Part shown: piece after piece, positions 1 through 62,415 of the stretch | Position numbering within the stretch: the stretch's first letter is position 1 | Layout of the letters: each line of letters starts with the position of its first letter | From: an uncultured Ignavibacteriota bacterium | GTDB lineage: Bacteria > Bacteroidota > Ignavibacteria > UBA10030 > UBA8401 | Length of the DNA stretch: 62,415 nucleotides | Assembly: GCA_903861125.1 (NCBI GenBank) | Contig: CAIOTF010000043.1 | Span: 1-62,415 of the forward strand | Direction: 5' to 3' | Translations under genes and position numbers: made by a program | Notes under the pieces: model-generated | What the model saw: only the letters and a program-made list of their open reading frames with translations | Databases searched by the model: none | What the model was told of the DNA's origin: nothing

Positions 1-1
1 T

Positions 2-163
2 ACGTATGCTTACGCATGGCATGTGGCTTTTGGACTGGCAGATAATGGAAGCGGCGAAGATCTGCATGGTGCCGGCGCTGTGCGTTTTGATAGGAAGACG
101 TTAGGAACAGGCGCAGGAGAAGTAGGTGGATTAAACTATGTACGTCTTGTAAGAAACATATAA
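2..163 (+). CDS. C-terminal fragment of an unrecognised protein
   Basis: An open frame enters from the left edge and ends at a TAA at 161-163, giving 53 residues. The visible part is Gly-rich and finishes with the residues NYVRLVRNI. A closing YVRxVR is typical of the end of Lcl/DUF1566-type domains found in surface proteins, so this may be the tail of such a domain, but the fragment is too short to be sure. A good ribosome binding site for the next gene (AAGGAAG) lies directly after the stop, so it may belong to the same transcript as the TonB receptor gene. Confidence 0.55.
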   Translation, partial: TYAYAWHVAFGLADNGSGEDLHGAGAVRFDRKTLGTGAGEVGGLNYVRLVRNI

Positions 164-176
164 TAATAAGGAAGAT

Positions 177-2537
177 ATGAAAAAAACTATTTTGCTCATT
201 TCATTAGTTCTCACCCAACTATCATTTACTCAAACCAACAGGCAGAACATTCGGGGATCAGTTATTGACAAACTTTCGCATACATCGCTTATTGGTGCGA
301 ATGTTCAAATCATGAATTCAGTTCACAAACAAGGAACCATTGCCGACGTCAACGGAAATTATCTTCTTGCGGGCGTTGCACCAGGCAGATATGAAATCAA
401 AATATCATATATGGGTTACAAAAATGTGCTCGTCCCTAACGTTGTCGTTTCCTCCGGCAAAGAAACTATCGTGGATGTTTCTATGGAGGAAGACCTTAAA
501 GTTCTCAATGAGGTTGTCGTCAGTGGTAACCAAAAAGATAAAACGATCAATGATCTGGCAGCGATCAGTACGCGGCAATTTACAACGGAAGAAGTGAACA
601 GATATGCCGGCGGAAGAAGCGATCCGGCCCGTCTTGCTGCGAACTTTGCGGGAGTCAGCGCTCCCGACGATTCAAGGAATGACATCGTCATCCGGGGAAA
701 TTCACCGGCCGGAGTATTGTGGCGCATCAACGGCATGAACGTCACCAATCCGAATCATTTTGCGTCTGTCGGGACAACCGGCGGCCCGGTCAGCGCTCTC
801 AATACCAATATGCTGAAGAACTCCGATTTTCTTACATCTGCTTTTCCCGCAGAATACGGCAATGCAACATCGGGTGTTTTTGACCTTGGCTTCAGAAATG
901 GAAACACAAAAGAAAGAGAAACAACTCTTCAGTTCGGTGTGATTACCGGAATTGAAGCGACGACCGAAGGACCGATCAGCGAGGAGAATGGATCATCATA
1001 TCTTGTCGGTTACAGATATTCCCTTGCCGGCGTTGCGAATACACTGGGTATAGATTATGGAACGACTGCTATCCCAACATATCAGGATCTTACATTCAAT
1101 ATCAACAGTGGAAATACCTCGTTGGGCAGATTTACGTTATTCGGTATTCTTGCTTCAAGCACCATCAATATAGACGGAGGCAATTCAGGTTCATTATACG
1201 GCGGCAGGGATGGTCACGACTTCAGCAGTCAAATTGATATTGCAGGACTGAATCATTTTCTGCAATTGAACACCAATTCATTCCTCAGTTCCAGTGCTGG
1301 TGTAAACTATTCTAAAACGCACACGGTCGATTATGCTACGGATCGTATGACAAGCACATCCTTCTCCAAATCGGAAACAAAATTCTCCAAAACGGGATAT
1401 AATTTTTCGACAAGTTACAATTCTAAAATAAATTCTCAATTGTTCATCAAACTCGGCATTCAGGAAGAATTGCTCGGGTTGAATCTCTATTACAGGGAAA
1501 AAGATAGGATCCAATCGGATTGGAAACAGATCTGGGACTATGACGGTTATACATCCCTGGCGCAAGCATTTATCCACGCAAAATACAGCATCAACGAATA
1601 TCTCACATTGAACACCGGCATTCATGCACAGAAATTATTTCTCAATAATTCTTTTTCCGTAGAGCCCCGATTTGCACTGAAGTATGACCTTAATGAATTA
1701 AGCAGTGTCAGTGTTGGATATGGACTTCATTCTCAAATGCAGCCGATCAACGTCTATTATCTGCAAACGAAGAATGCGGACGGTTCCACCAGTTACAATA
1801 ACAAGAATCTGGATTTTACCAAAAGTCATCAGTTTGTGTTGGGTTATGATCTGCAGCCCTTTGAGGATTGGCGGATAAAAACAGAAGTGTATTATCAGCG
1901 TCTCTACAATGTTCCGGTGAATACGTATTCCAGTATTTATTCCATGCTGAATACCGGTGCCAGCTTTAAGACCGATCTTGCGGACAGTCTTGTAAACAAA
2001 GGAACAGGAAGAAATTACGGCATAGAATTGACCATCGAAAAATTCTTCAGCAACGGATACTACGGTCTTTGCACATCATCGCTCTATGATTCAAAATACA
2101 CTGCAAGTGATGGCGTAGAACGCAACACTGCATTCAACGGAAAATACGTGTTCAATGTTCTATTCGGGAAAGAATGGAAAGTCGGCGATGAAGAGCAGAA
2201 CACACTATCATCAGATATAAAAATTACCAATGCCGGCGGGCGCTACCACACGCCGATCGATGTAACTGCATCACAAATGACGGGACGAATGATGTTGAAA
2301 GGGGATGAGTATGCCTACACGAGCCGCTATGCAAACTATTTCAGAATGGACATTAAAGTCGGTTTTACGCTAAACAGCAGCACGTCGCAAATATCCCACT
2401 CATTTTCACTCGATCTGCAAAATGTAACGAACAACAAAAATGTATTTTCAGAAGAATATGACGACGCACAACGAGGAATAAAAACAACATACCAACTCGG
2501 ATTCTTTCCGAACTTTATTTATAAACTACAGTTCTAA
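177..2537 (+). CDS. TonB-dependent outer-membrane receptor with CarboxypepD-reg-like domain
   Basis: 786 residues. A signal peptide (about 1-19, ending near SFTQT) is followed by a carboxypeptidase-D regulatory-like beta-sandwich (about 24-110; the GANVQI and DVNGNYLLAGVAPGRY stretches are typical), then a TonB plug domain (about 120-235) with the usual IVIRGNSPAGVLWRINGMN region, then a long beta-barrel ending in an aromatic residue (KLQF). This is the usual Bacteroidota TonB receptor layout, though without a SusD partner nearby. It should import a ligand (siderophore, vitamin, oligosaccharide or peptide) across the outer membrane using TonB energy; the ligand cannot be told from sequence. 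It leads a run of four close-packed genes ending in a LytS/LytTR pair, so its production may be under that pair's control. Start is fixed by AAGGAAG six bases upstream. Confidence 0.9.
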   Translation: MKKTILLISLVLTQLSFTQTNRQNIRGSVIDKLSHTSLIGANVQIMNSVHKQGTIADVNGNYLLAGVAPGRYEIKISYMGYKNVLVPNVVVSSGKETIVDVSMEEDLKVLNEVVVSGNQKDKTINDLAAISTRQFTTEEVNRYAGGRSDPARLAANFAGVSAPDDSRNDIVIRGNSPAGVLWRINGMNVTNPNHFASVGTTGGPVSALNTNMLKNSDFLTSAFPAEYGNATSGVFDLGFRNGNTKERETTLQFGVITGIEATTEGPISEENGSSYLVGYRYSLAGVANTLGIDYGTTAIPTYQDLTFNINSGNTSLGRFTLFGILASSTINIDGGNSGSLYGGRDGHDFSSQIDIAGLNHFLQLNTNSFLSSSAGVNYSKTHTVDYATDRMTSTSFSKSETKFSKTGYNFSTSYNSKINSQLFIKLGIQEELLGLNLYYREKDRIQSDWKQIWDYDGYTSLAQAFIHAKYSINEYLTLNTGIHAQKLFLNNSFSVEPRFALKYDLNELSSVSVGYGLHSQMQPINVYYLQTKNADGSTSYNNKNLDFTKSHQFVLGYDLQPFEDWRIKTEVYYQRLYNVPVNTYSSIYSMLNTGASFKTDLADSLVNKGTGRNYGIELTIEKFFSNGYYGLCTSSLYDSKYTASDGVERNTAFNGKYVFNVLFGKEWKVGDEEQNTLSSDIKITNAGGRYHTPIDVTASQMTGRMMLKGDEYAYTSRYANYFRMDIKVGFTLNSSTSQISHSFSLDLQNVTNNKNVFSEEYDDAQRGIKTTYQLGFFPNFIYKLQF

Positions 2538-2549
2538 ATCCCTTGATGA

Positions 2550-4007
2550 ATGAAAACGCAACTGTTCAGGAACCAATTTTATCGCCAAAAAATCTCTCCT
2601 AGAGTTCTTGCATTTATACTGATTACCCTGATAGCAATAATTCTCAGATTATATGTTAGTTTCTCTCATAATCTGATTTTAGGAGTGGATGGTGGATATT
2701 ATCCATTGCAGGTAAGGAATATCTTAAACACCGGATTCCTCAGTTTCAATGACGTCCCGCTCTATTTTTATTTTTGCGCCTCCATCGTGAAAGTCATTTC
2801 GTTTTTGGGGTTCCCCATGCCCGATGAAAGCATCATTTCAGTCATCAAGATTGTTGATAGTATCGCTTTACCATTGCTGGCAATTCCATTGTTCAAAATG
2901 GTAACCCGGAAAGAACGTCCTATTTCTATTGCTGCTGCGATAGCCATACTATCGTATGCCGCACTCTCATTTACCCCATTTATTATCCTTGGAGACTTAC
3001 AAAAGAATGCTTTTGCTATTCCTCTGGCGTTTAATTTCATTCTTTTTTGGGAGAATTATGTAATCGATTCAGTCAGGAGGAATTTAATTGCTGTTGTAAT
3101 TTCACTGGCTGTTATTGCCCTTTCTCACTTTGGCGTTTTTGTTTTTTGTTTGGCTTTTTTAATCATATCACTTTTTATTATCTATCGTAAAAAAGCGATT
3201 CTTTCTTCCTTAATCATTTTTTTAGTTGGTTTTGGAATTATTGCACTGTTCGATTTCAACAGGGCTTTCCGATTAATGACTTTCTGGAAAGTCATTTTTG
3301 AAAATTCTGTATTTTTTCAAGGCCCATTACTTTCTCCACTTCTGCTCAATGTCCTCTTCTCTTATTCTCTTGCTATTTTTGGCATTTTACAGTTCCGGAG
3401 ATTTAAAAGCAAATTAGATAAAGTCACCGAATATATGGTGCTTACTTTAATCGTTTTGCTTGCTGTTTTTGCATTCCCCGTATATGATCAGCAGTATTTT
3501 CAAAGATTTAATGTTTTACTGTTTATTCCGCAGCTATTGTTGATCGCCTATTTAATCAGGATGAATCAAAAACTGGCACGCCCTTTTTCAATTTTGCTAG
3601 TTTTGCTGACAACTGTGTCAATTTTCATGTATTTTTCAGAAGAAAAGAAGCCATACATCGATGATCAAACGTTTCATGACTTACAAAACATCAACAAGTA
3701 TGTTGCTGATAATAAAGAAAATAGTATTATTATTGCAAGGCATGGTCTGGAATTCTGGACAGCCTGGGCATTACATGTAAAAGTTGTACAAGACAGAGCG
3801 ATGGAAAAAATTGAGTTGCATAAGTACAGGAATGTAATTTTTCTGCAGCAAAAAAATGAAGACAAACAAGGACCATTAGGTAGAAGACCGTTAAGGAAGC
3901 CTGGGACCGGAATGAGTGGACCACCACCATTTGGCCATCCGGTTCCGGAAAATTTTAAACTGATCTACAGTTCATCCTATTTTAATGCCTATCAAAAACT
4001 GAATTAA
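2550..4007 (+). CDS. Polytopic membrane protein, GT-C glycosyltransferase-like
   Basis: 485 residues with about ten hydrophobic segments between residues 17 and 360, then a soluble C-terminal part. The first extracytoplasmic loop, just after TM1, carries D-G-G-Y-Y-P (about residue 46), the place where GT-C lipid-sugar glycosyltransferases (PMT/ArnT/oligosaccharyltransferase fold) have their catalytic Asp, so a role in glycosylating envelope components is likely but not proven. The tail contains a Gly/Pro-rich patch (near residue 455) that resembles one in the periplasmic loop of the next protein. The gene starts 12 bases after the receptor gene and ends 6 bases before the kinase gene, implying co-transcription. 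By eye it is clearly richer in A+T than the genes on either side, which may reflect membrane codon bias or recent gain. Confidence 0.6.
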   Translation: MKTQLFRNQFYRQKISPRVLAFILITLIAIILRLYVSFSHNLILGVDGGYYPLQVRNILNTGFLSFNDVPLYFYFCASIVKVISFLGFPMPDESIISVIKIVDSIALPLLAIPLFKMVTRKERPISIAAAIAILSYAALSFTPFIILGDLQKNAFAIPLAFNFILFWENYVIDSVRRNLIAVVISLAVIALSHFGVFVFCLAFLIISLFIIYRKKAILSSLIIFLVGFGIIALFDFNRAFRLMTFWKVIFENSVFFQGPLLSPLLLNVLFSYSLAIFGILQFRRFKSKLDKVTEYMVLTLIVLLAVFAFPVYDQQYFQRFNVLLFIPQLLLIAYLIRMNQKLARPFSILLVLLTTVSIFMYFSEEKKPYIDDQTFHDLQNINKYVADNKENSIIIARHGLEFWTAWALHVKVVQDRAMEKIELHKYRNVIFLQQKNEDKQGPLGRRPLRKPGTGMSGPPPFGHPVPENFKLIYSSSYFNAYQKLN

Positions 4008-4013
4008 AAAGAT

Positions 4014-5060
4014 ATGTTTAAATCAAGAAAAGGATTTCTTCTGTTGTATGCGGTAATCTGGGTGATTGTTTTGATATCGCCCTATTTTAGATATATGCAG
4101 GATTTCGGTCCGAATGGTTGGAATAGAATGATCGGCGACTTGACTAATCTTTTCTTGCTCCTTCTTCTTTTCCTGATAAATTTATTTGTGCTGGTGCCGA
4201 AATTACTCTTTAACGACAAAAGATCTCAATACTTCTTCATCGTTACTGTTATGATATTTGCTGTATCTGTTGTCAGTTTAATCATCCATCCAATAGGACC
4301 CCCTCAACCATCCGGAATGGGAATCCCTCCGCCGGAAATTCAGCATAACCTTCTGCCCTTTCTGGGAACAATTCTGAACAATCTAATTGCCGCCTTGCTC
4401 ATTATTGGCAGCAGCACCGCTTTTGAACTCGAATATAAATGGCGCCGTGAACAACAATTGCGAAAAGATGCTGAGAAAGAACAACTCAAAACTAATCTGG
4501 CATTGCTGCGGCATCAGGTTAGTCCGCATTTTTTTATGAACACGCTGAACAATATTCATTCGCTCATCGATATCAATACGGAACATGCAAAAGATGCAAT
4601 CGTACGGCTCTCGACGCTGATGCGCTATCTGCTATACGATTCGGCGCAAGGAACGATTGCTCTGAAGAAAGAGATCGAATTCATCAACAGTTTTGTCTCG
4701 CTCATGCAGCTTCGGTATTCGGATCAGGTGGACATCCAAGTGAGTATGCCGGAACACATCCCGGATATTCACATTCCTCCGATGTTGTTTGTTTCGTTCC
4801 TCGAAAATGCATTTAAGCATGGAGTAAGTTATCAATCGAAATCATATATCCATTTTGAACTGAAGATTCAGACGAATAATCTATTATGCAGGATAAAGAA
4901 CAGTAAGCACACGGCGCACACTTCTCAGGATGGTGAATATATGGGTATCGGCCTGGAGAACATAAAGAAAAGTCTTCAATTGCTGTTCAGTGATAATTAC
5001 TCATTGAACATTGCAGACAATCTGAATTCCTTTGAAGTAGATCTGACCATTCCATTATGA
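4014..5060 (+). CDS. LytS-type sensor histidine kinase (His_kinase family)
   Basis: 348 residues. Four transmembrane helices (about 7-27, 44-63, 75-93, 118-140) are followed by a short coiled linker and the PF06580 His_kinase module. The H-box reads RHQVSPHFFMNTLNNI (phospho-acceptor His near residue 171), matching the family pattern QxxPHFLFNxLN. The N-box (LENAFKHG) and the G-box (GIGLENI) of the HATPase fold follow. The family phosphorylates LytTR response regulators, and one is encoded next with a 4-base ATGA overlap. The loop between TM3 and TM4 has a Pro/Gly-rich stretch (about 89-104). The sensed signal is unknown; the position downstream of a TonB receptor and a GT-C-like protein suggests an envelope signal. 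Confidence 0.9.
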   Translation: MFKSRKGFLLLYAVIWVIVLISPYFRYMQDFGPNGWNRMIGDLTNLFLLLLLFLINLFVLVPKLLFNDKRSQYFFIVTVMIFAVSVVSLIIHPIGPPQPSGMGIPPPEIQHNLLPFLGTILNNLIAALLIIGSSTAFELEYKWRREQQLRKDAEKEQLKTNLALLRHQVSPHFFMNTLNNIHSLIDINTEHAKDAIVRLSTLMRYLLYDSAQGTIALKKEIEFINSFVSLMQLRYSDQVDIQVSMPEHIPDIHIPPMLFVSFLENAFKHGVSYQSKSYIHFELKIQTNNLLCRIKNSKHTAHTSQDGEYMGIGLENIKKSLQLLFSDNYSLNIADNLNSFEVDLTIPL

Positions 5061-5779
5061 AGATACGATGCATAGCCATTGACGATGAACCGTTGGCCTT
5101 AAAACAGATCTCGGCATACATCCAGAAAACTCCGTTCCTGGAGTTGTCGGCTGAATGTCACAGTGCTGTTGATGCGTTAAATATTTTAAATACCAACGAT
5201 ATCCAACTCATGTTCATAGACATCAACATGCCTGACCTCAACGGGATGGATTTTGTAAAATCGCTGACAATAAGACCGCTGATCGTATTTACAACGGCAT
5301 ACAGTGAATATGCTGTGGAAGGTTTCAAAGTTGACGCAACAGATTACTTATTAAAACCCATCAGTTACAGCAATTTTCTTAAAGCGGCTAATAAAGCAAA
5401 AAAAATAATAGACGGTGAGAAACAAAGTGAAGAGGAAAGAGTCAAAGCAACGCCGGAACATCTGTTCGTTAAATCAGAATATAAACTGATCAGGATAGCA
5501 CTGGCGGACATCAAATATATTGAAAGCTCACATGAGTATGTCGTTTTGCACATGATCTCCGGCGCACCGGTGAAGACGATGGTGAGCATGAAGTCCATTG
5601 AAGATCATTTACCTTCGGATCGATTTATGAGAGTCCATCGGTCGTTCATCGTCAATCTTTCAAAGATCACTATAGTAGAGCGAAGCAGAATTATTTTCGA
5701 CGGAAAAGTATACATTCCGGTAGGTGATCAGTACAAAAGCGCATTTCAAAAGTATATCGATAAAAACTTCCTGTTTTAG
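5057..5779 (+). CDS. LytTR-family response regulator
   Basis: 240 residues. The receiver domain (1-120) has the acidic pair DDEP near residue 10, the phospho-acceptor Asp in FIDINMPDLNG (about residue 57), the Thr in FTTAYSEYA and the Lys in DYLLKP (about residue 104). After a linker, residues about 137-240 form a LytTR DNA-binding domain (KLIRIALADIKYIES, then FMRVHRSFIVNL, a well conserved LytTR stretch). It is the partner of the kinase encoded directly upstream, with overlapping stop and start codons (ATGA). LytTR regulators usually bind pairs of direct repeats about 10 bp apart upstream of target genes; none could be assigned here. Confidence 0.92.
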   Translation: MKIRCIAIDDEPLALKQISAYIQKTPFLELSAECHSAVDALNILNTNDIQLMFIDINMPDLNGMDFVKSLTIRPLIVFTTAYSEYAVEGFKVDATDYLLKPISYSNFLKAANKAKKIIDGEKQSEEERVKATPEHLFVKSEYKLIRIALADIKYIESSHEYVVLHMISGAPVKTMVSMKSIEDHLPSDRFMRVHRSFIVNLSKITIVERSRIIFDGKVYIPVGDQYKSAFQKYIDKNFLF

Positions 5780-5964
5780 ATATCAGAAAAAACTGTTTTT
5801 AGTTCTACATGGCACCTCTTTTCTCTATCTTCCTTCGCCAACAGAACAACACAATCGCCCAAAGTATTTTTTTCTTAAAGAGATTTCACATACATTTCGG
5901 ATAAGAGACAGCGCGCCGCTCTATAATTAATCCCCAACAGGCGATCCAAAAGGACGATACCGGA

Positions 5965-6342
5965 TTGACACGCGAACGATTTGAACAGATAGCGCAGGAG
6001 GCCTTTGACAGTCTGCCGCACGATTTTCGCGACCGCGTGGAGAACGTGCATATTGTTGTTGAGGACTATCCTTCCGACGATGCGCTTGGACGCGTAAAGG
6101 CGGATCGTTATTCACTTTTAGGGCTTTATCAGGGCATTCCCTTGACCCACCGTGGACAATGGTACGGAATGAGCCCGACGCTGCCGGATAAGATTTCTCT
6201 CTATCAAAAAAATATTGAAGCGGTCTGCAGTGATGAAGAGGAAACAGAACTGAGAATTCGCGAAGTTCTTTTTCATGAGCTTGGTCATTATTTCGGAATG
6301 AATGAAGCACAAGTCCGCAGCGCAATGAAACGATTCATGTGA
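5965..6342 (+). CDS. Zincin-like metallopeptidase family protein (PF06262 type)
   Basis: 125 residues from a TTG start. The protein has the small-zincin layout: an acidic N-terminal half and an HExxH motif (FHELGHYFGMNE, His near residue 109) close to the C-terminus, with the GHYFG and Asn/Asp-Glu that mark PF06262 (formerly DUF1025). The zinc-binding His residues and the catalytic Glu are present. No ATG or GTG lies in frame upstream before the preceding non-coding stretch, and AAAAGGACG lies about ten bases before the TTG, so TTG is the best start. The biological role of this family is poorly defined. It stands alone between the LytTR gene and a GNAT-like gene. Confidence 0.8.
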   Translation: MTRERFEQIAQEAFDSLPHDFRDRVENVHIVVEDYPSDDALGRVKADRYSLLGLYQGIPLTHRGQWYGMSPTLPDKISLYQKNIEAVCSDEEETELRIREVLFHELGHYFGMNEAQVRSAMKRFM

Positions 6343-6403
6343 TCGGTCATCCGCGCAAAAATAAATGCATTCATATTGAAGGACTCGGAGAATAACTGAA
6401 GGG

Positions 6404-6979
6404 ATGGATAATTTTCAACGCATGATACGGTTAGCGGATGAATTCTTCGAAACGAAGAATGATCCGTCACAAATCACCATCACCGAAGAGGTGATGGAAC
6501 AGCTTCGCTCCATTCATCCGGCAACGATGGGTGAGATTGCCGATGAACAGGGACCTCTTGCCTGGACAATTGTTATACCGACAACCCGGGCTATTCGTAA
6601 TCAATTCATGAAGGGACAAATCGGCGAAGCAGAATTGTTGAAACTGACTCTTGCTAATATTCAATCTGCTGCTGACAACAAACGGTTCAGTTCTGATCTG
6701 TCCTCTTCTCATACCGCTGGCCCCGCACAAAATGAACCCAATAGGATTGTGAATGAATATTCGCAATTCACTTCCGTCTACCTCTGCTCTGCACTTGTTC
6801 TGCCGGAATTCCGCGGCAAAGGACTGGCAAAAAAAATTGTGTGCGATTCCATCCGCGCGATCCAAAAAGATCTTCCGGTAGAAGAACTTTTTGTGTGGGC
6901 GTTCAGCATGGAAGGGAAGGAACTTGCCCGGAATATTGCCTTGTCAACAAAACTGACTTTGTTTGAGTATTCTGATTAA
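6404..6979 (+). CDS. GNAT-like N-acetyltransferase domain protein
   Basis: 191 residues, soluble. The middle part carries a hydrophobic beta strand followed by VLPEFRGKGLAKKI (about residues 133-146), which matches GNAT motif A, the acetyl-CoA pyrophosphate loop (Q/RxxGxG/A). The N-terminal half is acidic and helical and not typical of the family. Substrate unknown. The start follows AAGGG very closely. A terminator-like hairpin lies about 50 bases past the stop. It is probably a real GNAT-fold protein, but diverged, and the acceptor-binding half cannot be assigned. Confidence 0.65.
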   Translation: MDNFQRMIRLADEFFETKNDPSQITITEEVMEQLRSIHPATMGEIADEQGPLAWTIVIPTTRAIRNQFMKGQIGEAELLKLTLANIQSAADNKRFSSDLSSSHTAGPAQNEPNRIVNEYSQFTSVYLCSALVLPEFRGKGLAKKIVCDSIRAIQKDLPVEELFVWAFSMEGKELARNIALSTKLTLFEYSD

Positions 6980-7031
6980 TGTTTTCCTCCCCACCCAAAC
7001 TTTTCGTATATTGCATTGCAATTGCACGTAT

Positions 7032-7081
7032 TCCCCGTTTGCGACCGGTATGCTGAACAACCGCGCGGGGAGTTGTTTTTT
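7032..7081 (+). terminator. Hairpin with T-run; probable terminator
   Basis: TCCCCG at 7032-7037 pairs with CGGGGA at 7066-7071, with a short inner GCG/CGC pairing, and is followed by GTTGTTTTTT. A second, smaller pairing ACAAC/GTTGT is also possible just before the T-run. It most simply ends the upstream GNAT-like gene, but a promoter-like CGTATATTG at 7004-7012 leaves open a short non-coding transcript of about 65 nt. Confidence 0.45.
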
Positions 7082-7126
7082 AAGTGTATGAATGTAGATT
7101 TATTAGGCAAAGCACTGTTTTATTGG

Positions 7127-7135
7127 TGTAATTTG
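7127..7135 (+). promoter_or_regulatory. Candidate promoter -7 element TGTAATTTG
   Basis: TGTAATTTG lies 19 bases before the ABC-F start codon and is identical to the 9-mer upstream of recN. It resembles the Bacteroidota -7 consensus TAnnTTTG. No convincing -33 TTTG partner is visible, so this rests on recurrence and position only. Confidence 0.35.
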
Positions 7136-7154
7136 AAAATTTCAATATTCTTCG

Positions 7155-9101
7155 ATGTTATCTCTCAATAATCTTACGGTAAACTTCGGCGAACGCTACC
7201 TGTTCGACGATATTTCATTTACAGTCAATCCACACGATCGTATCGGAGTTGTTGGAAGCAACGGCGCCGGCAAGTCAACACTGATGAAGATCATCGCCGG
7301 CATCAATCCCCCTATGGAAGGAAGCGTTAGTAAAGCGCGTTTCGTTTCTGTCGGTTACCTGCCGCAGGATGCCGTGGTCGATTCCGATGCCACACTCTAT
7401 AAAGAGGTAGAGTCTGCCTTTGAAGATGTGCTCCTGATCGAACAGGAACTGGGCGAAGCATACGAAAAACTTGCGGTAACCGATCACACCTCCGAAGAAT
7501 ATCTGGAACTGCTCGAGATCATCGGTGAACTTCAGCATAAGCATGAAGAAGCGGATGCATACCGACTGAAATCAAAAATTGAAACGGTGCTCATGGGACT
7601 GGGATTTTCAATTGCCGATATGGAAAAGAATGTCCGTGCATTCAGCGGCGGCTGGCAGATGCGGATTGCGCTGGCGAAACTTCTCTTGAAAGAACCGTCG
7701 GTACTGCTGCTGGACGAACCGACGAACCATTTGGATATTGAATCACTGCAGTGGCTTGAAGATTATCTGCGCAATTACAACGGCGCCATCATGCTCATTT
7801 CGCATGACCGCGCATTCCTCGATTCGCTTACAAAAAAAACGTGCGCGCTCTCACTCGGCAATATGGAGATATATGCGGGAAATTATTCCTTCTACGAGAA
7901 GGAACGGGTCTTCCGCAAAGAGTTGATGATGAACGCGAAGAAGAATCAGGAATCGCAGCTGAAACAGACACAGGAGTTTATCGACCGCTTCCGCTACAAG
8001 GCAAGCAAGGCGCGTCAGGTGCAAAGCCGGGTGAAACAGATGGAAAAAGTGGAACTGATCGAGATTGAGGATGAAGAGGATGAGATCCGTTTCCGTTTTC
8101 CGAAGGCGCAGCCCAGCGGACGCGTAGTGATGGAATTGAAGAACATCCACAAAGCGTACGGTGCGAACATTGTCTATAGCGATCTCACCTATACGTTTGA
8201 ACGCGGCGACAGGATCGCTATCGTTGGCGTGAACGGCGCCGGAAAATCGACGATATCAAAGATCGCTGCGGGCGTTGAACCGTACCAATCCGGCGAACGG
8301 ATCGAAGGATACAACGTCATCGTTTCATATTTTGCGCAGCATCAGGCCGACGAACTGAATCCTAACAAAGAAGTGCTGCAAACGGTGGACGAGGTTGCCG
8401 ACGGCGAGATCCGCATGAGACTCCGGTCGATCCTTGGTTCATTTCTTTTTAAAGGGGACGATGTTTTCAAAAAAGTGAAGGTCCTTTCGGGCGGTGAAAA
8501 AAGCCGTCTGGCACTGGCAAAGATGCTTTTGGCACCTGCAAATTTTCTGATTATGGATGAACCGACGAACCATCTGGACATGCGTTCGAAAAAAGTGCTG
8601 CAGGAAGCATTAAAAGAATTTGACGGAACATATCTGATCGTATCGCATGACCGCGCATTCCTGGATGAGATTGTGAATAAAGTTTTGGAGATCTCTCCTA
8701 ACGGCGGCGTCCGGACATATCTCGGGAATGTCAGCGAATACATCGCAAAAAAGAAAGTTGAAAAAAAACAAATATCGTCCGACAATGCGCAAATTAAACG
8801 TGATAATCTGAAACCGGAAACCCGCAGCCAGAAACAGTCAGAACCGTCGAAGAAACATGTTCCCGAGACCGACAAGCAGAAAAAGAACACGCATCAGCTG
8901 AAGAAAAAGTTGGAGCAGGTGGAGAAGGATATTGCTGCCGCCGAAGAGCAGAAAGCAGCGTTGGAAAAAAAGATGGCAAGTGATGAGTTTGTGAAATATC
9001 CTCTTAAAGCAAAAACCATTTCAATGGAATATGATGCTGTCACGAAGAGATTGAATGTGTTGATGGAAGAGTGGGAGAAGATTTCCTCAGAGATAGAATA
9101 A
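7155..9101 (+). CDS. ABC-F family ATPase (duplicated ATP-binding cassettes)
   Basis: 648 residues, no membrane segments. Two ATP-binding cassettes: Walker A GSNGAGKST (about 36-44) and GVNGAGKST (about 360-368), signatures FSGGWQMR and LSGGEKSR, Walker B LLLDEPTNHLD and LIMDEPTNHLD, followed by switch His in SHDRAFLD twice. Between them is the charged helical linker (about 245-320) typical of ABC-F translation factors. The C-terminal region (about 540-648) is a Lys/Glu-rich coiled coil as in Uup/YdiF-type members. ABC-F proteins bind the ribosomal E site and ease stalled or non-productive states; some give resistance to ribosome-targeting antibiotics. Linker length alone does not settle which subfamily this is, so no gene symbol is given. 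Confidence 0.93.
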   Translation: MLSLNNLTVNFGERYLFDDISFTVNPHDRIGVVGSNGAGKSTLMKIIAGINPPMEGSVSKARFVSVGYLPQDAVVDSDATLYKEVESAFEDVLLIEQELGEAYEKLAVTDHTSEEYLELLEIIGELQHKHEEADAYRLKSKIETVLMGLGFSIADMEKNVRAFSGGWQMRIALAKLLLKEPSVLLLDEPTNHLDIESLQWLEDYLRNYNGAIMLISHDRAFLDSLTKKTCALSLGNMEIYAGNYSFYEKERVFRKELMMNAKKNQESQLKQTQEFIDRFRYKASKARQVQSRVKQMEKVELIEIEDEEDEIRFRFPKAQPSGRVVMELKNIHKAYGANIVYSDLTYTFERGDRIAIVGVNGAGKSTISKIAAGVEPYQSGERIEGYNVIVSYFAQHQADELNPNKEVLQTVDEVADGEIRMRLRSILGSFLFKGDDVFKKVKVLSGGEKSRLALAKMLLAPANFLIMDEPTNHLDMRSKKVLQEALKEFDGTYLIVSHDRAFLDEIVNKVLEISPNGGVRTYLGNVSEYIAKKKVEKKQISSDNAQIKRDNLKPETRSQKQSEPSKKHVPETDKQKKNTHQLKKKLEQVEKDIAAAEEQKAALEKKMASDEFVKYPLKAKTISMEYDAVTKRLNVLMEEWEKISSEIE

Positions 9102-9157
9102 TTGATAGCAGGCGTTGAACAATGGGTAGTGTTTAATTATTCATTGTCACTATCTTC

Positions 9158-10045
9158 ATGATTAAACCGAAAAACATACCTGCTCTTGGATGGATGCTCT
9201 TCAGCGCGTTCTGTTTTGCGTTGATGGGCGCATTCACCCACTCGTTGAAGGATACATTCGATTGGCGCATCACCGGATTTGCGCGCGCGTTTATCAATTT
9301 TATTTTCGTTGTTGCGCTGGCATACGCTACAAAAAAACCGCTCATCTTTTTCAAAGTCCCGTCGTCGTTGTGGTGGCGAAGTGTTGTGGGATCCTTATCA
9401 ATCCTCTGCACATTTTATGTCTTTGCCAATCTTCCGCTGGCGGAAGCAACGTCTCTGGTGAATCTCGTCCCCATCTGGATGGCGCTCATTGTCGCCTTTG
9501 TGGCGAATCAAGCAATCTCCCGGTCTGTTCTGGTTTCTATCCTTTGCGGAATCGCTGGTGTGTATTTCATTCAGCAGCCTCATTTTGATAAGGGAAATGT
9601 TGCGATCGTCGTCGGTATCTTCCAGGCGCTGTTCGCAGCAGTGGCTGTCTATAATCTGCATCTTACAAAAGGACTCCATCCGACAACGGTGGTAGCACAT
9701 TTTACCGGCGTAGCCAGCGTTATAACATTTATCGCATTGATACCGTCGTTGCCGCATCTGTTCGATGGAGCAAAATATACGCTGCCGGTGATCGGCGAAC
9801 TTCTGGGAATAGGTTTGACCGGAACAGCGGCGCAGCTTGCCATGACGCGCGCCTATATGCTGGGGAATCCGGCGCAAAATTCCACCGTCGGACTGGCACA
9901 AGTGGCATTCGCCACCGTTTTTGATATCGTTATCTGGAACCGCTCGTTCAGTCTGGAAACGGTCATTGGCATTTTATTGATCACCGTTCCGACAACGTTT
10001 TTTGTGGCAAGGATACAATTGAGGAATAGAGCGCAGTCAGTATGA
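9158..10045 (+). CDS. EamA/DMT-family transporter
   Basis: 295 residues with about ten predicted transmembrane helices arranged as two EamA repeats (about 10-135 and 150-285). Features seen in the family include an early Ala/Phe-rich helix (WMLFSAFCFALMGAFTHSL), EATSLVNLVPIWMALIVAF at the end of the first repeat, and a C-terminal helix followed by a basic tail. Members export or exchange small metabolites (amino acids, nucleosides, sugars). Substrate unknown. It stands alone, with the antisense remains of a toxin gene following it. Confidence 0.87.
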   Translation: MIKPKNIPALGWMLFSAFCFALMGAFTHSLKDTFDWRITGFARAFINFIFVVALAYATKKPLIFFKVPSSLWWRSVVGSLSILCTFYVFANLPLAEATSLVNLVPIWMALIVAFVANQAISRSVLVSILCGIAGVYFIQQPHFDKGNVAIVVGIFQALFAAVAVYNLHLTKGLHPTTVVAHFTGVASVITFIALIPSLPHLFDGAKYTLPVIGELLGIGLTGTAAQLAMTRAYMLGNPAQNSTVGLAQVAFATVFDIVIWNRSFSLETVIGILLITVPTTFFVARIQLRNRAQSV

Positions 10046-10064
10046 GTTGTCGGCTCAATAAAAA

Positions 10065-10360
10065 TTACAAACTTTTATTCTCAGGGTTTTTTCTCGAATC
10101 CCAAATTGTTACGATGACGATACTGTCATTGTTGTAACGGTAAAAGATTTCATAGTGACCGCGAATAATAACGCGGTACGATCCACCGTTGACGGTTTTT
10201 CTCAGCATTGGGTGATCGGGAAGGAATGAAATGATGTTGTCGATCTCAGAAAGAAGTTTCTTTGAAAAGATGGAATTTCCGTTGCGCTGAAAATAGAATC
10301 AAGGATTGTCTGAAGGTCGTCGCTTGCTTTAAGCGACCAGATTATTTTTCTTTGAACCAT
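10065..10360 (-). pseudogene. RelE/ParE-family toxin, frameshifted
   Basis: Read on the minus strand, the ATG at 10358-10360 opens MVQRKIIWSLKASDDLQ, but the frame breaks after about 24 residues and stops early. Shifting by one base at a run of four A (plus strand 10290-10293) restores a continuous frame to a TAA at 10065-10067: it carries SKKLLSEIDNIISFLPDHP, then YRVIIRGHYEIFYRY and a closing IWDSRKNPENKSL, the normal ParE/RelE fold pattern (N-terminal helices, then strands with an Arg-rich RVIIRGHYEIFY core). With one extra base the gene would encode 98 residues, the usual family length. It overlaps the 3-prime end of the intact antitoxin gene by 19 bases, a normal toxin-antitoxin arrangement. 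The defect is either a real inactivating deletion in a homopolymer or an assembly error. Confidence 0.8.
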
Positions 10361-10581
10361 TGTTGAGTTCGATTGATCACGGCATCGTGAGAGATAGTTT
10401 TTCCGTTTGCAGTATCGGATTCTCCTTCGGTGATAGCTTTTTTCTGATCCTCCGAAATGATATACGGAGATTCTACGATATCTTGTTTATCGATGAGGTT
10501 TTGAATTGTTGAAAGAAATGTCTGATCTTCAATGGAAGATATTTTATTGATCAGATAATTTTGAAGTTCCAATGTGCTCAT
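10342..10581 (-). CDS. Antitoxin of a RelE/ParE-type toxin-antitoxin module
   Basis: 79 residues from ATG at 10579-10581; an upstream in-frame ATG at 10644 would add 21 residues that run into the divergent dgt region and is less likely. Sequence is helical and acidic, with an N-terminal dimerisation-like part (MSTLELQNYLINKISSIED) and a C-terminal GKTISHDAVINRTQQWFKEK, a pattern (G-x-x-I/V-S-H-x-x-V) seen in Bacteroidota antitoxins that accompany RelE/ParE toxins. The toxin gene follows with a 19-base overlap and is frameshifted, so this antitoxin may now be an orphan. It is divergent from the dGTPase gene, sharing a 55-bp promoter region. Confidence 0.75.
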   Translation of the reverse strand: MSTLELQNYLINKISSIEDQTFLSTIQNLIDKQDIVESPYIISEDQKKAITEGESDTANGKTISHDAVINRTQQWFKEK

Positions 10582-10636
10582 CGTTGATCCAATTGCTGAC
10601 CGTAATCTAACATCGGGCAGAGAAAATAGCAAATAT

Positions 10637-11902
10637 ATGAACAATACTTTCTACAACTCCTTCGATACGCAGTGCCGCGAAGACGAACGGAAGGACGATT
10701 ACCGGACTCCGTTTGAGCAGGACCGCGACCGCATCATCCATACGGCTTCGTTCCGCAGGCTGCAGGCGAAAACACAGGTCTTCCTTTCCGGCGAGTACGA
10801 TTTTTACCGCACGCGTCTTACACATTCGCTCGAAGTGGCACAGATCGGAAGAGCCATTTGCAGTTATCTGCAGCGCAAGAGTCCGTTCTTCACCGATACG
10901 TACTTCATTGATCCGCATCTTGTCGAAGCGATATGCCTTTCGCACGATCTCGGTCATCCGCCGTTCGGCCATGCGGGCGAACGTACGCTCCACAATGTTA
11001 TGAAACAATTCGGCGGATTTGAAGGGAATGCACAGACACTCCGGCTGCTGACGGAAACGGTTTATTCGGACAAAGTGTCACGCAAAGGAATGAATCCCAC
11101 TCGCTCATTTCTGGACGGCGTTTTGAAATACAAGACATTGTTCGGTGAACTAAACAACCCAAAGAACCATTTCATCTATAATGAACAGAAGCAGTTCCTC
11201 GATTTTGTGTTCGAGGGCATTGATATCACAAAAGAGATCGAAGCGGGAAAGCAGCGCGATCATTTCCGCAGTATCGAATGCCAGATCATGGATTGGTCGG
11301 ACGATGTTGCCTATTCCCTGAACGATATCGCCGACGGCATCCATTCCGGATTCATCACGCAGCAGAAGATTGAGCAATGGGCGGAAACGCAGAATCTTGA
11401 TGAAGAACTGCGGAAGACCTTGGAATTGCTTTTTGCGGCAATGAACGAAGGGAATGTGGAACGCTCGCTTTCCGGCAAGATCGGCGACTATATCGAATCG
11501 TGCAAAATAGTTGAAACAACAAATGTCTTTAGTTCCAAAACAAATCGGTACCGGTATAATCTTGTTGTCGACGAAAAGGCAATAAAAGAATCAACGATGT
11601 TCAAAAAACTCTCGCTCGATCTCGTCTTTCTTTCTCCGCAGCTGCATCAGTTGGAAAAGAAAGGGGACTATCTGCTCAAACGGATCTTCGACACGTTCGC
11701 AGAGAATTATTTGGGAAAAGAGAAGTTCGAACTGAATCTGCTTCCGAAATATGTTGAACAGAATATCTTCTCTGCGCCGGACACCGAACACCGCGCCCGC
11801 TTGCTGTGCGATTACATTGCCGGTATGACTGACGGTTTTGCAATTAGAACGTATAAACGGCTGTTCGATCCGGAATTTGGTTCAATGGTGGACCTTATTT
11901 AA
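10637..11902 (+). CDS. dgt: Deoxyguanosinetriphosphate triphosphohydrolase-like protein (HD domain)
   Basis: 421 residues from ATG at 10637; an upstream in-frame ATG at 10574 overlaps the antitoxin start and is less likely. The N-terminus DDYRTPFEQDRDRIIHTASFRRLQ and TRLTHSLEVAQIGR followed by the HD motif LSHDLGHPPFGHAGE (His-Asp near residue 115) are diagnostic of dGTPase-like enzymes, which split dNTPs into deoxynucleoside and triphosphate, controlling dNTP pools. The metal ligands H...HD...D can be traced in these motifs. The C-terminal part ends with IAGMTDGFAIRTYKRLF, also standard. Some relatives act in phage defence, but nothing here points specifically to that beyond the adjacent toxin-antitoxin remnant. 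Confidence 0.92.
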   Translation: MNNTFYNSFDTQCREDERKDDYRTPFEQDRDRIIHTASFRRLQAKTQVFLSGEYDFYRTRLTHSLEVAQIGRAICSYLQRKSPFFTDTYFIDPHLVEAICLSHDLGHPPFGHAGERTLHNVMKQFGGFEGNAQTLRLLTETVYSDKVSRKGMNPTRSFLDGVLKYKTLFGELNNPKNHFIYNEQKQFLDFVFEGIDITKEIEAGKQRDHFRSIECQIMDWSDDVAYSLNDIADGIHSGFITQQKIEQWAETQNLDEELRKTLELLFAAMNEGNVERSLSGKIGDYIESCKIVETTNVFSSKTNRYRYNLVVDEKAIKESTMFKKLSLDLVFLSPQLHQLEKKGDYLLKRIFDTFAENYLGKEKFELNLLPKYVEQNIFSAPDTEHRARLLCDYIAGMTDGFAIRTYKRLFDPEFGSMVDLI

Positions 11903-12196
11903 CGAATATTGCAGTATAAAAATATGTTGCTGAGTGTGGTATCTTGTAGACAGGACTTCGCTCACCAATTATTTTGATTTGGCACAATAACAATAGATCC
12001 GGTCTCGGCAACATTTTTTTTTAGATAGTCACACTGAGCGGAGTCGAAGTGTGACAGTGATAAAAATTGCCATATCTTTCTAAAAGTGTATGCCCGGAAT
12101 GATAAATATTTGGTTTACAACTCTTTTCATGAATGGACGAACAAATCGAAGAATATCTTACAATCATTGTTTGCGCAACATAAGCAGGAAAACTTT
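11903..12196. other. Gene-free interval with one palindromic element
   Basis: About 290 bases between dgt and the next start codon. It contains the palindrome listed at 12028-12055 and an A/T-rich stretch, but no open frame with coding character. A 37-residue upstream extension of the following gene is open here but has no recognised sequence. Confidence 0.6.
12028..12055. repeat. Dispersed palindromic element (CACTGAGCGGAGTCGAAGTG type)
   Basis: GTCACACT, a 12-base core GAGCGGAGTCGA, then AGTGTGAC: a perfect 8-bp inverted repeat. The core is the same as in the interrupted copy at 57464-57505 (GAGCG...GGAGTCGA), where the arms are TCATCCT/AGGATGA. Elements of the form CATCCTGAGCGGAGTCGAAGGATG are familiar, widely scattered intergenic repeats in environmental bacterial genomes; here the arms have changed in a compensating way (CACACT/AGTGTG), which supports selection for pairing. 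Confidence 0.75.
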
Positions 12197-13306
12197 ATGA
12201 ATGCCCGTCAGTGGTTTGAAATTATAAATATCGATACGATCGATACGCCGGCACTTGTATTCTATAAAGACCGCATCGAAGAAAATATCCGCCGGTTGAA
12301 AAAAAAAGTCCCCGATGCCGATCGTTTGCGTCCGCACGTGAAAACTAACAAAAGTGCCGATGTATGTGTGATGATGATGAAGGAGGGGATCTACAAATTC
12401 AAATGCGCCACGATCGCCGAAGCGGAAATGCTGGCGGCGGTCAAAGCGAAGGATGTACTGCTTGCGTATCAGCCGGTCGGACCGAAGATCCATCGGCTGT
12501 TGGAACTTGTGAAACAATATCCTCAAACACACTTTTCATGTGTGGTTGATAACGCCGTGTCCGCAAAAGAGATCGCCGCTGTTTTCCGGTCGCATGCCGG
12601 CACTATCAATGTGTATATTGATATCAACGTCGGGATGAACCGTACGGGAATCACGCCGGAAAACGCGTTCACTTTGTACGAAGAAATAATTCAGTTGTCC
12701 GGAATCAGCATAATCGGTCTGCATATGTACGACGGCCACATCACCGATGCGGATATCAGCATACGGCGGCAGAGATGTTCATCCGGATACGACAAGGTCC
12801 GTGTGTTGAGCGATATGATAATGAAAAAATATCACCACAAAGTATCGGTCGTTGCCGGTGGTTCTCCTACGTTTCCTCTTCATGCAGAACATCAGGAAAT
12901 TGAATGCAGTCCGGGAACATTTGTTCTTTGGGACTGGAGTTATAAAAAGACATATCCCGACGAACCGTTTGAGTATGCCGCATTGGTCGTTACGCGTGTT
13001 GTTTCAATCATCAATGGTACAGCAATGACGATCGATCTCGGACATAAATCGGTAGCCGCGGAAAATCCGTTGCCGCGAGTTCATTTTTTGAATTCACCCG
13101 AAGTGATTCCGGCCGCGCACAGCGAAGAACATATGATGGTGACGATGCCGGACACAAATAAATACAGAATCGGTGATGTTTTTTACGGCGTTCCGGTGCA
13201 TATTTGTCCTACCGTAGCGCTGTATGAACGGGCAATGGTTGTTGAACAGAATATAGTTAACGCAGAATGGAAGATCACTGCACGCAATAAAAAGATCACA
13301 CTGTAG
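12197..13306 (+). CDS. PLP-dependent D-threonine aldolase / D-serine dehydratase-like enzyme
   Basis: 369 residues from ATG at 12197, which has AGGAAAAC upstream. An N-terminal alanine-racemase fold domain starts with DTPALVFYKDRIEENI and carries the PLP Lys in RPHVKTNKS (about residue 50), then CATIAEAEMLA and VYIDINVGMNRTGI, all usual for this fold type III family. The C-terminal domain (about 260-369) has the metal-binding HxCPT motif (VHICPTVALYE) typical of D-threonine aldolase and eukaryotic-type D-serine dehydratase (DSD1) relatives, together with an earlier His (LGHKS). It probably cleaves a D-beta-hydroxy amino acid or dehydrates D-serine in the cytoplasm; which substrate cannot be told. 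Confidence 0.85.
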   Translation: MNARQWFEIINIDTIDTPALVFYKDRIEENIRRLKKKVPDADRLRPHVKTNKSADVCVMMMKEGIYKFKCATIAEAEMLAAVKAKDVLLAYQPVGPKIHRLLELVKQYPQTHFSCVVDNAVSAKEIAAVFRSHAGTINVYIDINVGMNRTGITPENAFTLYEEIIQLSGISIIGLHMYDGHITDADISIRRQRCSSGYDKVRVLSDMIMKKYHHKVSVVAGGSPTFPLHAEHQEIECSPGTFVLWDWSYKKTYPDEPFEYAALVVTRVVSIINGTAMTIDLGHKSVAAENPLPRVHFLNSPEVIPAAHSEEHMMVTMPDTNKYRIGDVFYGVPVHICPTVALYERAMVVEQNIVNAEWKITARNKKITL

Positions 13307-13333
13307 AACGAAAAGACGGGAATGACGGTACGC

Positions 13334-14779
13334 ATGGAACAGAATCAGGAAGAAAAGAAATACCAAAAAGACGACATCATTGAGCTCACTATTGAATCCA
13401 CAGGATTTGAAGGTAAGAGTATCGCTAAAGTGGATGGGTTCGTTGTTTTTGTCGATGGCGCGATCGCCGGCGATGTTGTGAAGGCAAAAATATATAAAAC
13501 AAAAAAGAAATATGCCGAAGCGAAACTTGTTGAACTTGTCACGCCGTCACCGAAGCGGACCGCGGCGCGCTGCAAATATTTCGGCATTTGCGGCGGATGC
13601 AAATGGCAGCACGTGGATTATGCAACGCAGCTGGAATATAAGCAGCAGCATGTAGCCGATGCGCTTGAACATATCGGCGGATTCAAAGGAGTGAATATCC
13701 TTCCGATCGTCGGGTCGGATGACGTGTTCTTTTACCGGAACAAACTGGAATTTTCTTTTGCCGACAAACCGTGGTGGACAGAAAAAGATATGGTGGATTT
13801 GAAAGTGGAAGCAGGCCTAAAAAATACGTTTGCCGCCGGTTTCCACGTTCCGCAGCGATGGGATAAAGTGCTGAATATCGATGAATGTTTCCTTCAATCC
13901 GAACTCAGCACGGGAATATTGAACGCAGTCCGCGAGTTTGCGCTGACGAACAATATCCCGGCGTATTCACCGGATACCGAAAGCGGATACTTCCGCAACC
14001 TGGTCATCCGTGAAGGGAAGAATACGGGCGAAGTGATGGTGAATCTTGTCACATTTGAGGACTCGCCTGAAGTAATGGAAAAACTGAGCGCAGGACTGCA
14101 AAAACAATTTCCGGCGATCACAACCATCATCAATAATATTACGAAAAGAAAATCGCAGGTGGCGGTCGGCGAATATGAAAAGATTTATTACGGCAGCGGG
14201 ATTATTCACGATAAACTGGGAAACCATATTTTTCAGATCTCGGCAAATTCATTCTTCCAGACGAATACGAAGCAGGCGGAGAAATTGTATTCCATCGCAA
14301 AAGAATTTGCAGAACTGAAACCAACTGACGTAGTGTACGATCTGTACTGCGGAACGGGAAGCATCGGCATCTCCATCTCGGATTCAGTAAAGCAGGTGAT
14401 CGGCATTGAATTGATCGAAAGTTCCATTCTGAACGCACGAACCAATGCCGAATTGAACGGCATCAGTAATTGCGAATTTATTTCCGGCGATATGAAAGAT
14501 CTGCTGACAAAGGATGTTGCATGGAGGGAACGGTACGCGAAGCCGGATGTGCTCATCATCGATCCTCCGCGCAGCGGCATGCACCCCAAGGCAGTGGAAG
14601 AACTGGGGAAGATGCAGATTCCGTCAATCGTGTATGTCAGCTGCAATGCTGCAACGCTGGCGCGCGATCTGCAAATGCTGGCAAAGTCGGGATATATAAT
14701 TGAAAAAGTTCAACCGGTGGACATGTTTCCGCATACGTATCATATCGAATGCGTGGCGAAACTGATCCTGAAACAATGA
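13334..14779 (+). CDS. 23S rRNA (uracil-5)-methyltransferase, RlmD/TrmA family
   Basis: 481 residues from ATG at 13334 (another ATG four codons upstream is possible but sits directly against its GGG). Domains: TRAM RNA-binding (about 12-70), a 4Fe-4S cluster motif CxxxxxCxxC (CKYFGICGGC) with a fourth Cys in DECFL, and a class I SAM-dependent methyltransferase with YDLYCGTGSIGI, then IDPPRSGMHP and the catalytic Cys in YVSCNAATLARD. The full set of catalytic parts is intact. The family makes m5U in 23S rRNA (RlmD/RlmC) or tRNA (TrmA); an FeS cluster plus TRAM favours the rRNA enzymes. It converges, with no gap, on the next minus-strand gene. Confidence 0.92.
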   Translation: MEQNQEEKKYQKDDIIELTIESTGFEGKSIAKVDGFVVFVDGAIAGDVVKAKIYKTKKKYAEAKLVELVTPSPKRTAARCKYFGICGGCKWQHVDYATQLEYKQQHVADALEHIGGFKGVNILPIVGSDDVFFYRNKLEFSFADKPWWTEKDMVDLKVEAGLKNTFAAGFHVPQRWDKVLNIDECFLQSELSTGILNAVREFALTNNIPAYSPDTESGYFRNLVIREGKNTGEVMVNLVTFEDSPEVMEKLSAGLQKQFPAITTIINNITKRKSQVAVGEYEKIYYGSGIIHDKLGNHIFQISANSFFQTNTKQAEKLYSIAKEFAELKPTDVVYDLYCGTGSIGISISDSVKQVIGIELIESSILNARTNAELNGISNCEFISGDMKDLLTKDVAWRERYAKPDVLIIDPPRSGMHPKAVEELGKMQIPSIVYVSCNAATLARDLQMLAKSGYIIEKVQPVDMFPHTYHIECVAKLILKQ

Positions 14780-15499
14780 TCACATTCCGTACGACAACCC
14801 GATGGAACAGATAATGCCGGAATAATCAGCGATGAAATTCCTTAACTGGTTTCCTCTGTCGTCTCGGTAATCCTCGATCTGCAAATACCGGTAACCCATA
14901 TCGAATGTAGCGTTCAGCTTATCCTGCAGGGGAAAGAGAAATTGAAGTGATGTGCGCAGACCGTACCCTTCTCCGTCCACCGTTTTTGTATATGATGTTC
15001 CGGTATTCAGTGTTCCCTCTTCCTCCACCGAACTGAATGCATACACGAAACCAATCTCGAACTTTATGGCGGTCTTTGGGATTACCGCACCGACATTTAG
15101 CGAAAGCGGGTAGAGTGTGTATAGCGTGTTGACCGACGTCTCGAGCGATCCGGTCACAGAGCCGTTCATGTCAGTCTGCTGCGTGACGGAGGAATAAGAA
15201 CGCTCACTGGAGATATATTCCGCACGCAGTGAAATATAATTATACATGTTCTTGGGTCTTACCGACATCCAGGCGCCCCACATCGCGGCACTTCTGACCG
15301 GTCTCATAGAAGAGTTCGTTGCTTCATTAACGAACTCGATCTGATTGTTGATGTATTCCGGATTAATGATCGTCGGTCCTCCTTGAATGCCGATTCCGTA
15401 CATGGCAGTCGCAATGTTTGTTGTGACCGTATCAATCTCATCCTGTGCATACATAAACGTGGAAAAGAGCAGAGTAAGGACAATCGTAAATTTTTTCAT
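14780..15499 (-). CDS. Predicted outer-membrane beta-barrel protein
   Basis: 239 residues. Clear signal peptide MKKFTIVLTLLFSTFMYAQ with cleavage near the Gln. The mature part alternates hydrophobic and polar residues in about eight short strands (YNYISLRAEYISS, LYPLSLNVGAVIP, AIKFEIGFVYAFS, LNATFDMGYRYLQ, GIICSIGLSYGM) typical of an 8-strand porin-fold or OmpA-like barrel and ends on an aromatic/hydrophobic strand. Function unknown. It lies eight bases downstream of the small lipoprotein gene at 15508-15894 and is probably in one operon with it. Confidence 0.7.
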   Translation of the reverse strand: MKKFTIVLTLLFSTFMYAQDEIDTVTTNIATAMYGIGIQGGPTIINPEYINNQIEFVNEATNSSMRPVRSAAMWGAWMSVRPKNMYNYISLRAEYISSERSYSSVTQQTDMNGSVTGSLETSVNTLYTLYPLSLNVGAVIPKTAIKFEIGFVYAFSSVEEEGTLNTGTSYTKTVDGEGYGLRTSLQFLFPLQDKLNATFDMGYRYLQIEDYRDDRGNQLRNFIADYSGIICSIGLSYGM

Positions 15500-15507
15500 A
15501 GAGATAC

Positions 15508-15894
15508 CTATTGTTTTACTGCTGTCACAAAAATGATCGCCGCTTGCGGAACATATCCTTTCATTTCAAGGTAATATGTTCCCGATTTAACTTTGAATCC
15601 TCGTCTGTCCTTTCCATCCCATACGGCAATATACTGACCGGGCGCGTGCGAGTTATTGCTCACGATCGTCCGCACCTCTTCGCGGAATTGATCGTACACC
15701 ACAATCGATAATGTTGTGGATGACGGAACGCCGTACTTAACACGCGTTGTATCGGTGAATGGATTGGGATAATTCTGATTCATGAAAAAACTTGAAGGAG
15801 GCGGACCGACGGCAGTATCCGGACCGGTGGTTGGTTCGACAACGCACGAACAGAACAACAACAATACTGAAAAACAGACCAACAATAATTTCAT
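15508..15894 (-). CDS. Small lipoprotein consisting of a T9SS-sorting/FlgD-Ig-like domain
   Basis: 128 residues from ATG at 15892-15894 with AGGGGTAACT upstream; the longer open frame to 16107 overlaps the neighbouring gene's end and is rejected. Signal peptide with lipobox LLLFCSC, giving a lipidated Cys near residue 19. Right after a short linker comes MNQNYPNPFTDTTRVKYGVP, the hallmark start of T9SS type A sorting or FlgD-like Ig domains, continuing through VVYDQFREEVRTIV and VWDGKDRRGFKVKSGTYYLEM. It lacks the usual basic end of T9SS signals. So a domain normally used as a secretion tail seems here to be the whole mature lipoprotein. Confidence 0.72.
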   Translation of the reverse strand: MKLLLVCFSVLLLFCSCVVEPTTGPDTAVGPPPSSFFMNQNYPNPFTDTTRVKYGVPSSTTLSIVVYDQFREEVRTIVSNNSHAPGQYIAVWDGKDRRGFKVKSGTYYLEMKGYVPQAAIIFVTAVKQ

Positions 15895-15995
15895 AGTTAC
15901 CCCTGCTTTTTTGTACCTACAAAATAGCACGTTTGACGTAAGAGGCAACACCAATTTCAATGAAAAGTGACTAGCGTGAGCAGTAACACAGGAGG

Positions 15996-17603
15996 TTATG
16001 GCATTGTTTTCCAACCGTAATTCATTTTCCAAAACAAGACCTGTCCCTCTTGTCCTAAAGCATAAACGGAACGGCCATCTTTTGTAAAAAATATTTTCCT
16101 GTTCCATCCCCCTAATCCTGTCAGACCTACTCGTGTTCCAGGAGTGGTTCTATCAATGAGCCACGAGCCGCCATAAACCGCAGTAGCCATCAATGAGTAA
16201 TCGGGTGTAAAAGCAATGCAATTATCAGAATTGTTTGGATCATATCCATACTTGTCAACCGTTTTGGCGGAAAGTATTTCCCTAACGGAACCGGCGGATG
16301 CCGTGTAAATTTCTGAAGGGGACACATATAAAGGATTAAGGGTAAAGCTGAAATTCGGAATCGTGTTTAACTTCGTTTTGGTATCTAGATCGTAAACATG
16401 CAGTTCTTCGTCACCCCCAACGATCAATCGTTTATCATCCGGACTGATATAGATGCGCAATGCATCAGTCATGAGATCCGGGAATGTATAGAGCGAATCT
16501 CCGGTTTCGATATTCCACAGCTTCACCTGTTCATTCATAAAATTATTGACCGTTGCCATTATGTTGCTGTTCGGCAGCGATGTTACGGCAAGACCAAACT
16601 GATTGCTTCCTGCCTGTATTGTCCGCAGAAGTGTACCGGACGGAATCGCGTAGACCTTCACTTCTTTCCGGATCGAAACGGCCAGCAAAGTATTCGAAGA
16701 ATTGAATGCGCAGGTGTTGGCTTCGAAGTTATCAGCGGTGGCATCGAAGGATGAGATAGTTGCTCCGGTGGAGAAATTTATCACTCGCACTCCACCTCCG
16801 CCATAGGTAATAGCCAGCATCGATTCATCGTTGCTTACGATCATATCATTTGCATTCGATACTGTTGTGATCTCACGGTATTTTGCTGTGGAAAGAAGCG
16901 TATACGCAATCATAATCTCGTTGGTCGGGAGTGTTTGATTATGAGCAGTAGTAGATGTTAAGCGGTAATAATATTTCTTTTTTCGCAACAGAACTGTGTC
17001 TTTATATGTAGTAATGTAACTTGGCAGCCGTGCTATTTCAGAGTACACTCCTCCGGAATCCTTTCGTTCAATGGCGGTGAATACCGGAAAGTAATTATTT
17101 ACTGACCAACGAAGCGTTACACCGGAGGAATCTCCGGAAAGGGATATGGATGCAGGCTGAGTAAGGGTGATTTTAATGCTGACAGCACCGGAAAAACTCG
17201 ACATTGCATAATCAGTTTTAGCAGCAACGCGGTAATAATAAACGGTATCCATTTTTAATGGAGTCCGATCATAATACCGGTTGATACGGTCGGTACCGGT
17301 CAGTGCAATAGTTTCTAATTGATCTTTGCTGACCATTGCGATGGTCGTGAACTCGGTTTGATGCTGCGATCTTCTTTGTATGATATACTGTTCTTTTGCA
17401 ACGCCAAGGGTAGTAAAATCAATCGCAATAACGCTGTCACTCAGAAGCGCATACGTGAGAAAGCGGGGAAAGCGGGGAACATAATTCTTCGATTCGGTAT
17501 CATATTTGTTTTCAAGCGTCAGTGGAGGTGCATCGTTGCATGAAAAGGAGACGAGAGAAAAAAATAACGGCAACAGTAAAACCGGAATGTTCAGATTTTT
17601 CAT
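15996..17603 (-). CDS. Lipoprotein with FN3-like segments and WD40-like beta-propeller
   Basis: 535 residues. Lipoprotein signal with lipobox LVSFSC (Cys near residue 22). Residues about 48-145 and 150-235 look like two fibronectin-III-like segments (each ends in YYYRVAA/YYYRLTS followed by a strand). Residues about 240-530 form a WD40/YVTN-type propeller: repeated units such as NDMIVSNDESMLAITYGGGGVRVINF, NSSNTLLAVSIRKEVKVYAI, VKLWNIETGDSLYTF, IYISPDDKRLIVGGDEELHVYDL and IFFTKDGRSVYALGQEGQVLFWKM. Likely periplasmic or surface-anchored and involved in protein binding. Ten bases downstream of the PEGA protein gene, so co-transcribed. Confidence 0.78.
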   Translation of the reverse strand: MKNLNIPVLLLPLFFSLVSFSCNDAPPLTLENKYDTESKNYVPRFPRFLTYALLSDSVIAIDFTTLGVAKEQYIIQRRSQHQTEFTTIAMVSKDQLETIALTGTDRINRYYDRTPLKMDTVYYYRVAAKTDYAMSSFSGAVSIKITLTQPASISLSGDSSGVTLRWSVNNYFPVFTAIERKDSGGVYSEIARLPSYITTYKDTVLLRKKKYYYRLTSTTAHNQTLPTNEIMIAYTLLSTAKYREITTVSNANDMIVSNDESMLAITYGGGGVRVINFSTGATISSFDATADNFEANTCAFNSSNTLLAVSIRKEVKVYAIPSGTLLRTIQAGSNQFGLAVTSLPNSNIMATVNNFMNEQVKLWNIETGDSLYTFPDLMTDALRIYISPDDKRLIVGGDEELHVYDLDTKTKLNTIPNFSFTLNPLYVSPSEIYTASAGSVREILSAKTVDKYGYDPNNSDNCIAFTPDYSLMATAVYGGSWLIDRTTPGTRVGLTGLGGWNRKIFFTKDGRSVYALGQEGQVLFWKMNYGWKTMP

Positions 17604-17613
17604 TGATGTCCGA

Positions 17614-18744
17614 CTAAAATGTAATGGTGTAATTTATATACACCGAAGCTAAATTCTTTGTGGGCATGATTCTGATGTTTTGGTTCTCCGAGAGTTCAAT
17701 GATGCTGTCATCGAGTGAATGGGAGGTGATGACGTCAAAACCATTCAGCGCCCACACAAGTGCGGGAATGACCATTGCTACGTTCAGCGCAGGGATTGTT
17801 TTTTTTAAATCGTCATGTGCAGTTCTGGATGCCGCACGTGTTATGGCGGCCTGCTCCTCGTCAGTTGCTGCTGTATAATTATTTTGCGCTATATTGAATA
17901 CGTTTAATTTTTCATCGTAACGGCTGGCGGCTTTCACATAATTAAATACACCGTATACCGCACCGCCAAGAAATGCCAATCCTGTTATAGTGCTTCCGTC
18001 TGTGAACTGATTTAACCCGGGGAGAATTAATCCATACGACATTTTCAAATACGAAAAGTAACGCATTTCAGCGTAGAATCTTTTTGTGCCAACGCTATTG
18101 ATCGCAAATCCTTTTTCTTTCCTGCTTCCGGAAACAGGATCAAATATCGCAACAGTGTGTCCACCTATCTTCGCATCAATCGAATCAACGGAACCGGTCC
18201 CGATTTGTTTTCCGTCTAAATAAATTTCTCCTTTTTCAATGTTCGACGTTAGCATGAAATACGTTGAAAATGGCTGTAAGACGGGTGAAATATGCAGGTT
18301 CTGGTTTTCTATGATCGTCAGATCGATTTTGTAAGGATAATATTGTTGTTTTGTGAGTGTGATGGAAACCGGTCTTGCCGTTAGTGTATCGATCAGCAGC
18401 GGCGTCTTTCCATAGAACTCACCATTAATGAATGCCGTTGCACCTTCGGGTATTGAATTGATTAGTATCGATGCTCCCCGTTCAAAAACAACAAAGATTG
18501 TATCAGGTGCAGTACTGAACTGTATCTGCTGTGTTTGGGGAATGCATCCTTGTTTAAGAAATTTCATTTGTGCCGGCTTCTCCGGTGAAAAATCAGAGAT
18601 TGTTATAGAGCAGGGAGAGATACCGCGAAAGGTACCGTTGTAATACACCCTGCAACTCTCCGGTTGCGAAACAACAGCAAATGTTTTTTCTTGAGCGTAC
18701 GCCAATGATGTAAGAATCAGGAAGATGCTGAGGAGAGATTTCAT
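17614..18744 (-). CDS. PEGA-domain protein with DUF5683-like membrane segment
   Basis: 376 residues from ATG at 18742-18744 (a longer frame to 18798 overlaps the hydrolase gene end). Signal peptide MKSLLSIFLILTSLAYAQ. Three PEGA-like repeats follow: VSQPESCRVYYNGTFRGISPC, NSIPEGATAFINGEFYGKTPL and a diverged one, SNIEKGEIYLDGKQIGTG. Residues about 230-265 hold LKMSYGLILPGLNQFTDGSTITGLAFLGG, like the hydrophobic DUF5683 module (a small membrane segment common in Bacteroidota envelope proteins). PEGA domains are short beta-folds linked to surface-layer or envelope roles. Probable operon with the WD40-like lipoprotein. Confidence 0.78.
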   Translation of the reverse strand: MKSLLSIFLILTSLAYAQEKTFAVVSQPESCRVYYNGTFRGISPCSITISDFSPEKPAQMKFLKQGCIPQTQQIQFSTAPDTIFVVFERGASILINSIPEGATAFINGEFYGKTPLLIDTLTARPVSITLTKQQYYPYKIDLTIIENQNLHISPVLQPFSTYFMLTSNIEKGEIYLDGKQIGTGSVDSIDAKIGGHTVAIFDPVSGSRKEKGFAINSVGTKRFYAEMRYFSYLKMSYGLILPGLNQFTDGSTITGLAFLGGAVYGVFNYVKAASRYDEKLNVFNIAQNNYTAATDEEQAAITRAASRTAHDDLKKTIPALNVAMVIPALVWALNGFDVITSHSLDDSIIELSENQNIRIMPTKNLASVYINYTITF

Positions 18745-18775
18745 TATAGAAAAAATATTTTCGACACCACGGTCA

Positions 18776-19696
18776 TCATGAGAGAATATATTTCTCAAAA
18801 AATTTCACGATCCTGACTTCATACTCTTTTTTTCCAATCTCATGCACATTGTTATGGTTAGCCGAGGCAACAAACCACAATTCTTTCGGCTCGTTGGCCG
18901 AAATAAAGAGCTCCTGCGTGTACTGATATTTTATGAATTTGTCTTCAATTCCGTGGATGAAAAATACTGGCGCGTGAATCCGTGAAACAGCTGCAAGAGG
19001 AGAAATTTCTCTGTGTTTGAAATTCGCAATAATCTCGCTTCGCTTCATGGCGATGTTGCGCAAAAAATGCCACGGAAGCCTCATCAGCCGTTTTTGATAA
19101 TCGACCGTGATCTGGCGCAGCGTTGCAAATGATGCTTCGGCCACCACGGCTTTAATCCGCGGTTCTATGCTTGCCGCCTGCAGTGCGATCGCGGCTCCCA
19201 TCGACGTCCCGAAGACGCCAATGTTTCCTACTACAATATTTTTTTCAATCCCAATCTTCAGGATCTGATCGATCGCTTTCTGAACGTCGAATTTTTCATG
19301 GTACCCGTATGTGCAGTACCGCCCTCCGCTTTCTCCGTGAGCGCGCGAATCGTAGATCAGTACGTTGAAATGATTGTCGTGAAAAACCTTTGCAAGAAGC
19401 AGGCCGCTCATTTTATTGTCTGCAACGCCGTGCAGATATATGATTGTTCCTTTCGGCGCGGCAGCGGGGATGAACCAAGCGCTTAACTGCGACTCCCCGT
19501 CGCCGGCCGTAAACCGCAGATCTTCGAACGGAAGTCCGAGCTGAGATGGCGAGATTGGCAATCCTCTGCTGAGATAGAAATGTTCGCCGCGCCGTCTCGG
19601 ATTCAACAGCATTATCGGACCCACAACGAAGACCAGCGCCGAACAGGTCAGGAAGAAGGTGAGTATGGCAAAGATGACAATGAGAAGTATGCTCAT
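18776..19696 (-). CDS. Alpha/beta hydrolase, membrane-anchored
   Basis: 306 residues. N-terminal hydrophobic helix (about 3-32), then an alpha/beta hydrolase domain. Seen are the oxyanion region YLHGVADNK, the RAHGESGG loop, the nucleophile elbow GTSMGA (Ser near residue 167), an acidic residue in HGIEDKF (about 247) and a late His in ANHNNVHE (about 280), so the catalytic triad is complete. The substrate is unknown; the nearest known groups are BAAT/YqkD-type hydrolases. The gene ends 31 bases before the PEGA gene. Confidence 0.85.
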   Translation of the reverse strand: MSILLIVIFAILTFFLTCSALVFVVGPIMLLNPRRRGEHFYLSRGLPISPSQLGLPFEDLRFTAGDGESQLSAWFIPAAAPKGTIIYLHGVADNKMSGLLLAKVFHDNHFNVLIYDSRAHGESGGRYCTYGYHEKFDVQKAIDQILKIGIEKNIVVGNIGVFGTSMGAAIALQAASIEPRIKAVVAEASFATLRQITVDYQKRLMRLPWHFLRNIAMKRSEIIANFKHREISPLAAVSRIHAPVFFIHGIEDKFIKYQYTQELFISANEPKELWFVASANHNNVHEIGKKEYEVRIVKFFEKYILS

Positions 19697-19735
19697 AATC
19701 AGAACAGTGCAATGCGATTGATGGAAAAATGAATT

Positions 19736-20875
19736 CTATACTAAAAGTTTCTGTATTGCTGCACAAGCAATTTCTATATCTTCCGCACTATTGTAAAAAT
19801 GGGGCGAGATCCTGATCTGTCCCTCGCGCAAAGAAACGATGATATTTTGATTGTTTAACGATTCAAACATCTTTTCGCTGTTCGGAATTTTCAGCGTGAC
19901 AATTCCTGTTCTTTTGTTCTGCTCCCGCGGCGTACTCAATGCAATATTATTCCTGTCGGCAAAATCAATGACGATATCGGTCAGCGCGAGAAGATGGGAA
20001 TGAACATTTTCTATTCCAATCTCGTTCAGAAGCGCGGCAGATTCACCAACGGCAGCTATACCTGCGTTGTTCTGTGCCCCATTCTCATATCGTCGAGCCG
20101 ACTCATCGAAGTCCAACCGGTATTCAAAGAAACGTGTAAAATGATCCCTATTGCTTGTCCATCCCGCGTGTTGCTGATGAATCCTTGACTGCATCTCTTC
20201 GGTAAGATAGAGAAATCCGAGACCCATCATCGATAACATCCATTTATGAGTTCCGCATGAGAGAAAATCGATCTGCGATTCCATCACATCAATCGGTGTT
20301 GTGCCGACCCCCTGTATTGCGTCAACGCAGAAAATTATCTTCTTCCGCTTGCAGAGTGCGCCGATGTTCTTCAGATCGGCTTTGAATCCCGACAGGAATT
20401 GAACAAAGCTGATCGAAAGCATTCTTGTTCTGGGAGTGATTGCGGATTCTATATCTTCCGTGCGAATTTCTCCGTTCCGGCTTTTCACAAAATCGATCTC
20501 AACTCCGGATCGTTTCAGATTCATAAACGGAACAACGTTCGCGGGAAACTCAATATCATTCAGAAGAATTCTGTCGCCGCTCTTCCATTCAATTCCGTTG
20601 GCAAGAATGTTCAATCCCTCAGTGGTGTTATTCACGAATCCTATTCTTTTCGGGTCCGCATTGATAATTGCTCCGAGTTGAGATTTTGCATTGCTGCTGA
20701 TCTCAACGATCTGCGGAAAATCATCGATCGAGCCGGCGGAACGGTTCATCAGATACCGTTCAACAGCGTTTTTTGTTCTGCTGTTCAGCGGACTGATAGC
20801 CGCATGGTTAAGCCAGAGCTTTCCTGTTTGTATGTGTGGAAACAGTGCGCGGTATGGTTCCAGTGGGTTAATCAT
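19736..20875 (-). CDS. Class V aminotransferase-fold enzyme (NifS/CsdA-like)
   Basis: 379 residues from ATG at 20873-20875. PLP-dependent fold type I: WLNHAAISPLN near the N-terminus, GFVNNTTEGLNILANGI, FCVDAIQGVGTTPID, and the PLP-binding Lys in SCGTHKWMLS (about residue 222). It lacks the conserved active-site Cys loop of true cysteine desulfurases (no Cys in the stretch around residues 315-335), so isopenicillin-epimerase-like or selenocysteine-lyase-like aminotransferase families fit better than iron-sulfur assembly. Exact reaction unknown. Divergent from the glycosyltransferase gene. Confidence 0.82.
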   Translation of the reverse strand: MINPLEPYRALFPHIQTGKLWLNHAAISPLNSRTKNAVERYLMNRSAGSIDDFPQIVEISSNAKSQLGAIINADPKRIGFVNNTTEGLNILANGIEWKSGDRILLNDIEFPANVVPFMNLKRSGVEIDFVKSRNGEIRTEDIESAITPRTRMLSISFVQFLSGFKADLKNIGALCKRKKIIFCVDAIQGVGTTPIDVMESQIDFLSCGTHKWMLSMMGLGFLYLTEEMQSRIHQQHAGWTSNRDHFTRFFEYRLDFDESARRYENGAQNNAGIAAVGESAALLNEIGIENVHSHLLALTDIVIDFADRNNIALSTPREQNKRTGIVTLKIPNSEKMFESLNNQNIIVSLREGQIRISPHFYNSAEDIEIACAAIQKLLV

Positions 20876-20960
20876 TGTATTCAATATAAACAGCAGTGAA
20901 AAGTGAAGCAAGATGTATAGTTGAATTTGATAATTCTGTTTTTGTCATCGCATCAAGTTT

Positions 20961-20970
20961 TGTATATTGG
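20961..20970 (+). promoter_or_regulatory. Candidate -7 promoter element TGTATATTGG
   Basis: TGTATATTGG is preceded about 18 bases upstream by TTTTTG (20938-20943), close to the Bacteroidota -33/-7 layout. It ends only three bases before the start codon of the glycosyltransferase gene at 20974, so if real it would give a leaderless or nearly leaderless message. Inferred from pattern only. Confidence 0.35.
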
Positions 20971-20973
20971 TGC

Positions 20974-22077
20974 ATGAAAGTTGCTTTGGTCCATGATTGG
21001 CTTACCGGAATGCGCGGCGGGGAAAAATGCCTCGAAGTGCTGTGTGAACTTTTTCCTGATGCACCGATCTATACTTTGCTTCACAATAAAGGATCGATGT
21101 CGCCGGTGATCGAATCAAAACGGATCGTGACGTCGTTTATCGACCGTCTTCCCGCAAAGAAAAAGCAATACAGAAAATATCTGCCCCTCTTTCCTTTTGC
21201 CGTTGCGCAGTTCGATCTTTCGGAATATGACCTTGTCATCTCTACAAGCCACGCCGTGGTTAAAAATGTGAAGGTAAGAAACGGCGCGGTGCATATTTGC
21301 TACTGTTTTACTCCGATGCGGTATGTTTGGGATATGTATGAACAGTATTTCGGCAAAGGAAAAGCGGGAGTAATGACGCGTGCGGCAATGAAGATCATCG
21401 CTCCTATGCTGCGTTGGTGGGATGTTAAAACATCATCTCATGTCACATATTTTGTTGCCATATCGGAAGAGGTTCGGAAAAGGATCCGCCGTCATTATTC
21501 GCGTGAGGCAGAGATGATCTATCCTCCGGTCGATACGGAACAGTTTCAGCTTTCCGAAACGGACGAGGATTTCTATTTAATCGTAAGCGCACTTGTTCCG
21601 TATAAACGCGTTGATCTTGCTGTTGAAGCTTTCAATGCAAACGGTAAAAAACTGATTATTGCGGGGACCGGACCGGAGAGTGAAAAACTGAAAGTGATGG
21701 CAAAACCGAATATTGAGTTTCTGGGCTGGCAAAGTGATGACGAGCTTGCGCAGCTCTATGGGCGGTGCAGGGCGCTGATCTTTCCCGGAGTAGAAGATTT
21801 CGGAATAGTCCCGTTAGAGGCGCAGGCAAGCGGAAAACCGGTGATCGCATTTGGTCAAGGCGGTGCATTGGAAACGATTGTTGAAGGTAAAACCGGACTC
21901 TTTTTTCGCCGGCAAACGGCAGAGTCGCTGCAAGAAATGATACAACAGAGTTCATTAATCAAATTTAATCCCCCCGAAATCCGCCGGCACGCCCTGCAGT
22001 TTTCCCGCAGTAATTTTCAACATAAAATAAAGCAATCTATTGACGATAAAGTACGGCAACATCTTAATAGGCAATAA
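20974..22077 (+). CDS. Family 4 glycosyltransferase (GT-B fold)
   Basis: 367 residues from ATG at 20974. N-terminal MKVALVHDWLTGMRGGEKCLE is characteristic of WbaZ/WcaC-like GT4 enzymes. The C-terminal GT4 domain has LIVSALVPYKRVDLAVEAF, IAGTGPESEKL, the EX7E region FPGVEDFGIVPLEAQASGKPVIAFGQGGALE, all intact. It is cytoplasmic, transferring a sugar (often mannose, with retention) from a nucleotide-sugar donor during polysaccharide or O-antigen-like assembly. An upstream in-frame ATG at 20896 is not supported by any family homology. Alone, no other polysaccharide genes nearby. Confidence 0.9.
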   Translation: MKVALVHDWLTGMRGGEKCLEVLCELFPDAPIYTLLHNKGSMSPVIESKRIVTSFIDRLPAKKKQYRKYLPLFPFAVAQFDLSEYDLVISTSHAVVKNVKVRNGAVHICYCFTPMRYVWDMYEQYFGKGKAGVMTRAAMKIIAPMLRWWDVKTSSHVTYFVAISEEVRKRIRRHYSREAEMIYPPVDTEQFQLSETDEDFYLIVSALVPYKRVDLAVEAFNANGKKLIIAGTGPESEKLKVMAKPNIEFLGWQSDDELAQLYGRCRALIFPGVEDFGIVPLEAQASGKPVIAFGQGGALETIVEGKTGLFFRRQTAESLQEMIQQSSLIKFNPPEIRRHALQFSRSNFQHKIKQSIDDKVRQHLNRQ

Positions 22078-22106
22078 CTTGCCGTTGCCGTTCGCATTAA
22101 AAGCCG

Positions 22107-22137
22107 TTGCATTTCGCATACTTTTTTTTTACATTTG
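22107..22137 (+). promoter_or_regulatory. Candidate Bacteroidota-type promoter
   Basis: TACATTTG at 22130-22137 fits the -7 consensus TAnnTTTG exactly, and a TTG at 22107-22109 lies about 20 bases before it at the -33 position. It precedes the M23 peptidase gene by 43 bases and may drive peptidase, bactofilin and the ATP synthase genes. Confidence 0.5.
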
Positions 22138-22180
22138 TAGTCCAATTTAGTATCAAGTCACATGCTTTGTGGGAGTGCGA

Positions 22181-23077
22181 ATGCCATCTGAGCGAGAACA
22201 TCACACAACGAAAGAACGTGCGTTTGAAATTGTGGTGATTCCGCAGGGAGATACCGGTTCGACAAAATCCTTCAAAGCCTCTGTATTGACGATAGCACTC
22301 ATGTGTATAGGTATTATTGTTGCGATTGCTTCGCTGACGGTAGCGGCGATCGTCTATACACCTGCGGGTTTGCTCCTTCCGATATCGGAAGAACAGTTGC
22401 AGCGGCGTTATGGTTCTGAACTGTTCGAAGTGCAAAAGCGAATGAATAGAATTTCAGGGGAAGTTTTAGTCCTCCGTGAATACAATAACAAATTGCGCAA
22501 TGCGCTGGGCCAGAAAGAAATGCCGGAGGATAGTACGCTCAGTAGTACCGGCACCGTTACTTCGTTATCAACAGAGAATGATCAGGTGGTAACAAAGGTG
22601 CAGGAGAGCAGCCGGAACATTCCGGTGGAATCGCCCTCGAATGAAACGGTCACATATCGCACAGCGTTGAATGTGAAACAGGCGTCATCATTCCGTGCGG
22701 AATTTCCGATCATAGCTCCGGCTACCGGATATATTTCCCGGGGATTTGAGCCTGACAAAGGACATGTTGGTATTGATTACGCGGGGAAGATAGGATCGTT
22801 GGTTATTGCATCTGCCGACGGTTATGTCGTGTTTGCAGGATACACGACCGAAGAGGGAAATACGGTTATGATCTCACATGGCGGCGGATTTTTAACGGTG
22901 TATAAACACAATCAAAGTGTTTTGAAAACGGTGGGGGAATTTGTGAAACGGGGTGAACCGATCGCGCTGCTGGGAAATTCGGGAAGTACAAGTTTTGGCC
23001 CGCATGTGCATTTTGAAGTGTGGAGTAATGGAAAAGCACAAAATCCTAACGACTATCTGATTGCGAGTGTATTGTAA
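22181..23077 (+). CDS. Membrane-anchored M23 family metallopeptidase
   Basis: 298 residues from ATG at 22181, with GGGAG at good distance; a GTG four codons earlier is less likely. One transmembrane helix (about 38-62) follows a short cytoplasmic tail, then a coiled-coil stretch (about 70-105), and a LytM/M23 domain (about 175-298). Zinc ligands and active-site motifs are present: HVGIDYAG (HxxxD) and HVHFEVW (HxH). Such enzymes cut peptidoglycan cross-links. The stop overlaps the bactofilin start (TAATG), an arrangement seen repeatedly for M23 peptidase and bactofilin, which together shape the cell wall. Confidence 0.9.
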   Translation: MPSEREHHTTKERAFEIVVIPQGDTGSTKSFKASVLTIALMCIGIIVAIASLTVAAIVYTPAGLLLPISEEQLQRRYGSELFEVQKRMNRISGEVLVLREYNNKLRNALGQKEMPEDSTLSSTGTVTSLSTENDQVVTKVQESSRNIPVESPSNETVTYRTALNVKQASSFRAEFPIIAPATGYISRGFEPDKGHVGIDYAGKIGSLVIASADGYVVFAGYTTEEGNTVMISHGGGFLTVYKHNQSVLKTVGEFVKRGEPIALLGNSGSTSFGPHVHFEVWSNGKAQNPNDYLIASVL

Positions 23078-23436
23078 TGGCAGACAATAATGCAATAAAA
23101 AACCTGAACCTTATCGGTGCAGGAACAACCGTTGAAGGAAAGATCCGGACACAAGGCAGCATTCGCATTGACGGACGATTAACCGGTGAAGTTCATGCGG
23201 CGGAAAACCTTGCCGTGGGAGTGACGGGAGAAGTTGAAGCAACGGTGAACGGCAGAAATGTTACGATTGGCGGAAAAGTGAAGGGCAATATCACGTCGGT
23301 AGAGAAACTTGTGCTCGAAGGAAAATCAGTGGTGCGCGGTGACGTCAAAGCGGCGAAACTTGTGATCGATGAAGGTGCTGTGTTCGACGGAAAAGTGACA
23401 ATGACGGAGATTCGGCCGGCCGGACAGAATTACTAA
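23077..23436 (+). CDS. Bactofilin
   Basis: 119 residues made mostly of short right-handed beta-helix rungs with a GxVxG-like rhythm: IGAGTTVEGKIRTQGSIRID, GEVEATVNGRNVTIGGKVKGN, GKSVVRGDVKAAKLVIDEGA. The length and NLIGAGTTVEGKI opening match bactofilins (PF04519), cytoskeletal proteins that polymerise without nucleotides at the membrane and place cell-wall enzymes. The start overlaps the M23 peptidase stop, so the two are translationally coupled. Confidence 0.93.
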   Translation: MADNNAIKNLNLIGAGTTVEGKIRTQGSIRIDGRLTGEVHAAENLAVGVTGEVEATVNGRNVTIGGKVKGNITSVEKLVLEGKSVVRGDVKAAKLVIDEGAVFDGKVTMTEIRPAGQNY

Positions 23437-23455
23437 AGCGGAGGATATCTCTTCG

Positions 23456-23710
23456 ATGAAGGATGAAGAGAAAAAATTCGGTGAGTTGATGCAGAGTGCG
23501 GCGCCATATATGACGCTCGGACTGCAGATCGCCGTAGCAGTTGTCCTGTTCCTCTTTATTGGAAAGTTTGCGGACGACCGTTATGGAACGAAGCCTTGGT
23601 TGATGGTGGCCGGGATCGTGATCGGTTTTGCGGGCGGTATGATTCACTTCTTCCGGGAGGTGATTGAACTAAGTAATAAAGAGGAACATGAGCGCCGTAA
23701 CAAAGTTTGA
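23456..23710 (+). CDS. atpZ: AtpZ/AtpI-like small membrane protein of the ATP synthase operon
   Basis: 84 residues: charged N-terminus, two transmembrane helices (about 20-40 and 47-68) with ADDRYGTKPW between them, and a charged tail. This is the typical AtpZ (PF09527) pattern. AtpZ and AtpI are thought to help assemble the c-ring or supply Mg2+. The start has GGAGGATAT upstream. It follows bactofilin by 19 bases and overlaps the next gene by 23 bases. Confidence 0.8.
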   Translation: MKDEEKKFGELMQSAAPYMTLGLQIAVAVVLFLFIGKFADDRYGTKPWLMVAGIVIGFAGGMIHFFREVIELSNKEEHERRNKV

Positions 23711-24080
23711 TCCGACATTTTTGAAGCAGATTTTTTTGGTGATTATTGTTACCGCCGGACTTGGTTCCTATCCGCTGTTGAAATTTGCAACGGAGCAAGT
23801 GTTTGAGGGTATTGTTGCCGGTGTTGTGTTAAGCGTAGTGAATGTTCTTTTGGGATATTTAGTTATTCAGTTTTCGTTGAATAGATCATACGCGGCATTT
23901 ATTCAAATTGTGCTGGGGGGAATTGCGGTGAGGTTGTTCGTGATGGTAGGATTGTTATTGATCTGCGTCGGCCTTTTGAAGTTTCATCCGGTCTCGCTTG
24001 TTGGTTCGTTGTTCGTGATGTATACGGTCTTTTTGACGATTGAAGTGTTATACATCCATAAAAAAATTCAGAATTCATAA
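23688..24080 (+). CDS. ATP synthase I-like membrane protein
   Basis: 130 residues with four hydrophobic helices (about 12-32, 37-60, 70-92, 98-122). Its position directly between atpZ and atpB, four helices and length match the loosely conserved AtpI/AtpR family (uncI-type) that accompanies many ATP synthase operons. Sequence similarity to the family is weak by eye, so the name rests mostly on context. It overlaps atpZ by 23 bases, implying translational coupling. Confidence 0.65.
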   Translation: MSAVTKFDPTFLKQIFLVIIVTAGLGSYPLLKFATEQVFEGIVAGVVLSVVNVLLGYLVIQFSLNRSYAAFIQIVLGGIAVRLFVMVGLLLICVGLLKFHPVSLVGSLFVMYTVFLTIEVLYIHKKIQNS

Positions 24081-24101
24081 TTTAGAAACGACAGGTACAA
24101 C

Positions 24102-25013
24102 GTGTTTTCTTGGATCCTTTTTTCAGAAAAAAATGCACATGCCGCCGCCGATACGGTCCGCGCTGCAGCTGATACCGTTGCTCATGCGGCAGCGGCTCAT
24201 GGCGAGCACGGCGGTGAAGAAAATCTGTTCACGCAATTGCTGCATCACACCCGCGATGCCTCAACGATTGAAGTGCCGTGGGGACATATCGAACTGCCTG
24301 CTTTTCATCTGTTCGGTTTCGATTTATCTATTACCAAGCACGTGGTTTTTCTTTGGCTTGCAGCTTCAATTTTAATCGTTGTGCTTTCGCTGGTTGCACG
24401 GAAAAATCTGAAGAACAGAGTCCCGAAAGGATTCGGAAATCTTGTGGAAGTTTTTGTGGTGTTTGTCCGCGACGAGATTGTCGTGCCGAACATGGGAAAA
24501 GCCGGATTGAAATATCTTCCGTACCTGTTAACGAACTTTTTCTTTATTCTGGTTATGAATCTTCTCGGACTGATACCGTGGGGAGCTTCGGCAACCGGAA
24601 ATGTAAACGTCACGGCAGGACTCGCTGTGATCGCTTTTTTAATGATCCAGATTTCGGCGATCCGCGCACAGGGCATCGGACACTATCTTGCACATTTGAC
24701 CGGTGGCGTGCATTGGTCCTTATGGCCCATCATGATACCGATTGAAGTGTTAGGGCTCTTCACTAAACCGTTTGCACTCTGTATTCGTCTTTTTGCGAAC
24801 ATGACGGGCGGACATATTGTTATTCTTGCGCTCATCGGACTGATTTTTGTTTTCAAATCGCTTGCCGTTGCACCGGTGTCGGTTGCATTCGCACTCGGTA
24901 TATACATGCTGGAATTATTTGTTGCATTCCTGCAAGCATACATTTTTACGATGCTGACCTCCCTTTTTATGGGACTCGGGATGCAGACAGAATCGCATGG
25001 ACATGAACATTAA
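24102..25013 (+). CDS. atpB: F0F1 ATP synthase subunit a
   Basis: 303 residues from a GTG at 24102. An Ala/His-rich N-terminal stretch (about 12-40, HAAADTVRAAADTVAHAA) is followed by five to six membrane helices. The essential channel Arg lies in ALCIRLFANMTGGHIV (about residue 227), and PFALCIRLFANM and the last helix motif (LELFVAFLQAYIFTMLT) are standard. Subunit a forms the proton half-channels against the c-ring. The His/Ala-rich N-terminus is longer than in E. coli but such extensions occur in Bacteroidota. Confidence 0.95.
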   Translation: MFSWILFSEKNAHAAADTVRAAADTVAHAAAAHGEHGGEENLFTQLLHHTRDASTIEVPWGHIELPAFHLFGFDLSITKHVVFLWLAASILIVVLSLVARKNLKNRVPKGFGNLVEVFVVFVRDEIVVPNMGKAGLKYLPYLLTNFFFILVMNLLGLIPWGASATGNVNVTAGLAVIAFLMIQISAIRAQGIGHYLAHLTGGVHWSLWPIMIPIEVLGLFTKPFALCIRLFANMTGGHIVILALIGLIFVFKSLAVAPVSVAFALGIYMLELFVAFLQAYIFTMLTSLFMGLGMQTESHGHEH

Positions 25014-25067
25014 TAAATTAACTACATACATCATACATCTACATACCATCTAACAGGAGATACAACA

Positions 25068-25295
25068 ATGGAATCAATCGGTCTTGGATACTTAGCAGCA
25101 GGAATCGGCGCTGGCGTTTCAATCATTGGCGCAGGTCTCGGTATCGGTAAGCTTGCAGCAGCGGCAATGGAAGCAAGCGGACGTCAGCCTGAAGCAGCAG
25201 GTCAGGTTCGTACATCAATGCTGATCGCAGCGGCGCTTATTGAAGGTGCTACATTTTTTGCGCTTGCTATTTGCATCATACTTGCAACAAAGTAA
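25068..25295 (+). CDS. atpE: F0F1 ATP synthase subunit c
   Basis: 75 residues, two helices joined by the polar loop ASGRQPEA. The ion-binding carboxylate is the Glu in AALIEGATFF (about residue 59). It is followed by Gly, and the first-helix position that is Gln in sodium-type rings (GIGQG) is Lys here (GIGKLA), so the ring should carry protons, not sodium. A strong AGGAG precedes the start, as expected for a subunit needed in 10 or more copies, and a GC-rich hairpin follows the stop. Confidence 0.96.
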   Translation: MESIGLGYLAAGIGAGVSIIGAGLGIGKLAAAAMEASGRQPEAAGQVRTSMLIAAALIEGATFFALAICIILATK

Positions 25296-25308
25296 TTTAT
25301 TTTACGCG

Positions 25309-25328
25309 GGACGGGGGTTGACCCGTCC
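25309..25328 (+). promoter_or_regulatory. Intercistronic hairpin after atpE
   Basis: GGACGGG pairs with CCCGTCC across a 6-base loop, 14 bases after the atpE stop and 30 before atpF. There is no T-run, so it is unlikely to be a full terminator. A hairpin here could protect the upstream message end and raise subunit c output relative to b. Confidence 0.6.
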
Positions 25329-25357
25329 TGCATTCATTCAGCGAACAAGAGAATCGT

Positions 25358-25843
25358 ATGTTAGAAATCAATCCCGGATTAATTATTTGGACCCTTATCA
25401 CCTTTGCGTTATTGGTGGTTGTCCTAGGAAAATTTGCATGGACGCCGATCCTTCAGGCGCTTCAATCGCGTGAACAGGAAATCGCCGATGCGTTGAAAAA
25501 AGCGGAAGAGGCGAAAAAAGATGCTGAACGCATGATGTTGGAGAATAAATCCGCTATGGAAAAAGCGAGCAGCGAAACAGCCCGTTTGATCGCCGAAGGG
25601 CGTGCAATGGCGGAACAGTTGAAAAACGATATCGTTGCGAAAGCGAACGAGAGTGCGAAGAAAATGCTGGACCAGGCGAAGGATGAGATCGGACGGGAAA
25701 AAGAATCCGCCATGGCGCAGCTGCGCTCCGAAGTTGCAGATCTTTCGATTATTGTTGCGGAGAAAATCCTCGACGAATCGCTCGACGGCGCCAAACAAAA
25801 AAAGATGGTTGACAAAGTGCTTCAACAATTACAGAAGAACTAA
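25358..25843 (+). CDS. atpF: F0F1 ATP synthase subunit b
   Basis: 161 residues. One membrane helix (about 7-27: LIIWTLITFALLVVVLGKFAWTPIL) then a long charged coiled coil with many Lys/Glu/Ala, ending KILDESLDGAKQKKMVDKVL, typical of the b peripheral stalk. The usual FAWTPI(L) junction is intact. The stop overlaps the atpH start (TAATG). Confidence 0.95.
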   Translation: MLEINPGLIIWTLITFALLVVVLGKFAWTPILQALQSREQEIADALKKAEEAKKDAERMMLENKSAMEKASSETARLIAEGRAMAEQLKNDIVAKANESAKKMLDQAKDEIGREKESAMAQLRSEVADLSIIVAEKILDESLDGAKQKKMVDKVLQQLQKN

Positions 25844-26394
25844 TGAGCAATATACGAGTAGCAACCCGGTATGCTTCCGCACTAATGAAGCTGACCAACG
25901 AACAGAAGAAATCGGATGCGGTCGCTGAAGATCTGATGACGGTGAAAAATGCGCTCCAGGCTTCGCGCGAGCTGCGGAATGTTTTTGCGAGTCCGGTCAT
26001 TCCCAAGGAGAAGAAAAAAGCGATCCTTCGCGATGTGTTTAAGAAGAAGGCGAGCGAGCTCGTTCTTGGATATCTTGAACACATTATTGACAAGGGACGC
26101 GAAAATGTTCTCGGTGAAATTCTTACTCAATACTTCATCCAGCGCGATGAACAATTGGGAATAGTGCGCGTCAGTGTAAAGACAAGTGTTGAGTTCTCTT
26201 CGAAGCAGGAGAAGGATCTGGAAAAACAACTGGAAGCAATGACGAAAAAGAAGATCGAAATTGCATTCAATCTTGATGCGTCCATTAAAGGGGGATTTAT
26301 TGCACGTGTCGGCGATACAGTGCTGGACGGAAGTGTGAAACGCCAATTGGAAATTTTGAAAATAAAATTAAAACAAGGTTCGTTTAATAATTAA
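25843..26394 (+). CDS. atpH: F0F1 ATP synthase subunit delta
   Basis: 183 residues. The N-terminal helical bundle starts VATRYASALMKL and has FASPVIPKEKKKAILRDVF; the C-terminal part ends with IKGGFIARVGDTVLDGSVKRQLEILK, the highly conserved delta signature. It links the peripheral stalk to the top of F1. Start overlaps atpF stop. Confidence 0.95.
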   Translation: MSNIRVATRYASALMKLTNEQKKSDAVAEDLMTVKNALQASRELRNVFASPVIPKEKKKAILRDVFKKKASELVLGYLEHIIDKGRENVLGEILTQYFIQRDEQLGIVRVSVKTSVEFSSKQEKDLEKQLEAMTKKKIEIAFNLDASIKGGFIARVGDTVLDGSVKRQLEILKIKLKQGSFNN

Positions 26395-26406
26395 TAAGGA
26401 ACAACA

Positions 26407-27954
26407 ATGGCTGAAGTTCGACCTGATGAAATAACTGCGATACTCCGCAAACAATTAGCCGGATACGAAAAAGAAGTAGATATCTATGATGTCGGTACCG
26501 TTCTCCAGGTGGGTGATGGTATTGCACGCGTGTACGGTCTTTCCAAATGTATGTCCGGCGAACTCGTCGAGTTTCCGAACGATGTGTTTGGGATGGTACT
26601 GAATCTTGAAGAAGATAACGTCGGATGCATCCTGTTCGGCGATGATACAAAGATCAAAGAAGGTGATACCGTAAAGCGCACAAACCGCGTTGCTTCAATG
26701 CCGGTCGGTGATGCGATGCTCGGACGCGTTATCAATCCGCTCGGTCAGCCGATCGACGGCCGCGGTCCTATTAAAACGGATAAATTTTCGCCGATTGAAC
26801 GGAAAGCGCTTGGCGTTATTCAGCGCCAGCCGGTAAAACAGGCATTGCAGACAGGTCTAAAATCTGTTGACGGTATGATCCCGATCGGACGCGGTCAGCG
26901 CCAATTGATTATCGGTGACCGTCAAACGGGAAAAACGGCTGTTGCGCTCGATGCTATCATCAATCAGCGTTATACTCACACAGAAGAAGCAAAAAAACAG
27001 GGGATCAAACCTGTCTATTGTATCTATGTTGCGGTCGGACAAAAGGGTTCCACGGTTGCACAAGTGGTAAACAAGCTTGAAGATGAAGGAGCAATGGCAT
27101 ATACCACCGTTATCGCCGCAAATGCAAGCGATCCGGCGCCGATGCAGTTTGTTGCGCCGTATTCCGGTGCTACGCTGGGTGAATTTTTCCGTGATAACGG
27201 ACGCGATGCACTTGTGGTGTATGATGATCTTTCCAAACAAGCAGCGGCATATCGCCAGGTTTCACTGTTGCTCCGCCGTCCGCCCGGACGCGAAGCATAT
27301 CCCGGCGACGTGTTCTATCTTCACTCACGGTTATTGGAACGTTCTTCGAAACTGAGCGATGAAGAAGGTGGCGGAAGTCTTACGGCGCTGCCGATTATCG
27401 AAACGCAGGCAGGCGACGTTTCCGCATACATCCCGACAAACGTTATCTCTATTACAGACGGTCAGATCTATCTTGAGCCGAACCTGTTTAATGCCGGCGT
27501 TCGTCCCGCCATCAACGTCGGTATCTCGGTATCGCGCGTGGGCGGTAATGCTCAGATCAAAGCTATGAAAAAAGTTGCCGGCCGTTTGCGTCTGGAACTT
27601 GCACAATATAGAGAACTGGAAGCATTCGCAAAGTTCGGTTCGGATCTTGATAAATCCACGCAGCAACAATTGCGCCGTGGCGCACGTCTTGTTGAATTGC
27701 TGAAGCAGGGACAATATGTTCCGCTGACGGTTGATAAACAGGTCGTGATGATCTATCTCGGCACGAATGGTTTGTTGGATGAATTGCCTGTTAACTCCAT
27801 ACAGCAATTCGAAAAAGAGTTCCTGCAAATGTTCGAGTTGAAGCACAAAGATTTACTTACGTCGATTGCCGAGAAAAAAGACTTATCAGACGATGTGGCA
27901 AAACAAATTCAATCCATTGCAAAAGAATTCATATCAACGTTTAAAGCGGCGTAA
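26407..27954 (+). CDS. atpA: F0F1 ATP synthase subunit alpha
   Basis: 515 residues, full length for the family. Walker A GDRQTGKT (about 170), the catalytic-site Arg region ([17 protein letters not shown]), [28 protein letters not shown], all intact. Non-catalytic nucleotide-binding subunit of F1. The operon continues in the same direction, but the next two genes are not ATP synthase subunits; the gamma gene comes only after them. Confidence 0.97.
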
Positions 27955-27970
27955 ATAAACCGAGGGTGCT

Positions 27971-28180
27971 GTGCCGAACGAAATGAAAATAGTCGGAAGA
28001 AGAAAATCGGCAAAAGTTGACCTTAATGCTGCACGCGGTTTTTTAAAAATGGCGAATATCCTGCGAGCTGGGAAACCATTTTTGCCGAAAGGCGTTCATC
28101 GCTTCAAAACATTTGAGGAGAGCAATGAATGGTCGCTGAAAATGATAACGAGGGATTACAATCCAGGCTCCCGGAAATAG
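27971..28180 (+). CDS. Small partner protein of the adjacent nucleotidyltransferase
   Basis: 69 residues from GTG at 27971 (GAGGG four bases upstream); an ATG at 27983 is a possible alternative. Basic, soluble, no membrane helix. The C-terminal part PKGVHRFKTFEESNEWSLKM fits small Bacteroidota proteins that precede nucleotidyltransferase-fold genes and whose role is not established. It starts 17 bases after atpA and overlaps the nucleotidyltransferase start by 52 bases. Together they look like a two-gene module, possibly toxin-antitoxin-like, placed inside the ATP synthase operon without breaking its direction. Confidence 0.62.
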   Translation: MPNEMKIVGRRKSAKVDLNAARGFLKMANILRAGKPFLPKGVHRFKTFEESNEWSLKMITRDYNPGSRK

Positions 28181-28620
28181 AAGACCTTGTTCACCTGTGC
28201 AGGGAATTGAATACGGCAGGAGCTAGGTATATCGTTATCGGAGGAATGGCGGTCATTCAAGCAGGATTTGCCAGGACAACGGAAGATATCGATCTTCTGG
28301 TGGAAATATCAGCCGAGAATCAAAAAAAGATTCGCAAAGCAATGATGACGTTGCCTGATCAGGCAATTCGGGAAGTTGGGCCTGATGATTTAGAAAACTA
28401 TACCGTAGTGCGTGTCAGTGATGAAATAACGATCAAATTAATGGCAAAAGCCTGCGGTATTTCATATGAAGAAGCAAAAAATGAAATTATTATTGCCGTG
28501 ATTGATGATGTTGAAATTCCGCTTGCAAGTCCGGAGCTGCTGTGGAAAATGAAACAAACAATGCGTGAAAAAGACAAACTTGATTTAACGTTTTTAAGTA
28601 CACTGTTGAAGAAAAAATAA
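28129..28620 (+). CDS. Nucleotidyltransferase-fold protein (AbiEii/DUF6036-like)
   Basis: 163 residues from ATG at 28129, with GAGGAGAG upstream. The motif GGMAVIQAGFARTTEDIDLLV (GG/A...DxD; about residues 40-60) is the nucleotidyltransferase-fold core found in AbiEii-type toxins and related NTases, and IPLASPELLWKMKQTMREKDKLDLTFL resembles the C-terminal metal/substrate region of that group. A GS motif preceding the DxD is replaced by GG, common in this branch. It would transfer NMP to a protein or RNA, or act as a pseudo-enzyme; unknown. It overlaps its small partner by 52 bases and its stop abuts the atpG start directly (TAA then ATG). Confidence 0.78.
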   Translation: MVAENDNEGLQSRLPEIEDLVHLCRELNTAGARYIVIGGMAVIQAGFARTTEDIDLLVEISAENQKKIRKAMMTLPDQAIREVGPDDLENYTVVRVSDEITIKLMAKACGISYEEAKNEIIIAVIDDVEIPLASPELLWKMKQTMREKDKLDLTFLSTLLKKK

Positions 28621-29505
28621 ATGGCAACCTTACGAGAGATACGCCAGCGGATCAGCGGCGTAAAAAGTACACAAAAGATCACCAAGGCCATGAAGATGGT
28701 GGCAGCGGCAAAACTGCGCCGCGCGACCGATGCAATCATTGCCGCACGCCCGTATGCACGGAAGATGCAGGAATTGCTTTCGTATCTTTCCGGACAGGTG
28801 GATGTAACAAAGTATCCGCAGTTCGAAGCACGCGAAGTGAAATCCGTTGCAATTGTTGTTGTAACGGCGGACCGGGGATTATGCGGCGCGTTCAACAGCA
28901 ACATCATCAAAGCGACTGTGAACCATATCAATAAGAATTACGCCGAGATGAACAAAGCGGGAAAATTGAAATTGATCTGCGTTGGCAAAAAAGGATTCGA
29001 TTTCTTCAGCAAGCGTGACTACGAAGTGATCGCAAAGCATATCGGCGTGTACAGTCAGATGAATTTTAACACGGCGAAAACGATCGTAACGGAAATTGTC
29101 GACGGTTTTGTGAATGGCGAATACGATAAAGTGGAGATTATCTCCAACGAATTCAAAAACGCCGTTCAGCAAAAACTGACGATCGGTCAGTTCCTTCCGG
29201 TCGTTCAACAGCAGTCGGCCGATAAAAAATCGCAATCTACGGATTATATTTTCGAACCGACAAGCGACGAAATCGTCTCCGCACTTATACCGAAACATCT
29301 CAATTTTCAAGTGTGGCGCGTTCTGCTGGATTCGAATGCGGCGGAACACGGCGCGCGCATGTCGGCGATGGAAAATGCATCGACGAACGCACGTGACCTT
29401 ATCAAGATCTTACAATTGAATTATAACAAAGCGCGCCAGGCAGCGATAACCAAAGAATTGCTCGAGATCGTTGCCGGTGCCGAAGCGTTGAAAAAAGCAA
29501 GTTAA
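28621..29505 (+). CDS. atpG: F0F1 ATP synthase subunit gamma
   Basis: 294 residues. N-terminal TLREIRQRISGVKSTQKITKAMKMVAAAKLRRA and C-terminal MSAMENASTNARDLIKILQLNYNKARQAAITKELLEIVAGAEAL are the conserved rotor-shaft helices. Its ATG follows the nucleotidyltransferase stop with no spacing and has only a weak upstream GAAG, so translation probably depends on ribosomes finishing the inserted gene. The beta (atpD) and epsilon (atpC) genes are not in this window; a separate atpDC locus is usual in Chlorobi/Bacteroidota relatives. Confidence 0.95.
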   Translation: MATLREIRQRISGVKSTQKITKAMKMVAAAKLRRATDAIIAARPYARKMQELLSYLSGQVDVTKYPQFEAREVKSVAIVVVTADRGLCGAFNSNIIKATVNHINKNYAEMNKAGKLKLICVGKKGFDFFSKRDYEVIAKHIGVYSQMNFNTAKTIVTEIVDGFVNGEYDKVEIISNEFKNAVQQKLTIGQFLPVVQQQSADKKSQSTDYIFEPTSDEIVSALIPKHLNFQVWRVLLDSNAAEHGARMSAMENASTNARDLIKILQLNYNKARQAAITKELLEIVAGAEALKKAS

Positions 29506-29522
29506 TCACTCGTTCGTGATTA
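29503..29522 (+). terminator. Hairpin at the end of the ATP synthase operon
   Basis: TAATCAC (including the atpG stop codon) pairs with GTGATTA across TCGTTC. There is no T-run, so it may be a weak terminator or a processing hairpin separating the atp genes from ffh. Confidence 0.35.
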
Positions 29523-29562
29523 CATTGCCGTAAGCAATACGATGACTATATAGAAAAATAAA

Positions 29563-30888
29563 ATGTTCGAAACACTTACTGAAAAATTAGACGTTGCGCT
29601 AAAAAAACTTCGCGGTCAGCACCGTATCTCGGAAGAGAATACGGCAGAAGCCTTAAGTGAAGTACGTCGCGTACTGCTCGATGCCGACGTGAATTTCAAC
29701 GTCGTTAAATCGTTCATTGACAAAGTTCAGAAAAAAGCGGTCGGACAGGAAGTCGTCAGTAATGTTGCGCCGGGACAGCTCATTATCAAGATCATCTACG
29801 ATGAATTAGTTGAATTGATGGGAACGGCGAAGGCAGAGATCAATCTTTCTTCTGAGATTCCGTCCGTTATAATGGTGGCCGGTCTGCAGGGTTCCGGTAA
29901 AACGACATTCAGCGGAAAACTTGCGCTCTATCTTAAGAGCAAAGGAAAACTGCCCCTGCTGGTAGCGGCCGATACGTACCGTCCGGCGGCAATCGATCAG
30001 TTGATTGCGCTTGGGCAGCAGATTGATGTTCCTGTATTCAGCAGCAGAACGAACACAGCATTGGAGATCGCGAAAAAAGCTATTCCCTTTGCAAAAGAAA
30101 ATGCACGCGATGTAATCATTATCGATACGGCAGGTCGCCTAGCGATAGACGAAACGATGATGAAAGAGGTCGCGGATATCAAGGCCGCGGTGAAACCGCA
30201 CGAGATCCTGTTTGTTGTTGATTCGATGATCGGTCAGGATGCAGTGAACACAGCGAAAGCATTCCACGATCGTCTGGATTATGACGGTGTAGTGCTGACG
30301 AAACTCGACGGCGATACGCGCGGCGGCGCGGCCCTCTCAATCAGAAGTGTAGTCGGTATACCGATTAAGTTCGTCGGCGTTGGCGAAAAGATGGATGCCC
30401 TCGAGCAGTTCTATCCCGAGAGAATGGCATCGCGCATTCTGGGGATGGGTGATATTGTTTCGCTCGTTGAAAAGGCGCAGCAGACGTTCGACCAGAAGCA
30501 GGCGGAAAAACTCCAGGACAAGATCATAAAGTCCCAGTTCACGCTGCAGGATTTTTATGAACAGCTGCAGCAGATCAAAAAAATGGGACCGCTTTCGCAA
30601 GTAATGTCCATGATCCCCGGTGCGAGCAAACTGGGAAACACGAGCGATATTGACGATAAAGAATTAAAATATGTGGAAGCAATCATTCTTTCCATGACGA
30701 AACAGGAACGTGAGAATCCGGGAATCATCAACGGATCGAGGAGAAAACGGATTGCGAACGGCAGCGGTACAACGATACAGGAAGTGAACAAACTTTTAAC
30801 GCAATTTACCGAGATGCAGAAAATGATGCGGAATTTTTCAAAAGGAAAAAGCCTTGCTAAGATGGTGGGACAGCGTCTCGGACGGTAA
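29563..30888 (+). CDS. ffh: Signal recognition particle protein Ffh
   Basis: 441 residues. N domain (ALKKLRGQHRISEENTAEALSEVRRVLLDADV), GTPase domain with G1 GLQGSGKTT (about 108), DTYRPAAIDQL, G3 DTAGR, G4 TKLDGD, and the Met-rich M domain (SQVMSMIPGASKLG, MTKQERENPGIINGSRRKRIANGSGT) that binds SRP RNA and signal peptides. The C-terminus stops at GKSLAKMVGQRLGR without a long tail. It targets membrane proteins cotranslationally. The ffh-rpsP-rimM-trmD-rplS order is ancient and conserved. Confidence 0.97.
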   Translation: MFETLTEKLDVALKKLRGQHRISEENTAEALSEVRRVLLDADVNFNVVKSFIDKVQKKAVGQEVVSNVAPGQLIIKIIYDELVELMGTAKAEINLSSEIPSVIMVAGLQGSGKTTFSGKLALYLKSKGKLPLLVAADTYRPAAIDQLIALGQQIDVPVFSSRTNTALEIAKKAIPFAKENARDVIIIDTAGRLAIDETMMKEVADIKAAVKPHEILFVVDSMIGQDAVNTAKAFHDRLDYDGVVLTKLDGDTRGGAALSIRSVVGIPIKFVGVGEKMDALEQFYPERMASRILGMGDIVSLVEKAQQTFDQKQAEKLQDKIIKSQFTLQDFYEQLQQIKKMGPLSQVMSMIPGASKLGNTSDIDDKELKYVEAIILSMTKQERENPGIINGSRRKRIANGSGTTIQEVNKLLTQFTEMQKMMRNFSKGKSLAKMVGQRLGR

Positions 30889-30964
30889 TCAGTACATTAA
30901 TTCGGAAAATTTGTAAATAATAAAAATAAACACATCAACAGCAGTAAAAAAGGAGTAACAACTC

Positions 30965-31396
30965 GTGGCAGTAAAAATCAGATTACAACGCGGCGGCAAA
31001 AAGAAACAGCCGATCTATCGTATCGTGGCAGCAGATTCGCGGTACAAACGTGACGGCCGATTCCTTGAAAGACTCGGTCAATATAATCCCAGCACCGATC
31101 CGATCACCATCGATGTCAAAGAAGGCCGGATCATGTATTGGCTCGGCGTCGGCGCAACACCGACCGACACGGTAAAGAACCTTCTCAGCCGTAAAGGGAT
31201 TATGCTGAAATGGACCCTGAAGAAAAAAGGGAAAGATGAAGCAACCATTGCAGCAGAATTTGAAAAATGGTCTGCTTCGCAATCCTTAAAACGCGAAAAA
31301 GAACTTGCAAAAAAAGCACGACGCAAAGTGGCAAAGAAAAAGGCATCGGCTCCGGCAGCAAAAGAAGCACCGGCCGAAGCACCGGCTCAAGCGTAG
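30965..31396 (+). CDS. rpsP: Ribosomal protein bS16
   Basis: 143 residues from GTG at 30965 (AAGGAG upstream). The first 80 residues are the standard bS16 (VKIRLQRGGKKKQPIYRIVAADSR, FLERLGQYNP). The rest is a Lys-then-Ala/Pro-rich tail (KREKELAKKARRKVAKKKASAPAAKEAPAEAPAQA in part), which is the extension seen in many Bacteroidota bS16 proteins. Structural component of the 30S subunit. Confidence 0.96.
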   Translation: MAVKIRLQRGGKKKQPIYRIVAADSRYKRDGRFLERLGQYNPSTDPITIDVKEGRIMYWLGVGATPTDTVKNLLSRKGIMLKWTLKKKGKDEATIAAEFEKWSASQSLKREKELAKKARRKVAKKKASAPAAKEAPAEAPAQA

Positions 31397-31464
31397 TTAT
31401 AAATTAACATTCTTGGCAACACCGCGGATAACTTCGTCTTCTCGAACAAATACAGGAGGCAGAT

Positions 31465-31695
31465 ATGCGAGAATTCCTCGAATACGTTGCGAAGCGCCTT
31501 GTTGATAATCCGGACTCGGTTGTTATTACAGAAGAGGATAAGGACAATAAGGTTATTTTTAAAATCAAAGTAGATCAGGCCGATATCGGAAAGATTATCG
31601 GCAAGCAGGGCCGTACGGCACAGTCCATGCGCGTATTGCTCAGCGCGGTAGCTGCTAAATCGGGCAAAAGGGCGATCCTCGAAGTTGAAGACTAA
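31465..31695 (+). CDS. khpA: KH-domain RNA-binding protein KhpA
   Basis: 76 residues. Single type II KH domain with the GxxG loop IGKIIGKQGRTAQSMRVLL (about 48-66). This YlqC/KhpA family sits between rpsP and rimM in many bacteria and works with KhpB/Jag in RNA metabolism and cell division. Start preceded by AGGAGGC. It overlaps the rimM start by 11 bases. Confidence 0.93.
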   Translation: MREFLEYVAKRLVDNPDSVVITEEDKDNKVIFKIKVDQADIGKIIGKQGRTAQSMRVLLSAVAAKSGKRAILEVED

Positions 31696-32221
31696 ACAGC
31701 AGCAATCGCTTCGCGCGGTTGCACAGATCCGGAAGATCTTCGGGGTGCGCGGTGAGATGAAGATCGAATCGTTCGCGCGCACGATGGATGATTTTGAACG
31801 TCTAACAAACCTTCTTCGCGGACAGGACGAGAACAGCGTTATTCCGTGTGAGATTGAATCGGTAAAGATGCGCGGCGACGAGATCTATCTGAAATTGCGA
31901 GGCATCGACGATAAGACGGCGGCCGATCTTATAAGAGGTCAATATCTTTTCGTCGAAGAATCATTGAGGAAGGAACTTCCGAAAGAAAAATTTTTCATCG
32001 ATGAGTTGATCGGATGCACGGTGGTGAGTGAAGGGGGTAAAATCTACGGTACGGTAAGTTCCGTTGAAGCGTATCCGGCACAGATGATATATACCGTGAG
32101 GACGAAACAGGGATTTGTGATGCTGCCTGCAGTGCCGGAATTTATCGTGAATGTGGATGTAGAAAATAAAAAGATCATCGTTCGTCCGCCGGTTGGTCTT
32201 TTTCACGGTGAAATGCTGTAA
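31685..32221 (+). CDS. rimM: Ribosome maturation factor RimM
   Basis: 178 residues from TTG at 31685; no ATG or GTG fits before the conserved AVAQIRKIFGVRGEMKI start. N-terminal RimM barrel (about 12-95) and a C-terminal PRC-barrel (about 105-175: DELIGCTVVSEGGKIYGTV, VMLPAVPEFIVNVDVENKKIIVRPPVGL). It helps 30S head assembly through uS19. The 11-base overlap with khpA suggests translational coupling and explains the weak TTG start. Confidence 0.94.
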   Translation: MKTKQQQSLRAVAQIRKIFGVRGEMKIESFARTMDDFERLTNLLRGQDENSVIPCEIESVKMRGDEIYLKLRGIDDKTAADLIRGQYLFVEESLRKELPKEKFFIDELIGCTVVSEGGKIYGTVSSVEAYPAQMIYTVRTKQGFVMLPAVPEFIVNVDVENKKIIVRPPVGLFHGEML

Positions 32222-32235
32222 GTGTGAGTGAGAAT

Positions 32236-32910
32236 ATGAGAATAGATATTATTTCAGCGGTCCCGCAGTTATTGAAAAGTCCGCTGTCTGAAAGCATTCT
32301 CAAACGGGCGCAGGAAAAGAAATTGGTAGAGATCTTTGTTCATGACCTGCGTTCGTATGCGCACGATAAACACAAGATTATCGACCTTCCTCCGTACGGC
32401 GGAGGGGCGGGAATGATCCTGAAACCCGAACCGATCTTTGAATGTGTAGAGAAACTGCAGTCCGAACGTTCGTATGATGACATTATATACGTCACGGCAG
32501 ACGGCGAAGCGTTCGATCAAAAGATGGCAAACGATCTTTCGCTGAAAAAAAACATGATCATTCTCTGCGGGCACTATAAAGGGATCGATCAGAGGGTGCG
32601 AGAGATACTGGTGACGCGGGAAATTTCGATTGGAGATTATGTGCTGACGGGAGGGGAACTTGCGGCGATGGTGATCAGTGATGCGGTAATCAGACTGATC
32701 CCCGGTGCGATCGGGGATGGAGAATCAGCGCTGACAGATTCGTTCCAGGATGGACTGCTTGATGCGCCGAGTTATACGCGTCCTCCTGAATTCAGAGGAA
32801 TGAAAGTTCCCGAGGTGCTGCTCGGCGGAAACCATAAAGAAGTATCGAAGTGGAAAGAGAAACAGCGAAAGCTGAAGACACAGCACCGGAGAAAAGATAT
32901 GATGCAATAA
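32236..32910 (+). CDS. trmD: tRNA (guanine-37-N1)-methyltransferase TrmD
   Basis: 224 residues from ATG at 32236 (family start MRIDIIS; GTG four codons upstream is possible). SPOUT trefoil-knot methyltransferase: LPPYGGGAGMILKPEP, GHYKGIDQRV, the knot loop YVLTGGELAAMVISDAVIRLIPG, and the GLLDAPSYTRPPEFRGMKVPEVLLGGNHKEVSKW C-terminal active site half. Makes m1G37 in tRNA, preventing +1 frameshifts. Confidence 0.97.
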   Translation: MRIDIISAVPQLLKSPLSESILKRAQEKKLVEIFVHDLRSYAHDKHKIIDLPPYGGGAGMILKPEPIFECVEKLQSERSYDDIIYVTADGEAFDQKMANDLSLKKNMIILCGHYKGIDQRVREILVTREISIGDYVLTGGELAAMVISDAVIRLIPGAIGDGESALTDSFQDGLLDAPSYTRPPEFRGMKVPEVLLGGNHKEVSKWKEKQRKLKTQHRRKDMMQ

Positions 32911-32989
32911 ATCAGGACGGTCTCATGCCGAGGCAACAACAGCATGACGAATTCAAAGAGTGAGAATTAAAAAACATAAATCAATCATC

Positions 32990-33007
32990 GTTCCGGTCAA
33001 TCGGAAC
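32990..33007 (+). promoter_or_regulatory. Hairpin in the rplS leader
   Basis: GTTCCG pairs with CGGAAC across GTCAAT, 17 bases before the rplS start, in a 114-base gap after trmD. Such leader hairpins upstream of bL19 are often feedback sites, but this sequence was not matched to a known L19 leader. Confidence 0.4.
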
Positions 33008-33024
33008 AAAATAACGAGGTAGGT

Positions 33025-33372
33025 ATGGACAAAATCAAATTAGTGGAAGCAGCATTCATGAAATCCGAAATCCCGGATTTCAAAGTGGGCGATTCATTGA
33101 ACGTGCACGTGCGCGTTGTTGAAGGTGAAAAAGAACGTATTCAGCAATATCAAGGTGTTGTGATCGGACGCCGCGGAGAAGGAATGGGAGCAACATTCAC
33201 CGTTCGCAAGATCTCCGATGGTGTCGGTGTGGAAAGAATTTTCCCGCTGCATTCACCCCGTATTGCAAAGATCGAACGGGTAAAAGAAGGTCATTCACGC
33301 CGGTCGAAACTCTATTACTTGCGCGGACTTGCTGCCAAGCAGATTCGCCAAAAGACAGGCGCAAACCAGTGA
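33025..33372 (+). CDS. rplS: Ribosomal protein bL19
   Basis: 115 residues with [67 protein letters not shown] and [16 protein letters not shown], matching bL19 throughout. It sits at the 30S-50S interface. Its stop overlaps the GTG start of the next gene (GTGA). Confidence 0.97.
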
Positions 33373-34184
33373 GTTCACAGATTCGCATTGGCCCGAAAGG
33401 GGTCTGGCGGATCGGCGCACTTCGCGAACTGTTCACACAACCGTTGTATCGCACGCTCAAAAGTTCCTCCGGTTTCCCGGGGGAACTTTTGTTTGATAAA
33501 CCATCCGTGCATATCGATGGACTGATGAGCAACGAACGGAATGCCGCCTTCGTTCTGCCGGTCGATTTTGCTCAGAACAGTTCCGGGATGATTTTGTATC
33601 CGGGAGTCGGCGTTTCGTCATCCGGCTACAGCAATGCTGCACGGCTGTATTTGCGGAAACATCTTCCGGTGATCAAGACGCTTGCTGTCGGAAATGTCTC
33701 CACGACCGACGTTGCGCTGTCACGCATTGTTCTTGGCGAAAAATATGATTCCGAACCGGCCATCATTCCGGTTGTCGGATCGATCGACGAAATGCTCGCA
33801 AAAGCGGATTGTGCGCTTGTTGCCGGCGACTCGGTTCTGTCAATTCAAACCGAACACCCGTTCATCGATATCGTGGACGAATGGTCCGATATCACCGAAC
33901 TTCCGTTTGTGCATGCGGTCTGCATTGCACGCACTGATATTTTTTCCAAAGAACTCAGCACACAGCTGTTCTCATCGCAGGATACGGGAAAGAAATCGCT
34001 CGAATCGATTGCCAATGAATTGGCGGCCGAGACAAGCCTTTCTGCCGATCTGCTGCAAAATTATCTGTCTCATTTTTCCTATGGATTCGATGAATTATCG
34101 AAGGCATCGTTGGAAGAATTCTTCCAGATGGCGTTTTATTATGGTATGCTGCCGGATATTCCGGAGATCAATATTGCACAATAG
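33369..34184 (+). CDS. MqnA/MqnD-like protein (diverged menaquinone futalosine-pathway family)
   Basis: 271 residues from GTG at 33369 overlapping the rplS stop. The fold pattern follows PF02621 (MqnA/MqnD): an opening [17 protein letters not shown] (MqnA normally has RIGAVxYLNTxPL), [37 protein letters not shown] (VDxxSxTSxxLxRILL in the family), [11 protein letters not shown], and [19 protein letters not shown] (W...TGLPFVFA in MqnA). The N-terminal SYLN loop that lines the active site is not conserved, so it may be a diverged paralogue. No other mqn gene is in the window. Confidence 0.6.
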
Positions 34185-34216
34185 AAACACTCTTCTTGAA
34201 ACTCACCATATTTCAG

Positions 34217-34225
34217 TGTAATTTG
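34217..34225 (+). promoter_or_regulatory. Candidate -7 promoter element TGTAATTTG
   Basis: Identical 9-mer to 7127-7135, ending five bases before the recN start codon. If it is the -7 element, recN would have almost no leader. Supported only by recurrence and position. Confidence 0.35.
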
Positions 34226-34230
34226 GGTCA

Positions 34231-35940
34231 ATGCTGAAAAATCTCCTTATTAAAAACTACGCGCTCATCGAAGAAATTTCCGTCGAGTTTTCTTCCGGTC
34301 TGACCATTATTACCGGCGAAACCGGAGCAGGAAAGTCCATTCTGATCGACGCACTCGGTCTGCTTCTCGGCGAACGCGCCAGCACAGAGATGATCCGCAG
34401 CGGCGCAGAGAAAGCGATTGTTGAAGGCCTGTTCGCGATACAAGGAAACTCCCGTGTTGCGGATATCTTGAGGGCAAATGAAAATGATATCGCGGAGGAA
34501 CTGATCATCCGCCGTGAACTGACGAACAAAGGTCAAAGCCGCTGTTTTGTGAACGATTCGCCGGTTTCCGTTTCCCTGTTAAAAGAGATCGGTGATGCTC
34601 TTGTTGATCTGCACGGTCAACACGAACATCAATCGCTTCTTCGTCCCGAAACGCATATTGATTTTTTGGATGATTTCGGCGGGTATGGAAAAGAAATTGA
34701 ATCGTATCAAAAATTTTACCGTTCGCTTGCTGAACTGACATCGAAGAAACGGGAATTGCAGGAACAGGAACAACAGCTGAAAGCAAAAAAATCCCTGTAT
34801 GAATTCCAGATAAAAGAGATCGACCTGGTAAATCCGCAGAGCGGAGAAGAAGAACATCTTGAATCCGAACTGAAGATACTGGAGAATACCGAAAAGCTGA
34901 ACGAACTGACAAACGGGATCCATCAACTGCTGTATGAAGCGGAAAATTCCGTGCGGGATGGTTTGGTGAAGGCCCGCAAAATGATGGAGCAATTAGCGGA
35001 GATCGATCAGACGTTTATGGAATCTGTGACCGATGCCCGTTCCGCCGAGGTGATTGTTGATGAACTCTCGAAACAAGTGCAAAGCTATGCATCACGCATC
35101 GAGTTCAATCCCGATCGATTGGAAGAGATCCGCGAACGGCTCGGCGCGCTCTCCATGTTGAAGAAAAAATATGGCGGTACGATCGATCTGCTGATCGAGT
35201 TCAGGAAGAAGATCGGTGATGAATTCCGTTTTGCTGAAAATTTTGAATCGGAGATTGCCAAACTGGAAAAAGAGATTGAGGCAGAAAGAAAAGAATGTGG
35301 TGATGCGGCAAACATCATTACGGCGAAACGCAAAGAATCTTCCGTGAAGCTGGAAAAAGCAATCCTTGCATCCATCGGTGAATTGGGAATACCCAAAGCG
35401 CAATTTGTTACCCTTATCCAGCAGCGTGTCGTCGATCGTTCCGCCAATATGCTGGCCGTGAAAGTCGGCACACAATTGTTCGAGGCTTCGGCGAACGGTG
35501 TGGATCATGTTGAATTCTTTATTTCTACCAACGTCGGGGAAGAACCGAAGCCGCTGGTGAAAGTTGCATCCGGGGGCGAAGTATCACGAATTATGCTTGC
35601 ATTAAAAGGGGCGCTTGCGCAATCCGATAAAACTCCGCTGCTGATCTTTGACGAAATTGATACCGGCGTCAGCGGAAGAATAGGACAATCGGTAGGATTG
35701 AGTTTAAAAAAACTTTCAAAACATCATCAGGTTATTGCTATTACGCACCTTCCGCAAATTGCCGGACTTGCCGATACGCATTTTGCCGTTGAAAAGACCG
35801 AAACAAATAAAAAGACCTCAACGCAATTGCGAAAACTTGACACTGAAGAACGCGTACGCGAAGTGGCTAAATTAATGAGCGGATCAGAAATCACCGAAGC
35901 GGGGCTGAAAAGCGCACGCGAACTTATGGGAATCAAATAG
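34231..35940 (+). CDS. recN: DNA repair protein RecN
   Basis: 569 residues, SMC-like: Walker A GETGAGKSILIDALGLLLGER (Gly-rich loop near residue 34), a central coiled coil (about 155-370, many Glu/Lys heptads), ABC signature KVASGGEVSRIMLALK and Walker B LLIFDEIDTGVSGRIG. Complete for the family (about 550 residues). RecN holds broken DNA ends for RecA-dependent repair. Confidence 0.96.
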   Translation: MLKNLLIKNYALIEEISVEFSSGLTIITGETGAGKSILIDALGLLLGERASTEMIRSGAEKAIVEGLFAIQGNSRVADILRANENDIAEELIIRRELTNKGQSRCFVNDSPVSVSLLKEIGDALVDLHGQHEHQSLLRPETHIDFLDDFGGYGKEIESYQKFYRSLAELTSKKRELQEQEQQLKAKKSLYEFQIKEIDLVNPQSGEEEHLESELKILENTEKLNELTNGIHQLLYEAENSVRDGLVKARKMMEQLAEIDQTFMESVTDARSAEVIVDELSKQVQSYASRIEFNPDRLEEIRERLGALSMLKKKYGGTIDLLIEFRKKIGDEFRFAENFESEIAKLEKEIEAERKECGDAANIITAKRKESSVKLEKAILASIGELGIPKAQFVTLIQQRVVDRSANMLAVKVGTQLFEASANGVDHVEFFISTNVGEEPKPLVKVASGGEVSRIMLALKGALAQSDKTPLLIFDEIDTGVSGRIGQSVGLSLKKLSKHHQVIAITHLPQIAGLADTHFAVEKTETNKKTSTQLRKLDTEERVREVAKLMSGSEITEAGLKSARELMGIK

Positions 35941-35943
35941 AAC

Positions 35944-37386
35944 ATGCCTCTTTTTATCACAAATTCACTGACGCGAACCAAAGAAGAATTCAAACCGATC
36001 ACCGACGGAACCGTGACAATGTATGTCTGCGGACCGACGGTCTATGGCCTTTCGCATCTCGGACATGCAAAAAGTTACGTTTCGTTCGACATCGTTGTGC
36101 GGTACCTTCGTTATCTCAATTATAAAGTAACGTACGTTCAAAACATTACCGACGTGGGACATTTGACCGACGATGCAGATGAAGGTGAAGACAAGATTGC
36201 CAAACAGGCGAAGAAGGAAAAACTTCATCCGATGCAAGTTGTGGAATTGTACACCAGGGAATATTTCGAGGATATGGACGCGATGAATGTTCTTCGTCCC
36301 GACATCTCTCCACGCGCCACCGGACATATTCCCGAACAGCTCGAGATGACACGGCAGTTGGTGGACAAGGGATTTGCGTATGAAGTGAACGGCTCCGTCT
36401 ATTTTGATGTCAGCAAAGACAAAGAGTACGGGAAACTTTCCGGACGCATTCTGGAAGACGCAGAAAGCGGAACGCGCGTTGATGTGAAATCGGAAAAGAA
36501 ACATCCGGCTGATTTTGCATTATGGAAAAAAGCGGAACCAGCTCATATTATGCAATGGAGTTCACCGTGGGGACTTGGATTTCCCGGATGGCATATAGAA
36601 TGTTCTGCCATGTCGATGAAATATCTCGGAGAAACATTCGATATCCACGGCGGCGGAATGGACAATCAATTTCCTCACCATGAATGCGAGATCGCGCAGA
36701 GTGAGAGTGTAACCAAAAAACCGTTTGTGAAATACTGGATGCACAATAATCTGGTAACCGTGAACGGCCAGAAAATGGGAAAATCTCTCGGAAACTTTAC
36801 GACGCTGAAGGATGCATTCAAAAAATTTGAACCGGGTGTGATCAGGTTTTTTATCCTGCAAAGTCATTACCGCAGCACGCTCGATTACAGCGAGCAGGCC
36901 GTAGAAGGTGCATCGAAAGGTCTGGAAAAACTGAGGAGTACAGTTGCCCGCTTGCGTGCCGAGATCGGCAAGAAACGGACCGGGCCGAAAGAATTCAGTG
37001 AACGGCTGAAAGGATACAAGGAACGGTTCTTTGAAGTGATGAATGATGATTTCAACGCACCGGCAGCCATAGGCGTTTTGTTTGAACTGGTGCGTGAAAC
37101 GAATGAACTGCTTTCCGACGCACAGCATGCATCGAATGATTTTTTGGTGTCCCTCGATGAATTCTTCACATCGGCTTCGGAAACGGTTCTTGGAATAAAA
37201 CTTACCGCACATGTTTCAATTTCGAACGACCTTGAATCGCAGTTGATAGAACTGCTCATCACGTCGCGTGCCGAGGCCCGGAAAGCAAAACAATTCGCAC
37301 TTTCAGACAAGATCCGCGACGATTTGAAGGGGATGGGAGTTGTGCTGGAAGATACAAAAGAAGGAACCACCTGGAAAAAGGTGTGA
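35944..37386 (+). CDS. cysS: Cysteinyl-tRNA synthetase
   Basis: 480 residues. Class I Rossmann domain with the HIGH box read as HLGH ([13 protein letters not shown]), zinc ligands including Cys in YVCGPTVYG, Cys in HIECSAMS and the HHECE site, and the KMSKS loop as KMGKSLGN (about 277). The anticodon-binding DALR-like C-terminus ends with [31 protein letters not shown]. Charges tRNA-Cys. It starts three bases after recN. Confidence 0.97.
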
Positions 37387-37426
37387 GAATTTCGTACACT
37401 GTCATTATACACTCAAAGGCGAAGAA

Positions 37427-38191
37427 ATGAAGAGACACTATTTTATTCTGGCGGTATTCATTCTGACATCAGCGCTGAGCGCACAAAATTCAGCAGGCGA
37501 TGCGGCGAATGTTGAACCGAGGTACATCATTGATACGCCGACCGCAGGTCTGCTGAAGCGCGGGGCTTTTTCTCTGGAATCAAATTTCTTTCAGGACGGC
37601 GGACTCACATTCGGATTGTATGCCGGCGCACTCGATCGTTTAACGTTCGGTATCTCATACGGCGGTGTTGGAGTGATCGGAAAATCCAAAGTGACAATGC
37701 AAAAGCTTCCCGGTGTCATGCTTAAGTACCGTCTGTTCGATGAAAGCGAAGCCATGCCGGCAATTGCATTCGGTTTCGATTCGCAGGGGAAAGAGACGTA
37801 CATTGATTCGCTTGAACGCTTTACCATCAAATCGCGCGGGATTTTTATCGCGGCCAGCAAAAATTATTCATTCCTTGGCTTCCTTTCCTTTCACGGCGGT
37901 GTCAACTGGTCCATGGAAAAGAAGGACGGTGACAAAGATATGGACGTGTTTGGCGGCATAGAAAAATCTCTCGGACAGGAATTGTCTTTGCTTGCAGAAT
38001 ACGATTTTGCATTTAACGACAGTCAGGGAAAAGCATTGGGACAAGGAAAAGGATATTTGAATACCGGAATCCGGTGGTCTCTTGCGAACGGATTGACACT
38101 TGGTTTTGACCTGAAAAATGTTGTTAAAAATCAAAAAAATGTCACCTTTGCAAATCGGACATTAAAGGTTGAATATGTACGGACCCTCTAA
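37427..38191 (+). CDS. Predicted outer-membrane beta-barrel protein
   Basis: 254 residues from ATG at 37427 with GGCGAAGAA upstream; the longer frame from 37340 overlaps cysS and has no signal peptide. Signal peptide MKRHYFILAVFILTSALSAQ. The mature part shows paired aromatic beta strands (AFSLESNFFQDGGLTFGLYAG, LTFGISYGGVGVIG, SFHGGVNWSM, LSLLAEYDFAFN, YLNTGIRWSLANGLTLGFDLKN) and ends with a Tyr-containing strand, resembling YjbH/OmpA-like barrels. Function unknown. Confidence 0.72.
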   Translation: MKRHYFILAVFILTSALSAQNSAGDAANVEPRYIIDTPTAGLLKRGAFSLESNFFQDGGLTFGLYAGALDRLTFGISYGGVGVIGKSKVTMQKLPGVMLKYRLFDESEAMPAIAFGFDSQGKETYIDSLERFTIKSRGIFIAASKNYSFLGFLSFHGGVNWSMEKKDGDKDMDVFGGIEKSLGQELSLLAEYDFAFNDSQGKALGQGKGYLNTGIRWSLANGLTLGFDLKNVVKNQKNVTFANRTLKVEYVRTL

Positions 38192-38217
38192 AAACAACTG
38201 AAAGCTTAAGGATTAAT

Positions 38218-38365
38218 GACATTGTAGTAGAATCGTTGATATTTCAATGTCAAATCTGTAATTTATTACTAATCAAGTATTTATAAACAAACTCCACTTC
38301 TATTAAACCTTCGCTACAGTTTCTACATCTACATTGTAAGCCTTGCCGCAATATCGTACATTGTA
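38218..38365 (+). promoter_or_regulatory. Three ACATTGTA sites upstream of the envelope operon
   Basis: ACATTGTA occurs at 38219-38226, 38331-38338 and 38358-38365; the latter two are TACATTGTA, almost a perfect palindrome, 27 bases apart. The first also forms a GACATTG...CAATGTC inverted repeat (38218-38251). Repeated near-palindromes ahead of a start codon at 38432 look like an operator or promoter set; the last one could also serve as a -7 box. Confidence 0.35.
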
Positions 38366-38431
38366 TTGGTAAGGAATGAATTTCTGTCCGTGACTGTTCA
38401 TTTATACAGATAAAACAAGATGAGGTGCGTT

Positions 38432-39508
38432 ATGAAATCCGTGCTGAGATTATTTAGTTTCGCCGTTCTTGTCGCTTCATTTGCCGGTTGCTATACAGAG
38501 CTTGCAAAGGTTGAACAGAATGAGCGGGATGTTGCGTATGATTCCGACTCATCCTACGAAAACGGCAACACAACAATCAACAATCATTATTATCTTGACG
38601 ATAATTACCGACGGTCGCGTTTTCGCGTTTCCTTCAACTACTATTATCCGACCTATTCCCCCTGGATAAGCTCGTATTACTTCTCATATTTTGATGATCC
38701 GTATTGGGGAATGTATTCTCGTCCGATGTGGGGTTATGATCCTTTCTATCCGCACTATGGAGGGTGTATCTACCCTTCGCCGTATTATGATCCGTGGTAT
38801 TCGTACTATCCGCCGGTAGCGTATTACCCCGGATATTATCCTTCTAAGATATATGGGAATAATCCGGGAACACCAAATCGTACAAGAACCGGAGGTTCCA
38901 CAAGAGATCCGCAATCCGACACACGAAGCCGTCCTCTGCCTTCAACAGCACCGACAAACGATCCGTCAATACCGGTGACAAGCACAGGCACCCGTCTGCG
39001 CGATAATGGTGAAGCTTTGCCGGTGGGAACTGCCGATAAAGGAAGAACGCCGGAAAAGCCATGGTGGGAAAAAATAAATGCCGATCGTCCGGCAAGAGTT
39101 GCGGACGAAGGGAGACCGACAGAGATAGAGAAAAAGGGAACGAGATCGCCGGGTGAAAATGTTCCAGTATATACTCCGCCGGTAAGAGAAAGGCCGAATC
39201 CGACAGCCGATGAGCGACCTGTAGAAAAGCCGAAGAATACAAATCCAAACTATACTCCATCGAAGGGCGAACGTCCGGCTTCCGATGCACGTCCGGTAGA
39301 ACGAACGAAGAGGGAAGAACCGAGATATTCACCGCCGGTAAAACAGTCGGTGCCGAAAGATGAGGCGCGTCCTGTTGAACGGCCAAGGCAAACACGGCAG
39401 CCGTCGTACAATCCGCCGCCGCCGCAATCTGCTCCTCCGCAATCAGCTCCGCCGAGAAGCAGCAGCGGAAGTACAACAACGGGATCAAGCGGAAGGAAGA
39501 GAGACTAA
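38432..39508 (+). CDS. Tyr/Pro-rich lipoprotein
   Basis: 358 residues from ATG at 38432 (GAGG upstream). Lipobox SFAGC gives a lipid-modified Cys near residue 20, followed by YTEL. Residues about 60-145 are strikingly rich in Tyr, Pro, Trp and Phe (SPWISSYYFSYFDDPYWGMY and similar). The second half is disordered, with Arg/Pro/Glu repeats like ERPVEKP and a motif NRTRTGGSTRD that recurs in the next protein. Likely exposed on or near the outer membrane. Forms a three-gene operon with the next lipoprotein (one base apart) and the OmpP1/FadL-like barrel. Confidence 0.72.
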   Translation: MKSVLRLFSFAVLVASFAGCYTELAKVEQNERDVAYDSDSSYENGNTTINNHYYLDDNYRRSRFRVSFNYYYPTYSPWISSYYFSYFDDPYWGMYSRPMWGYDPFYPHYGGCIYPSPYYDPWYSYYPPVAYYPGYYPSKIYGNNPGTPNRTRTGGSTRDPQSDTRSRPLPSTAPTNDPSIPVTSTGTRLRDNGEALPVGTADKGRTPEKPWWEKINADRPARVADEGRPTEIEKKGTRSPGENVPVYTPPVRERPNPTADERPVEKPKNTNPNYTPSKGERPASDARPVERTKREEPRYSPPVKQSVPKDEARPVERPRQTRQPSYNPPPPQSAPPQSAPPRSSSGSTTTGSSGRKRD

Positions 39509-39509
39509 C

Positions 39510-40199
39510 ATGAGATTTCCAATTAGATCTGTTATTACATTTTCATTACTGGTCGCGTTCGCAGCAAGCGGATGTTATACAAAACTGATGACGCCGAATG
39601 AGTTTGTGCATACTCAGCGTTCGCAGCCAAAGATTGTTCTTGCTGATAATTCATATTCCATAAATTATCATCAGTCATGCGTTACATGCCACAGCAGCAC
39701 CGAACTGAATGAGCGGGCCGAGGAACTGGAATATTACGGCGTGCAAACCGTTCACGATGGTATTCTCTTATCATCGCGCGACTGGTTGAACGGTTCTGTT
39801 GATGGTCCTATTCTTCTTCCAAGTCCGTATTGGCCGAATCCGTACAATCCTGTAAGTCCGTGGTGGGCGCCTCCGGTAACGTCTGTAACAGTTGCAGCGC
39901 CGGGAACCGGCAATGGTAACAGAATACGAACCGATGGAACATCGCGAGACGGAAACAGGGATGGAGACCGCAGTGCTCCGATTTCATCACCGACATATTC
40001 TCAACCGCAAACATCGTCAGGAAGTTCTACACCGGCACCATCCACACCTGCTCCGGCTGTAAGGGTGGCACCTTCAACGACTCCTGCTCCAACGAATGAG
40101 GCGGCCCGAAGCAGAGAGACCAATGAGAGTACAAATTCAACCAATCGAACCCGCAGCGACGGTTCGTCGCGAGACGACAGCGGGGACAGACCGAGATAA
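39510..40199 (+). CDS. Lipoprotein with a single CxxCH motif
   Basis: 229 residues from ATG at 39510. Lipobox AASGC then YTKL, echoing the preceding lipoprotein. Residue about 60 holds QSCVTCHSS, a perfect c-type heme attachment motif (CxxCH), with one possible distal Met at about residue 31. The second half is Ser/Thr/Pro-rich and disordered, with two copies of an NRxRxxGxSRD motif shared with the upstream gene. It may bind heme as a small outer-membrane cytochrome, or the motif may bind metal. One base after the previous gene. Confidence 0.7.
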   Translation: MRFPIRSVITFSLLVAFAASGCYTKLMTPNEFVHTQRSQPKIVLADNSYSINYHQSCVTCHSSTELNERAEELEYYGVQTVHDGILLSSRDWLNGSVDGPILLPSPYWPNPYNPVSPWWAPPVTSVTVAAPGTGNGNRIRTDGTSRDGNRDGDRSAPISSPTYSQPQTSSGSSTPAPSTPAPAVRVAPSTTPAPTNEAARSRETNESTNSTNRTRSDGSSRDDSGDRPR

Positions 40200-40214
40200 T
40201 TATTGAAAGATACT

Positions 40215-41663
40215 ATGAAGCGCTTTATTCTTTTCACTTTCGCGATACTACTTATTCATTCATTTTCTTTTGCTCAGTTCTCCGAAGATGCCGTACGGTA
40301 TTCCGGCAGAGGGAATGGATCCGGTTCACGAGCGCTTGGAATGGGAAATGCCTATATCGGTGTTTCAGACGATTACAGCGCTTCTGTTTGGAATCCGGCC
40401 GGTCTTGCACAGATGCGGCGGCTTGAAATAATGGGGGGACTATCCAGTGTTGCGTTGTCGAACGATGCAACGTTCTTTTCAACAAAGACAAATTCAAGCA
40501 CAACGGCAAGTTCGCTGGATAATATCGGATTTGTTTTTCCGTTCCCGACCGTGCAGGGGAGTCTTGTTTTTGCTTTTGGATATAACCGGATCGCGGATTA
40601 TGCATCGACGGTAAAATTTGAAGGATTCAATGCCCAAAGTTCTATTATTCCAACCCTGTATGACTCCGATGCGGAGTTTGATGTTCCGTACAAAACATAT
40701 CTGACGAATACGGCAGGTTACAGTGCTGTGCAGAAAAATGTGAATCAGCGGGGCGAAATAAAAGAGGGGGGAAATTTGGGTCAATGGTCTTTTGCCGGCG
40801 CCGTAGATATTGAAGAAAATATTTCGGTCGGTGTTTCGCTGAATATCTATTCCGGCATGTATGATTACAAGCGAAATTACGTTGAAGAGGATACCCGGAA
40901 CATCTATAATAATTTAGCCGTTAATCTTCCGGCTGATTCGGCATATTTGCGATTCAACAAATTCTATTACGACAGTTTTTTGAACAGCGAATTGACCGGC
41001 AGCAATATCACTCTCGGGATGATGTATCGAACGGATTTTTTCCGGTTTGGGCTTATGGTAAAAGGACCGACGTTGATTCAAGTGCAGGAAACGTATTCGA
41101 ATGACGGTGAAAGTGTTTTTGACAATAACGGCGGAACGTGGGCAACTGCCAATCCTGCAAAAAAATATTCCACGCCGGCATCGAACAATGAATACGGTGT
41201 CAGTTCGCCGTGGACATTCGGCGCCGGAGGATCTCTCTATATTGTCCCGGAATTGCTAATTGCACTTGATGTTGAATATACTGACTGGACGCAGATTGAG
41301 TGGACAGACAATCCGGCACTGGAAAAAAAGAATATGCAGCTGCAATCTGTGTTCCGGGCGGCTACAAGCATGCGGATCGGCGCTGAATTTGATGTGCCGA
41401 TGACGGACGTGAAAGTACGGGCGGGATATTCGTTGACACCGTCGCCGTATAAGAACGATCCGAGTTCATTCGATCAGAAAATGATCACCGGCGGTGCAGG
41501 GATATTTCTTCAGCGGAATATCGTTCTGGACGGAGCATTTGCGTACGGTACATATTCTTCATTCCGCAATCAGTATTCCGTTCCCGGTTTGGCCAATGCA
41601 TCGAGAACGGATGAATCGATCTCAACGCTGCTGCTGAACTTTACCATGAGTTACCGGTTCTAA
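40215..41663 (+). CDS. OmpP1/FadL/PorV-like outer-membrane protein
   Basis: 482 residues from ATG at 40215. Signal peptide MKRFILFTFAILLIHSFSFAQ. The start of the mature part, SRALGMGNAYIGVSDDYSASVWNPAGLAQ, is the standard OmpP1/FadL/TodX and PorV opening. A beta-barrel with many aromatic strands follows and ends in TLLLNFTMSYRF. FadL-type proteins pass hydrophobic compounds; PorV-type proteins serve T9SS. Third gene of the lipoprotein operon. Confidence 0.82.
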   Translation: MKRFILFTFAILLIHSFSFAQFSEDAVRYSGRGNGSGSRALGMGNAYIGVSDDYSASVWNPAGLAQMRRLEIMGGLSSVALSNDATFFSTKTNSSTTASSLDNIGFVFPFPTVQGSLVFAFGYNRIADYASTVKFEGFNAQSSIIPTLYDSDAEFDVPYKTYLTNTAGYSAVQKNVNQRGEIKEGGNLGQWSFAGAVDIEENISVGVSLNIYSGMYDYKRNYVEEDTRNIYNNLAVNLPADSAYLRFNKFYYDSFLNSELTGSNITLGMMYRTDFFRFGLMVKGPTLIQVQETYSNDGESVFDNNGGTWATANPAKKYSTPASNNEYGVSSPWTFGAGGSLYIVPELLIALDVEYTDWTQIEWTDNPALEKKNMQLQSVFRAATSMRIGAEFDVPMTDVKVRAGYSLTPSPYKNDPSSFDQKMITGGAGIFLQRNIVLDGAFAYGTYSSFRNQYSVPGLANASRTDESISTLLLNFTMSYRF

Positions 41664-41685
41664 CTTACCGAAACAATACATTTCG

Positions 41686-41717
41686 AAAGCCGTTCTTCAA
41701 GAACGGCTTTGTATTTT
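41686..41717 (+). terminator. Strong rho-independent-type terminator
   Basis: AAAGCCGTTCTT pairs perfectly with AAGAACGGCTTT around a single C (in practice a 9-10 bp stem with a small loop), followed by GTATTTT. It closes the three-gene envelope operon, 23 bases after the barrel stop. Confidence 0.85.
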
Positions 41718-41776
41718 CCCCTTGTCTTTCAAACCAACATTTGATAGTTTACCAATGATTTTTGGGAGTATGTTTC

Positions 41777-42970
41777 ATGTTCTCGAACAAACCGGCGGGC
41801 GAACAGCAGCAAAAAGAGCAGATTACGAAGCATCTTCGTACGGCAGACGAATATTTCCGTTTCGGCCGTTATGAAGAGGCAACGGTTCAGCTCGATCTCG
41901 CATTGCGGCTGGATCCCAAAAACGTTCTTGCCCGTTCGTTCAAAGAACGAGTGAAGATGATGCAGAAAAGAGTGCACGGTGATCTCAACGAAAAATCAAC
42001 CGGCATGAACGAGCAGGAGAAGAATACCTTGATCGCAAGCCTTCTGTCGGCTGCCGAGGAAAGAATAAATGCGAAAGATTATAAATCCGCACTGAACAAG
42101 ATCTCCGAAGTGTACAAGATCGATGCGCAGAATCCATACGCGCGTGCCTATTCCGACCGTATAGAAGAACTTCAGCAGCAGCAGAAAATTGAGGCGGAAA
42201 AGTTCTTCCGCAGCACTCAAAACCCCGTACAAAGTCCTTCACAAGCATCCGCGAAACCCGAGCCGGCCGTTAAAATGGTCCACGGGGCATTCTTCATGTA
42301 CCGTGAATTGATGAAGGAAGTGTGGTTCGACGGAAAAGTGACCAACGACGAAGAACAGGAATTGAAGAATGTCAGAAATATTTTCGGCATTACCAACAAG
42401 GAACATTTTGACATAGAACTTGAAGTAAAACACAATGCGTATCTTGAAGCGCTACGGATGGCGTGGCGCGACGGCGTTCTGACAACGAACGAACGGCAAG
42501 TGCTTGAATTGATGAGACAGCGATACGGCATCACATCGGACGAACATGCGGCATTAGAAAATAAGGTGCAGGATGCAAAGAAAGGAACGCCGACGAAAGC
42601 GACGATCCTTCTGGTAGATGTCGACAGGGAACACCGGAATGCGGTGACGGGATTTTTAGGAGAGCGGAATTATGAGGTTATTTCCGTCGGAAGCATCGAA
42701 GAGGCATTCGAAAAGATCGTGAACCATTTCCCGCATCTTGTTCTGACTGAGATAATTTTTGCACCGAACCAGATGGACGGATTTGCGCTGTTCGATAAAC
42801 TCCGCAAGCACCCCACGTTGAAGCATATACCGTTCTTTTTCATGAGCCGGATCCGCGACGAAAAGGTCATTCGTGCTGCAATGAGACTCGGTCTTGATCT
42901 GTTCTTTCCGAAGCCGGTCGATCAAGAATTACTTCTTGCGGCTATTGAAGGACGACTGTTGCCGAAATGA
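41777..42970 (+). CDS. TPR protein with C-terminal degenerate receiver domain
   Basis: 397 residues from ATG at 41777 (GGGAG upstream). Two TPR-like units (about 15-60 and 80-125: ADEYFRFGRYEEATVQLDLALRLDPKN; AEERINAKDYKSALNKISEVYKIDAQN), then a helical TerB-like segment (about 170-270: WFDGKVTNDEEQELKNVRNIFGI and WRDGVLTTNERQVLELMRQRYGI). The C-terminal receiver (about 278-397) has TILLVDVDRE, but its phospho-acceptor position reads LVLTEIIFAP with Glu instead of Asp; the Lys in FFPKPVD is kept. So it is probably phosphorylation-independent. Cytoplasmic; partners unknown. Confidence 0.8.
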   Translation: MFSNKPAGEQQQKEQITKHLRTADEYFRFGRYEEATVQLDLALRLDPKNVLARSFKERVKMMQKRVHGDLNEKSTGMNEQEKNTLIASLLSAAEERINAKDYKSALNKISEVYKIDAQNPYARAYSDRIEELQQQQKIEAEKFFRSTQNPVQSPSQASAKPEPAVKMVHGAFFMYRELMKEVWFDGKVTNDEEQELKNVRNIFGITNKEHFDIELEVKHNAYLEALRMAWRDGVLTTNERQVLELMRQRYGITSDEHAALENKVQDAKKGTPTKATILLVDVDREHRNAVTGFLGERNYEVISVGSIEEAFEKIVNHFPHLVLTEIIFAPNQMDGFALFDKLRKHPTLKHIPFFFMSRIRDEKVIRAAMRLGLDLFFPKPVDQELLLAAIEGRLLPK

Positions 42971-43120
42971 GTGCAGTGCAGCATCAACTCCCCGTTAAGA
43001 GAACATTCCGATCATTGCGTCCGGCATTTTCGGATGCACCTGTCGCCGTTGAACAACCGATTATCTTTCATACTATAAAACGAACATTTGTTAACACCCA
43101 AGAGCAGAAATCTATTCTTT

Positions 43121-44212
43121 ATGCGTATTAAGTTATTGTTGAAACCTTCGTTTGACTGGCTGCTGGTCTTTGTTCCGCTGACTATATCGGGTGAGTATCT
43201 GTTCCATTTTCCGGCTACGGTGCTTTTCTTCTTCGCCTGTGTGTCTATTATACCGCTTGCCGGCTGGCTCGGCAAAGCCACCGAACACCTGGCGGAAAAA
43301 ACAGGTGAAGGAATCGGCGGATTGCTGAACGCAACATTCGGCAACGCTGCGGAATTGATCATTGCGATCATGGCTATTCAGGCAGGATTGTACGATGTGG
43401 TAAAAGCATCCATCACCGGCTCGATCATCGGCAATACACTGCTGGTGCTCGGTGTATCGCTGCTTGCCGGCGGATTAAAGTATAAAACATTGAAGTTCAA
43501 TGCGGCAGGTGCGCGTTCGCTTTCCACAATGCTGACGCTCGCTTCCATCGGGTTGATCGGTCCGGCGATCTTTCATTATTTCGGCGGGAAAGACATTGCA
43601 GAACGCGAAAGTGATCTGAGCGTTGAGATTGCCGCAGTACTTATTGTGACATACGGACTAAGCCTTCTATTCTCGTTGAAGACGCACAAGCAGCTCTTTA
43701 CCGGCGAAGCGGCGGAAGCATCGAAGATTGAAAACGGACCTCATGCGTCATGGAGTCTTCTACGGTCGTTCACGGTTCTGGCGGTTTCAACCTGCTTTGT
43801 AGCGTGGATGAGCGAGATACTTGTCGGATCGGTCACCCATGCTGCGGAAGCGATGGGTATGACCAGCATTTTTATCGGTGTGATTATTGTTGCCATCGTG
43901 GGTAATGCGGCGGAACACAGCACAGCGGTGATGGTTGCTCTGAAGAATAGAATGGACCTCAGTTTGGGGATAGCGATCGGTAGCAGCATTCAAGTGGCGC
44001 TTTTCGTATCTCCGGTATTGGTTTTTGCCAGTTATTTTTTAGGACCGGTGCCAATGAATCTGGTCTTTACGCCGGTCGAGATCCTTGCCATTGCATTGTC
44101 GGCGCTGATCACCGAGCAGATCGCCAGCGACGGTGAGAGCAACTGGTTGGAGGGTGTTCAGTTGATCTCCGTCTATATTATTTTTGCCCTTGTTTTTTAT
44201 TTCCTTCCGTGA
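43121..44212 (+). CDS. Ca2+/H+ antiporter (CaCA, Cax family)
   Basis: 363 residues from ATG at 43121; a TTG-started frame from 43088 adds nothing conserved. About eleven membrane helices with the duplicated alpha repeats typical of Cax: [20 protein letters not shown] (GNAAE 1) and [21 protein letters not shown] (GNAAE 2), the Glu residues being the cation site. It exports Ca2+ in exchange for H+. It stands apart from its neighbours in spacing. Confidence 0.92.
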
Positions 44213-44280
44213 TATTTTGTAGACGAAAAAATAATCAACCCCTTAATTCTTTCAATCCACCACTCAATCAAAAGGTATTT

Positions 44281-44796
44281 ATGAAAATTCTTTTTGCTGC
44301 TATGCTCGTCATTTCCGTTTTTATCGCCGGATGTTCTTCTCTTCCGGAAGGATCACTGAAAAAACCTACCATTACGTATCTGCGCACGGAAATTACCGGC
44401 ATTTCTCTGGAAAAGGTAAAAGCCAACGTCATCTTCCAGGCGATCAATCCTAATTCTGTATCGCTGGATTTTGTCTCGATGAATTATAAACTTTTTCTGG
44501 AAAATCAGCAGGTGTTGGCAGGAGACGGATTGAAGTTTAATTTTATTGCGGATTCAACAACGGAATTTACCGTTCCTGTGGAAGTACAGTATGTCTCGTT
44601 TTTCAAATCAGCGGAGAATCTCACAAAGGCGGTGCTTGGCGGGAGAAAAACGGTGTCATTTAATCTGAAATCGACCCTGTTTGTGGACTTGAAAATGATC
44701 ACCGTGGAAATACCCGTGAATGCTTCCGGCGACCTTCCGTTGCCGGAGATCAAAGCACCAGCAATCAAGATCCCCAAACCGAAGTTAAAATTCTAA
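44281..44796 (+). CDS. LEA14-like (LEA type 2) lipoprotein
   Basis: 171 residues from ATG at 44281; an in-frame start at 44209 overlaps the antiporter. Lipobox VFIAGC (Cys near residue 18). The mature part follows the LEA-2/WHy domain pattern: ITGISLEKVKANVIFQAINPNSVSLDFVSMNYKLFLENQQVLAGDG, with NPN conserved, ending in a Pro/Lys-rich tail. LEA-2 domains are small beta-sandwiches linked to desiccation and stress. Possibly outer-membrane anchored. Confidence 0.85.
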   Translation: MKILFAAMLVISVFIAGCSSLPEGSLKKPTITYLRTEITGISLEKVKANVIFQAINPNSVSLDFVSMNYKLFLENQQVLAGDGLKFNFIADSTTEFTVPVEVQYVSFFKSAENLTKAVLGGRKTVSFNLKSTLFVDLKMITVEIPVNASGDLPLPEIKAPAIKIPKPKLKF

Positions 44797-44820
44797 ACCT
44801 CTTTCAACGAAACGATTGTA

Positions 44821-44855
44821 TATTGATGGCGCGTATTGCGCCATCAATATTTTTC
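44821..44855 (+). terminator. Rho-independent terminator
   Basis: TATTGATGGCGC pairs with GCGCCATCAATA across GTATT (12 bp), then TTTTTC. It lies 24 bases after the LEA-2 stop and before the convergent minus-strand genes. Confidence 0.88.
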
Positions 44856-44907
44856 TTCGACGTTCCCGCCCCGTTTGCATCTTTCACGAAATCTCAGCGG
44901 CAAATTC

Positions 44908-45783
44908 TTATACCAATGATTTCATCACATTGTAGATCTGCGGATAATATTCTTCGCCGAACAAATTCAAATGATTGAAAAGATGATAGAGTTTGTACAG
45001 TTCACACCGGCGTTTCCAATCCTCGGTCAGAGGAAATGCTTCATGGTATGATGCGTAGAATGCTTCGCTGAATCCCCCGAACAGCATCGTCATGGCAAGA
45101 TCGGCTTCACGGTGCCCGTAATAGACGGCCGGATCAATTACTGCCGGCACATTATTCTCCACGCACAAAAAATTTCCGTTCCAGAGATCGCCATGAAGCA
45201 GGGAGGGCTGTTCGCCGTCATTCGGGATAAGCGCTTCAATCTGTTTCTCCACTCTGCGGAACAAATAGACGATCTCCTTATCTTTATACCCGTTCTGCTC
45301 AGCAAGTTTAAACTGGAATTCCAGTCTGTGCACCGCGAAAAATTCCTTCCACGAACTCATCGGTGGAAGGTTGTGCTGCGGCGTAGAGCCGATGTAATTA
45401 TTTTCGGAGAAGCCATACTGTGCTGCCGTGTGACGATGAAGCTGTGCGAACTGTTTCCCGAACTGTTCAAAGAAATGTGTGGGGCGGGTTGGTGTTGTGA
45501 CAGAAAGGAATTCAAGAAGCAGAAGTTCCTCATCCGCAAAAATAACTTCGGGAACGCGCAGGGCATTTGCTTTCTGCAGTTCACGCAATCCGTTCGCCTC
45601 TTTTATGAACATGTCCGGATGCTGCGGCGAGGCCTTCACAAAAAGCGTTTGTCCGCTCTTCAGTTCCGCACGGTACGCCGCAGCGATGGAACCGCCGCTG
45701 ACGGATGAAAGTGATGTCACATTTTCATCCAGTGCGGAGCGGATGAGAGAAATGATTTTATTGTTCATGCGGTCATTGTGCAT
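44908..45783 (-). CDS. Fructosamine kinase-family protein
   Basis: 291 residues (a start five codons downstream, at 45768, is also possible). SVSGGSIAAAYRAEL (Gly-rich ATP loop), LFVKASP, EANGLREL, FSENNYIGSTPQ, the catalytic loop LLHGDLWNGN and VIDPAVYYGHREADLAM are typical of fructosamine/ketosamine-3-kinases (PF03881). They phosphorylate glycated Lys residues on proteins, letting the sugar fall off. It overlaps the upstream protein-tyrosine-phosphatase gene, an operon also seen in other bacteria (YniA-like plus LMW-PTP). Confidence 0.9.
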   Translation of the reverse strand: MHNDRMNNKIISLIRSALDENVTSLSSVSGGSIAAAYRAELKSGQTLFVKASPQHPDMFIKEANGLRELQKANALRVPEVIFADEELLLLEFLSVTTPTRPTHFFEQFGKQFAQLHRHTAAQYGFSENNYIGSTPQHNLPPMSSWKEFFAVHRLEFQFKLAEQNGYKDKEIVYLFRRVEKQIEALIPNDGEQPSLLHGDLWNGNFLCVENNVPAVIDPAVYYGHREADLAMTMLFGGFSEAFYASYHEAFPLTEDWKRRCELYKLYHLFNHLNLFGEEYYPQIYNVMKSLV

Positions 45784-46243
45784 CTACTGTTTTTAACAAT
45801 CCTCCGCACGCATCTTCCAAAATTTCCAGCACATGTTCAAATCCTTCCGGACCGCCGTAATACGGATCGGGGACCCCATGCACATCCATTGTCCGGGAGT
45901 AATCGGTCATCAGCGATAGTTTGTGCTGATACTGTTTCTTCTTATCCATAGCTTTCAGATCGCTCAGATTATTATCGTCCATGGCAACGATATGATCGAA
46001 TTGTTCAAAATGCTTTGAAGGATTGAATTGCTGCGCGTGGCTTACCAGTTCGTATCCCCGCTTGCGGGCGTGCGAACGCATGCGAATATCCGGCAGTTCG
46101 CCGATGTGATATCCGGCTGTTCCGGCGGATTGGATCTCGACCGGAAGGCCGGCGGCAAGTTTTTTCATTACCCCCTCGGCGGCGGGGGAGCGGCAGATGT
46201 TACCAAGGCAGACGAACAGAATTTTTGTTGTTTTCATATTCAA
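45773..46243 (-). CDS. Low-molecular-weight protein-tyrosine-phosphatase
   Basis: 156 residues. The P-loop CLGNICRSP (C-x5-R-S; Cys near residue 12) starts the protein and the general acid Asp lies in VPDPYYGG (about residue 127). Both are intact. It dephosphorylates phosphotyrosine or ribulosamine/erythrulosamine phosphates; the pairing with a fructosamine kinase fits the latter protein-deglycation role. Overlaps the kinase gene by 11 bases. Confidence 0.92.
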   Translation of the reverse strand: MNMKTTKILFVCLGNICRSPAAEGVMKKLAAGLPVEIQSAGTAGYHIGELPDIRMRSHARKRGYELVSHAQQFNPSKHFEQFDHIVAMDDNNLSDLKAMDKKKQYQHKLSLMTDYSRTMDVHGVPDPYYGGPEGFEHVLEILEDACGGLLKTVDAQ

Positions 46244-46476
46244 AAGTATTAGAAATACAGTGAAATAATAGGGACTTTTTACTCCATTTCAAACTGGTGT
46301 TTGCCGTCAACCAAGGCAGTGAATAGGAGAGCAATACCTTGATTCTTCGCCCTCTCCTTTCTATTTTCAAGAGTGTTTTCCTCCTCCATTCAGTTTAAAC
46401 ACAGAATCATTTCTCGGTCAGGGGCTCCGTATTTCACACAGATACGCAATGAAGAAAAATATTTTCCGGGGAATAT

Positions 46477-49400
46477 ATGCGTAATTTTAAATTATTTCTT
46501 TCGATTACATTCCTTTCCGTTGTAGTTGTTTCAACCGCATCTGCAACAACGTACTATTCTCAAGGTAGTGTTGCACCAAACCTCACTTCAAGTTGGAACA
46601 CACTTCAAGGTGGCGGGGGAACTGCACCATCAGTTTTTACCGGTGCCGATGCGTTTATCGTGCAATTCGGACATACAATGACAACAACGGCGTTATGGAC
46701 TGTCGCCGGAACCGGATCCCAAATTATTATCAATGGAGGAGCATTAAATCTTGCCCACAACACCTCCGTGAAATATCTCACCCTGACGGATGGCAGCCTT
46801 ACTGTGAACGCGGGGGTAACGCTTACAGTTGACAATGGGAACGTAATCAGCACCGGAGAAGATCTTTACGTCGGCACAAGCAGCGGAACATGCACCCTTA
46901 CCAATTACGGCATCATAACGTTAATTAATTCGGCGACCGGTAAAGTTTCCAATGTCGGCACATACGTTCATGCGCAAAACGGCGGGACAATACCGACCTT
47001 TGCATGGACAAGTTTTTCAATGTGTAAAATTACCGGCGTTACAACAACTTTACCGGCAGGACTGGGACAAAGTTTTGGCAACATCATCTATGATTGTCCT
47101 TCACAGACAGCCAGCGTCACACTAACCACTGCCCCGTCAACCATATCAAATTTTACGATCAACTCCACTGGAACCGGCAGTCTGGTTCTTGGTTCCAACA
47201 TTGCCCCAAGTACGAGCATGAAAATCAACAACGGGATATTTGATCTTTCAACATTCACTGCGAATGGATTATCGTTGGCTGATTCGATTGTGATCGGCGC
47301 AGGAGTGAAATTGAGAATTGCCGGAACAAATAGTTTTCCTGTTAATTACAATTCAACTAAACTTGACGGGAGCAGCACGGTTGAATATTACGGTACGGCA
47401 GCCCAATCTATTGCTTCTAAGAAATATGGAAATTTGTTGATCAGCGGAACCCGCATCGGCAATATTACATTTGCTGCGTCCGATACGATTCACATTGCAG
47501 GAACATTTACTTCTACGGTGACATTCGCCGGCGGCGGATTTATTACGACCGGTTCAACGGTGGACTATAACGGTACCGGCCTGCAGACAGTTACTCGAGG
47601 AAAATATTGGAATTTATACATCAGCGGAGTTCGGACGAATGATGTTATTTTTGATGCTACCGACACAATTCATGTTGCAGGGATTTTTTCTGCAAAAGCA
47701 ACATTCAGCGCCGGCGGTTACATAACCGACGGTTCAACTCTGGACTTTAACGGAACGGCCGCACAAACGATTCCTGCCTTCCTGTATTATAATCTTTCGC
47801 TTTCCGGAACAAACCGCACGGGGAATATTTCATTCTCAAATTCCGGCACCATAGGCATTGCCGGCTCATTCAAGCCGGCGGCATCATTCAGCAGCGGCGT
47901 ATATACTACAACCGGTTCAACCGTGGACTTCAATGGATTCTCTTCACAAATAGTTCCTCCGTTTGCGTTCTATAATCTTATCATCAGCAACACAGCAACA
48001 AGTACGGTAACGGCGAGCATGGGCGGTACATTGTTTGTGAATAACGTTCTCACGGTAAGCGGAGTCGGGCTACTTGCTCAACTCAACGATACTATTTCTG
48101 CCGGTCAAGTACTGGTGAACGCAACTGGTTCGCTTGAGCTTTTATACAATTCATTCTTGATTGTGAATAATGGTAATGGAGTAGGATACGACCTGATCGT
48201 AGATGGATTTATGAAGAACCAAGGTATCTTACGGTATAATAACGGAACAGGTCAAGTGAACGGAACATACGATCACGCAAAAGACGGTGATACGATACCG
48301 GCATTTAACTGGGGAATTGGTTCGCTGTGTACAGTAACCGGAACCTATGGGACACAATCGTTGTACGGGCTGAATCAGAATTTTTATAATTTCACCTATG
48401 ACACGTATCAAATGTCGGTGATGAACTTTTATTCTCAATTAACGAATGTCAGGGGAACATGCACCATTCAGTCGACCGGCGCAGGTTCTATCGTTCTCTT
48501 CAATTCAAACGCCACTTTGAATACCGGCGACTTTATACTGATTGGCGGAACCGTAGATTTCTGTTCGAACGCCGCCGCGTTTGATACTATCCGGATCACC
48601 AATATCGGCGGAACTCTCTACCAAAACAGCGGGTCGACGATTACTATGTCGGCCAGCGGTGGTCAAGGAACATTCCATTTTGTGAATGCAGGCCAGAGCG
48701 CTTTTACTGCCGGTACCATCAGCGGCTTGATTGGTTTCCGCGTGTCAAATTATCTTCAGGCAGCCGGCGTTATATCAACGGGACCTTTTATTGTTGACCA
48801 CGGGGCAAAACTTTATGTTGAGGGAGAATCACCAATTGTCGGGTCTGGAAATTTTATTCTTGAGAGCGGCGCAACGTTGGAAGTAAAACACCCGGCCGGC
48901 TTTTCATCTGTTCTGAACAGCGGTGCTATTCAGGTTACCGGTTCACGATCGTACAGCACCGGTGCGGCGTACGAATTCACGGCATTGTCTGCCCAGCAAA
49001 CCGGCGACGGACTTCCTGACTCCGTTCGCATGTTGACCATAAAAAATCCATCCGGTGTCTTATTGACCAATCCTGTTACGGTTAAGGATACGCTGAATAT
49101 TGTTCAAGGTCAGTTCAACACTTCTACAAATGCATTAAATATTGTCGGCGTACTAAAATTGAATTACTTAAGTTCAATTTCCGGAACTGCTCCAATGTAT
49201 GGTACCGGTTCGACACTTGTGTATGGTTCCTATGGAATAATCGGCAGAGGGTTGGAGTGGAGTTCAACAAGCGGATCCGGATATCCGTACAATGTAACCG
49301 TAACCGACAGCGTTATGATGGATCTCGGAGCAAACGGGGGAAGCACTATTGCCCGGCAGTTGGAAGGAAATCTGACGATTCAACCCGGCGCAACATTCCT

Positions 49401-52400
49401 GATGAATGGGTCCGGCAATGAGATGACGGCACCGCTGCGTGTTGTCGGCAATATTTATAATCACGGCATTCTATTCCTTTCAACAAAAGCGGGAGGAGAT
49501 ATTACTGCGAAGCGTGATTGGTTCAGTACGGGAACATTTGTGCCGAACAACAGCGGAGTAATATTTAACGGAACATACAAACAATATGTGCACGGCACAC
49601 AATTTTTTAACAAACTGACGATCGATAATCCTTCCGATGTACAATTAGACACCAACATTGTTATTCAGGATTCACTGATCCTGACTAATGGACGAATGGT
49701 GATACAGAGCGCCAATAATTATTTTAACATGGTCACTCTTTCAAATTCCGCGGTTCTCAGAAGGAGCAACGGATATGTGATTGGCCAATTGGGACTGCCG
49801 GTTCCTGTCGGGTCCAATGTTTCCGTTTCATTCCCGATCGGCACATCGCAGTATGCACCTGTTGATGTTCTGTTCCCGAGTGTAGACACCGCAGGCTTTG
49901 TTCTTGCACGCACCGATACACTGGCAACACTCCCCGCGAATTCCGGATTTCAAGTATCAAAAAAAGTAAAGCGGTATTGGGATATTGTCGAAAGCGGTTT
50001 TGGCCACAGTCCGTCTACGGTTACGCTGAACTATCATGCATCGGATGTTGATTCCGGCGCAGATCCGAACAAATTCTACATTAAAACCAACAGCGAAATA
50101 TGGTATCCCCGTCCGGCAATTTCCGCGAGAACATCCTCAAGCATCCAGGCCTCCGGAATTACAACATTCCGGCCGATGTTTATCGGTGAACTTGCATCGT
50201 ACATCATAACGCCAAGTGTTTACGGCGGCGGAACAATATCTCCCGCATCAGCAACAAGCGTTTTGGATGGTGATACCTTTTCGTTCACGTTAACGCCGCA
50301 GCCAAAATGCTCTCTTGATAGTGTTCGGGTGGATGGGATCAAAAAGGATTCGACGGCCCGCTACACCTTTGTAGCGGTTTCCGCACCTCATACGATCGAC
50401 GCATACTTCACGGTTCGGGATACCACGCCGCCGAATGCACCGCAGAACCTTGCCGGCGTAGCCGGCGATCATTCTGCTGCTATCCATTGGCACGCGAACA
50501 GTGAAACAGATTTTAAAAAATATTACATCTACCGCGGAACATCGCCGAACACGACAACAATTGTTGATTCTACAACGAATATTCTTGATACGCTAAAAAC
50601 ATACAGCGGACTGACAAATTATACAACATACTATTTCCGTATTGCAGCTGCCGATACCAATAGCAATGTCAGTTCCTTCTCAAATGAAGTAACGGTAACT
50701 CCGTACGACCAAACTGCGCCGGCAGCACCGACGCTTGTCAGTGCCACTGCCGGCATATCAAAGATAACATTGCGGTGGACCAAGAGCACTGAAGGAGATT
50801 TCAGAAAATACCGCATTTATTTTGATAACTCATCACCGGCGGTGACACAGCGTGATTCTGTTTTTGCTTCAACCGATACCGTAAAAATTGTAACGAATCT
50901 TTCTAATGGAACGATCTACCACTTCAGGATTGTTGCTGTCGATTCCGTGGGGAACGCGAGCGGATACAGCAACGAACTGAGCGCAATACCGGTCGGCGAC
51001 AGTGTTTACACCAGAGTTGAATTCCATTACGGGTATCAGCCGAACGGAACTACTGATCTTGTGAACGGTGTATCGGGAAAACATGGAGTATTATACAGCG
51101 TGAAAAATTATCCCGCACTGAATACGTTCCGTTCCGGTTTCAATTTTGCCAACGATTCCGTCGGCGGTGTTGTGTCCGATTTTTATTTTTACAACGATCT
51201 GCCGTATTTCAATTCTATTTTTGCCAACAATGGTGGCGGAGGCATTTTCCCTATGGGATTTACCTCATATAATTTAGTAACAACGGCGCCGACATTTTCA
51301 GCAGCGTATACAACGGCAGGCGGAGAGGTTGAAATAGGAAAGGTCTATATTATCGTAACGAAGGATGGATTGCACTACGCAAAGATTTCCATCGACAGAA
51401 TTGACACGATCAGCGTTGTCGGGAAACCTGCCACTCCGTTTTTATTCAGCATCTCGGGGGGCAACCGTCAACTTTCCACATTTTGGCATGCTAACGAGGA
51501 ATACGATGTTGTGAAATACCGCATTTACAGCGGCCCGGATCCCAATTCCTTGGTCTTGATCGATTCCACTATGAGCAGGACTGATACAACAAAAATGATC
51601 ACGGGGTTGGTGAATAATGTGCTGAAGTATTACAGTATCTCTGCGGTAGATATCGATGGCAACGAAAGTACGCTCTCGGAAGCTATGGGTGGATTTCCGG
51701 TCGATTATGTTGCTCCCAATATTCCTCAGAATCTTACCGGAATTGCCGGAGACGGTCAAGCATCCATTCATTGGAACGCAAACACCGAACCGGATTTTCA
51801 AAAATATTATATCTACCGCGATGCAGCACCGTCTGCTTCGGTGTTGTTCGATTCCGCAATGTCCGTAACGGATACAATAAGATCGTATACAGGACTGACA
51901 AATTATCAGCACTATTATTTCCGTCTGCGGGCATTTGATGCCGATGGCAACGGAAGCGGGTTCTCCAATGAAGTGACGGTGATGCCGTTAGATCTTACGG
52001 CGCCAGTCGCACCAAAAAATCTTGCCATCATCGATTCCTCGGCAAATAATTTTACCATCGCATGGAACATGAACAGCGACGGTGATATTGCGAAATACTA
52101 CATTTACCGCGACACAATTCCCAATCCGGCAATACCGGTTGATTCTACGTTGACAGTCGCCGATACGGTCAGATCGTATACCAATCTGATCATCGGAAAA
52201 AAATATTATTTTGCGGTAGCGGCAGCCGATCTGCATAACAACATCGGTCCGCGCTCCAATGGAGTAAGCGCCGCGCCGTACAAGTTCTACCTGCTCCAAT
52301 CCGCAGCATTCGGATCCGGCACAATTACGCCCGGCGGAAATATCTCTGCTGCGCACGGTGACAGCATGAAATATTTTATTACTCCCGCAACACGTCATCA

Positions 52401-53706
52401 TATTGACAGCGTTCTGATCGACGGGATCAATGCCGGTGCGCTTACGACGGTCACATTTACCAACATACAAGCGAATCATTCGGTCAACTGTTATTTTTCG
52501 CCGAACCTGAATGTTCCGCCGGTATTCTCAACGGTGATGTCCGATACGGCCTTTGCCCGATTCGACACGCTCCGCTTCATGTATCACGCTAGTGATGCGG
52601 ACAGCGGACAGCTGCTGCGGTATGCGGTTGTTACAGCTCCACCGGGTGTAAGCATTGATTCCGTGACGGGACAATTGACGTATATTCCTGCCGCGAATGC
52701 CGTGGGTCAATATTCCATTGTTGTGCGGGTGCACGACGACAGTCTTGCGGCTGCTGTTGATTCCGCGAAGATACGAGTGAATATCTATGGTGATGTAAGC
52801 GGGAACGGAATGGTCTCCGCATTTGACGGAGCGCTAATTCTACAGGATGTTGTCGGCGCTGCAATGTTATCACCGCTGCAGCTGCGTGTCGGCGATGTGT
52901 CGGGAAACGGCACCATTAGTTCCCTTGACGCTTCGTACATTTTGCAGCGTGTAGTCGGATTGATCTCTGTCTTTCCCGGAGGATTGGGAAAAAAGACTCA
53001 TGCCGAGGCTGTTCTTTCTGCATTTTCCTTCAGGATACAAAAAGGGGAGAAGCAGGAGGAATATGATCTCAGCGTTTCGGTTAATAAACCGTCGCAGGTG
53101 TACGGTATTACTATGAGCCTGAATTTTGACACGACGGTGGTCAAGGCATTGAAAATGAGCAAGACGCCGCTGACGGACAGTATGATGATGGCGTTTTATT
53201 TCCCGCAGGGATCGGCAAATGTTGCACTTGCCGCACTGGCTCCGCTGAATAAGGCAGGCGAGATTATTAAATTTTCATTCGCGCTGAAGGATCCGAACTA
53301 TCCGAAGAATGCACCGCTCTTCACAATGAAGAAATTTGTACTGAACGAAACCGATTATACGAATGATATCGGAGATATTACGCTGAATGTGCGGGACCTT
53401 GCTCAATTGCCGAACGTTTATACACTGGAACAGAATTATCCGAATCCTTTTAATCCGTCAACAACAGTCAGTTATCAGCTTCCGGAAGCAAGCACGGTAA
53501 AGATCGCTATCTATAATCTGCTCGGTCAGGAAGTGCGGACATTGGTAAGCGGAGAGCAATTGCCCGGGTATTATTCCGTATCATGGAACGGAATGGACAA
53601 CGCAGACCGGAAAGTTTCTTCCGGCGTGTATCTCTATCGTATGAACGCGACCGGTCCGAGGGACAGAAGATTTTCCGAGATAAAGAAAATGATTATGATC
53701 AAATAA
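46477..53706 (+). CDS. Very large T9SS-secreted surface protein with FN3, dockerin and cohesin-like domains
   Basis: 2,409 residues. Signal peptide (1-23). Residues about 25-1220 are a Ser/Thr/Gly-rich beta-solenoid-like region, including four copies of a roughly 60-residue repeat (about 300-540; anchor GSTVDYNG / GSTLDFNG and NGTAAQTI). Two InlB-like small beta repeats lie near 1240 and 1936. FN3-type segments fall near 1314, 1407, 1647, 1738 and 1836 (DTTPPNAPQNL, AVDSVGNASGYSNELSAIP type). An Ig/cadherin-like segment (about 2011-2100, YAVVTAPPGVSIDSVTGQLTYIP), a dockerin type I pair (about 2104-2165, GDVSGNGMVSAFDGALILQ; GDVSGNGTISSLDASYILQ), a cohesin-like segment (about 2183-2305) and the T9SS type A tail (LEQNYPNPFNPST from about 2322, ending in MIMIK) follow. 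Probably a surface adhesin or matrix-building protein. A good GGGGAAT precedes the ATG. Confidence 0.88.
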   Translation: MRNFKLFLSITFLSVVVVSTASATTYYSQGSVAPNLTSSWNTLQGGGGTAPSVFTGADAFIVQFGHTMTTTALWTVAGTGSQIIINGGALNLAHNTSVKYLTLTDGSLTVNAGVTLTVDNGNVISTGEDLYVGTSSGTCTLTNYGIITLINSATGKVSNVGTYVHAQNGGTIPTFAWTSFSMCKITGVTTTLPAGLGQSFGNIIYDCPSQTASVTLTTAPSTISNFTINSTGTGSLVLGSNIAPSTSMKINNGIFDLSTFTANGLSLADSIVIGAGVKLRIAGTNSFPVNYNSTKLDGSSTVEYYGTAAQSIASKKYGNLLISGTRIGNITFAASDTIHIAGTFTSTVTFAGGGFITTGSTVDYNGTGLQTVTRGKYWNLYISGVRTNDVIFDATDTIHVAGIFSAKATFSAGGYITDGSTLDFNGTAAQTIPAFLYYNLSLSGTNRTGNISFSNSGTIGIAGSFKPAASFSSGVYTTTGSTVDFNGFSSQIVPPFAFYNLIISNTATSTVTASMGGTLFVNNVLTVSGVGLLAQLNDTISAGQVLVNATGSLELLYNSFLIVNNGNGVGYDLIVDGFMKNQGILRYNNGTGQVNGTYDHAKDGDTIPAFNWGIGSLCTVTGTYGTQSLYGLNQNFYNFTYDTYQMSVMNFYSQLTNVRGTCTIQSTGAGSIVLFNSNATLNTGDFILIGGTVDFCSNAAAFDTIRITNIGGTLYQNSGSTITMSASGGQGTFHFVNAGQSAFTAGTISGLIGFRVSNYLQAAGVISTGPFIVDHGAKLYVEGESPIVGSGNFILESGATLEVKHPAGFSSVLNSGAIQVTGSRSYSTGAAYEFTALSAQQTGDGLPDSVRMLTIKNPSGVLLTNPVTVKDTLNIVQGQFNTSTNALNIVGVLKLNYLSSISGTAPMYGTGSTLVYGSYGIIGRGLEWSSTSGSGYPYNVTVTDSVMMDLGANGGSTIARQLEGNLTIQPGATFLMNGSGNEMTAPLRVVGNIYNHGILFLSTKAGGDITAKRDWFSTGTFVPNNSGVIFNGTYKQYVHGTQFFNKLTIDNPSDVQLDTNIVIQDSLILTNGRMVIQSANNYFNMVTLSNSAVLRRSNGYVIGQLGLPVPVGSNVSVSFPIGTSQYAPVDVLFPSVDTAGFVLARTDTLATLPANSGFQVSKKVKRYWDIVESGFGHSPSTVTLNYHASDVDSGADPNKFYIKTNSEIWYPRPAISARTSSSIQASGITTFRPMFIGELASYIITPSVYGGGTISPASATSVLDGDTFSFTLTPQPKCSLDSVRVDGIKKDSTARYTFVAVSAPHTIDAYFTVRDTTPPNAPQNLAGVAGDHSAAIHWHANSETDFKKYYIYRGTSPNTTTIVDSTTNILDTLKTYSGLTNYTTYYFRIAAADTNSNVSSFSNEVTVTPYDQTAPAAPTLVSATAGISKITLRWTKSTEGDFRKYRIYFDNSSPAVTQRDSVFASTDTVKIVTNLSNGTIYHFRIVAVDSVGNASGYSNELSAIPVGDSVYTRVEFHYGYQPNGTTDLVNGVSGKHGVLYSVKNYPALNTFRSGFNFANDSVGGVVSDFYFYNDLPYFNSIFANNGGGGIFPMGFTSYNLVTTAPTFSAAYTTAGGEVEIGKVYIIVTKDGLHYAKISIDRIDTISVVGKPATPFLFSISGGNRQLSTFWHANEEYDVVKYRIYSGPDPNSLVLIDSTMSRTDTTKMITGLVNNVLKYYSISAVDIDGNESTLSEAMGGFPVDYVAPNIPQNLTGIAGDGQASIHWNANTEPDFQKYYIYRDAAPSASVLFDSAMSVTDTIRSYTGLTNYQHYYFRLRAFDADGNGSGFSNEVTVMPLDLTAPVAPKNLAIIDSSANNFTIAWNMNSDGDIAKYYIYRDTIPNPAIPVDSTLTVADTVRSYTNLIIGKKYYFAVAAADLHNNIGPRSNGVSAAPYKFYLLQSAAFGSGTITPGGNISAAHGDSMKYFITPATRHHIDSVLIDGINAGALTTVTFTNIQANHSVNCYFSPNLNVPPVFSTVMSDTAFARFDTLRFMYHASDADSGQLLRYAVVTAPPGVSIDSVTGQLTYIPAANAVGQYSIVVRVHDDSLAAAVDSAKIRVNIYGDVSGNGMVSAFDGALILQDVVGAAMLSPLQLRVGDVSGNGTISSLDASYILQRVVGLISVFPGGLGKKTHAEAVLSAFSFRIQKGEKQEEYDLSVSVNKPSQVYGITMSLNFDTTVVKALKMSKTPLTDSMMMAFYFPQGSANVALAALAPLNKAGEIIKFSFALKDPNYPKNAPLFTMKKFVLNETDYTNDIGDITLNVRDLAQLPNVYTLEQNYPNPFNPSTTVSYQLPEASTVKIAIYNLLGQEVRTLVSGEQLPGYYSVSWNGMDNADRKVSSGVYLYRMNATGPRDRRFSEIKKMIMIK

Positions 53707-53819
53707 ATTCATCTGAACTTAACGCACGACTACATCTCATCGTAGTTTTAAACGGCACAATATTAAAACAAGAATTGCGCAGAATATATTTATTTTGAAA
53801 CGGGACTTCGAAGGATCGT

Positions 53820-54545
53820 ATGGTATATAAAACTGTTACAGCACGTTTGGTATTCTTTTTTCTCCTTTCGGTATTATTGTCCGGACAGGCGGCCACGCAG
53901 GACTCAACGTTTCGCGGCGAGAAGATTCGGTTCCAAACAGAGGTCGCAAAATTTTTAACCGATGATTCACTTCAGCCGCCGCCGAAACAATCCATATTGT
54001 TCATTGGAAGCAGTATTTTCCGCCAGTGGACAAGTCTTCGGCAGGATATGTCGCCGCTGCCGGTTTTCAACCGGGCGTTCGGCGGCTCACGAACGAATGA
54101 CATTCTCTATTATATGGATAAGATCGTTATTCCGTATGAGCCGAAACTGATCTTCTATTATTGCGGCAGCAACGATGCCGGCGGCTCGGTCCCCGCAGAA
54201 AAAGTTGTGAGGAATATAAAGGAGTTCTTTGAACGCGTAGAGAGCAGTTTGCCGGAAACGAAAATATTTTTTGTCTCGGTGAACCGTTCACCCGCGCGGA
54301 TAGCAAAATGGCCGGGCATTGATTCAATCAATGCCATGATCGGGGAATTCTGCAGACAGTCGGCGCTACGGCAGTACATCGACGTGAACGCTGCACTCTT
54401 TGACAGTAATGGAACACCACGCTATGAGCTGTATCTTGATGACCGGCTCCATTTTAAGAAGGAATCCTACGCGGAGTTTACAAAGATTATTAAACCGATC
54501 CTTGCGAAAGAATGGAACGCTATAAGTGCGGAAAAGAAGGAATAA
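53820..54545 (+). CDS. Secreted SGNH/GDSL hydrolase
   Basis: 241 residues. N-terminal signal (LVFFFLLSVLLSGQA). SGNH blocks are intact: block I FIGSSIFRQW (catalytic Ser), block II Gly in NRAFGGSRT, block III GSNDAGG (Asn), block V DDRLHFKKE (Asp and His). Family members are esterases acting on acetylated sugars, peptidoglycan or lipids. It stands between the giant surface protein and the M4 protease, fitting an extracellular polymer-processing region. Confidence 0.88.
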   Translation: MVYKTVTARLVFFFLLSVLLSGQAATQDSTFRGEKIRFQTEVAKFLTDDSLQPPPKQSILFIGSSIFRQWTSLRQDMSPLPVFNRAFGGSRTNDILYYMDKIVIPYEPKLIFYYCGSNDAGGSVPAEKVVRNIKEFFERVESSLPETKIFFVSVNRSPARIAKWPGIDSINAMIGEFCRQSALRQYIDVNAALFDSNGTPRYELYLDDRLHFKKESYAEFTKIIKPILAKEWNAISAEKKE

Positions 54546-54926
54546 ACAGATAATCCTCTTTATCATACTGCCGGGTAATACCTTTTTACCCTTTTTCGAT
54601 CCATTAGCAATACCCTTGGTATCGTCACCTTTCCCATCAAACTGACCTGTATCACACATCCGACAGCGTTGCAATATCGGAGAAAATTGTCCTTGACTCG
54701 GGTTAAGGTAAATCTTTATATTCAAAAAGCTTTCAACAGTACCGTCACATCTTGTTTTTCGTCTCTCAATTCTGTCAAGAAAATAACTATACCGAAGAAA
54801 TACTTCTTCACCGTATGGTCGTATAAAGATTTGAACGAACATAAGAACTATGCAGGATACCGGAGTTACCGGAATATTCTGTTCCACAACAAACAAGTGC
54901 AACAGTAACAATTAAAGGGATGATCT
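54546..54926. other. Gene-free interval, nothing recognised
   Basis: About 380 bases between the SGNH hydrolase and the protease. Short open frames exist on both strands (for example 54669-54908 plus) but they have no recognisable sequence or initiation signal. No repeats, hairpins or promoter pattern stood out beyond weak A/T-rich stretches. It may hold the protease promoter. Confidence 0.5.
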
Positions 54927-57407
54927 ATGAAAAAATTGCGTCATGTTGTCTTTGCCTTCATTCTTCTGCTTCCGGGAACATTTGTGCTGATGAGCGCAGG
55001 TATTCAATCCCGCACCGCCGCCGTGCAATACAATCAGCACGATCCGCAAAAAGGACTAAAACTGCTGGAAGAAAAAACCAATCACACCGTGAGTGTTGTG
55101 TGGAATGAACATAACTCAACGCCGACGTTTGTTGGGGGAACATTGACTCCTGCCGGATATTCAACATCGACGGACAAATCCGTTGACGGCAAAAAGTTCA
55201 TCGCGGAAAACGCAGAGATGTTCGGACTTAAAGATGCATCAAAAGAGCTGGAGGTTATTTCGAATGTCACCGACGACCGTTCGATGACCCACATAAAATA
55301 TCAGCAGACACTGAACGGCATAAAAATATTTCAAAATCAATTGATCGTCCATTTTAATGGCGACGGTTCCATTGAATCGGTGAACGGACGATATTTTCCC
55401 ACACCGCAGATGGAAACAACTGCGGCGCTGACGAAAGAAGCAGCCATTGCAGCCGCCGAAAATAATCTGAAGGAATACACCGCAACTACAGCAACTGCGG
55501 AGCTGATGATCTATGCAAAGGGTGTTCAACTATTGCTGGTCTATGCCGTAAAACTACCTTCCTACGAAAAACCGAATATGGTGATTTTCATCGACGCGCA
55601 GAACGGCAACGTTATTAAAGTTGATGATGGGTTACGGTACGACGGACCTGTTGTCGGTTCGGGCCTTGGATTGAATGGTGCATCGAAATCCGTACACACA
55701 TATCTTTCGGGAGGGAAGTACTACATGATTGATGCAAGCCTTCCCATGTTTGTTGCGCCGATCGATAGTTTCCAGGGGGTGATCGATACCTATGATGCGT
55801 TGAACGATACGGCGGGGAACGGTTATACGAAAGCCTCAAGAATCGTCGATCCGAACAACGATAATAATTTTAACGACAACCAGCGCCTGAAGGCGGCGGT
55901 CGATGCTCATTACTTCAGCAGGGAAGTGTACTCCATTTATAGATCCCGTTTCAACCGAAGCAGTTTCGACAATAAAGGGGGTACGTTGATTAATGTTCTG
56001 CATTACAATATTAATTACAACAACGCTTTTTGGAACGGATCGTTCATGACGTATGGTGATGGTGATGGCACACGATTCTCCAGTTTAGCAGGCGGATTCG
56101 ACGTGATCGCCCATGAAATGACGCACGGCGTAACGGAGAAAACAGCAAATCTTATCTACGAGCTTCAATCCGGTGCGCTGAATGAAGCGGTCTCCGATAT
56201 CTTTGCCGTTATTGCGGACAGTTCAAACTGGCTGCTGGGTGAAGATGTTTTCACACCGGGCATTGCCGGTGACGCACTGCGAAATATTCAGGATCCGCAT
56301 AACGGAAAACCAAGCACCGATCCCGACTGGCAGCCGTCGAACATGAATGAATTTGTTGTACTTGCGAACGATGCTAATCATGACCATGGAGGAGTTCACA
56401 TCAACTCCGGCATTATCAATAAATCGTTTTACAATCTTGCAACCGCAATCGGCCGGACCAAAGGGGGACTTATTTGGTACAGGGCGTTAACGGTCTATCT
56501 GACCAACAATTCGCAATTTCTTGATGCGCGGAACGCATGCCTGAGCGCAGCGAAAGATCTGTTCGGCGCAGGCTCTGCCGAATATACCGCCGTTGCCAGC
56601 GCGTTCACGGCGGTAGGGATCGGACCTAATTCCGTGACAACATATAATTTAACGTACGACGATGGTACGCCGTCGACCGGCGTTTATGAAGATTTTGCCA
56701 ATTGGGAATTGGCCGTGCGGTTTACGCCTCCCGTAGCGAACGTGACAATTTCCAATGTTAAAGTGTATATCAGCGGCACAAGTGCAGGGACCGGTCAATT
56801 TACATTGAAAATGTACCAGGCGAATGGCGCAAATAATTTACCGGGAACGCCGATCATCACTCCGTATCCGTATTCGCCGGCCGCTGTGGGATGGCAGTCG
56901 TTCGACATCACCGGCGCGACGATCTCCGGAGAATTTTATGTCAGCGCTAAATATGACGGGATCAATAAGCCGAATGTTGGTGCGGACGCGCCTCCCGGAA
57001 ACCAAAAGACATACGAATACGACGGCGCAGTATGGGGAAAATTAGCAGCCCCGAATGACTACACGCTGTTCATGCGGGCAACGGTTTTAAGCACCACCGC
57101 TGTAACTGAAATTGATACGCGGGTGCCGGACAAGTATGAACTATCGCAGAACTATCCCAATCCGTTCAATCCTTCCACCATGATACGGTATTCACTTCCG
57201 ACTGCACAGAACATTCGTCTGGCAGTGTATGACATGGATGGAAAAAAGATCGCATCCCTTGTCAACAATTATCAGAATTCCGGATCGTATGAAGTAACGT
57301 GGAACGGAACAAACGATGCGGGAATGCCGGCGGCCAGCGGTGTCTATTTCTACCGCATCGAAACGGATCATTTCAAAGAAACAAAAAAACTCCTGCTGAT
57401 GAAGTGA
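54927..57407 (+). CDS. Thermolysin-type M4 metallopeptidase with T9SS tail
   Basis: 826 residues. Signal peptide, then an FTP propeptide (about 35-90) and a PepSY-like part (about 100-190; FQNQLIVHFNGDGSIESVNGRYFPTP). Peptidase M4 domain (about 235-570): HEMTHGVTE (HExxH near residue 397), ALNEAVSDIF (third ligand Glu), NDANHDHGGVHINSGIINK (active-site His). Then a discoidin-like beta region and the T9SS type A tail (SQNYPNPFNPSTMIRYSLP from about 738, ending KKLLLMK). All catalytic residues are present. A secreted, self-activating neutral protease for extracellular protein breakdown. Confidence 0.93.
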   Translation: MKKLRHVVFAFILLLPGTFVLMSAGIQSRTAAVQYNQHDPQKGLKLLEEKTNHTVSVVWNEHNSTPTFVGGTLTPAGYSTSTDKSVDGKKFIAENAEMFGLKDASKELEVISNVTDDRSMTHIKYQQTLNGIKIFQNQLIVHFNGDGSIESVNGRYFPTPQMETTAALTKEAAIAAAENNLKEYTATTATAELMIYAKGVQLLLVYAVKLPSYEKPNMVIFIDAQNGNVIKVDDGLRYDGPVVGSGLGLNGASKSVHTYLSGGKYYMIDASLPMFVAPIDSFQGVIDTYDALNDTAGNGYTKASRIVDPNNDNNFNDNQRLKAAVDAHYFSREVYSIYRSRFNRSSFDNKGGTLINVLHYNINYNNAFWNGSFMTYGDGDGTRFSSLAGGFDVIAHEMTHGVTEKTANLIYELQSGALNEAVSDIFAVIADSSNWLLGEDVFTPGIAGDALRNIQDPHNGKPSTDPDWQPSNMNEFVVLANDANHDHGGVHINSGIINKSFYNLATAIGRTKGGLIWYRALTVYLTNNSQFLDARNACLSAAKDLFGAGSAEYTAVASAFTAVGIGPNSVTTYNLTYDDGTPSTGVYEDFANWELAVRFTPPVANVTISNVKVYISGTSAGTGQFTLKMYQANGANNLPGTPIITPYPYSPAAVGWQSFDITGATISGEFYVSAKYDGINKPNVGADAPPGNQKTYEYDGAVWGKLAAPNDYTLFMRATVLSTTAVTEIDTRVPDKYELSQNYPNPFNPSTMIRYSLPTAQNIRLAVYDMDGKKIASLVNNYQNSGSYEVTWNGTNDAGMPAASGVYFYRIETDHFKETKKLLLMK

Positions 57408-57463
57408 TTGTGTTCAAAACTTTTTCTTTTCGATCCGTAAGTAAAATGTCAAAAAGATCATAG

Positions 57464-57505
57464 TCATCCTGAGCGACGAAGTTATTTATCGGAGTCGAAG
57501 GATGA
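57464..57505. repeat. Palindromic element, interrupted copy
   Basis: TCATCCT...AGGATGA arms enclose GAGCG and GGAGTCGA, matching the palindrome at 12028-12055 except that 15 bases (acgaagttatttatc) are inserted in the core. A small CTACG/CGTAG hairpin follows at about 57510-57525. Confidence 0.7.
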
Positions 57506-57559
57506 TTTACCCTACGAGGCGTAGGTCCAGCATAGTTCCGTTTGCTGACTCAGTAAGAC

Positions 57560-57588
57560 AAAGCTCCCAAAACACCGGGAGCTTTTTT
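57560..57588 (+). terminator. Rho-independent terminator after the M4 protease gene
   Basis: AAAGCTCCC pairs with GGGAGCTTT across AAAACACC and runs into a T tract (GCTTTTTTAT). It lies about 150 bases past the protease stop, beyond the interrupted palindrome. Confidence 0.8.
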
Positions 57589-57825
57589 ATTGTACTCTGT
57601 ATGTACGTATTCGGCGTGTAACCTTCCATCACTACAATTTTTATTGCCTCATTCATGTATACGCCGGTGGCTTGTTAAAAAAATCCGGTCTTTTCCATTC
57701 GCACCACCCGTGAAAATCCGTTTTTTTCCCATGATATCCGTGGTCAACTTTTTAATCGTTTCACAGGTTCCACACCTCGCAGGCAGTTATATTTATGAGA
57801 TATCTGAAAAAAAAGTTTGTCCATT

Positions 57826-57872
57826 GTCATTCTCTACCCTACGGGTTGTAGACTGAACGAAGTGAAGAATCC
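57826..57872. repeat. Dispersed element, second interrupted copy
   Basis: GTCATTCT is separated from CTGAACGAAGTGAAGAATCC by an inner imperfect hairpin (ctaccctacgggttgtag, CTAC/GTAG with CCC/GGG). Without the insert it would read as the common GTCATTCTGAACGAAGTGAAGAATC repeat. Confidence 0.6.
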
Positions 57873-57925
57873 ATTTTCTGGTTTCTTTCTCTTTTCTTTG
57901 TTCGGTGTAAGAATGTTCGTGTCTT

Positions 57926-57966
57926 GTCATCCTGAACGAAGCCCCAAAGGGGCAAGTGAAGGATCC
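57926..57966. repeat. Dispersed element, third interrupted copy
   Basis: GTCATCCTGAACGAA is separated from GTGAAGGATCC by GCCCCAAAGGGGCAA, whose GCCCC/GGGGC forms its own hairpin. The outer arms pair (CATCCT/AGGAT). Confidence 0.65.
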
Positions 57967-57990
57967 AGTTTCTGGATTCTTCAGTCGCTT

Positions 57991-58039
57991 CCTGCCCGAC
58001 TGACGCCTGCCAGAACGCGAAGCGGGCTGGTCGGTCAGG
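57991..58039. repeat. Long imperfect hairpin
   Basis: CCTG-c-CCGAC (57991-58000) pairs with GTCGG-t-CAGG (58030-58039); the inner gcctgcc/gggctgg stretch pairs in part. It lies between the third and fourth copies of the dispersed element and seems part of the same composite repeat. Confidence 0.6.
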
Positions 58040-58054
58040 TCCAAAGGACACCAC

Positions 58055-58095
58055 GGCCCTTTGGGCCTTCGGAGCGGGCGCTCCTTCAGAATGAC
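58055..58095. repeat. Dispersed element, fourth copy in inverse orientation
   Basis: The end TTCAGAATGAC is the reverse complement of GTCATTCTGAA, and GGCCCTTTGGGCC within it is a perfect inner palindrome. With the copy at 57926-57966 it makes a large inverted pair around 57991-58039. Confidence 0.6.
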
Positions 58096-58143
58096 TGTTG
58101 CTTTGTCATCCAGACATTGATGTGAAATTTATCAGATGTCTCA

Positions 58144-58795
58144 TTTATTTTTGTGTCTTCGTGCCTCCGTGGCAATGTTTGTGCCATCCGTTCAATATTT
58201 ATTTTTTGTGTCTTCGTGCCTTCGTGACAATGTTTGTGCCATCCGTTCAATATTTATTTTATGTGTCTTCGTGCCTTCGTGGCAATGTTTGCGCCATCCG
58301 TTAAATATTTATTTTTTGTGTCTTTGTGCCTTCGTGGCAATGTTTGCGCCATCCGTTAAATATATTCCTTTTGTGTCTTCGTGCCTTCGTGGCAATGTTT
58401 GCGCCATCTGTTCAATATTTATTTTTTGTGTCTTCGTGCCTTTGTGGCAATGTTTGTGCCATCCGTTCAATATTTATTTTTTGTGTCTTCGTGCCTTTGT
58501 GGCAATGTTTGTGCCATCCGTTAAATATTTATTTTTTGTGTCTTCGCGCCTTCGTGGCAATGTTTGCGCCATCCGTTCAATATTTATTTTTGTGTCTTCG
58601 TGCCTTCGTGGTAATGTTTGTGCCATCTGTTCAATATTTATTTTTTGTGTCTTCGTGCCTTCGTGGCAATGTTTGCGCCATCCGTTCAATATTTATTTTT
58701 TGTGTCTTCGTGCCTTCGTGGCAATGTTTGTGCCATCCGTTCAATATTTATTTTTTGTGTCTTCGCGCCTTCGTGGCAATGTTTGCGCCATCAAT
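58144..58795. repeat. Tandem array: 12 copies of a 55-bp repeat
   Basis: The unit contains TGTGTCTTCGTGCCTTCGTGGCAATG then TTTGTGCCATCCGTTCAATATTTATT. CAATGTTTG (or TAATGTTTG) recurs at 58173, 58228, 58283, 58338, 58393, 58448, 58503, 58558, 58612, 58667, 58722 and 58777: a period of 55, once 54. Copies differ by only a few single bases (T/C in TGTGCC/TGCGCC, CTTCG/CTTTG). No spacer of unique sequence exists, so it is not a CRISPR. On the reverse strand the core reads CCACGAAGGCACGAAGACACAAA, a sequence type found scattered in many environmental bacterial genomes. Confidence 0.92.
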
Positions 58796-59060
58796 TGTCT
58801 GATTTTTACTCCAAAAACGGCCATTAGCGTCAAAAACCAAAACACAACAATTTTGACTGTAAACTTTAGTAGACACTACTGTAAAGTTATCGTTACATAA
58901 AGATTTACAGTTGTCGGGTGAAAATTAAGAAAATGGCGAAATTTATCAAAAAACGATAGCAGACCATTTGGTATGATTGTTGTTGCAATAATAAAATAAA
59001 TTTAAGGCAACGACTAAAGAGGGAAAATAGTAAAGCTATTTGATCCCTTTTTTCGGTGTC

Positions 59061-59141
59061 AGAATCCCGGAACCAAAGCGATCCTTTGGTGCGGGTAACC
59101 GTGGATACAAAAGCCCACACATTAATATCTAAATGCGTGGG
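59061..59141 (+). promoter_or_regulatory. Structured leader, riboswitch- or attenuator-like
   Basis: Hairpin 1: ACCAAAG/CTTTGGT around CGATC, extended by CCCG/CGGG (59066-59095). Hairpin 2: CCCACACATT with AATGCGTGGG (59114-59141; one mismatch). GTGG at 59101-59104 can instead pair with the CCAC in the 5-prime arm of hairpin 2, so two exclusive folds are possible. The order GGTG, AATCC, stem, GTAACCG, AAAGCCC resembles cobalamin riboswitches in part, but the full consensus was not found. It lies about 130 bases before the NHL-protein start. Confidence 0.4.
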
Positions 59142-59266
59142 ATTGCTTTAAATACCCGTAGGTAAGCATGACACAATTTGCTGCATAATATTTTCGTCAG
59201 CGATATTTGAAACAGAGATTATATAAAACAACATCTATAAACTAACAATCATAACAAATAAAGGGA

Positions 59267-59280
59267 GTTCTCGTGAGAAC
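59267..59280 (+). promoter_or_regulatory. Hairpin containing the GTG start codon of the NHL-protein gene
   Basis: GTTCTC-GT-GAGAAC is a perfect 6-bp inverted repeat with the start codon GTG (59273-59275) at its centre, right after GGGA. The same sequence starts the gene at 61225. Confidence 0.6.
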
Positions 59281-61048
59281 AGGTAATTTTCGCATCTCAT
59301 TTTTCGCCATGCTGCTGTTGCTCTGTTTTAACAATGCCGCAGCGCAATGGACGAACGGGCAGAACGCCGCAATTGTCATCGGTCAGTCGAATTTTACCAG
59401 CTATGCCACCGGTACATTCAATAATCCGAAAAAAGTAGTGATCGATTTTGCAAACGGTAAGATCTATGTCGTTAATCAAGACAGCTATTGCGTGCAGCGG
59501 TTTGCGTATCCATTTACCTCAAGCACTCCGACCGTAGAACGGACATTTGGCGTTTCGGGATCGCGGGGCGCAACCCAAACGCAATTTCAACTTCCCACGA
59601 GCGCCGCAGTCTACAACGGTGTTCTTTGGGTGTGCGATGAGCATAATCACCGCATCCTTAAATTCAACAACGCCGCAACTGCCGCCGCGGATGCGCCGAG
59701 TGCCGATGGAGTGATCGGACAGGCGGACTTTGTGAGCAGTACACACGGCGGGGGGATGAACCAGCTGTACTGGCCCTGTGATATTACAATCGACGCTTCC
59801 GGCAATATGTGGGTTGTTGATAATTCGAATGACCGCGTTCTCAAATTCAATGACGTCAATAGTAAAGAAGTTTCTAATGCCTCCGCCGATCTTGTGCTTG
59901 GTGTTACCGGATCCGCGGCAACAACATCGAATGAATTTTATTTACCAAAAGGAATAGCGGTTTACGGTACTACAGTGTGGGTGGGTGATTCGTATGGTCA
60001 GCGGGTCCTGCGGTTTGATAATCCGACAAGCAGCGGTGTTGCGGCAAGCGGCGTGTTGGGGCAAAGCAACTTTACGAGCACCAACTACGGCACAACCAGC
60101 TCAACCTTTTCGTATCCCGGATATATGGCAGTGGATAATTCCGGAAGGCTCTATGTGAATGACGAAACAAACCGACGCATTTTGATCTTCAACAATGCAG
60201 CATCAATAGCGAATGGTGCAGCTGCTGATGTAGTTTTGGGACAGCCTGATTTTACGACAAACTCCCGGCTTGGAGGTCAGAATGGGTTTGGTCAGATGAA
60301 ACAATCTCAGTTTGGCGGTAGTTTTCCGAATGGGTATCCGGGCAGTATTGCCGTTGATCCGGTGAACAATAAGCTTCTTGTATTAGATCCAAATGACAAC
60401 AGAATTTTACAATTTGCAGCCTCAAATCCGCTCCCGGTTGAACTTGCATCATTCACCGCATCAAGTGAAAAGAACGGAGTAACGCTGCACTGGAAAACAG
60501 CGACGGAGACAAATAACTACGGGTTTGAAATACAGCGATCAGATGTCAGCACTCAGCACTCAGCTATCAGCGCTCAGCAATCAGCTGTCAGCACTCAGCT
60601 ACAAGACAACATGTGGAGCAAGATCGGCTTCGTTGAAGGAAACGGAACAACCAACGCACCCAAGTCATATTCTTTCACCAACAGATCCGCAAATGGAAAA
60701 ACATCGTACCGCTTAAAACAGATTGATCGCGACGGCAAGTTTGTATTCTCGCAAACTGTTGAAGTGACCGCACCCGGCACACCGAAAGAATTTGTGCTGG
60801 AACAAAATCATCCCAATCCGTTTAATCCCACAACAGCGATCAGCTATAAGCTGCCAGCCAACAGTTTTACTACTCTAAAGATCTACGATACGATCGGCAG
60901 AGAAGTAGCGACGCTGGTAAACGAAGTGAAAAATGCCGGATATTATTCTGCGCAGTTCGACGGCGCACGATTATCCAGCGGAATTTATTTCGCTAAACTA
61001 TCGTCGTCGGGTAAAACACAGATACGGAAATTGATGCTGTTGAAATAA
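59273..61048 (+). CDS. NHL-repeat protein with T9SS tail
   Basis: 591 residues from GTG at 59273. Signal peptide (about 1-24, ends NNAAAQ). Residues about 30-385 are a six-bladed NHL beta-propeller (ANGKIYVVNQD, GVLWVCDEHNHRILKF, ASGNMWVVDNSNDRVLKF, TTVWVGDSYGQRVLRF, SGRLYVNDETNRRILIF, NKLLVLDPNDNRILQF). An FN3-like linker (PVELASFTASSEKNGVTLHWKTATETNNYGFEIQR) is interrupted at about 425-443 by a Ser/Gln-rich stretch made of a DNA repeat. The T9SS type A tail (EQNHPNPFNPTTAISYKLP) ends in MLLK. Secreted surface protein; partner unknown. Confidence 0.9.
   Translation: MRTGNFRISFFAMLLLLCFNNAAAQWTNGQNAAIVIGQSNFTSYATGTFNNPKKVVIDFANGKIYVVNQDSYCVQRFAYPFTSSTPTVERTFGVSGSRGATQTQFQLPTSAAVYNGVLWVCDEHNHRILKFNNAATAAADAPSADGVIGQADFVSSTHGGGMNQLYWPCDITIDASGNMWVVDNSNDRVLKFNDVNSKEVSNASADLVLGVTGSAATTSNEFYLPKGIAVYGTTVWVGDSYGQRVLRFDNPTSSGVAASGVLGQSNFTSTNYGTTSSTFSYPGYMAVDNSGRLYVNDETNRRILIFNNAASIANGAAADVVLGQPDFTTNSRLGGQNGFGQMKQSQFGGSFPNGYPGSIAVDPVNNKLLVLDPNDNRILQFAASNPLPVELASFTASSEKNGVTLHWKTATETNNYGFEIQRSDVSTQHSAISAQQSAVSTQLQDNMWSKIGFVEGNGTTNAPKSYSFTNRSANGKTSYRLKQIDRDGKFVFSQTVEVTAPGTPKEFVLEQNHPNPFNPTTAISYKLPANSFTTLKIYDTIGREVATLVNEVKNAGYYSAQFDGARLSSGIYFAKLSSSGKTQIRKLMLLK
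60545..60601. repeat. Repeat (GTCAGCACTCAGC type) inside a coding frame
   Basis: Six near-repeats of about 9-10 bases such as TCAGCACTCAGC, TCAGCTATCAGC, TCAGCGCTCAGC fill this stretch in frame. Similar CAGC-rich runs occur as scattered non-coding repeats in many environmental genomes. The paralogous gene at 61225 lacks it. Confidence 0.65.
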
Positions 61049-61063
61049 GTTAAGGAACAAAAT

Positions 61064-61095
61064 ATCCCGCGCATTTATTTGTAAGTGCGCGGGAT
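61064..61095 (+). terminator. Terminator-like hairpin after the NHL gene
   Basis: ATCCCGCGCA pairs with TGCGCGGGAT across a 12-base loop, 15 bases after the stop. It lacks a T-run, so it may be a transcript end stabiliser. Confidence 0.65.
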
Positions 61096-61218
61096 GTTAA
61101 TATATACCCGCAAAAAAGGATGGCGGAATGAACAGCATAATATTTCCGTCGGCAAAATGTGAAACCGACATTAAACAGATACCACGATTTAGCTCATATA
61201 ACATACTAAATAAATGGA

Positions 61219-61232
61219 GTTCTCGTGAGAAC
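61219..61232 (+). promoter_or_regulatory. Hairpin containing the GTG start codon, second copy
   Basis: GTTCTC-GT-GAGAAC again, with the GTG (61225-61227) at the centre and GGA before it. The leader and first 20 codons match the gene at 59273, indicating a shared origin. Confidence 0.6.
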
Positions 61233-62415
61233 AGGTAATTTATTCATCTCATTTTCTGCTGTATTGCTGTTGTTCTGTTTCACCAAAGCCGACGCGCAAT
61301 CAACTATTGGCTTTGAAAGCCAGGTTGACCGCACAACAAATTTTTTAGAAAATGGGATCAACTGGTCACTGAATATAGGTTTGATTCACCCAGCGTATTC
61401 TCATAGCGGCTCGAATGCGTTTGACATTCTTGGATCTGGTGCTGCTCTCCAAGCAGATCACAAGATTAATGTAACGTCCTTATGGGCGTATGTTAATGAT
61501 GAGCGGAGTGGCAATCACATCCTTAGCTTTGAAGGCCAAAATTTAGGGACAACAAATTTTTCAGAATATGGAACCAACTGGACACTCGGCGGCAGAGTGT
61601 GGACTTATGGTCATACTGGTTCAAGTTCGGCATACATTTTTCCCAGTGATAAAATTCAAGCAAATCACGCGATCAATGTAACGAGCTTATGGATCGGTAT
61701 TATGGATTATTACAATGCAACGACATGGCTTACAATCAATTGTTATAATTCTTCCGGCGAGTTTGTGGCGGCAAAACAAATAATAAGTTTTAATAGGAAC
61801 GGAGGTTATCAACAAATTAATTTTACTGGTTTTTCTTCCATCACCCAAATCGAATTTGTGTGTAATGGATCTCCCTCCATTTATGTCGATGATATTTCTT
61901 ACTCAGAGGTGGCACCACCTGCGTATATCTTTAATTGTTATTCTTCGGCCGGCCAATTTGTAGCAACAAAGCAAATACATGGCAGCAATGTTTACCAACA
62001 AGTTAATTTTAATAATTTTATGTCTGTTGCAAAAATCGAATTTATCTATAATGAACAACCGCTTATTTATTTTATTGATGATATTACATATACAGACGCG
62101 GGTTTGCTCCCGGTAGAACTCACGTCGTTCACCGCAGAGACCGCAGAGAAAAGCGTTGAATTGAAATGGAAAACGGCGACGGAAGTGAACAACTACGGGT
62201 TTGAAGTGGAGCGGCGTGCAGTAAGTGACCGTCACTTAGCGTGGACAAAGATCGGTTTCGTGGAAGGCAACGGCACAACCAACGCTCCAAAATCATATTC
62301 CTTTACCGATAAATCTGCCAACGGAAAAATATCGTACCGCTTAAAACAGATCGACCGCGACGGCAAGTTCGAGTATTCGCAAACCGTAGAAGTAACCGCT
62401 GCAACTGCGCCGAAA
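61225..62415 (+). CDS. T9SS-type surface protein, truncated by the window end
   Basis: 397 codons open from GTG at 61225 to the window edge; no stop is reached. A signal peptide resembles that of the NHL protein (MRTGNLFISFSAVLLLFCFTKADAQ). The mature part has two pairs of similar beta segments, likely carbohydrate-binding or jelly-roll folds: FESQVDRTTNFLENGINWSLN / FEGQNLGTTNFSEYGTNWTLGG, and NCYNSSGEFVAAKQII / NCYSSAGQFVATKQIH with IEFVCNGSPSIYVDDISY / IEFIYNEQPLIYFIDDITY. The same FN3-like linker as in the NHL protein then follows (PVELTSFTAETAEKSVELKWKTATEVNNYGFEVER), stopping just before a sorting tail. No beta-propeller is present. Likely a sister T9SS protein with a different front end. 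Confidence 0.82.
   Translation, partial: MRTGNLFISFSAVLLLFCFTKADAQSTIGFESQVDRTTNFLENGINWSLNIGLIHPAYSHSGSNAFDILGSGAALQADHKINVTSLWAYVNDERSGNHILSFEGQNLGTTNFSEYGTNWTLGGRVWTYGHTGSSSAYIFPSDKIQANHAINVTSLWIGIMDYYNATTWLTINCYNSSGEFVAAKQIISFNRNGGYQQINFTGFSSITQIEFVCNGSPSIYVDDISYSEVAPPAYIFNCYSSAGQFVATKQIHGSNVYQQVNFNNFMSVAKIEFIYNEQPLIYFIDDITYTDAGLLPVELTSFTAETAEKSVELKWKTATEVNNYGFEVERRAVSDRHLAWTKIGFVEGNGTTNAPKSYSFTDKSANGKISYRLKQIDRDGKFEYSQTVEVTAATAPK

Follow-up and report, generated by a model that had tools for sequence, protein, structure and literature searches.

The common picture of toxin-antitoxin (TA) modules places them on plasmids or mobile islands, or gives them an autoregulated promoter of their own; AbiE-like systems act in abortive infection. 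For the nucleotidyltransferase toxin MenT1, one report describes the substitutions D41A, K137A and D152A as each abolishing toxicity (PMC10435456), and another gives T39 as the auto-phosphorylated residue (PMC11375011); for MenT3, the substitution E146Q is described as attenuating toxicity without abolishing it (PMC7205606). A search of open-licence papers for TA modules in ATP synthase or essential operons, and between atpA and atpG, found no such report.

Here we characterize two overlapping genes, a small open reading frame (ORF) and a nucleotidyltransferase gene (NT), that lie between atpA and atpG in a 62,415-nucleotide contig of an uncultured Ignavibacteriota bacterium, hereafter the window. 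Handles beginning with G denote genomes (G000 is that of the window) and those beginning with L denote individual loci. We assign a probability of about 0.7 to the reading that this cassette is a TA-type module, composed of a MenT-kind nucleotidyltransferase toxin and a short cognate antitoxin and captured in the atp operon, with toxin activity, antitoxin binding and translational coupling as steps that we infer.

Organization of the locus

The initial annotation had placed an overlapping gene pair between atpA and atpG, directly abutting the latter, and the coordinates agree with this description (Table 1); the arrangement, moreover, recurs in other genomes. Its proposal of a toxin-antitoxin-like pair was likewise supported, in the form of a two-gene AbiEii/MenT-like cassette of TA type fitted closely between the atpA stop and the atpG start. 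Upstream, the operon comprises atpI-B-E-F-H-A, where no gap exceeds 62 nt. The GTG that begins the small ORF at 27971 is preceded by GAGG at 27962-27965, and NT reads from an ATG at 28129 to a TAA ending at 28620, immediately followed by the atpG ATG at 28621. It had also been noted that atpG lacks a good binding site of its own; this lack is no special property of the cassette, since in pair-free close relatives (G002, G006, G007, G008, G016, G018) atpG starts 3-6 nt past the atpA stop. By a rough count, a Shine-Dalgarno-like 4-mer precedes the first start codon in 11 of the 48 ORFs of at least 120 residues in the window.

Scanning of the + strand between 27700 and 28800 found no sigma-70-like promoter, using a model that does not extend to Bacteroidota-type promoters, and no terminator-like site; an Rfam scan of the cassette on the same strand returned no match. 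The cassette apparently has no promoter of its own.

Table 1. Features of the atpA-atpG interval, in window coordinates
Feature	Coordinates	Strand	Basis
atpA (ATP synthase alpha), upstream flank	26407..27954	+	ORF; tblastn across relatives
Proposed antitoxin: small ORF of 69 residues beginning with GTG	27971..28180	+	Homologue directly upstream of NT elsewhere; dN/dS
Proposed toxin: NT, a MenT/AbiEii-type nucleotidyltransferase of 163 residues	28129..28620	+	Profile, fold
52-nt overlap of small ORF and NT, in different frames	28129..28180	+	ORF coordinates
NT codon 103, Lys instead of Asp	28435..28437	+	Alignment of 89 homologues
TAA-ATG boundary where the NT stop meets the atpG start, zero spacer	28618..28623	+	Sequence; shared by G003, G010 and the remnant in G004
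atpG (ATP synthase gamma), downstream flank	28621..29505	+	ORF; found in 59/60 relatives searched

A nucleotidyltransferase with MenT1 as its nearest sequence relative

NT is a nucleotidyltransferase of the polymerase-beta fold, nearest to MenT1 by sequence. As a single sequence it matched MenT1 (8an4) with an E-value of 1.5e-5, and a profile of 59 sequences of its family retrieved MenT1 from the PDB at 2.5e-12, with the next match at 0.035, making MenT1 the sole strong PDB profile match of the family. The structure model (mean pLDDT 93) also found MenT1 as its top fold match, with a VIA Z of 14.2 over 140 residues; under a rule that counts scores within 1 as tied, TM1012 (13.6) and the antibiotic-modifying enzyme LnuA (13.5) share that position, followed by ANT(2'')-Ia (11.8-12.5), MenT3 (10.0) and MenT4 (8.2), and TM1012, LnuA and ANT(2'')-Ia together span 11.3-13.6. 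Because MenT1 ties with TM1012 and LnuA, the fold alone fixes neither a toxin nor a substrate.

In Pfam, the window NT stays below threshold for both DUF6036 (PF19502; 20.7 bits against a gathering score of 23.6) and AbiEii (PF08843; 17.3 bits against 22.5), and PADLOC AbiEii models match it weakly (E 2e-4). Among the 59 family members, 42 match DUF6036 and 31 match AbiEii at E <= 0.01. Relatives in the NT alignment are 55-77% identical, which excludes chance similarity.

Residues D53, D55 and K142 of NT are retained and align with D41, D43 and K137 of MenT1. D152 is conserved as well; its counterpart in the profile alignment is MenT1 D149 rather than the mutagenised MenT1 D152. T51, invariant in 89 aligned homologues (a set that includes two identical pairs and the members in atp operons), aligns with the auto-phosphorylated MenT1 T39, so that this residue might undergo phosphorylation triggered by the antitoxin, as with MenA1.

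The small partner protein

The statement that the partner belongs to no established family agreed with all our searches. The small protein has no family match in Pfam, PADLOC or the other libraries searched, and no sequence match in the PDB, which includes the MenA1-MenT1 complex, or match by Foldseek; neither by sequence nor by Foldseek does it match any antitoxin, including MenA1-like or COG5340-like ones. Its model (pLDDT 83) consists of two helices and a short third helix. The ORF looks to be under constraint, given dN/dS values of 0.17 against G004 and 0.21 against G010. To what had been a lone partner without a known family can now be added its standing as the regular companion of NT, from which position we infer an antitoxin role.

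Dispersal of the pair among phyla

A scan of contigs identified 130 stretches encoding relatives of NT, of which the best 80 were retained. These 80 loci belong mostly to Verrucomicrobiota, with others from Ignavibacteriota, Acidobacteriota, Myxococcota and further phyla; four (L061, L062, L063, L065) come from genomes used to build the profile. A homologue of the small ORF lies directly upstream of NT in 78 of these best 80, and both loci without one (L068, L129) start at a contig edge. The two frames overlap in most loci and lie apart in a few, such as L070. Since relatives of NT from so many phyla carry the small ORF upstream, the two proteins are very probably a TA pair and not part of ATP synthase: the pair is a MenT-like nucleotidyltransferase with a partner from an uncatalogued, widespread family of small proteins.

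Both atpA and atpG occur in the fetched DNA of only three of the 80 loci, L061-L063 (G010, G003 and G021); in the other 77, neither was found together with the pair in flanks of up to 5 kb, some of them cut by contig ends. Within the class, the NT subfamily is present in 12 of 391 genomes at E <= 1e-25, five being the atp cases. Six further genomes (L205-L211) show no atp gene in flanks of up to 1.5 kb, and in G043 the pair and atpG are on different contigs. Of 67 usable loci, 32 have the next downstream gene in the orientation of NT, and in seven that gene follows at no more than 20 nt, two of these being atp cases; embedding in an operon is therefore no rule of the NT family. In an Ignavibacteriaceae genome (L071:4825-5520) a gene that we take to resemble sucC follows the pair after 18 nt, and the gene preceding the pair presumably resembles an aldehyde dehydrogenase gene.

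Occurrence at the atpA-atpG junction of relatives

An intact pair lies beside atpG in five genomes: G000, G003, G010, G021 and G024. In G003 and G010, as in the window, the NT stop and the atpG start adjoin; in G024 they overlap as TAATG, and in G021 they are separated by 30 nt, so that all carriers but G021 have either no spacer or a single shared nucleotide. The suggested comparison with the atp operons of relatives, some of which have no gene between atpA and atpG while others share the cassette, also disposes of an assembly error or chimera as the source of this gene order, because several independent genomes (G003, G010, G024 and G021) show it.

The junction was surveyed in 98 genomes of the order with a chimeric atpA/atpG query; 92 were evaluable by hand count among the matches listed (G001, G034, G070, G089, G091 and G092 being set aside), and twelve wider gaps or unlisted cases were fetched and translated. 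Among these 92, five carry an intact cassette and one (G004) a remnant, and coding inserts occur, among the matches listed, only in these six and in G005. No ORF judged to be a gene was found in the gaps of 120-250 nt at this junction in G038, G041, G044, G079 and G080. A conserved ATP synthase subunit or assembly factor was rejected on this patchy distribution.

Several other peculiarities of atp operons came to light. In another order of the class, 12 of the 44 genomes searched, among 16 fetched for wide gaps in the matches listed, have a conserved ORF of about 90 residues between atpA and atpG (L212-L223) that starts with MTTK (once MSQK), matches no Pfam family above cut-off, and is perhaps a clade-specific ATP synthase factor. 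In G096 (L176), a stretch of about 235 nt seems to split atpG behind codon 28, possibly through an assembly flaw. Two copies of atpA-atpG are present in G014 (C24, C30) and in G073 (C112, C245). Inserts of about 120-420 nt with no recognisable gene, perhaps repeats or decayed elements, occupy atpH-atpA and atpA-atpG spacers in L238, L239, L240, L171, L172, L173, L174 and L175.

TA-type modules of other kinds in the atp operon of relatives

At the identical junction, G005 carries a 66-residue ORF (L027:1050-1250), with no Pfam match, followed by an 84-residue ParE toxin (L027:1247-1501; ParE_toxin PF05016, E 1.6e-12) that overlaps atpG as TAATG. At E <= 1e-8, ParE homologues are present in 28 of the order's 98 genomes. 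In G029, which belongs to the same genus as the carrier G024 and has only 2 nt between atpA and atpG, an MNT-type nucleotidyltransferase and a HEPN protein lie between atpH and atpA (L195/L241; L195 2820-3551; Polbeta PF18765, E 6.7e-15; HEPN PF05168, E 9.4e-21).

The atpH-atpA and atpE-atpF junctions were surveyed over the 98 genomes, among the matches listed. The three widest listed atpH-atpA gaps after that of G029 (G079, G080, G038) hold no recognisable gene, and the widest listed atpE-atpF gap, about 219 nt in G024, is non-coding. At the control junction ffh-rpsP, no gap above about 125 nt was found in 58 genomes with both sides listed (hand count), a small control with untranslated gaps and mutually related genomes. 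The atp operon of this single order thus holds three unrelated kinds of TA-like module, which suggests that the recurring element is the operon rather than one TA family.

Alteration of the toxin in the window lineage

Residue 103 of NT is Asp in 88 of the 89 aligned homologues and Lys in the window. Across 37 conserved columns the window NT deviates only here, the other 36 being intact; at the same columns G003, G010 and G021 show no deviation, and G024 shows two mild ones. By alignment, residue 103 corresponds to the Asp of VVVDLL in MenT1, the third acidic residue of the polymerase-beta fold, and from the order of motifs it would be motif 2a, equivalent to E146 of MenT3. As E146Q merely attenuates MenT3, D103K may weaken NT rather than kill it.

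The sister genome G004, whose atpG is 98% identical to that of the window, keeps the small ORF (94%) and has an in-frame deletion in NT that joins about 28 N-terminal to about 25 C-terminal residues in a frame of 51 residues, still ending in TAA-ATG at atpG. Judging from these sequences, the window toxin is probably weakened or dead and the module in the course of being lost. Such findings lend no support to the earlier suggestion that placement in an essential operon could make the pair hard to lose: few of the genomes surveyed have it intact (5/92), a sixth has lost most of NT, a near-invariant Asp is gone from the window copy, and G005, sister of the carrier G003, has a different TA module at the junction.

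Evolutionary history

In a host tree built by a quick method from atpA and atpG of 59 genomes, the carriers are dispersed: the sister of G021 is the pair-free G016, that of G024 is the pair-free G029, and that of the carrier G003 is G005 (SH-aLRT 94). If G004 is included among the carriers, their state requires at least five changes on this tree; a single gain would entail 13 losses. In the cassette tree, the window, G010 and G003 cluster with the non-atp pair of G043 (100/99), and G021 joins G024 (96/79); in the best tree, a branch with support of 37/0 sets the five atp cassettes and G043 apart from the rest. Neither a clade of the five atp cassettes alone (AU p 0.185) nor a sister relation of the window and G003, as in the host tree (AU p 0.27), is rejected.

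Two possible signs of transfer were examined and set aside. Recombination through flanking DNA is not indicated, as nucleotide identity at the 5' end of atpG is no higher between the carriers G021 and G024 than between the non-carrier G016 and G024, in a comparison that excluded misregistered windows (atpA of several genomes; atpG of G003 and part of that of G029). G010 had appeared as a candidate recipient, its atpG being 85% identical to that of the window versus 70% for the congener G018; atpB, atpH and ffh trend likewise, and atpA does not. The data are best fitted by several arrivals at this junction, together with losses and the exchange of one TA module for another; vertical descent with many losses is a possible alternative.

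A model for capture and decay, and its alternatives

If the cassette is a TA-type module, the antitoxin would be translated first, from a frame overlapping that of NT, and both proteins would be made by ribosomes running on from atpA. An intact NT, such as those of G003, G010, G021 and G024, would add nucleotides to tRNA ends or other RNA and so stop translation, unless bound and blocked by the small protein; atpG, in turn, would be made by ribosomes running on from NT. Promoterless modules that land exactly between an atp stop codon and the next start could be expressed by such run-on, with the ribosomes handed on. Selection would mainly keep atpG expressed and let only seamless insertions persist; loss of the toxin would be tolerated if the reading frame to TAA-ATG is preserved, and decay should preferably be in frame. 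The NT-atpG spacings of the carriers and the in-frame deletion of G004 fit this coupling model, a single deletion being in frame by chance one time in three. More tentatively, and with somewhat less than even confidence, we propose that the atp operon of this order, above all its atpA-atpG junction, may be a recurrent docking site for unrelated promoterless TA modules that depend on coupling, are interchanged, and leave by toxin-first, frame-preserving decay, a proposal drawn from mutually related genomes.

Three other explanations bear on the same data. The cassette could be a neutral passenger, a TA remnant inserted at random, simply left in place, and now functionless in the window genome. 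The D103K substitution, the deletion of most of NT in G004 and the existence of close relatives without the cassette would all follow, and we consider this improbable, though worth keeping in view, against the retention of nearly all conserved NT columns in the window, a dN/dS of about 0.2 in the small ORF, and the almost unblemished NT sequences of the other four carriers. An anti-phage module acting by abortive infection and parked in a well expressed operon would suit the weak PADLOC match of NT to AbiEii; its partner matches no PADLOC model, and this alternative appears quite unlikely.

A further explanation would make the pair an accessory regulator, retained because one of the two proteins adjusts the translation of atpG or modifies a part of ATP synthase. 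The zero-nucleotide junction between NT and atpG is what such a role would predict, as is a deletion in G004 that preserves both the small ORF and the junction. Most relatives, however, have no cassette, nearly all members of the family (77/80) have neither atpA nor atpG within their fetched and partly contig-cut flanks, and unrelated TA-type modules occupy the same operon; a regulatory function of this kind is very unlikely. The preferred reading remains a TA-type module captured by the operon. The presence of three unrelated TA kinds in one essential, tightly packed operon of a single order would amount to a natural experiment on the entry, persistence and loss of addiction genes in core operons, and on whether an energy-linked operon lets a TA module sense ATP synthase output. 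The analysis has, in addition, exposed a widespread pair of small protein and nucleotidyltransferase whose small partner stands outside the families of the libraries searched.

Comparison with known systems

The ParDE/RelBE-type and MNT-HEPN modules are comparable in location, having members in the same operon of G005 and G029, and differ in that their proteins are unrelated to the window pair. The type IV AbiEi-AbiEii/DUF1814 systems share with NT the nucleotidyltransferase superfamily and, as seen in its weak matches, a resemblance to AbiEii; unlike them, NT falls below the Pfam cut-off and is shorter than the models, and its partner has no PADLOC counterpart. DUF6036, a family whose function is given as unknown in Pfam, is matched by most members of the NT family, the window NT itself scoring below the gathering threshold. 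The nearest parallel is MenA1-MenT1 (Rv0078B-Rv0078A), a member of the MenAT family, in which a protein of antitoxin size similarly precedes a compact nucleotidyltransferase (69 residues in the window, 68 in MenA1); NT keeps the metal-binding DxD, the equivalent of K137, and a threonine, T51, at the position of T39. The window pair departs from that system in a small protein with no detectable kinship to MenA1 by sequence or fold, in the lysine at the third acidic position of NT, and in its residence within an atp operon.
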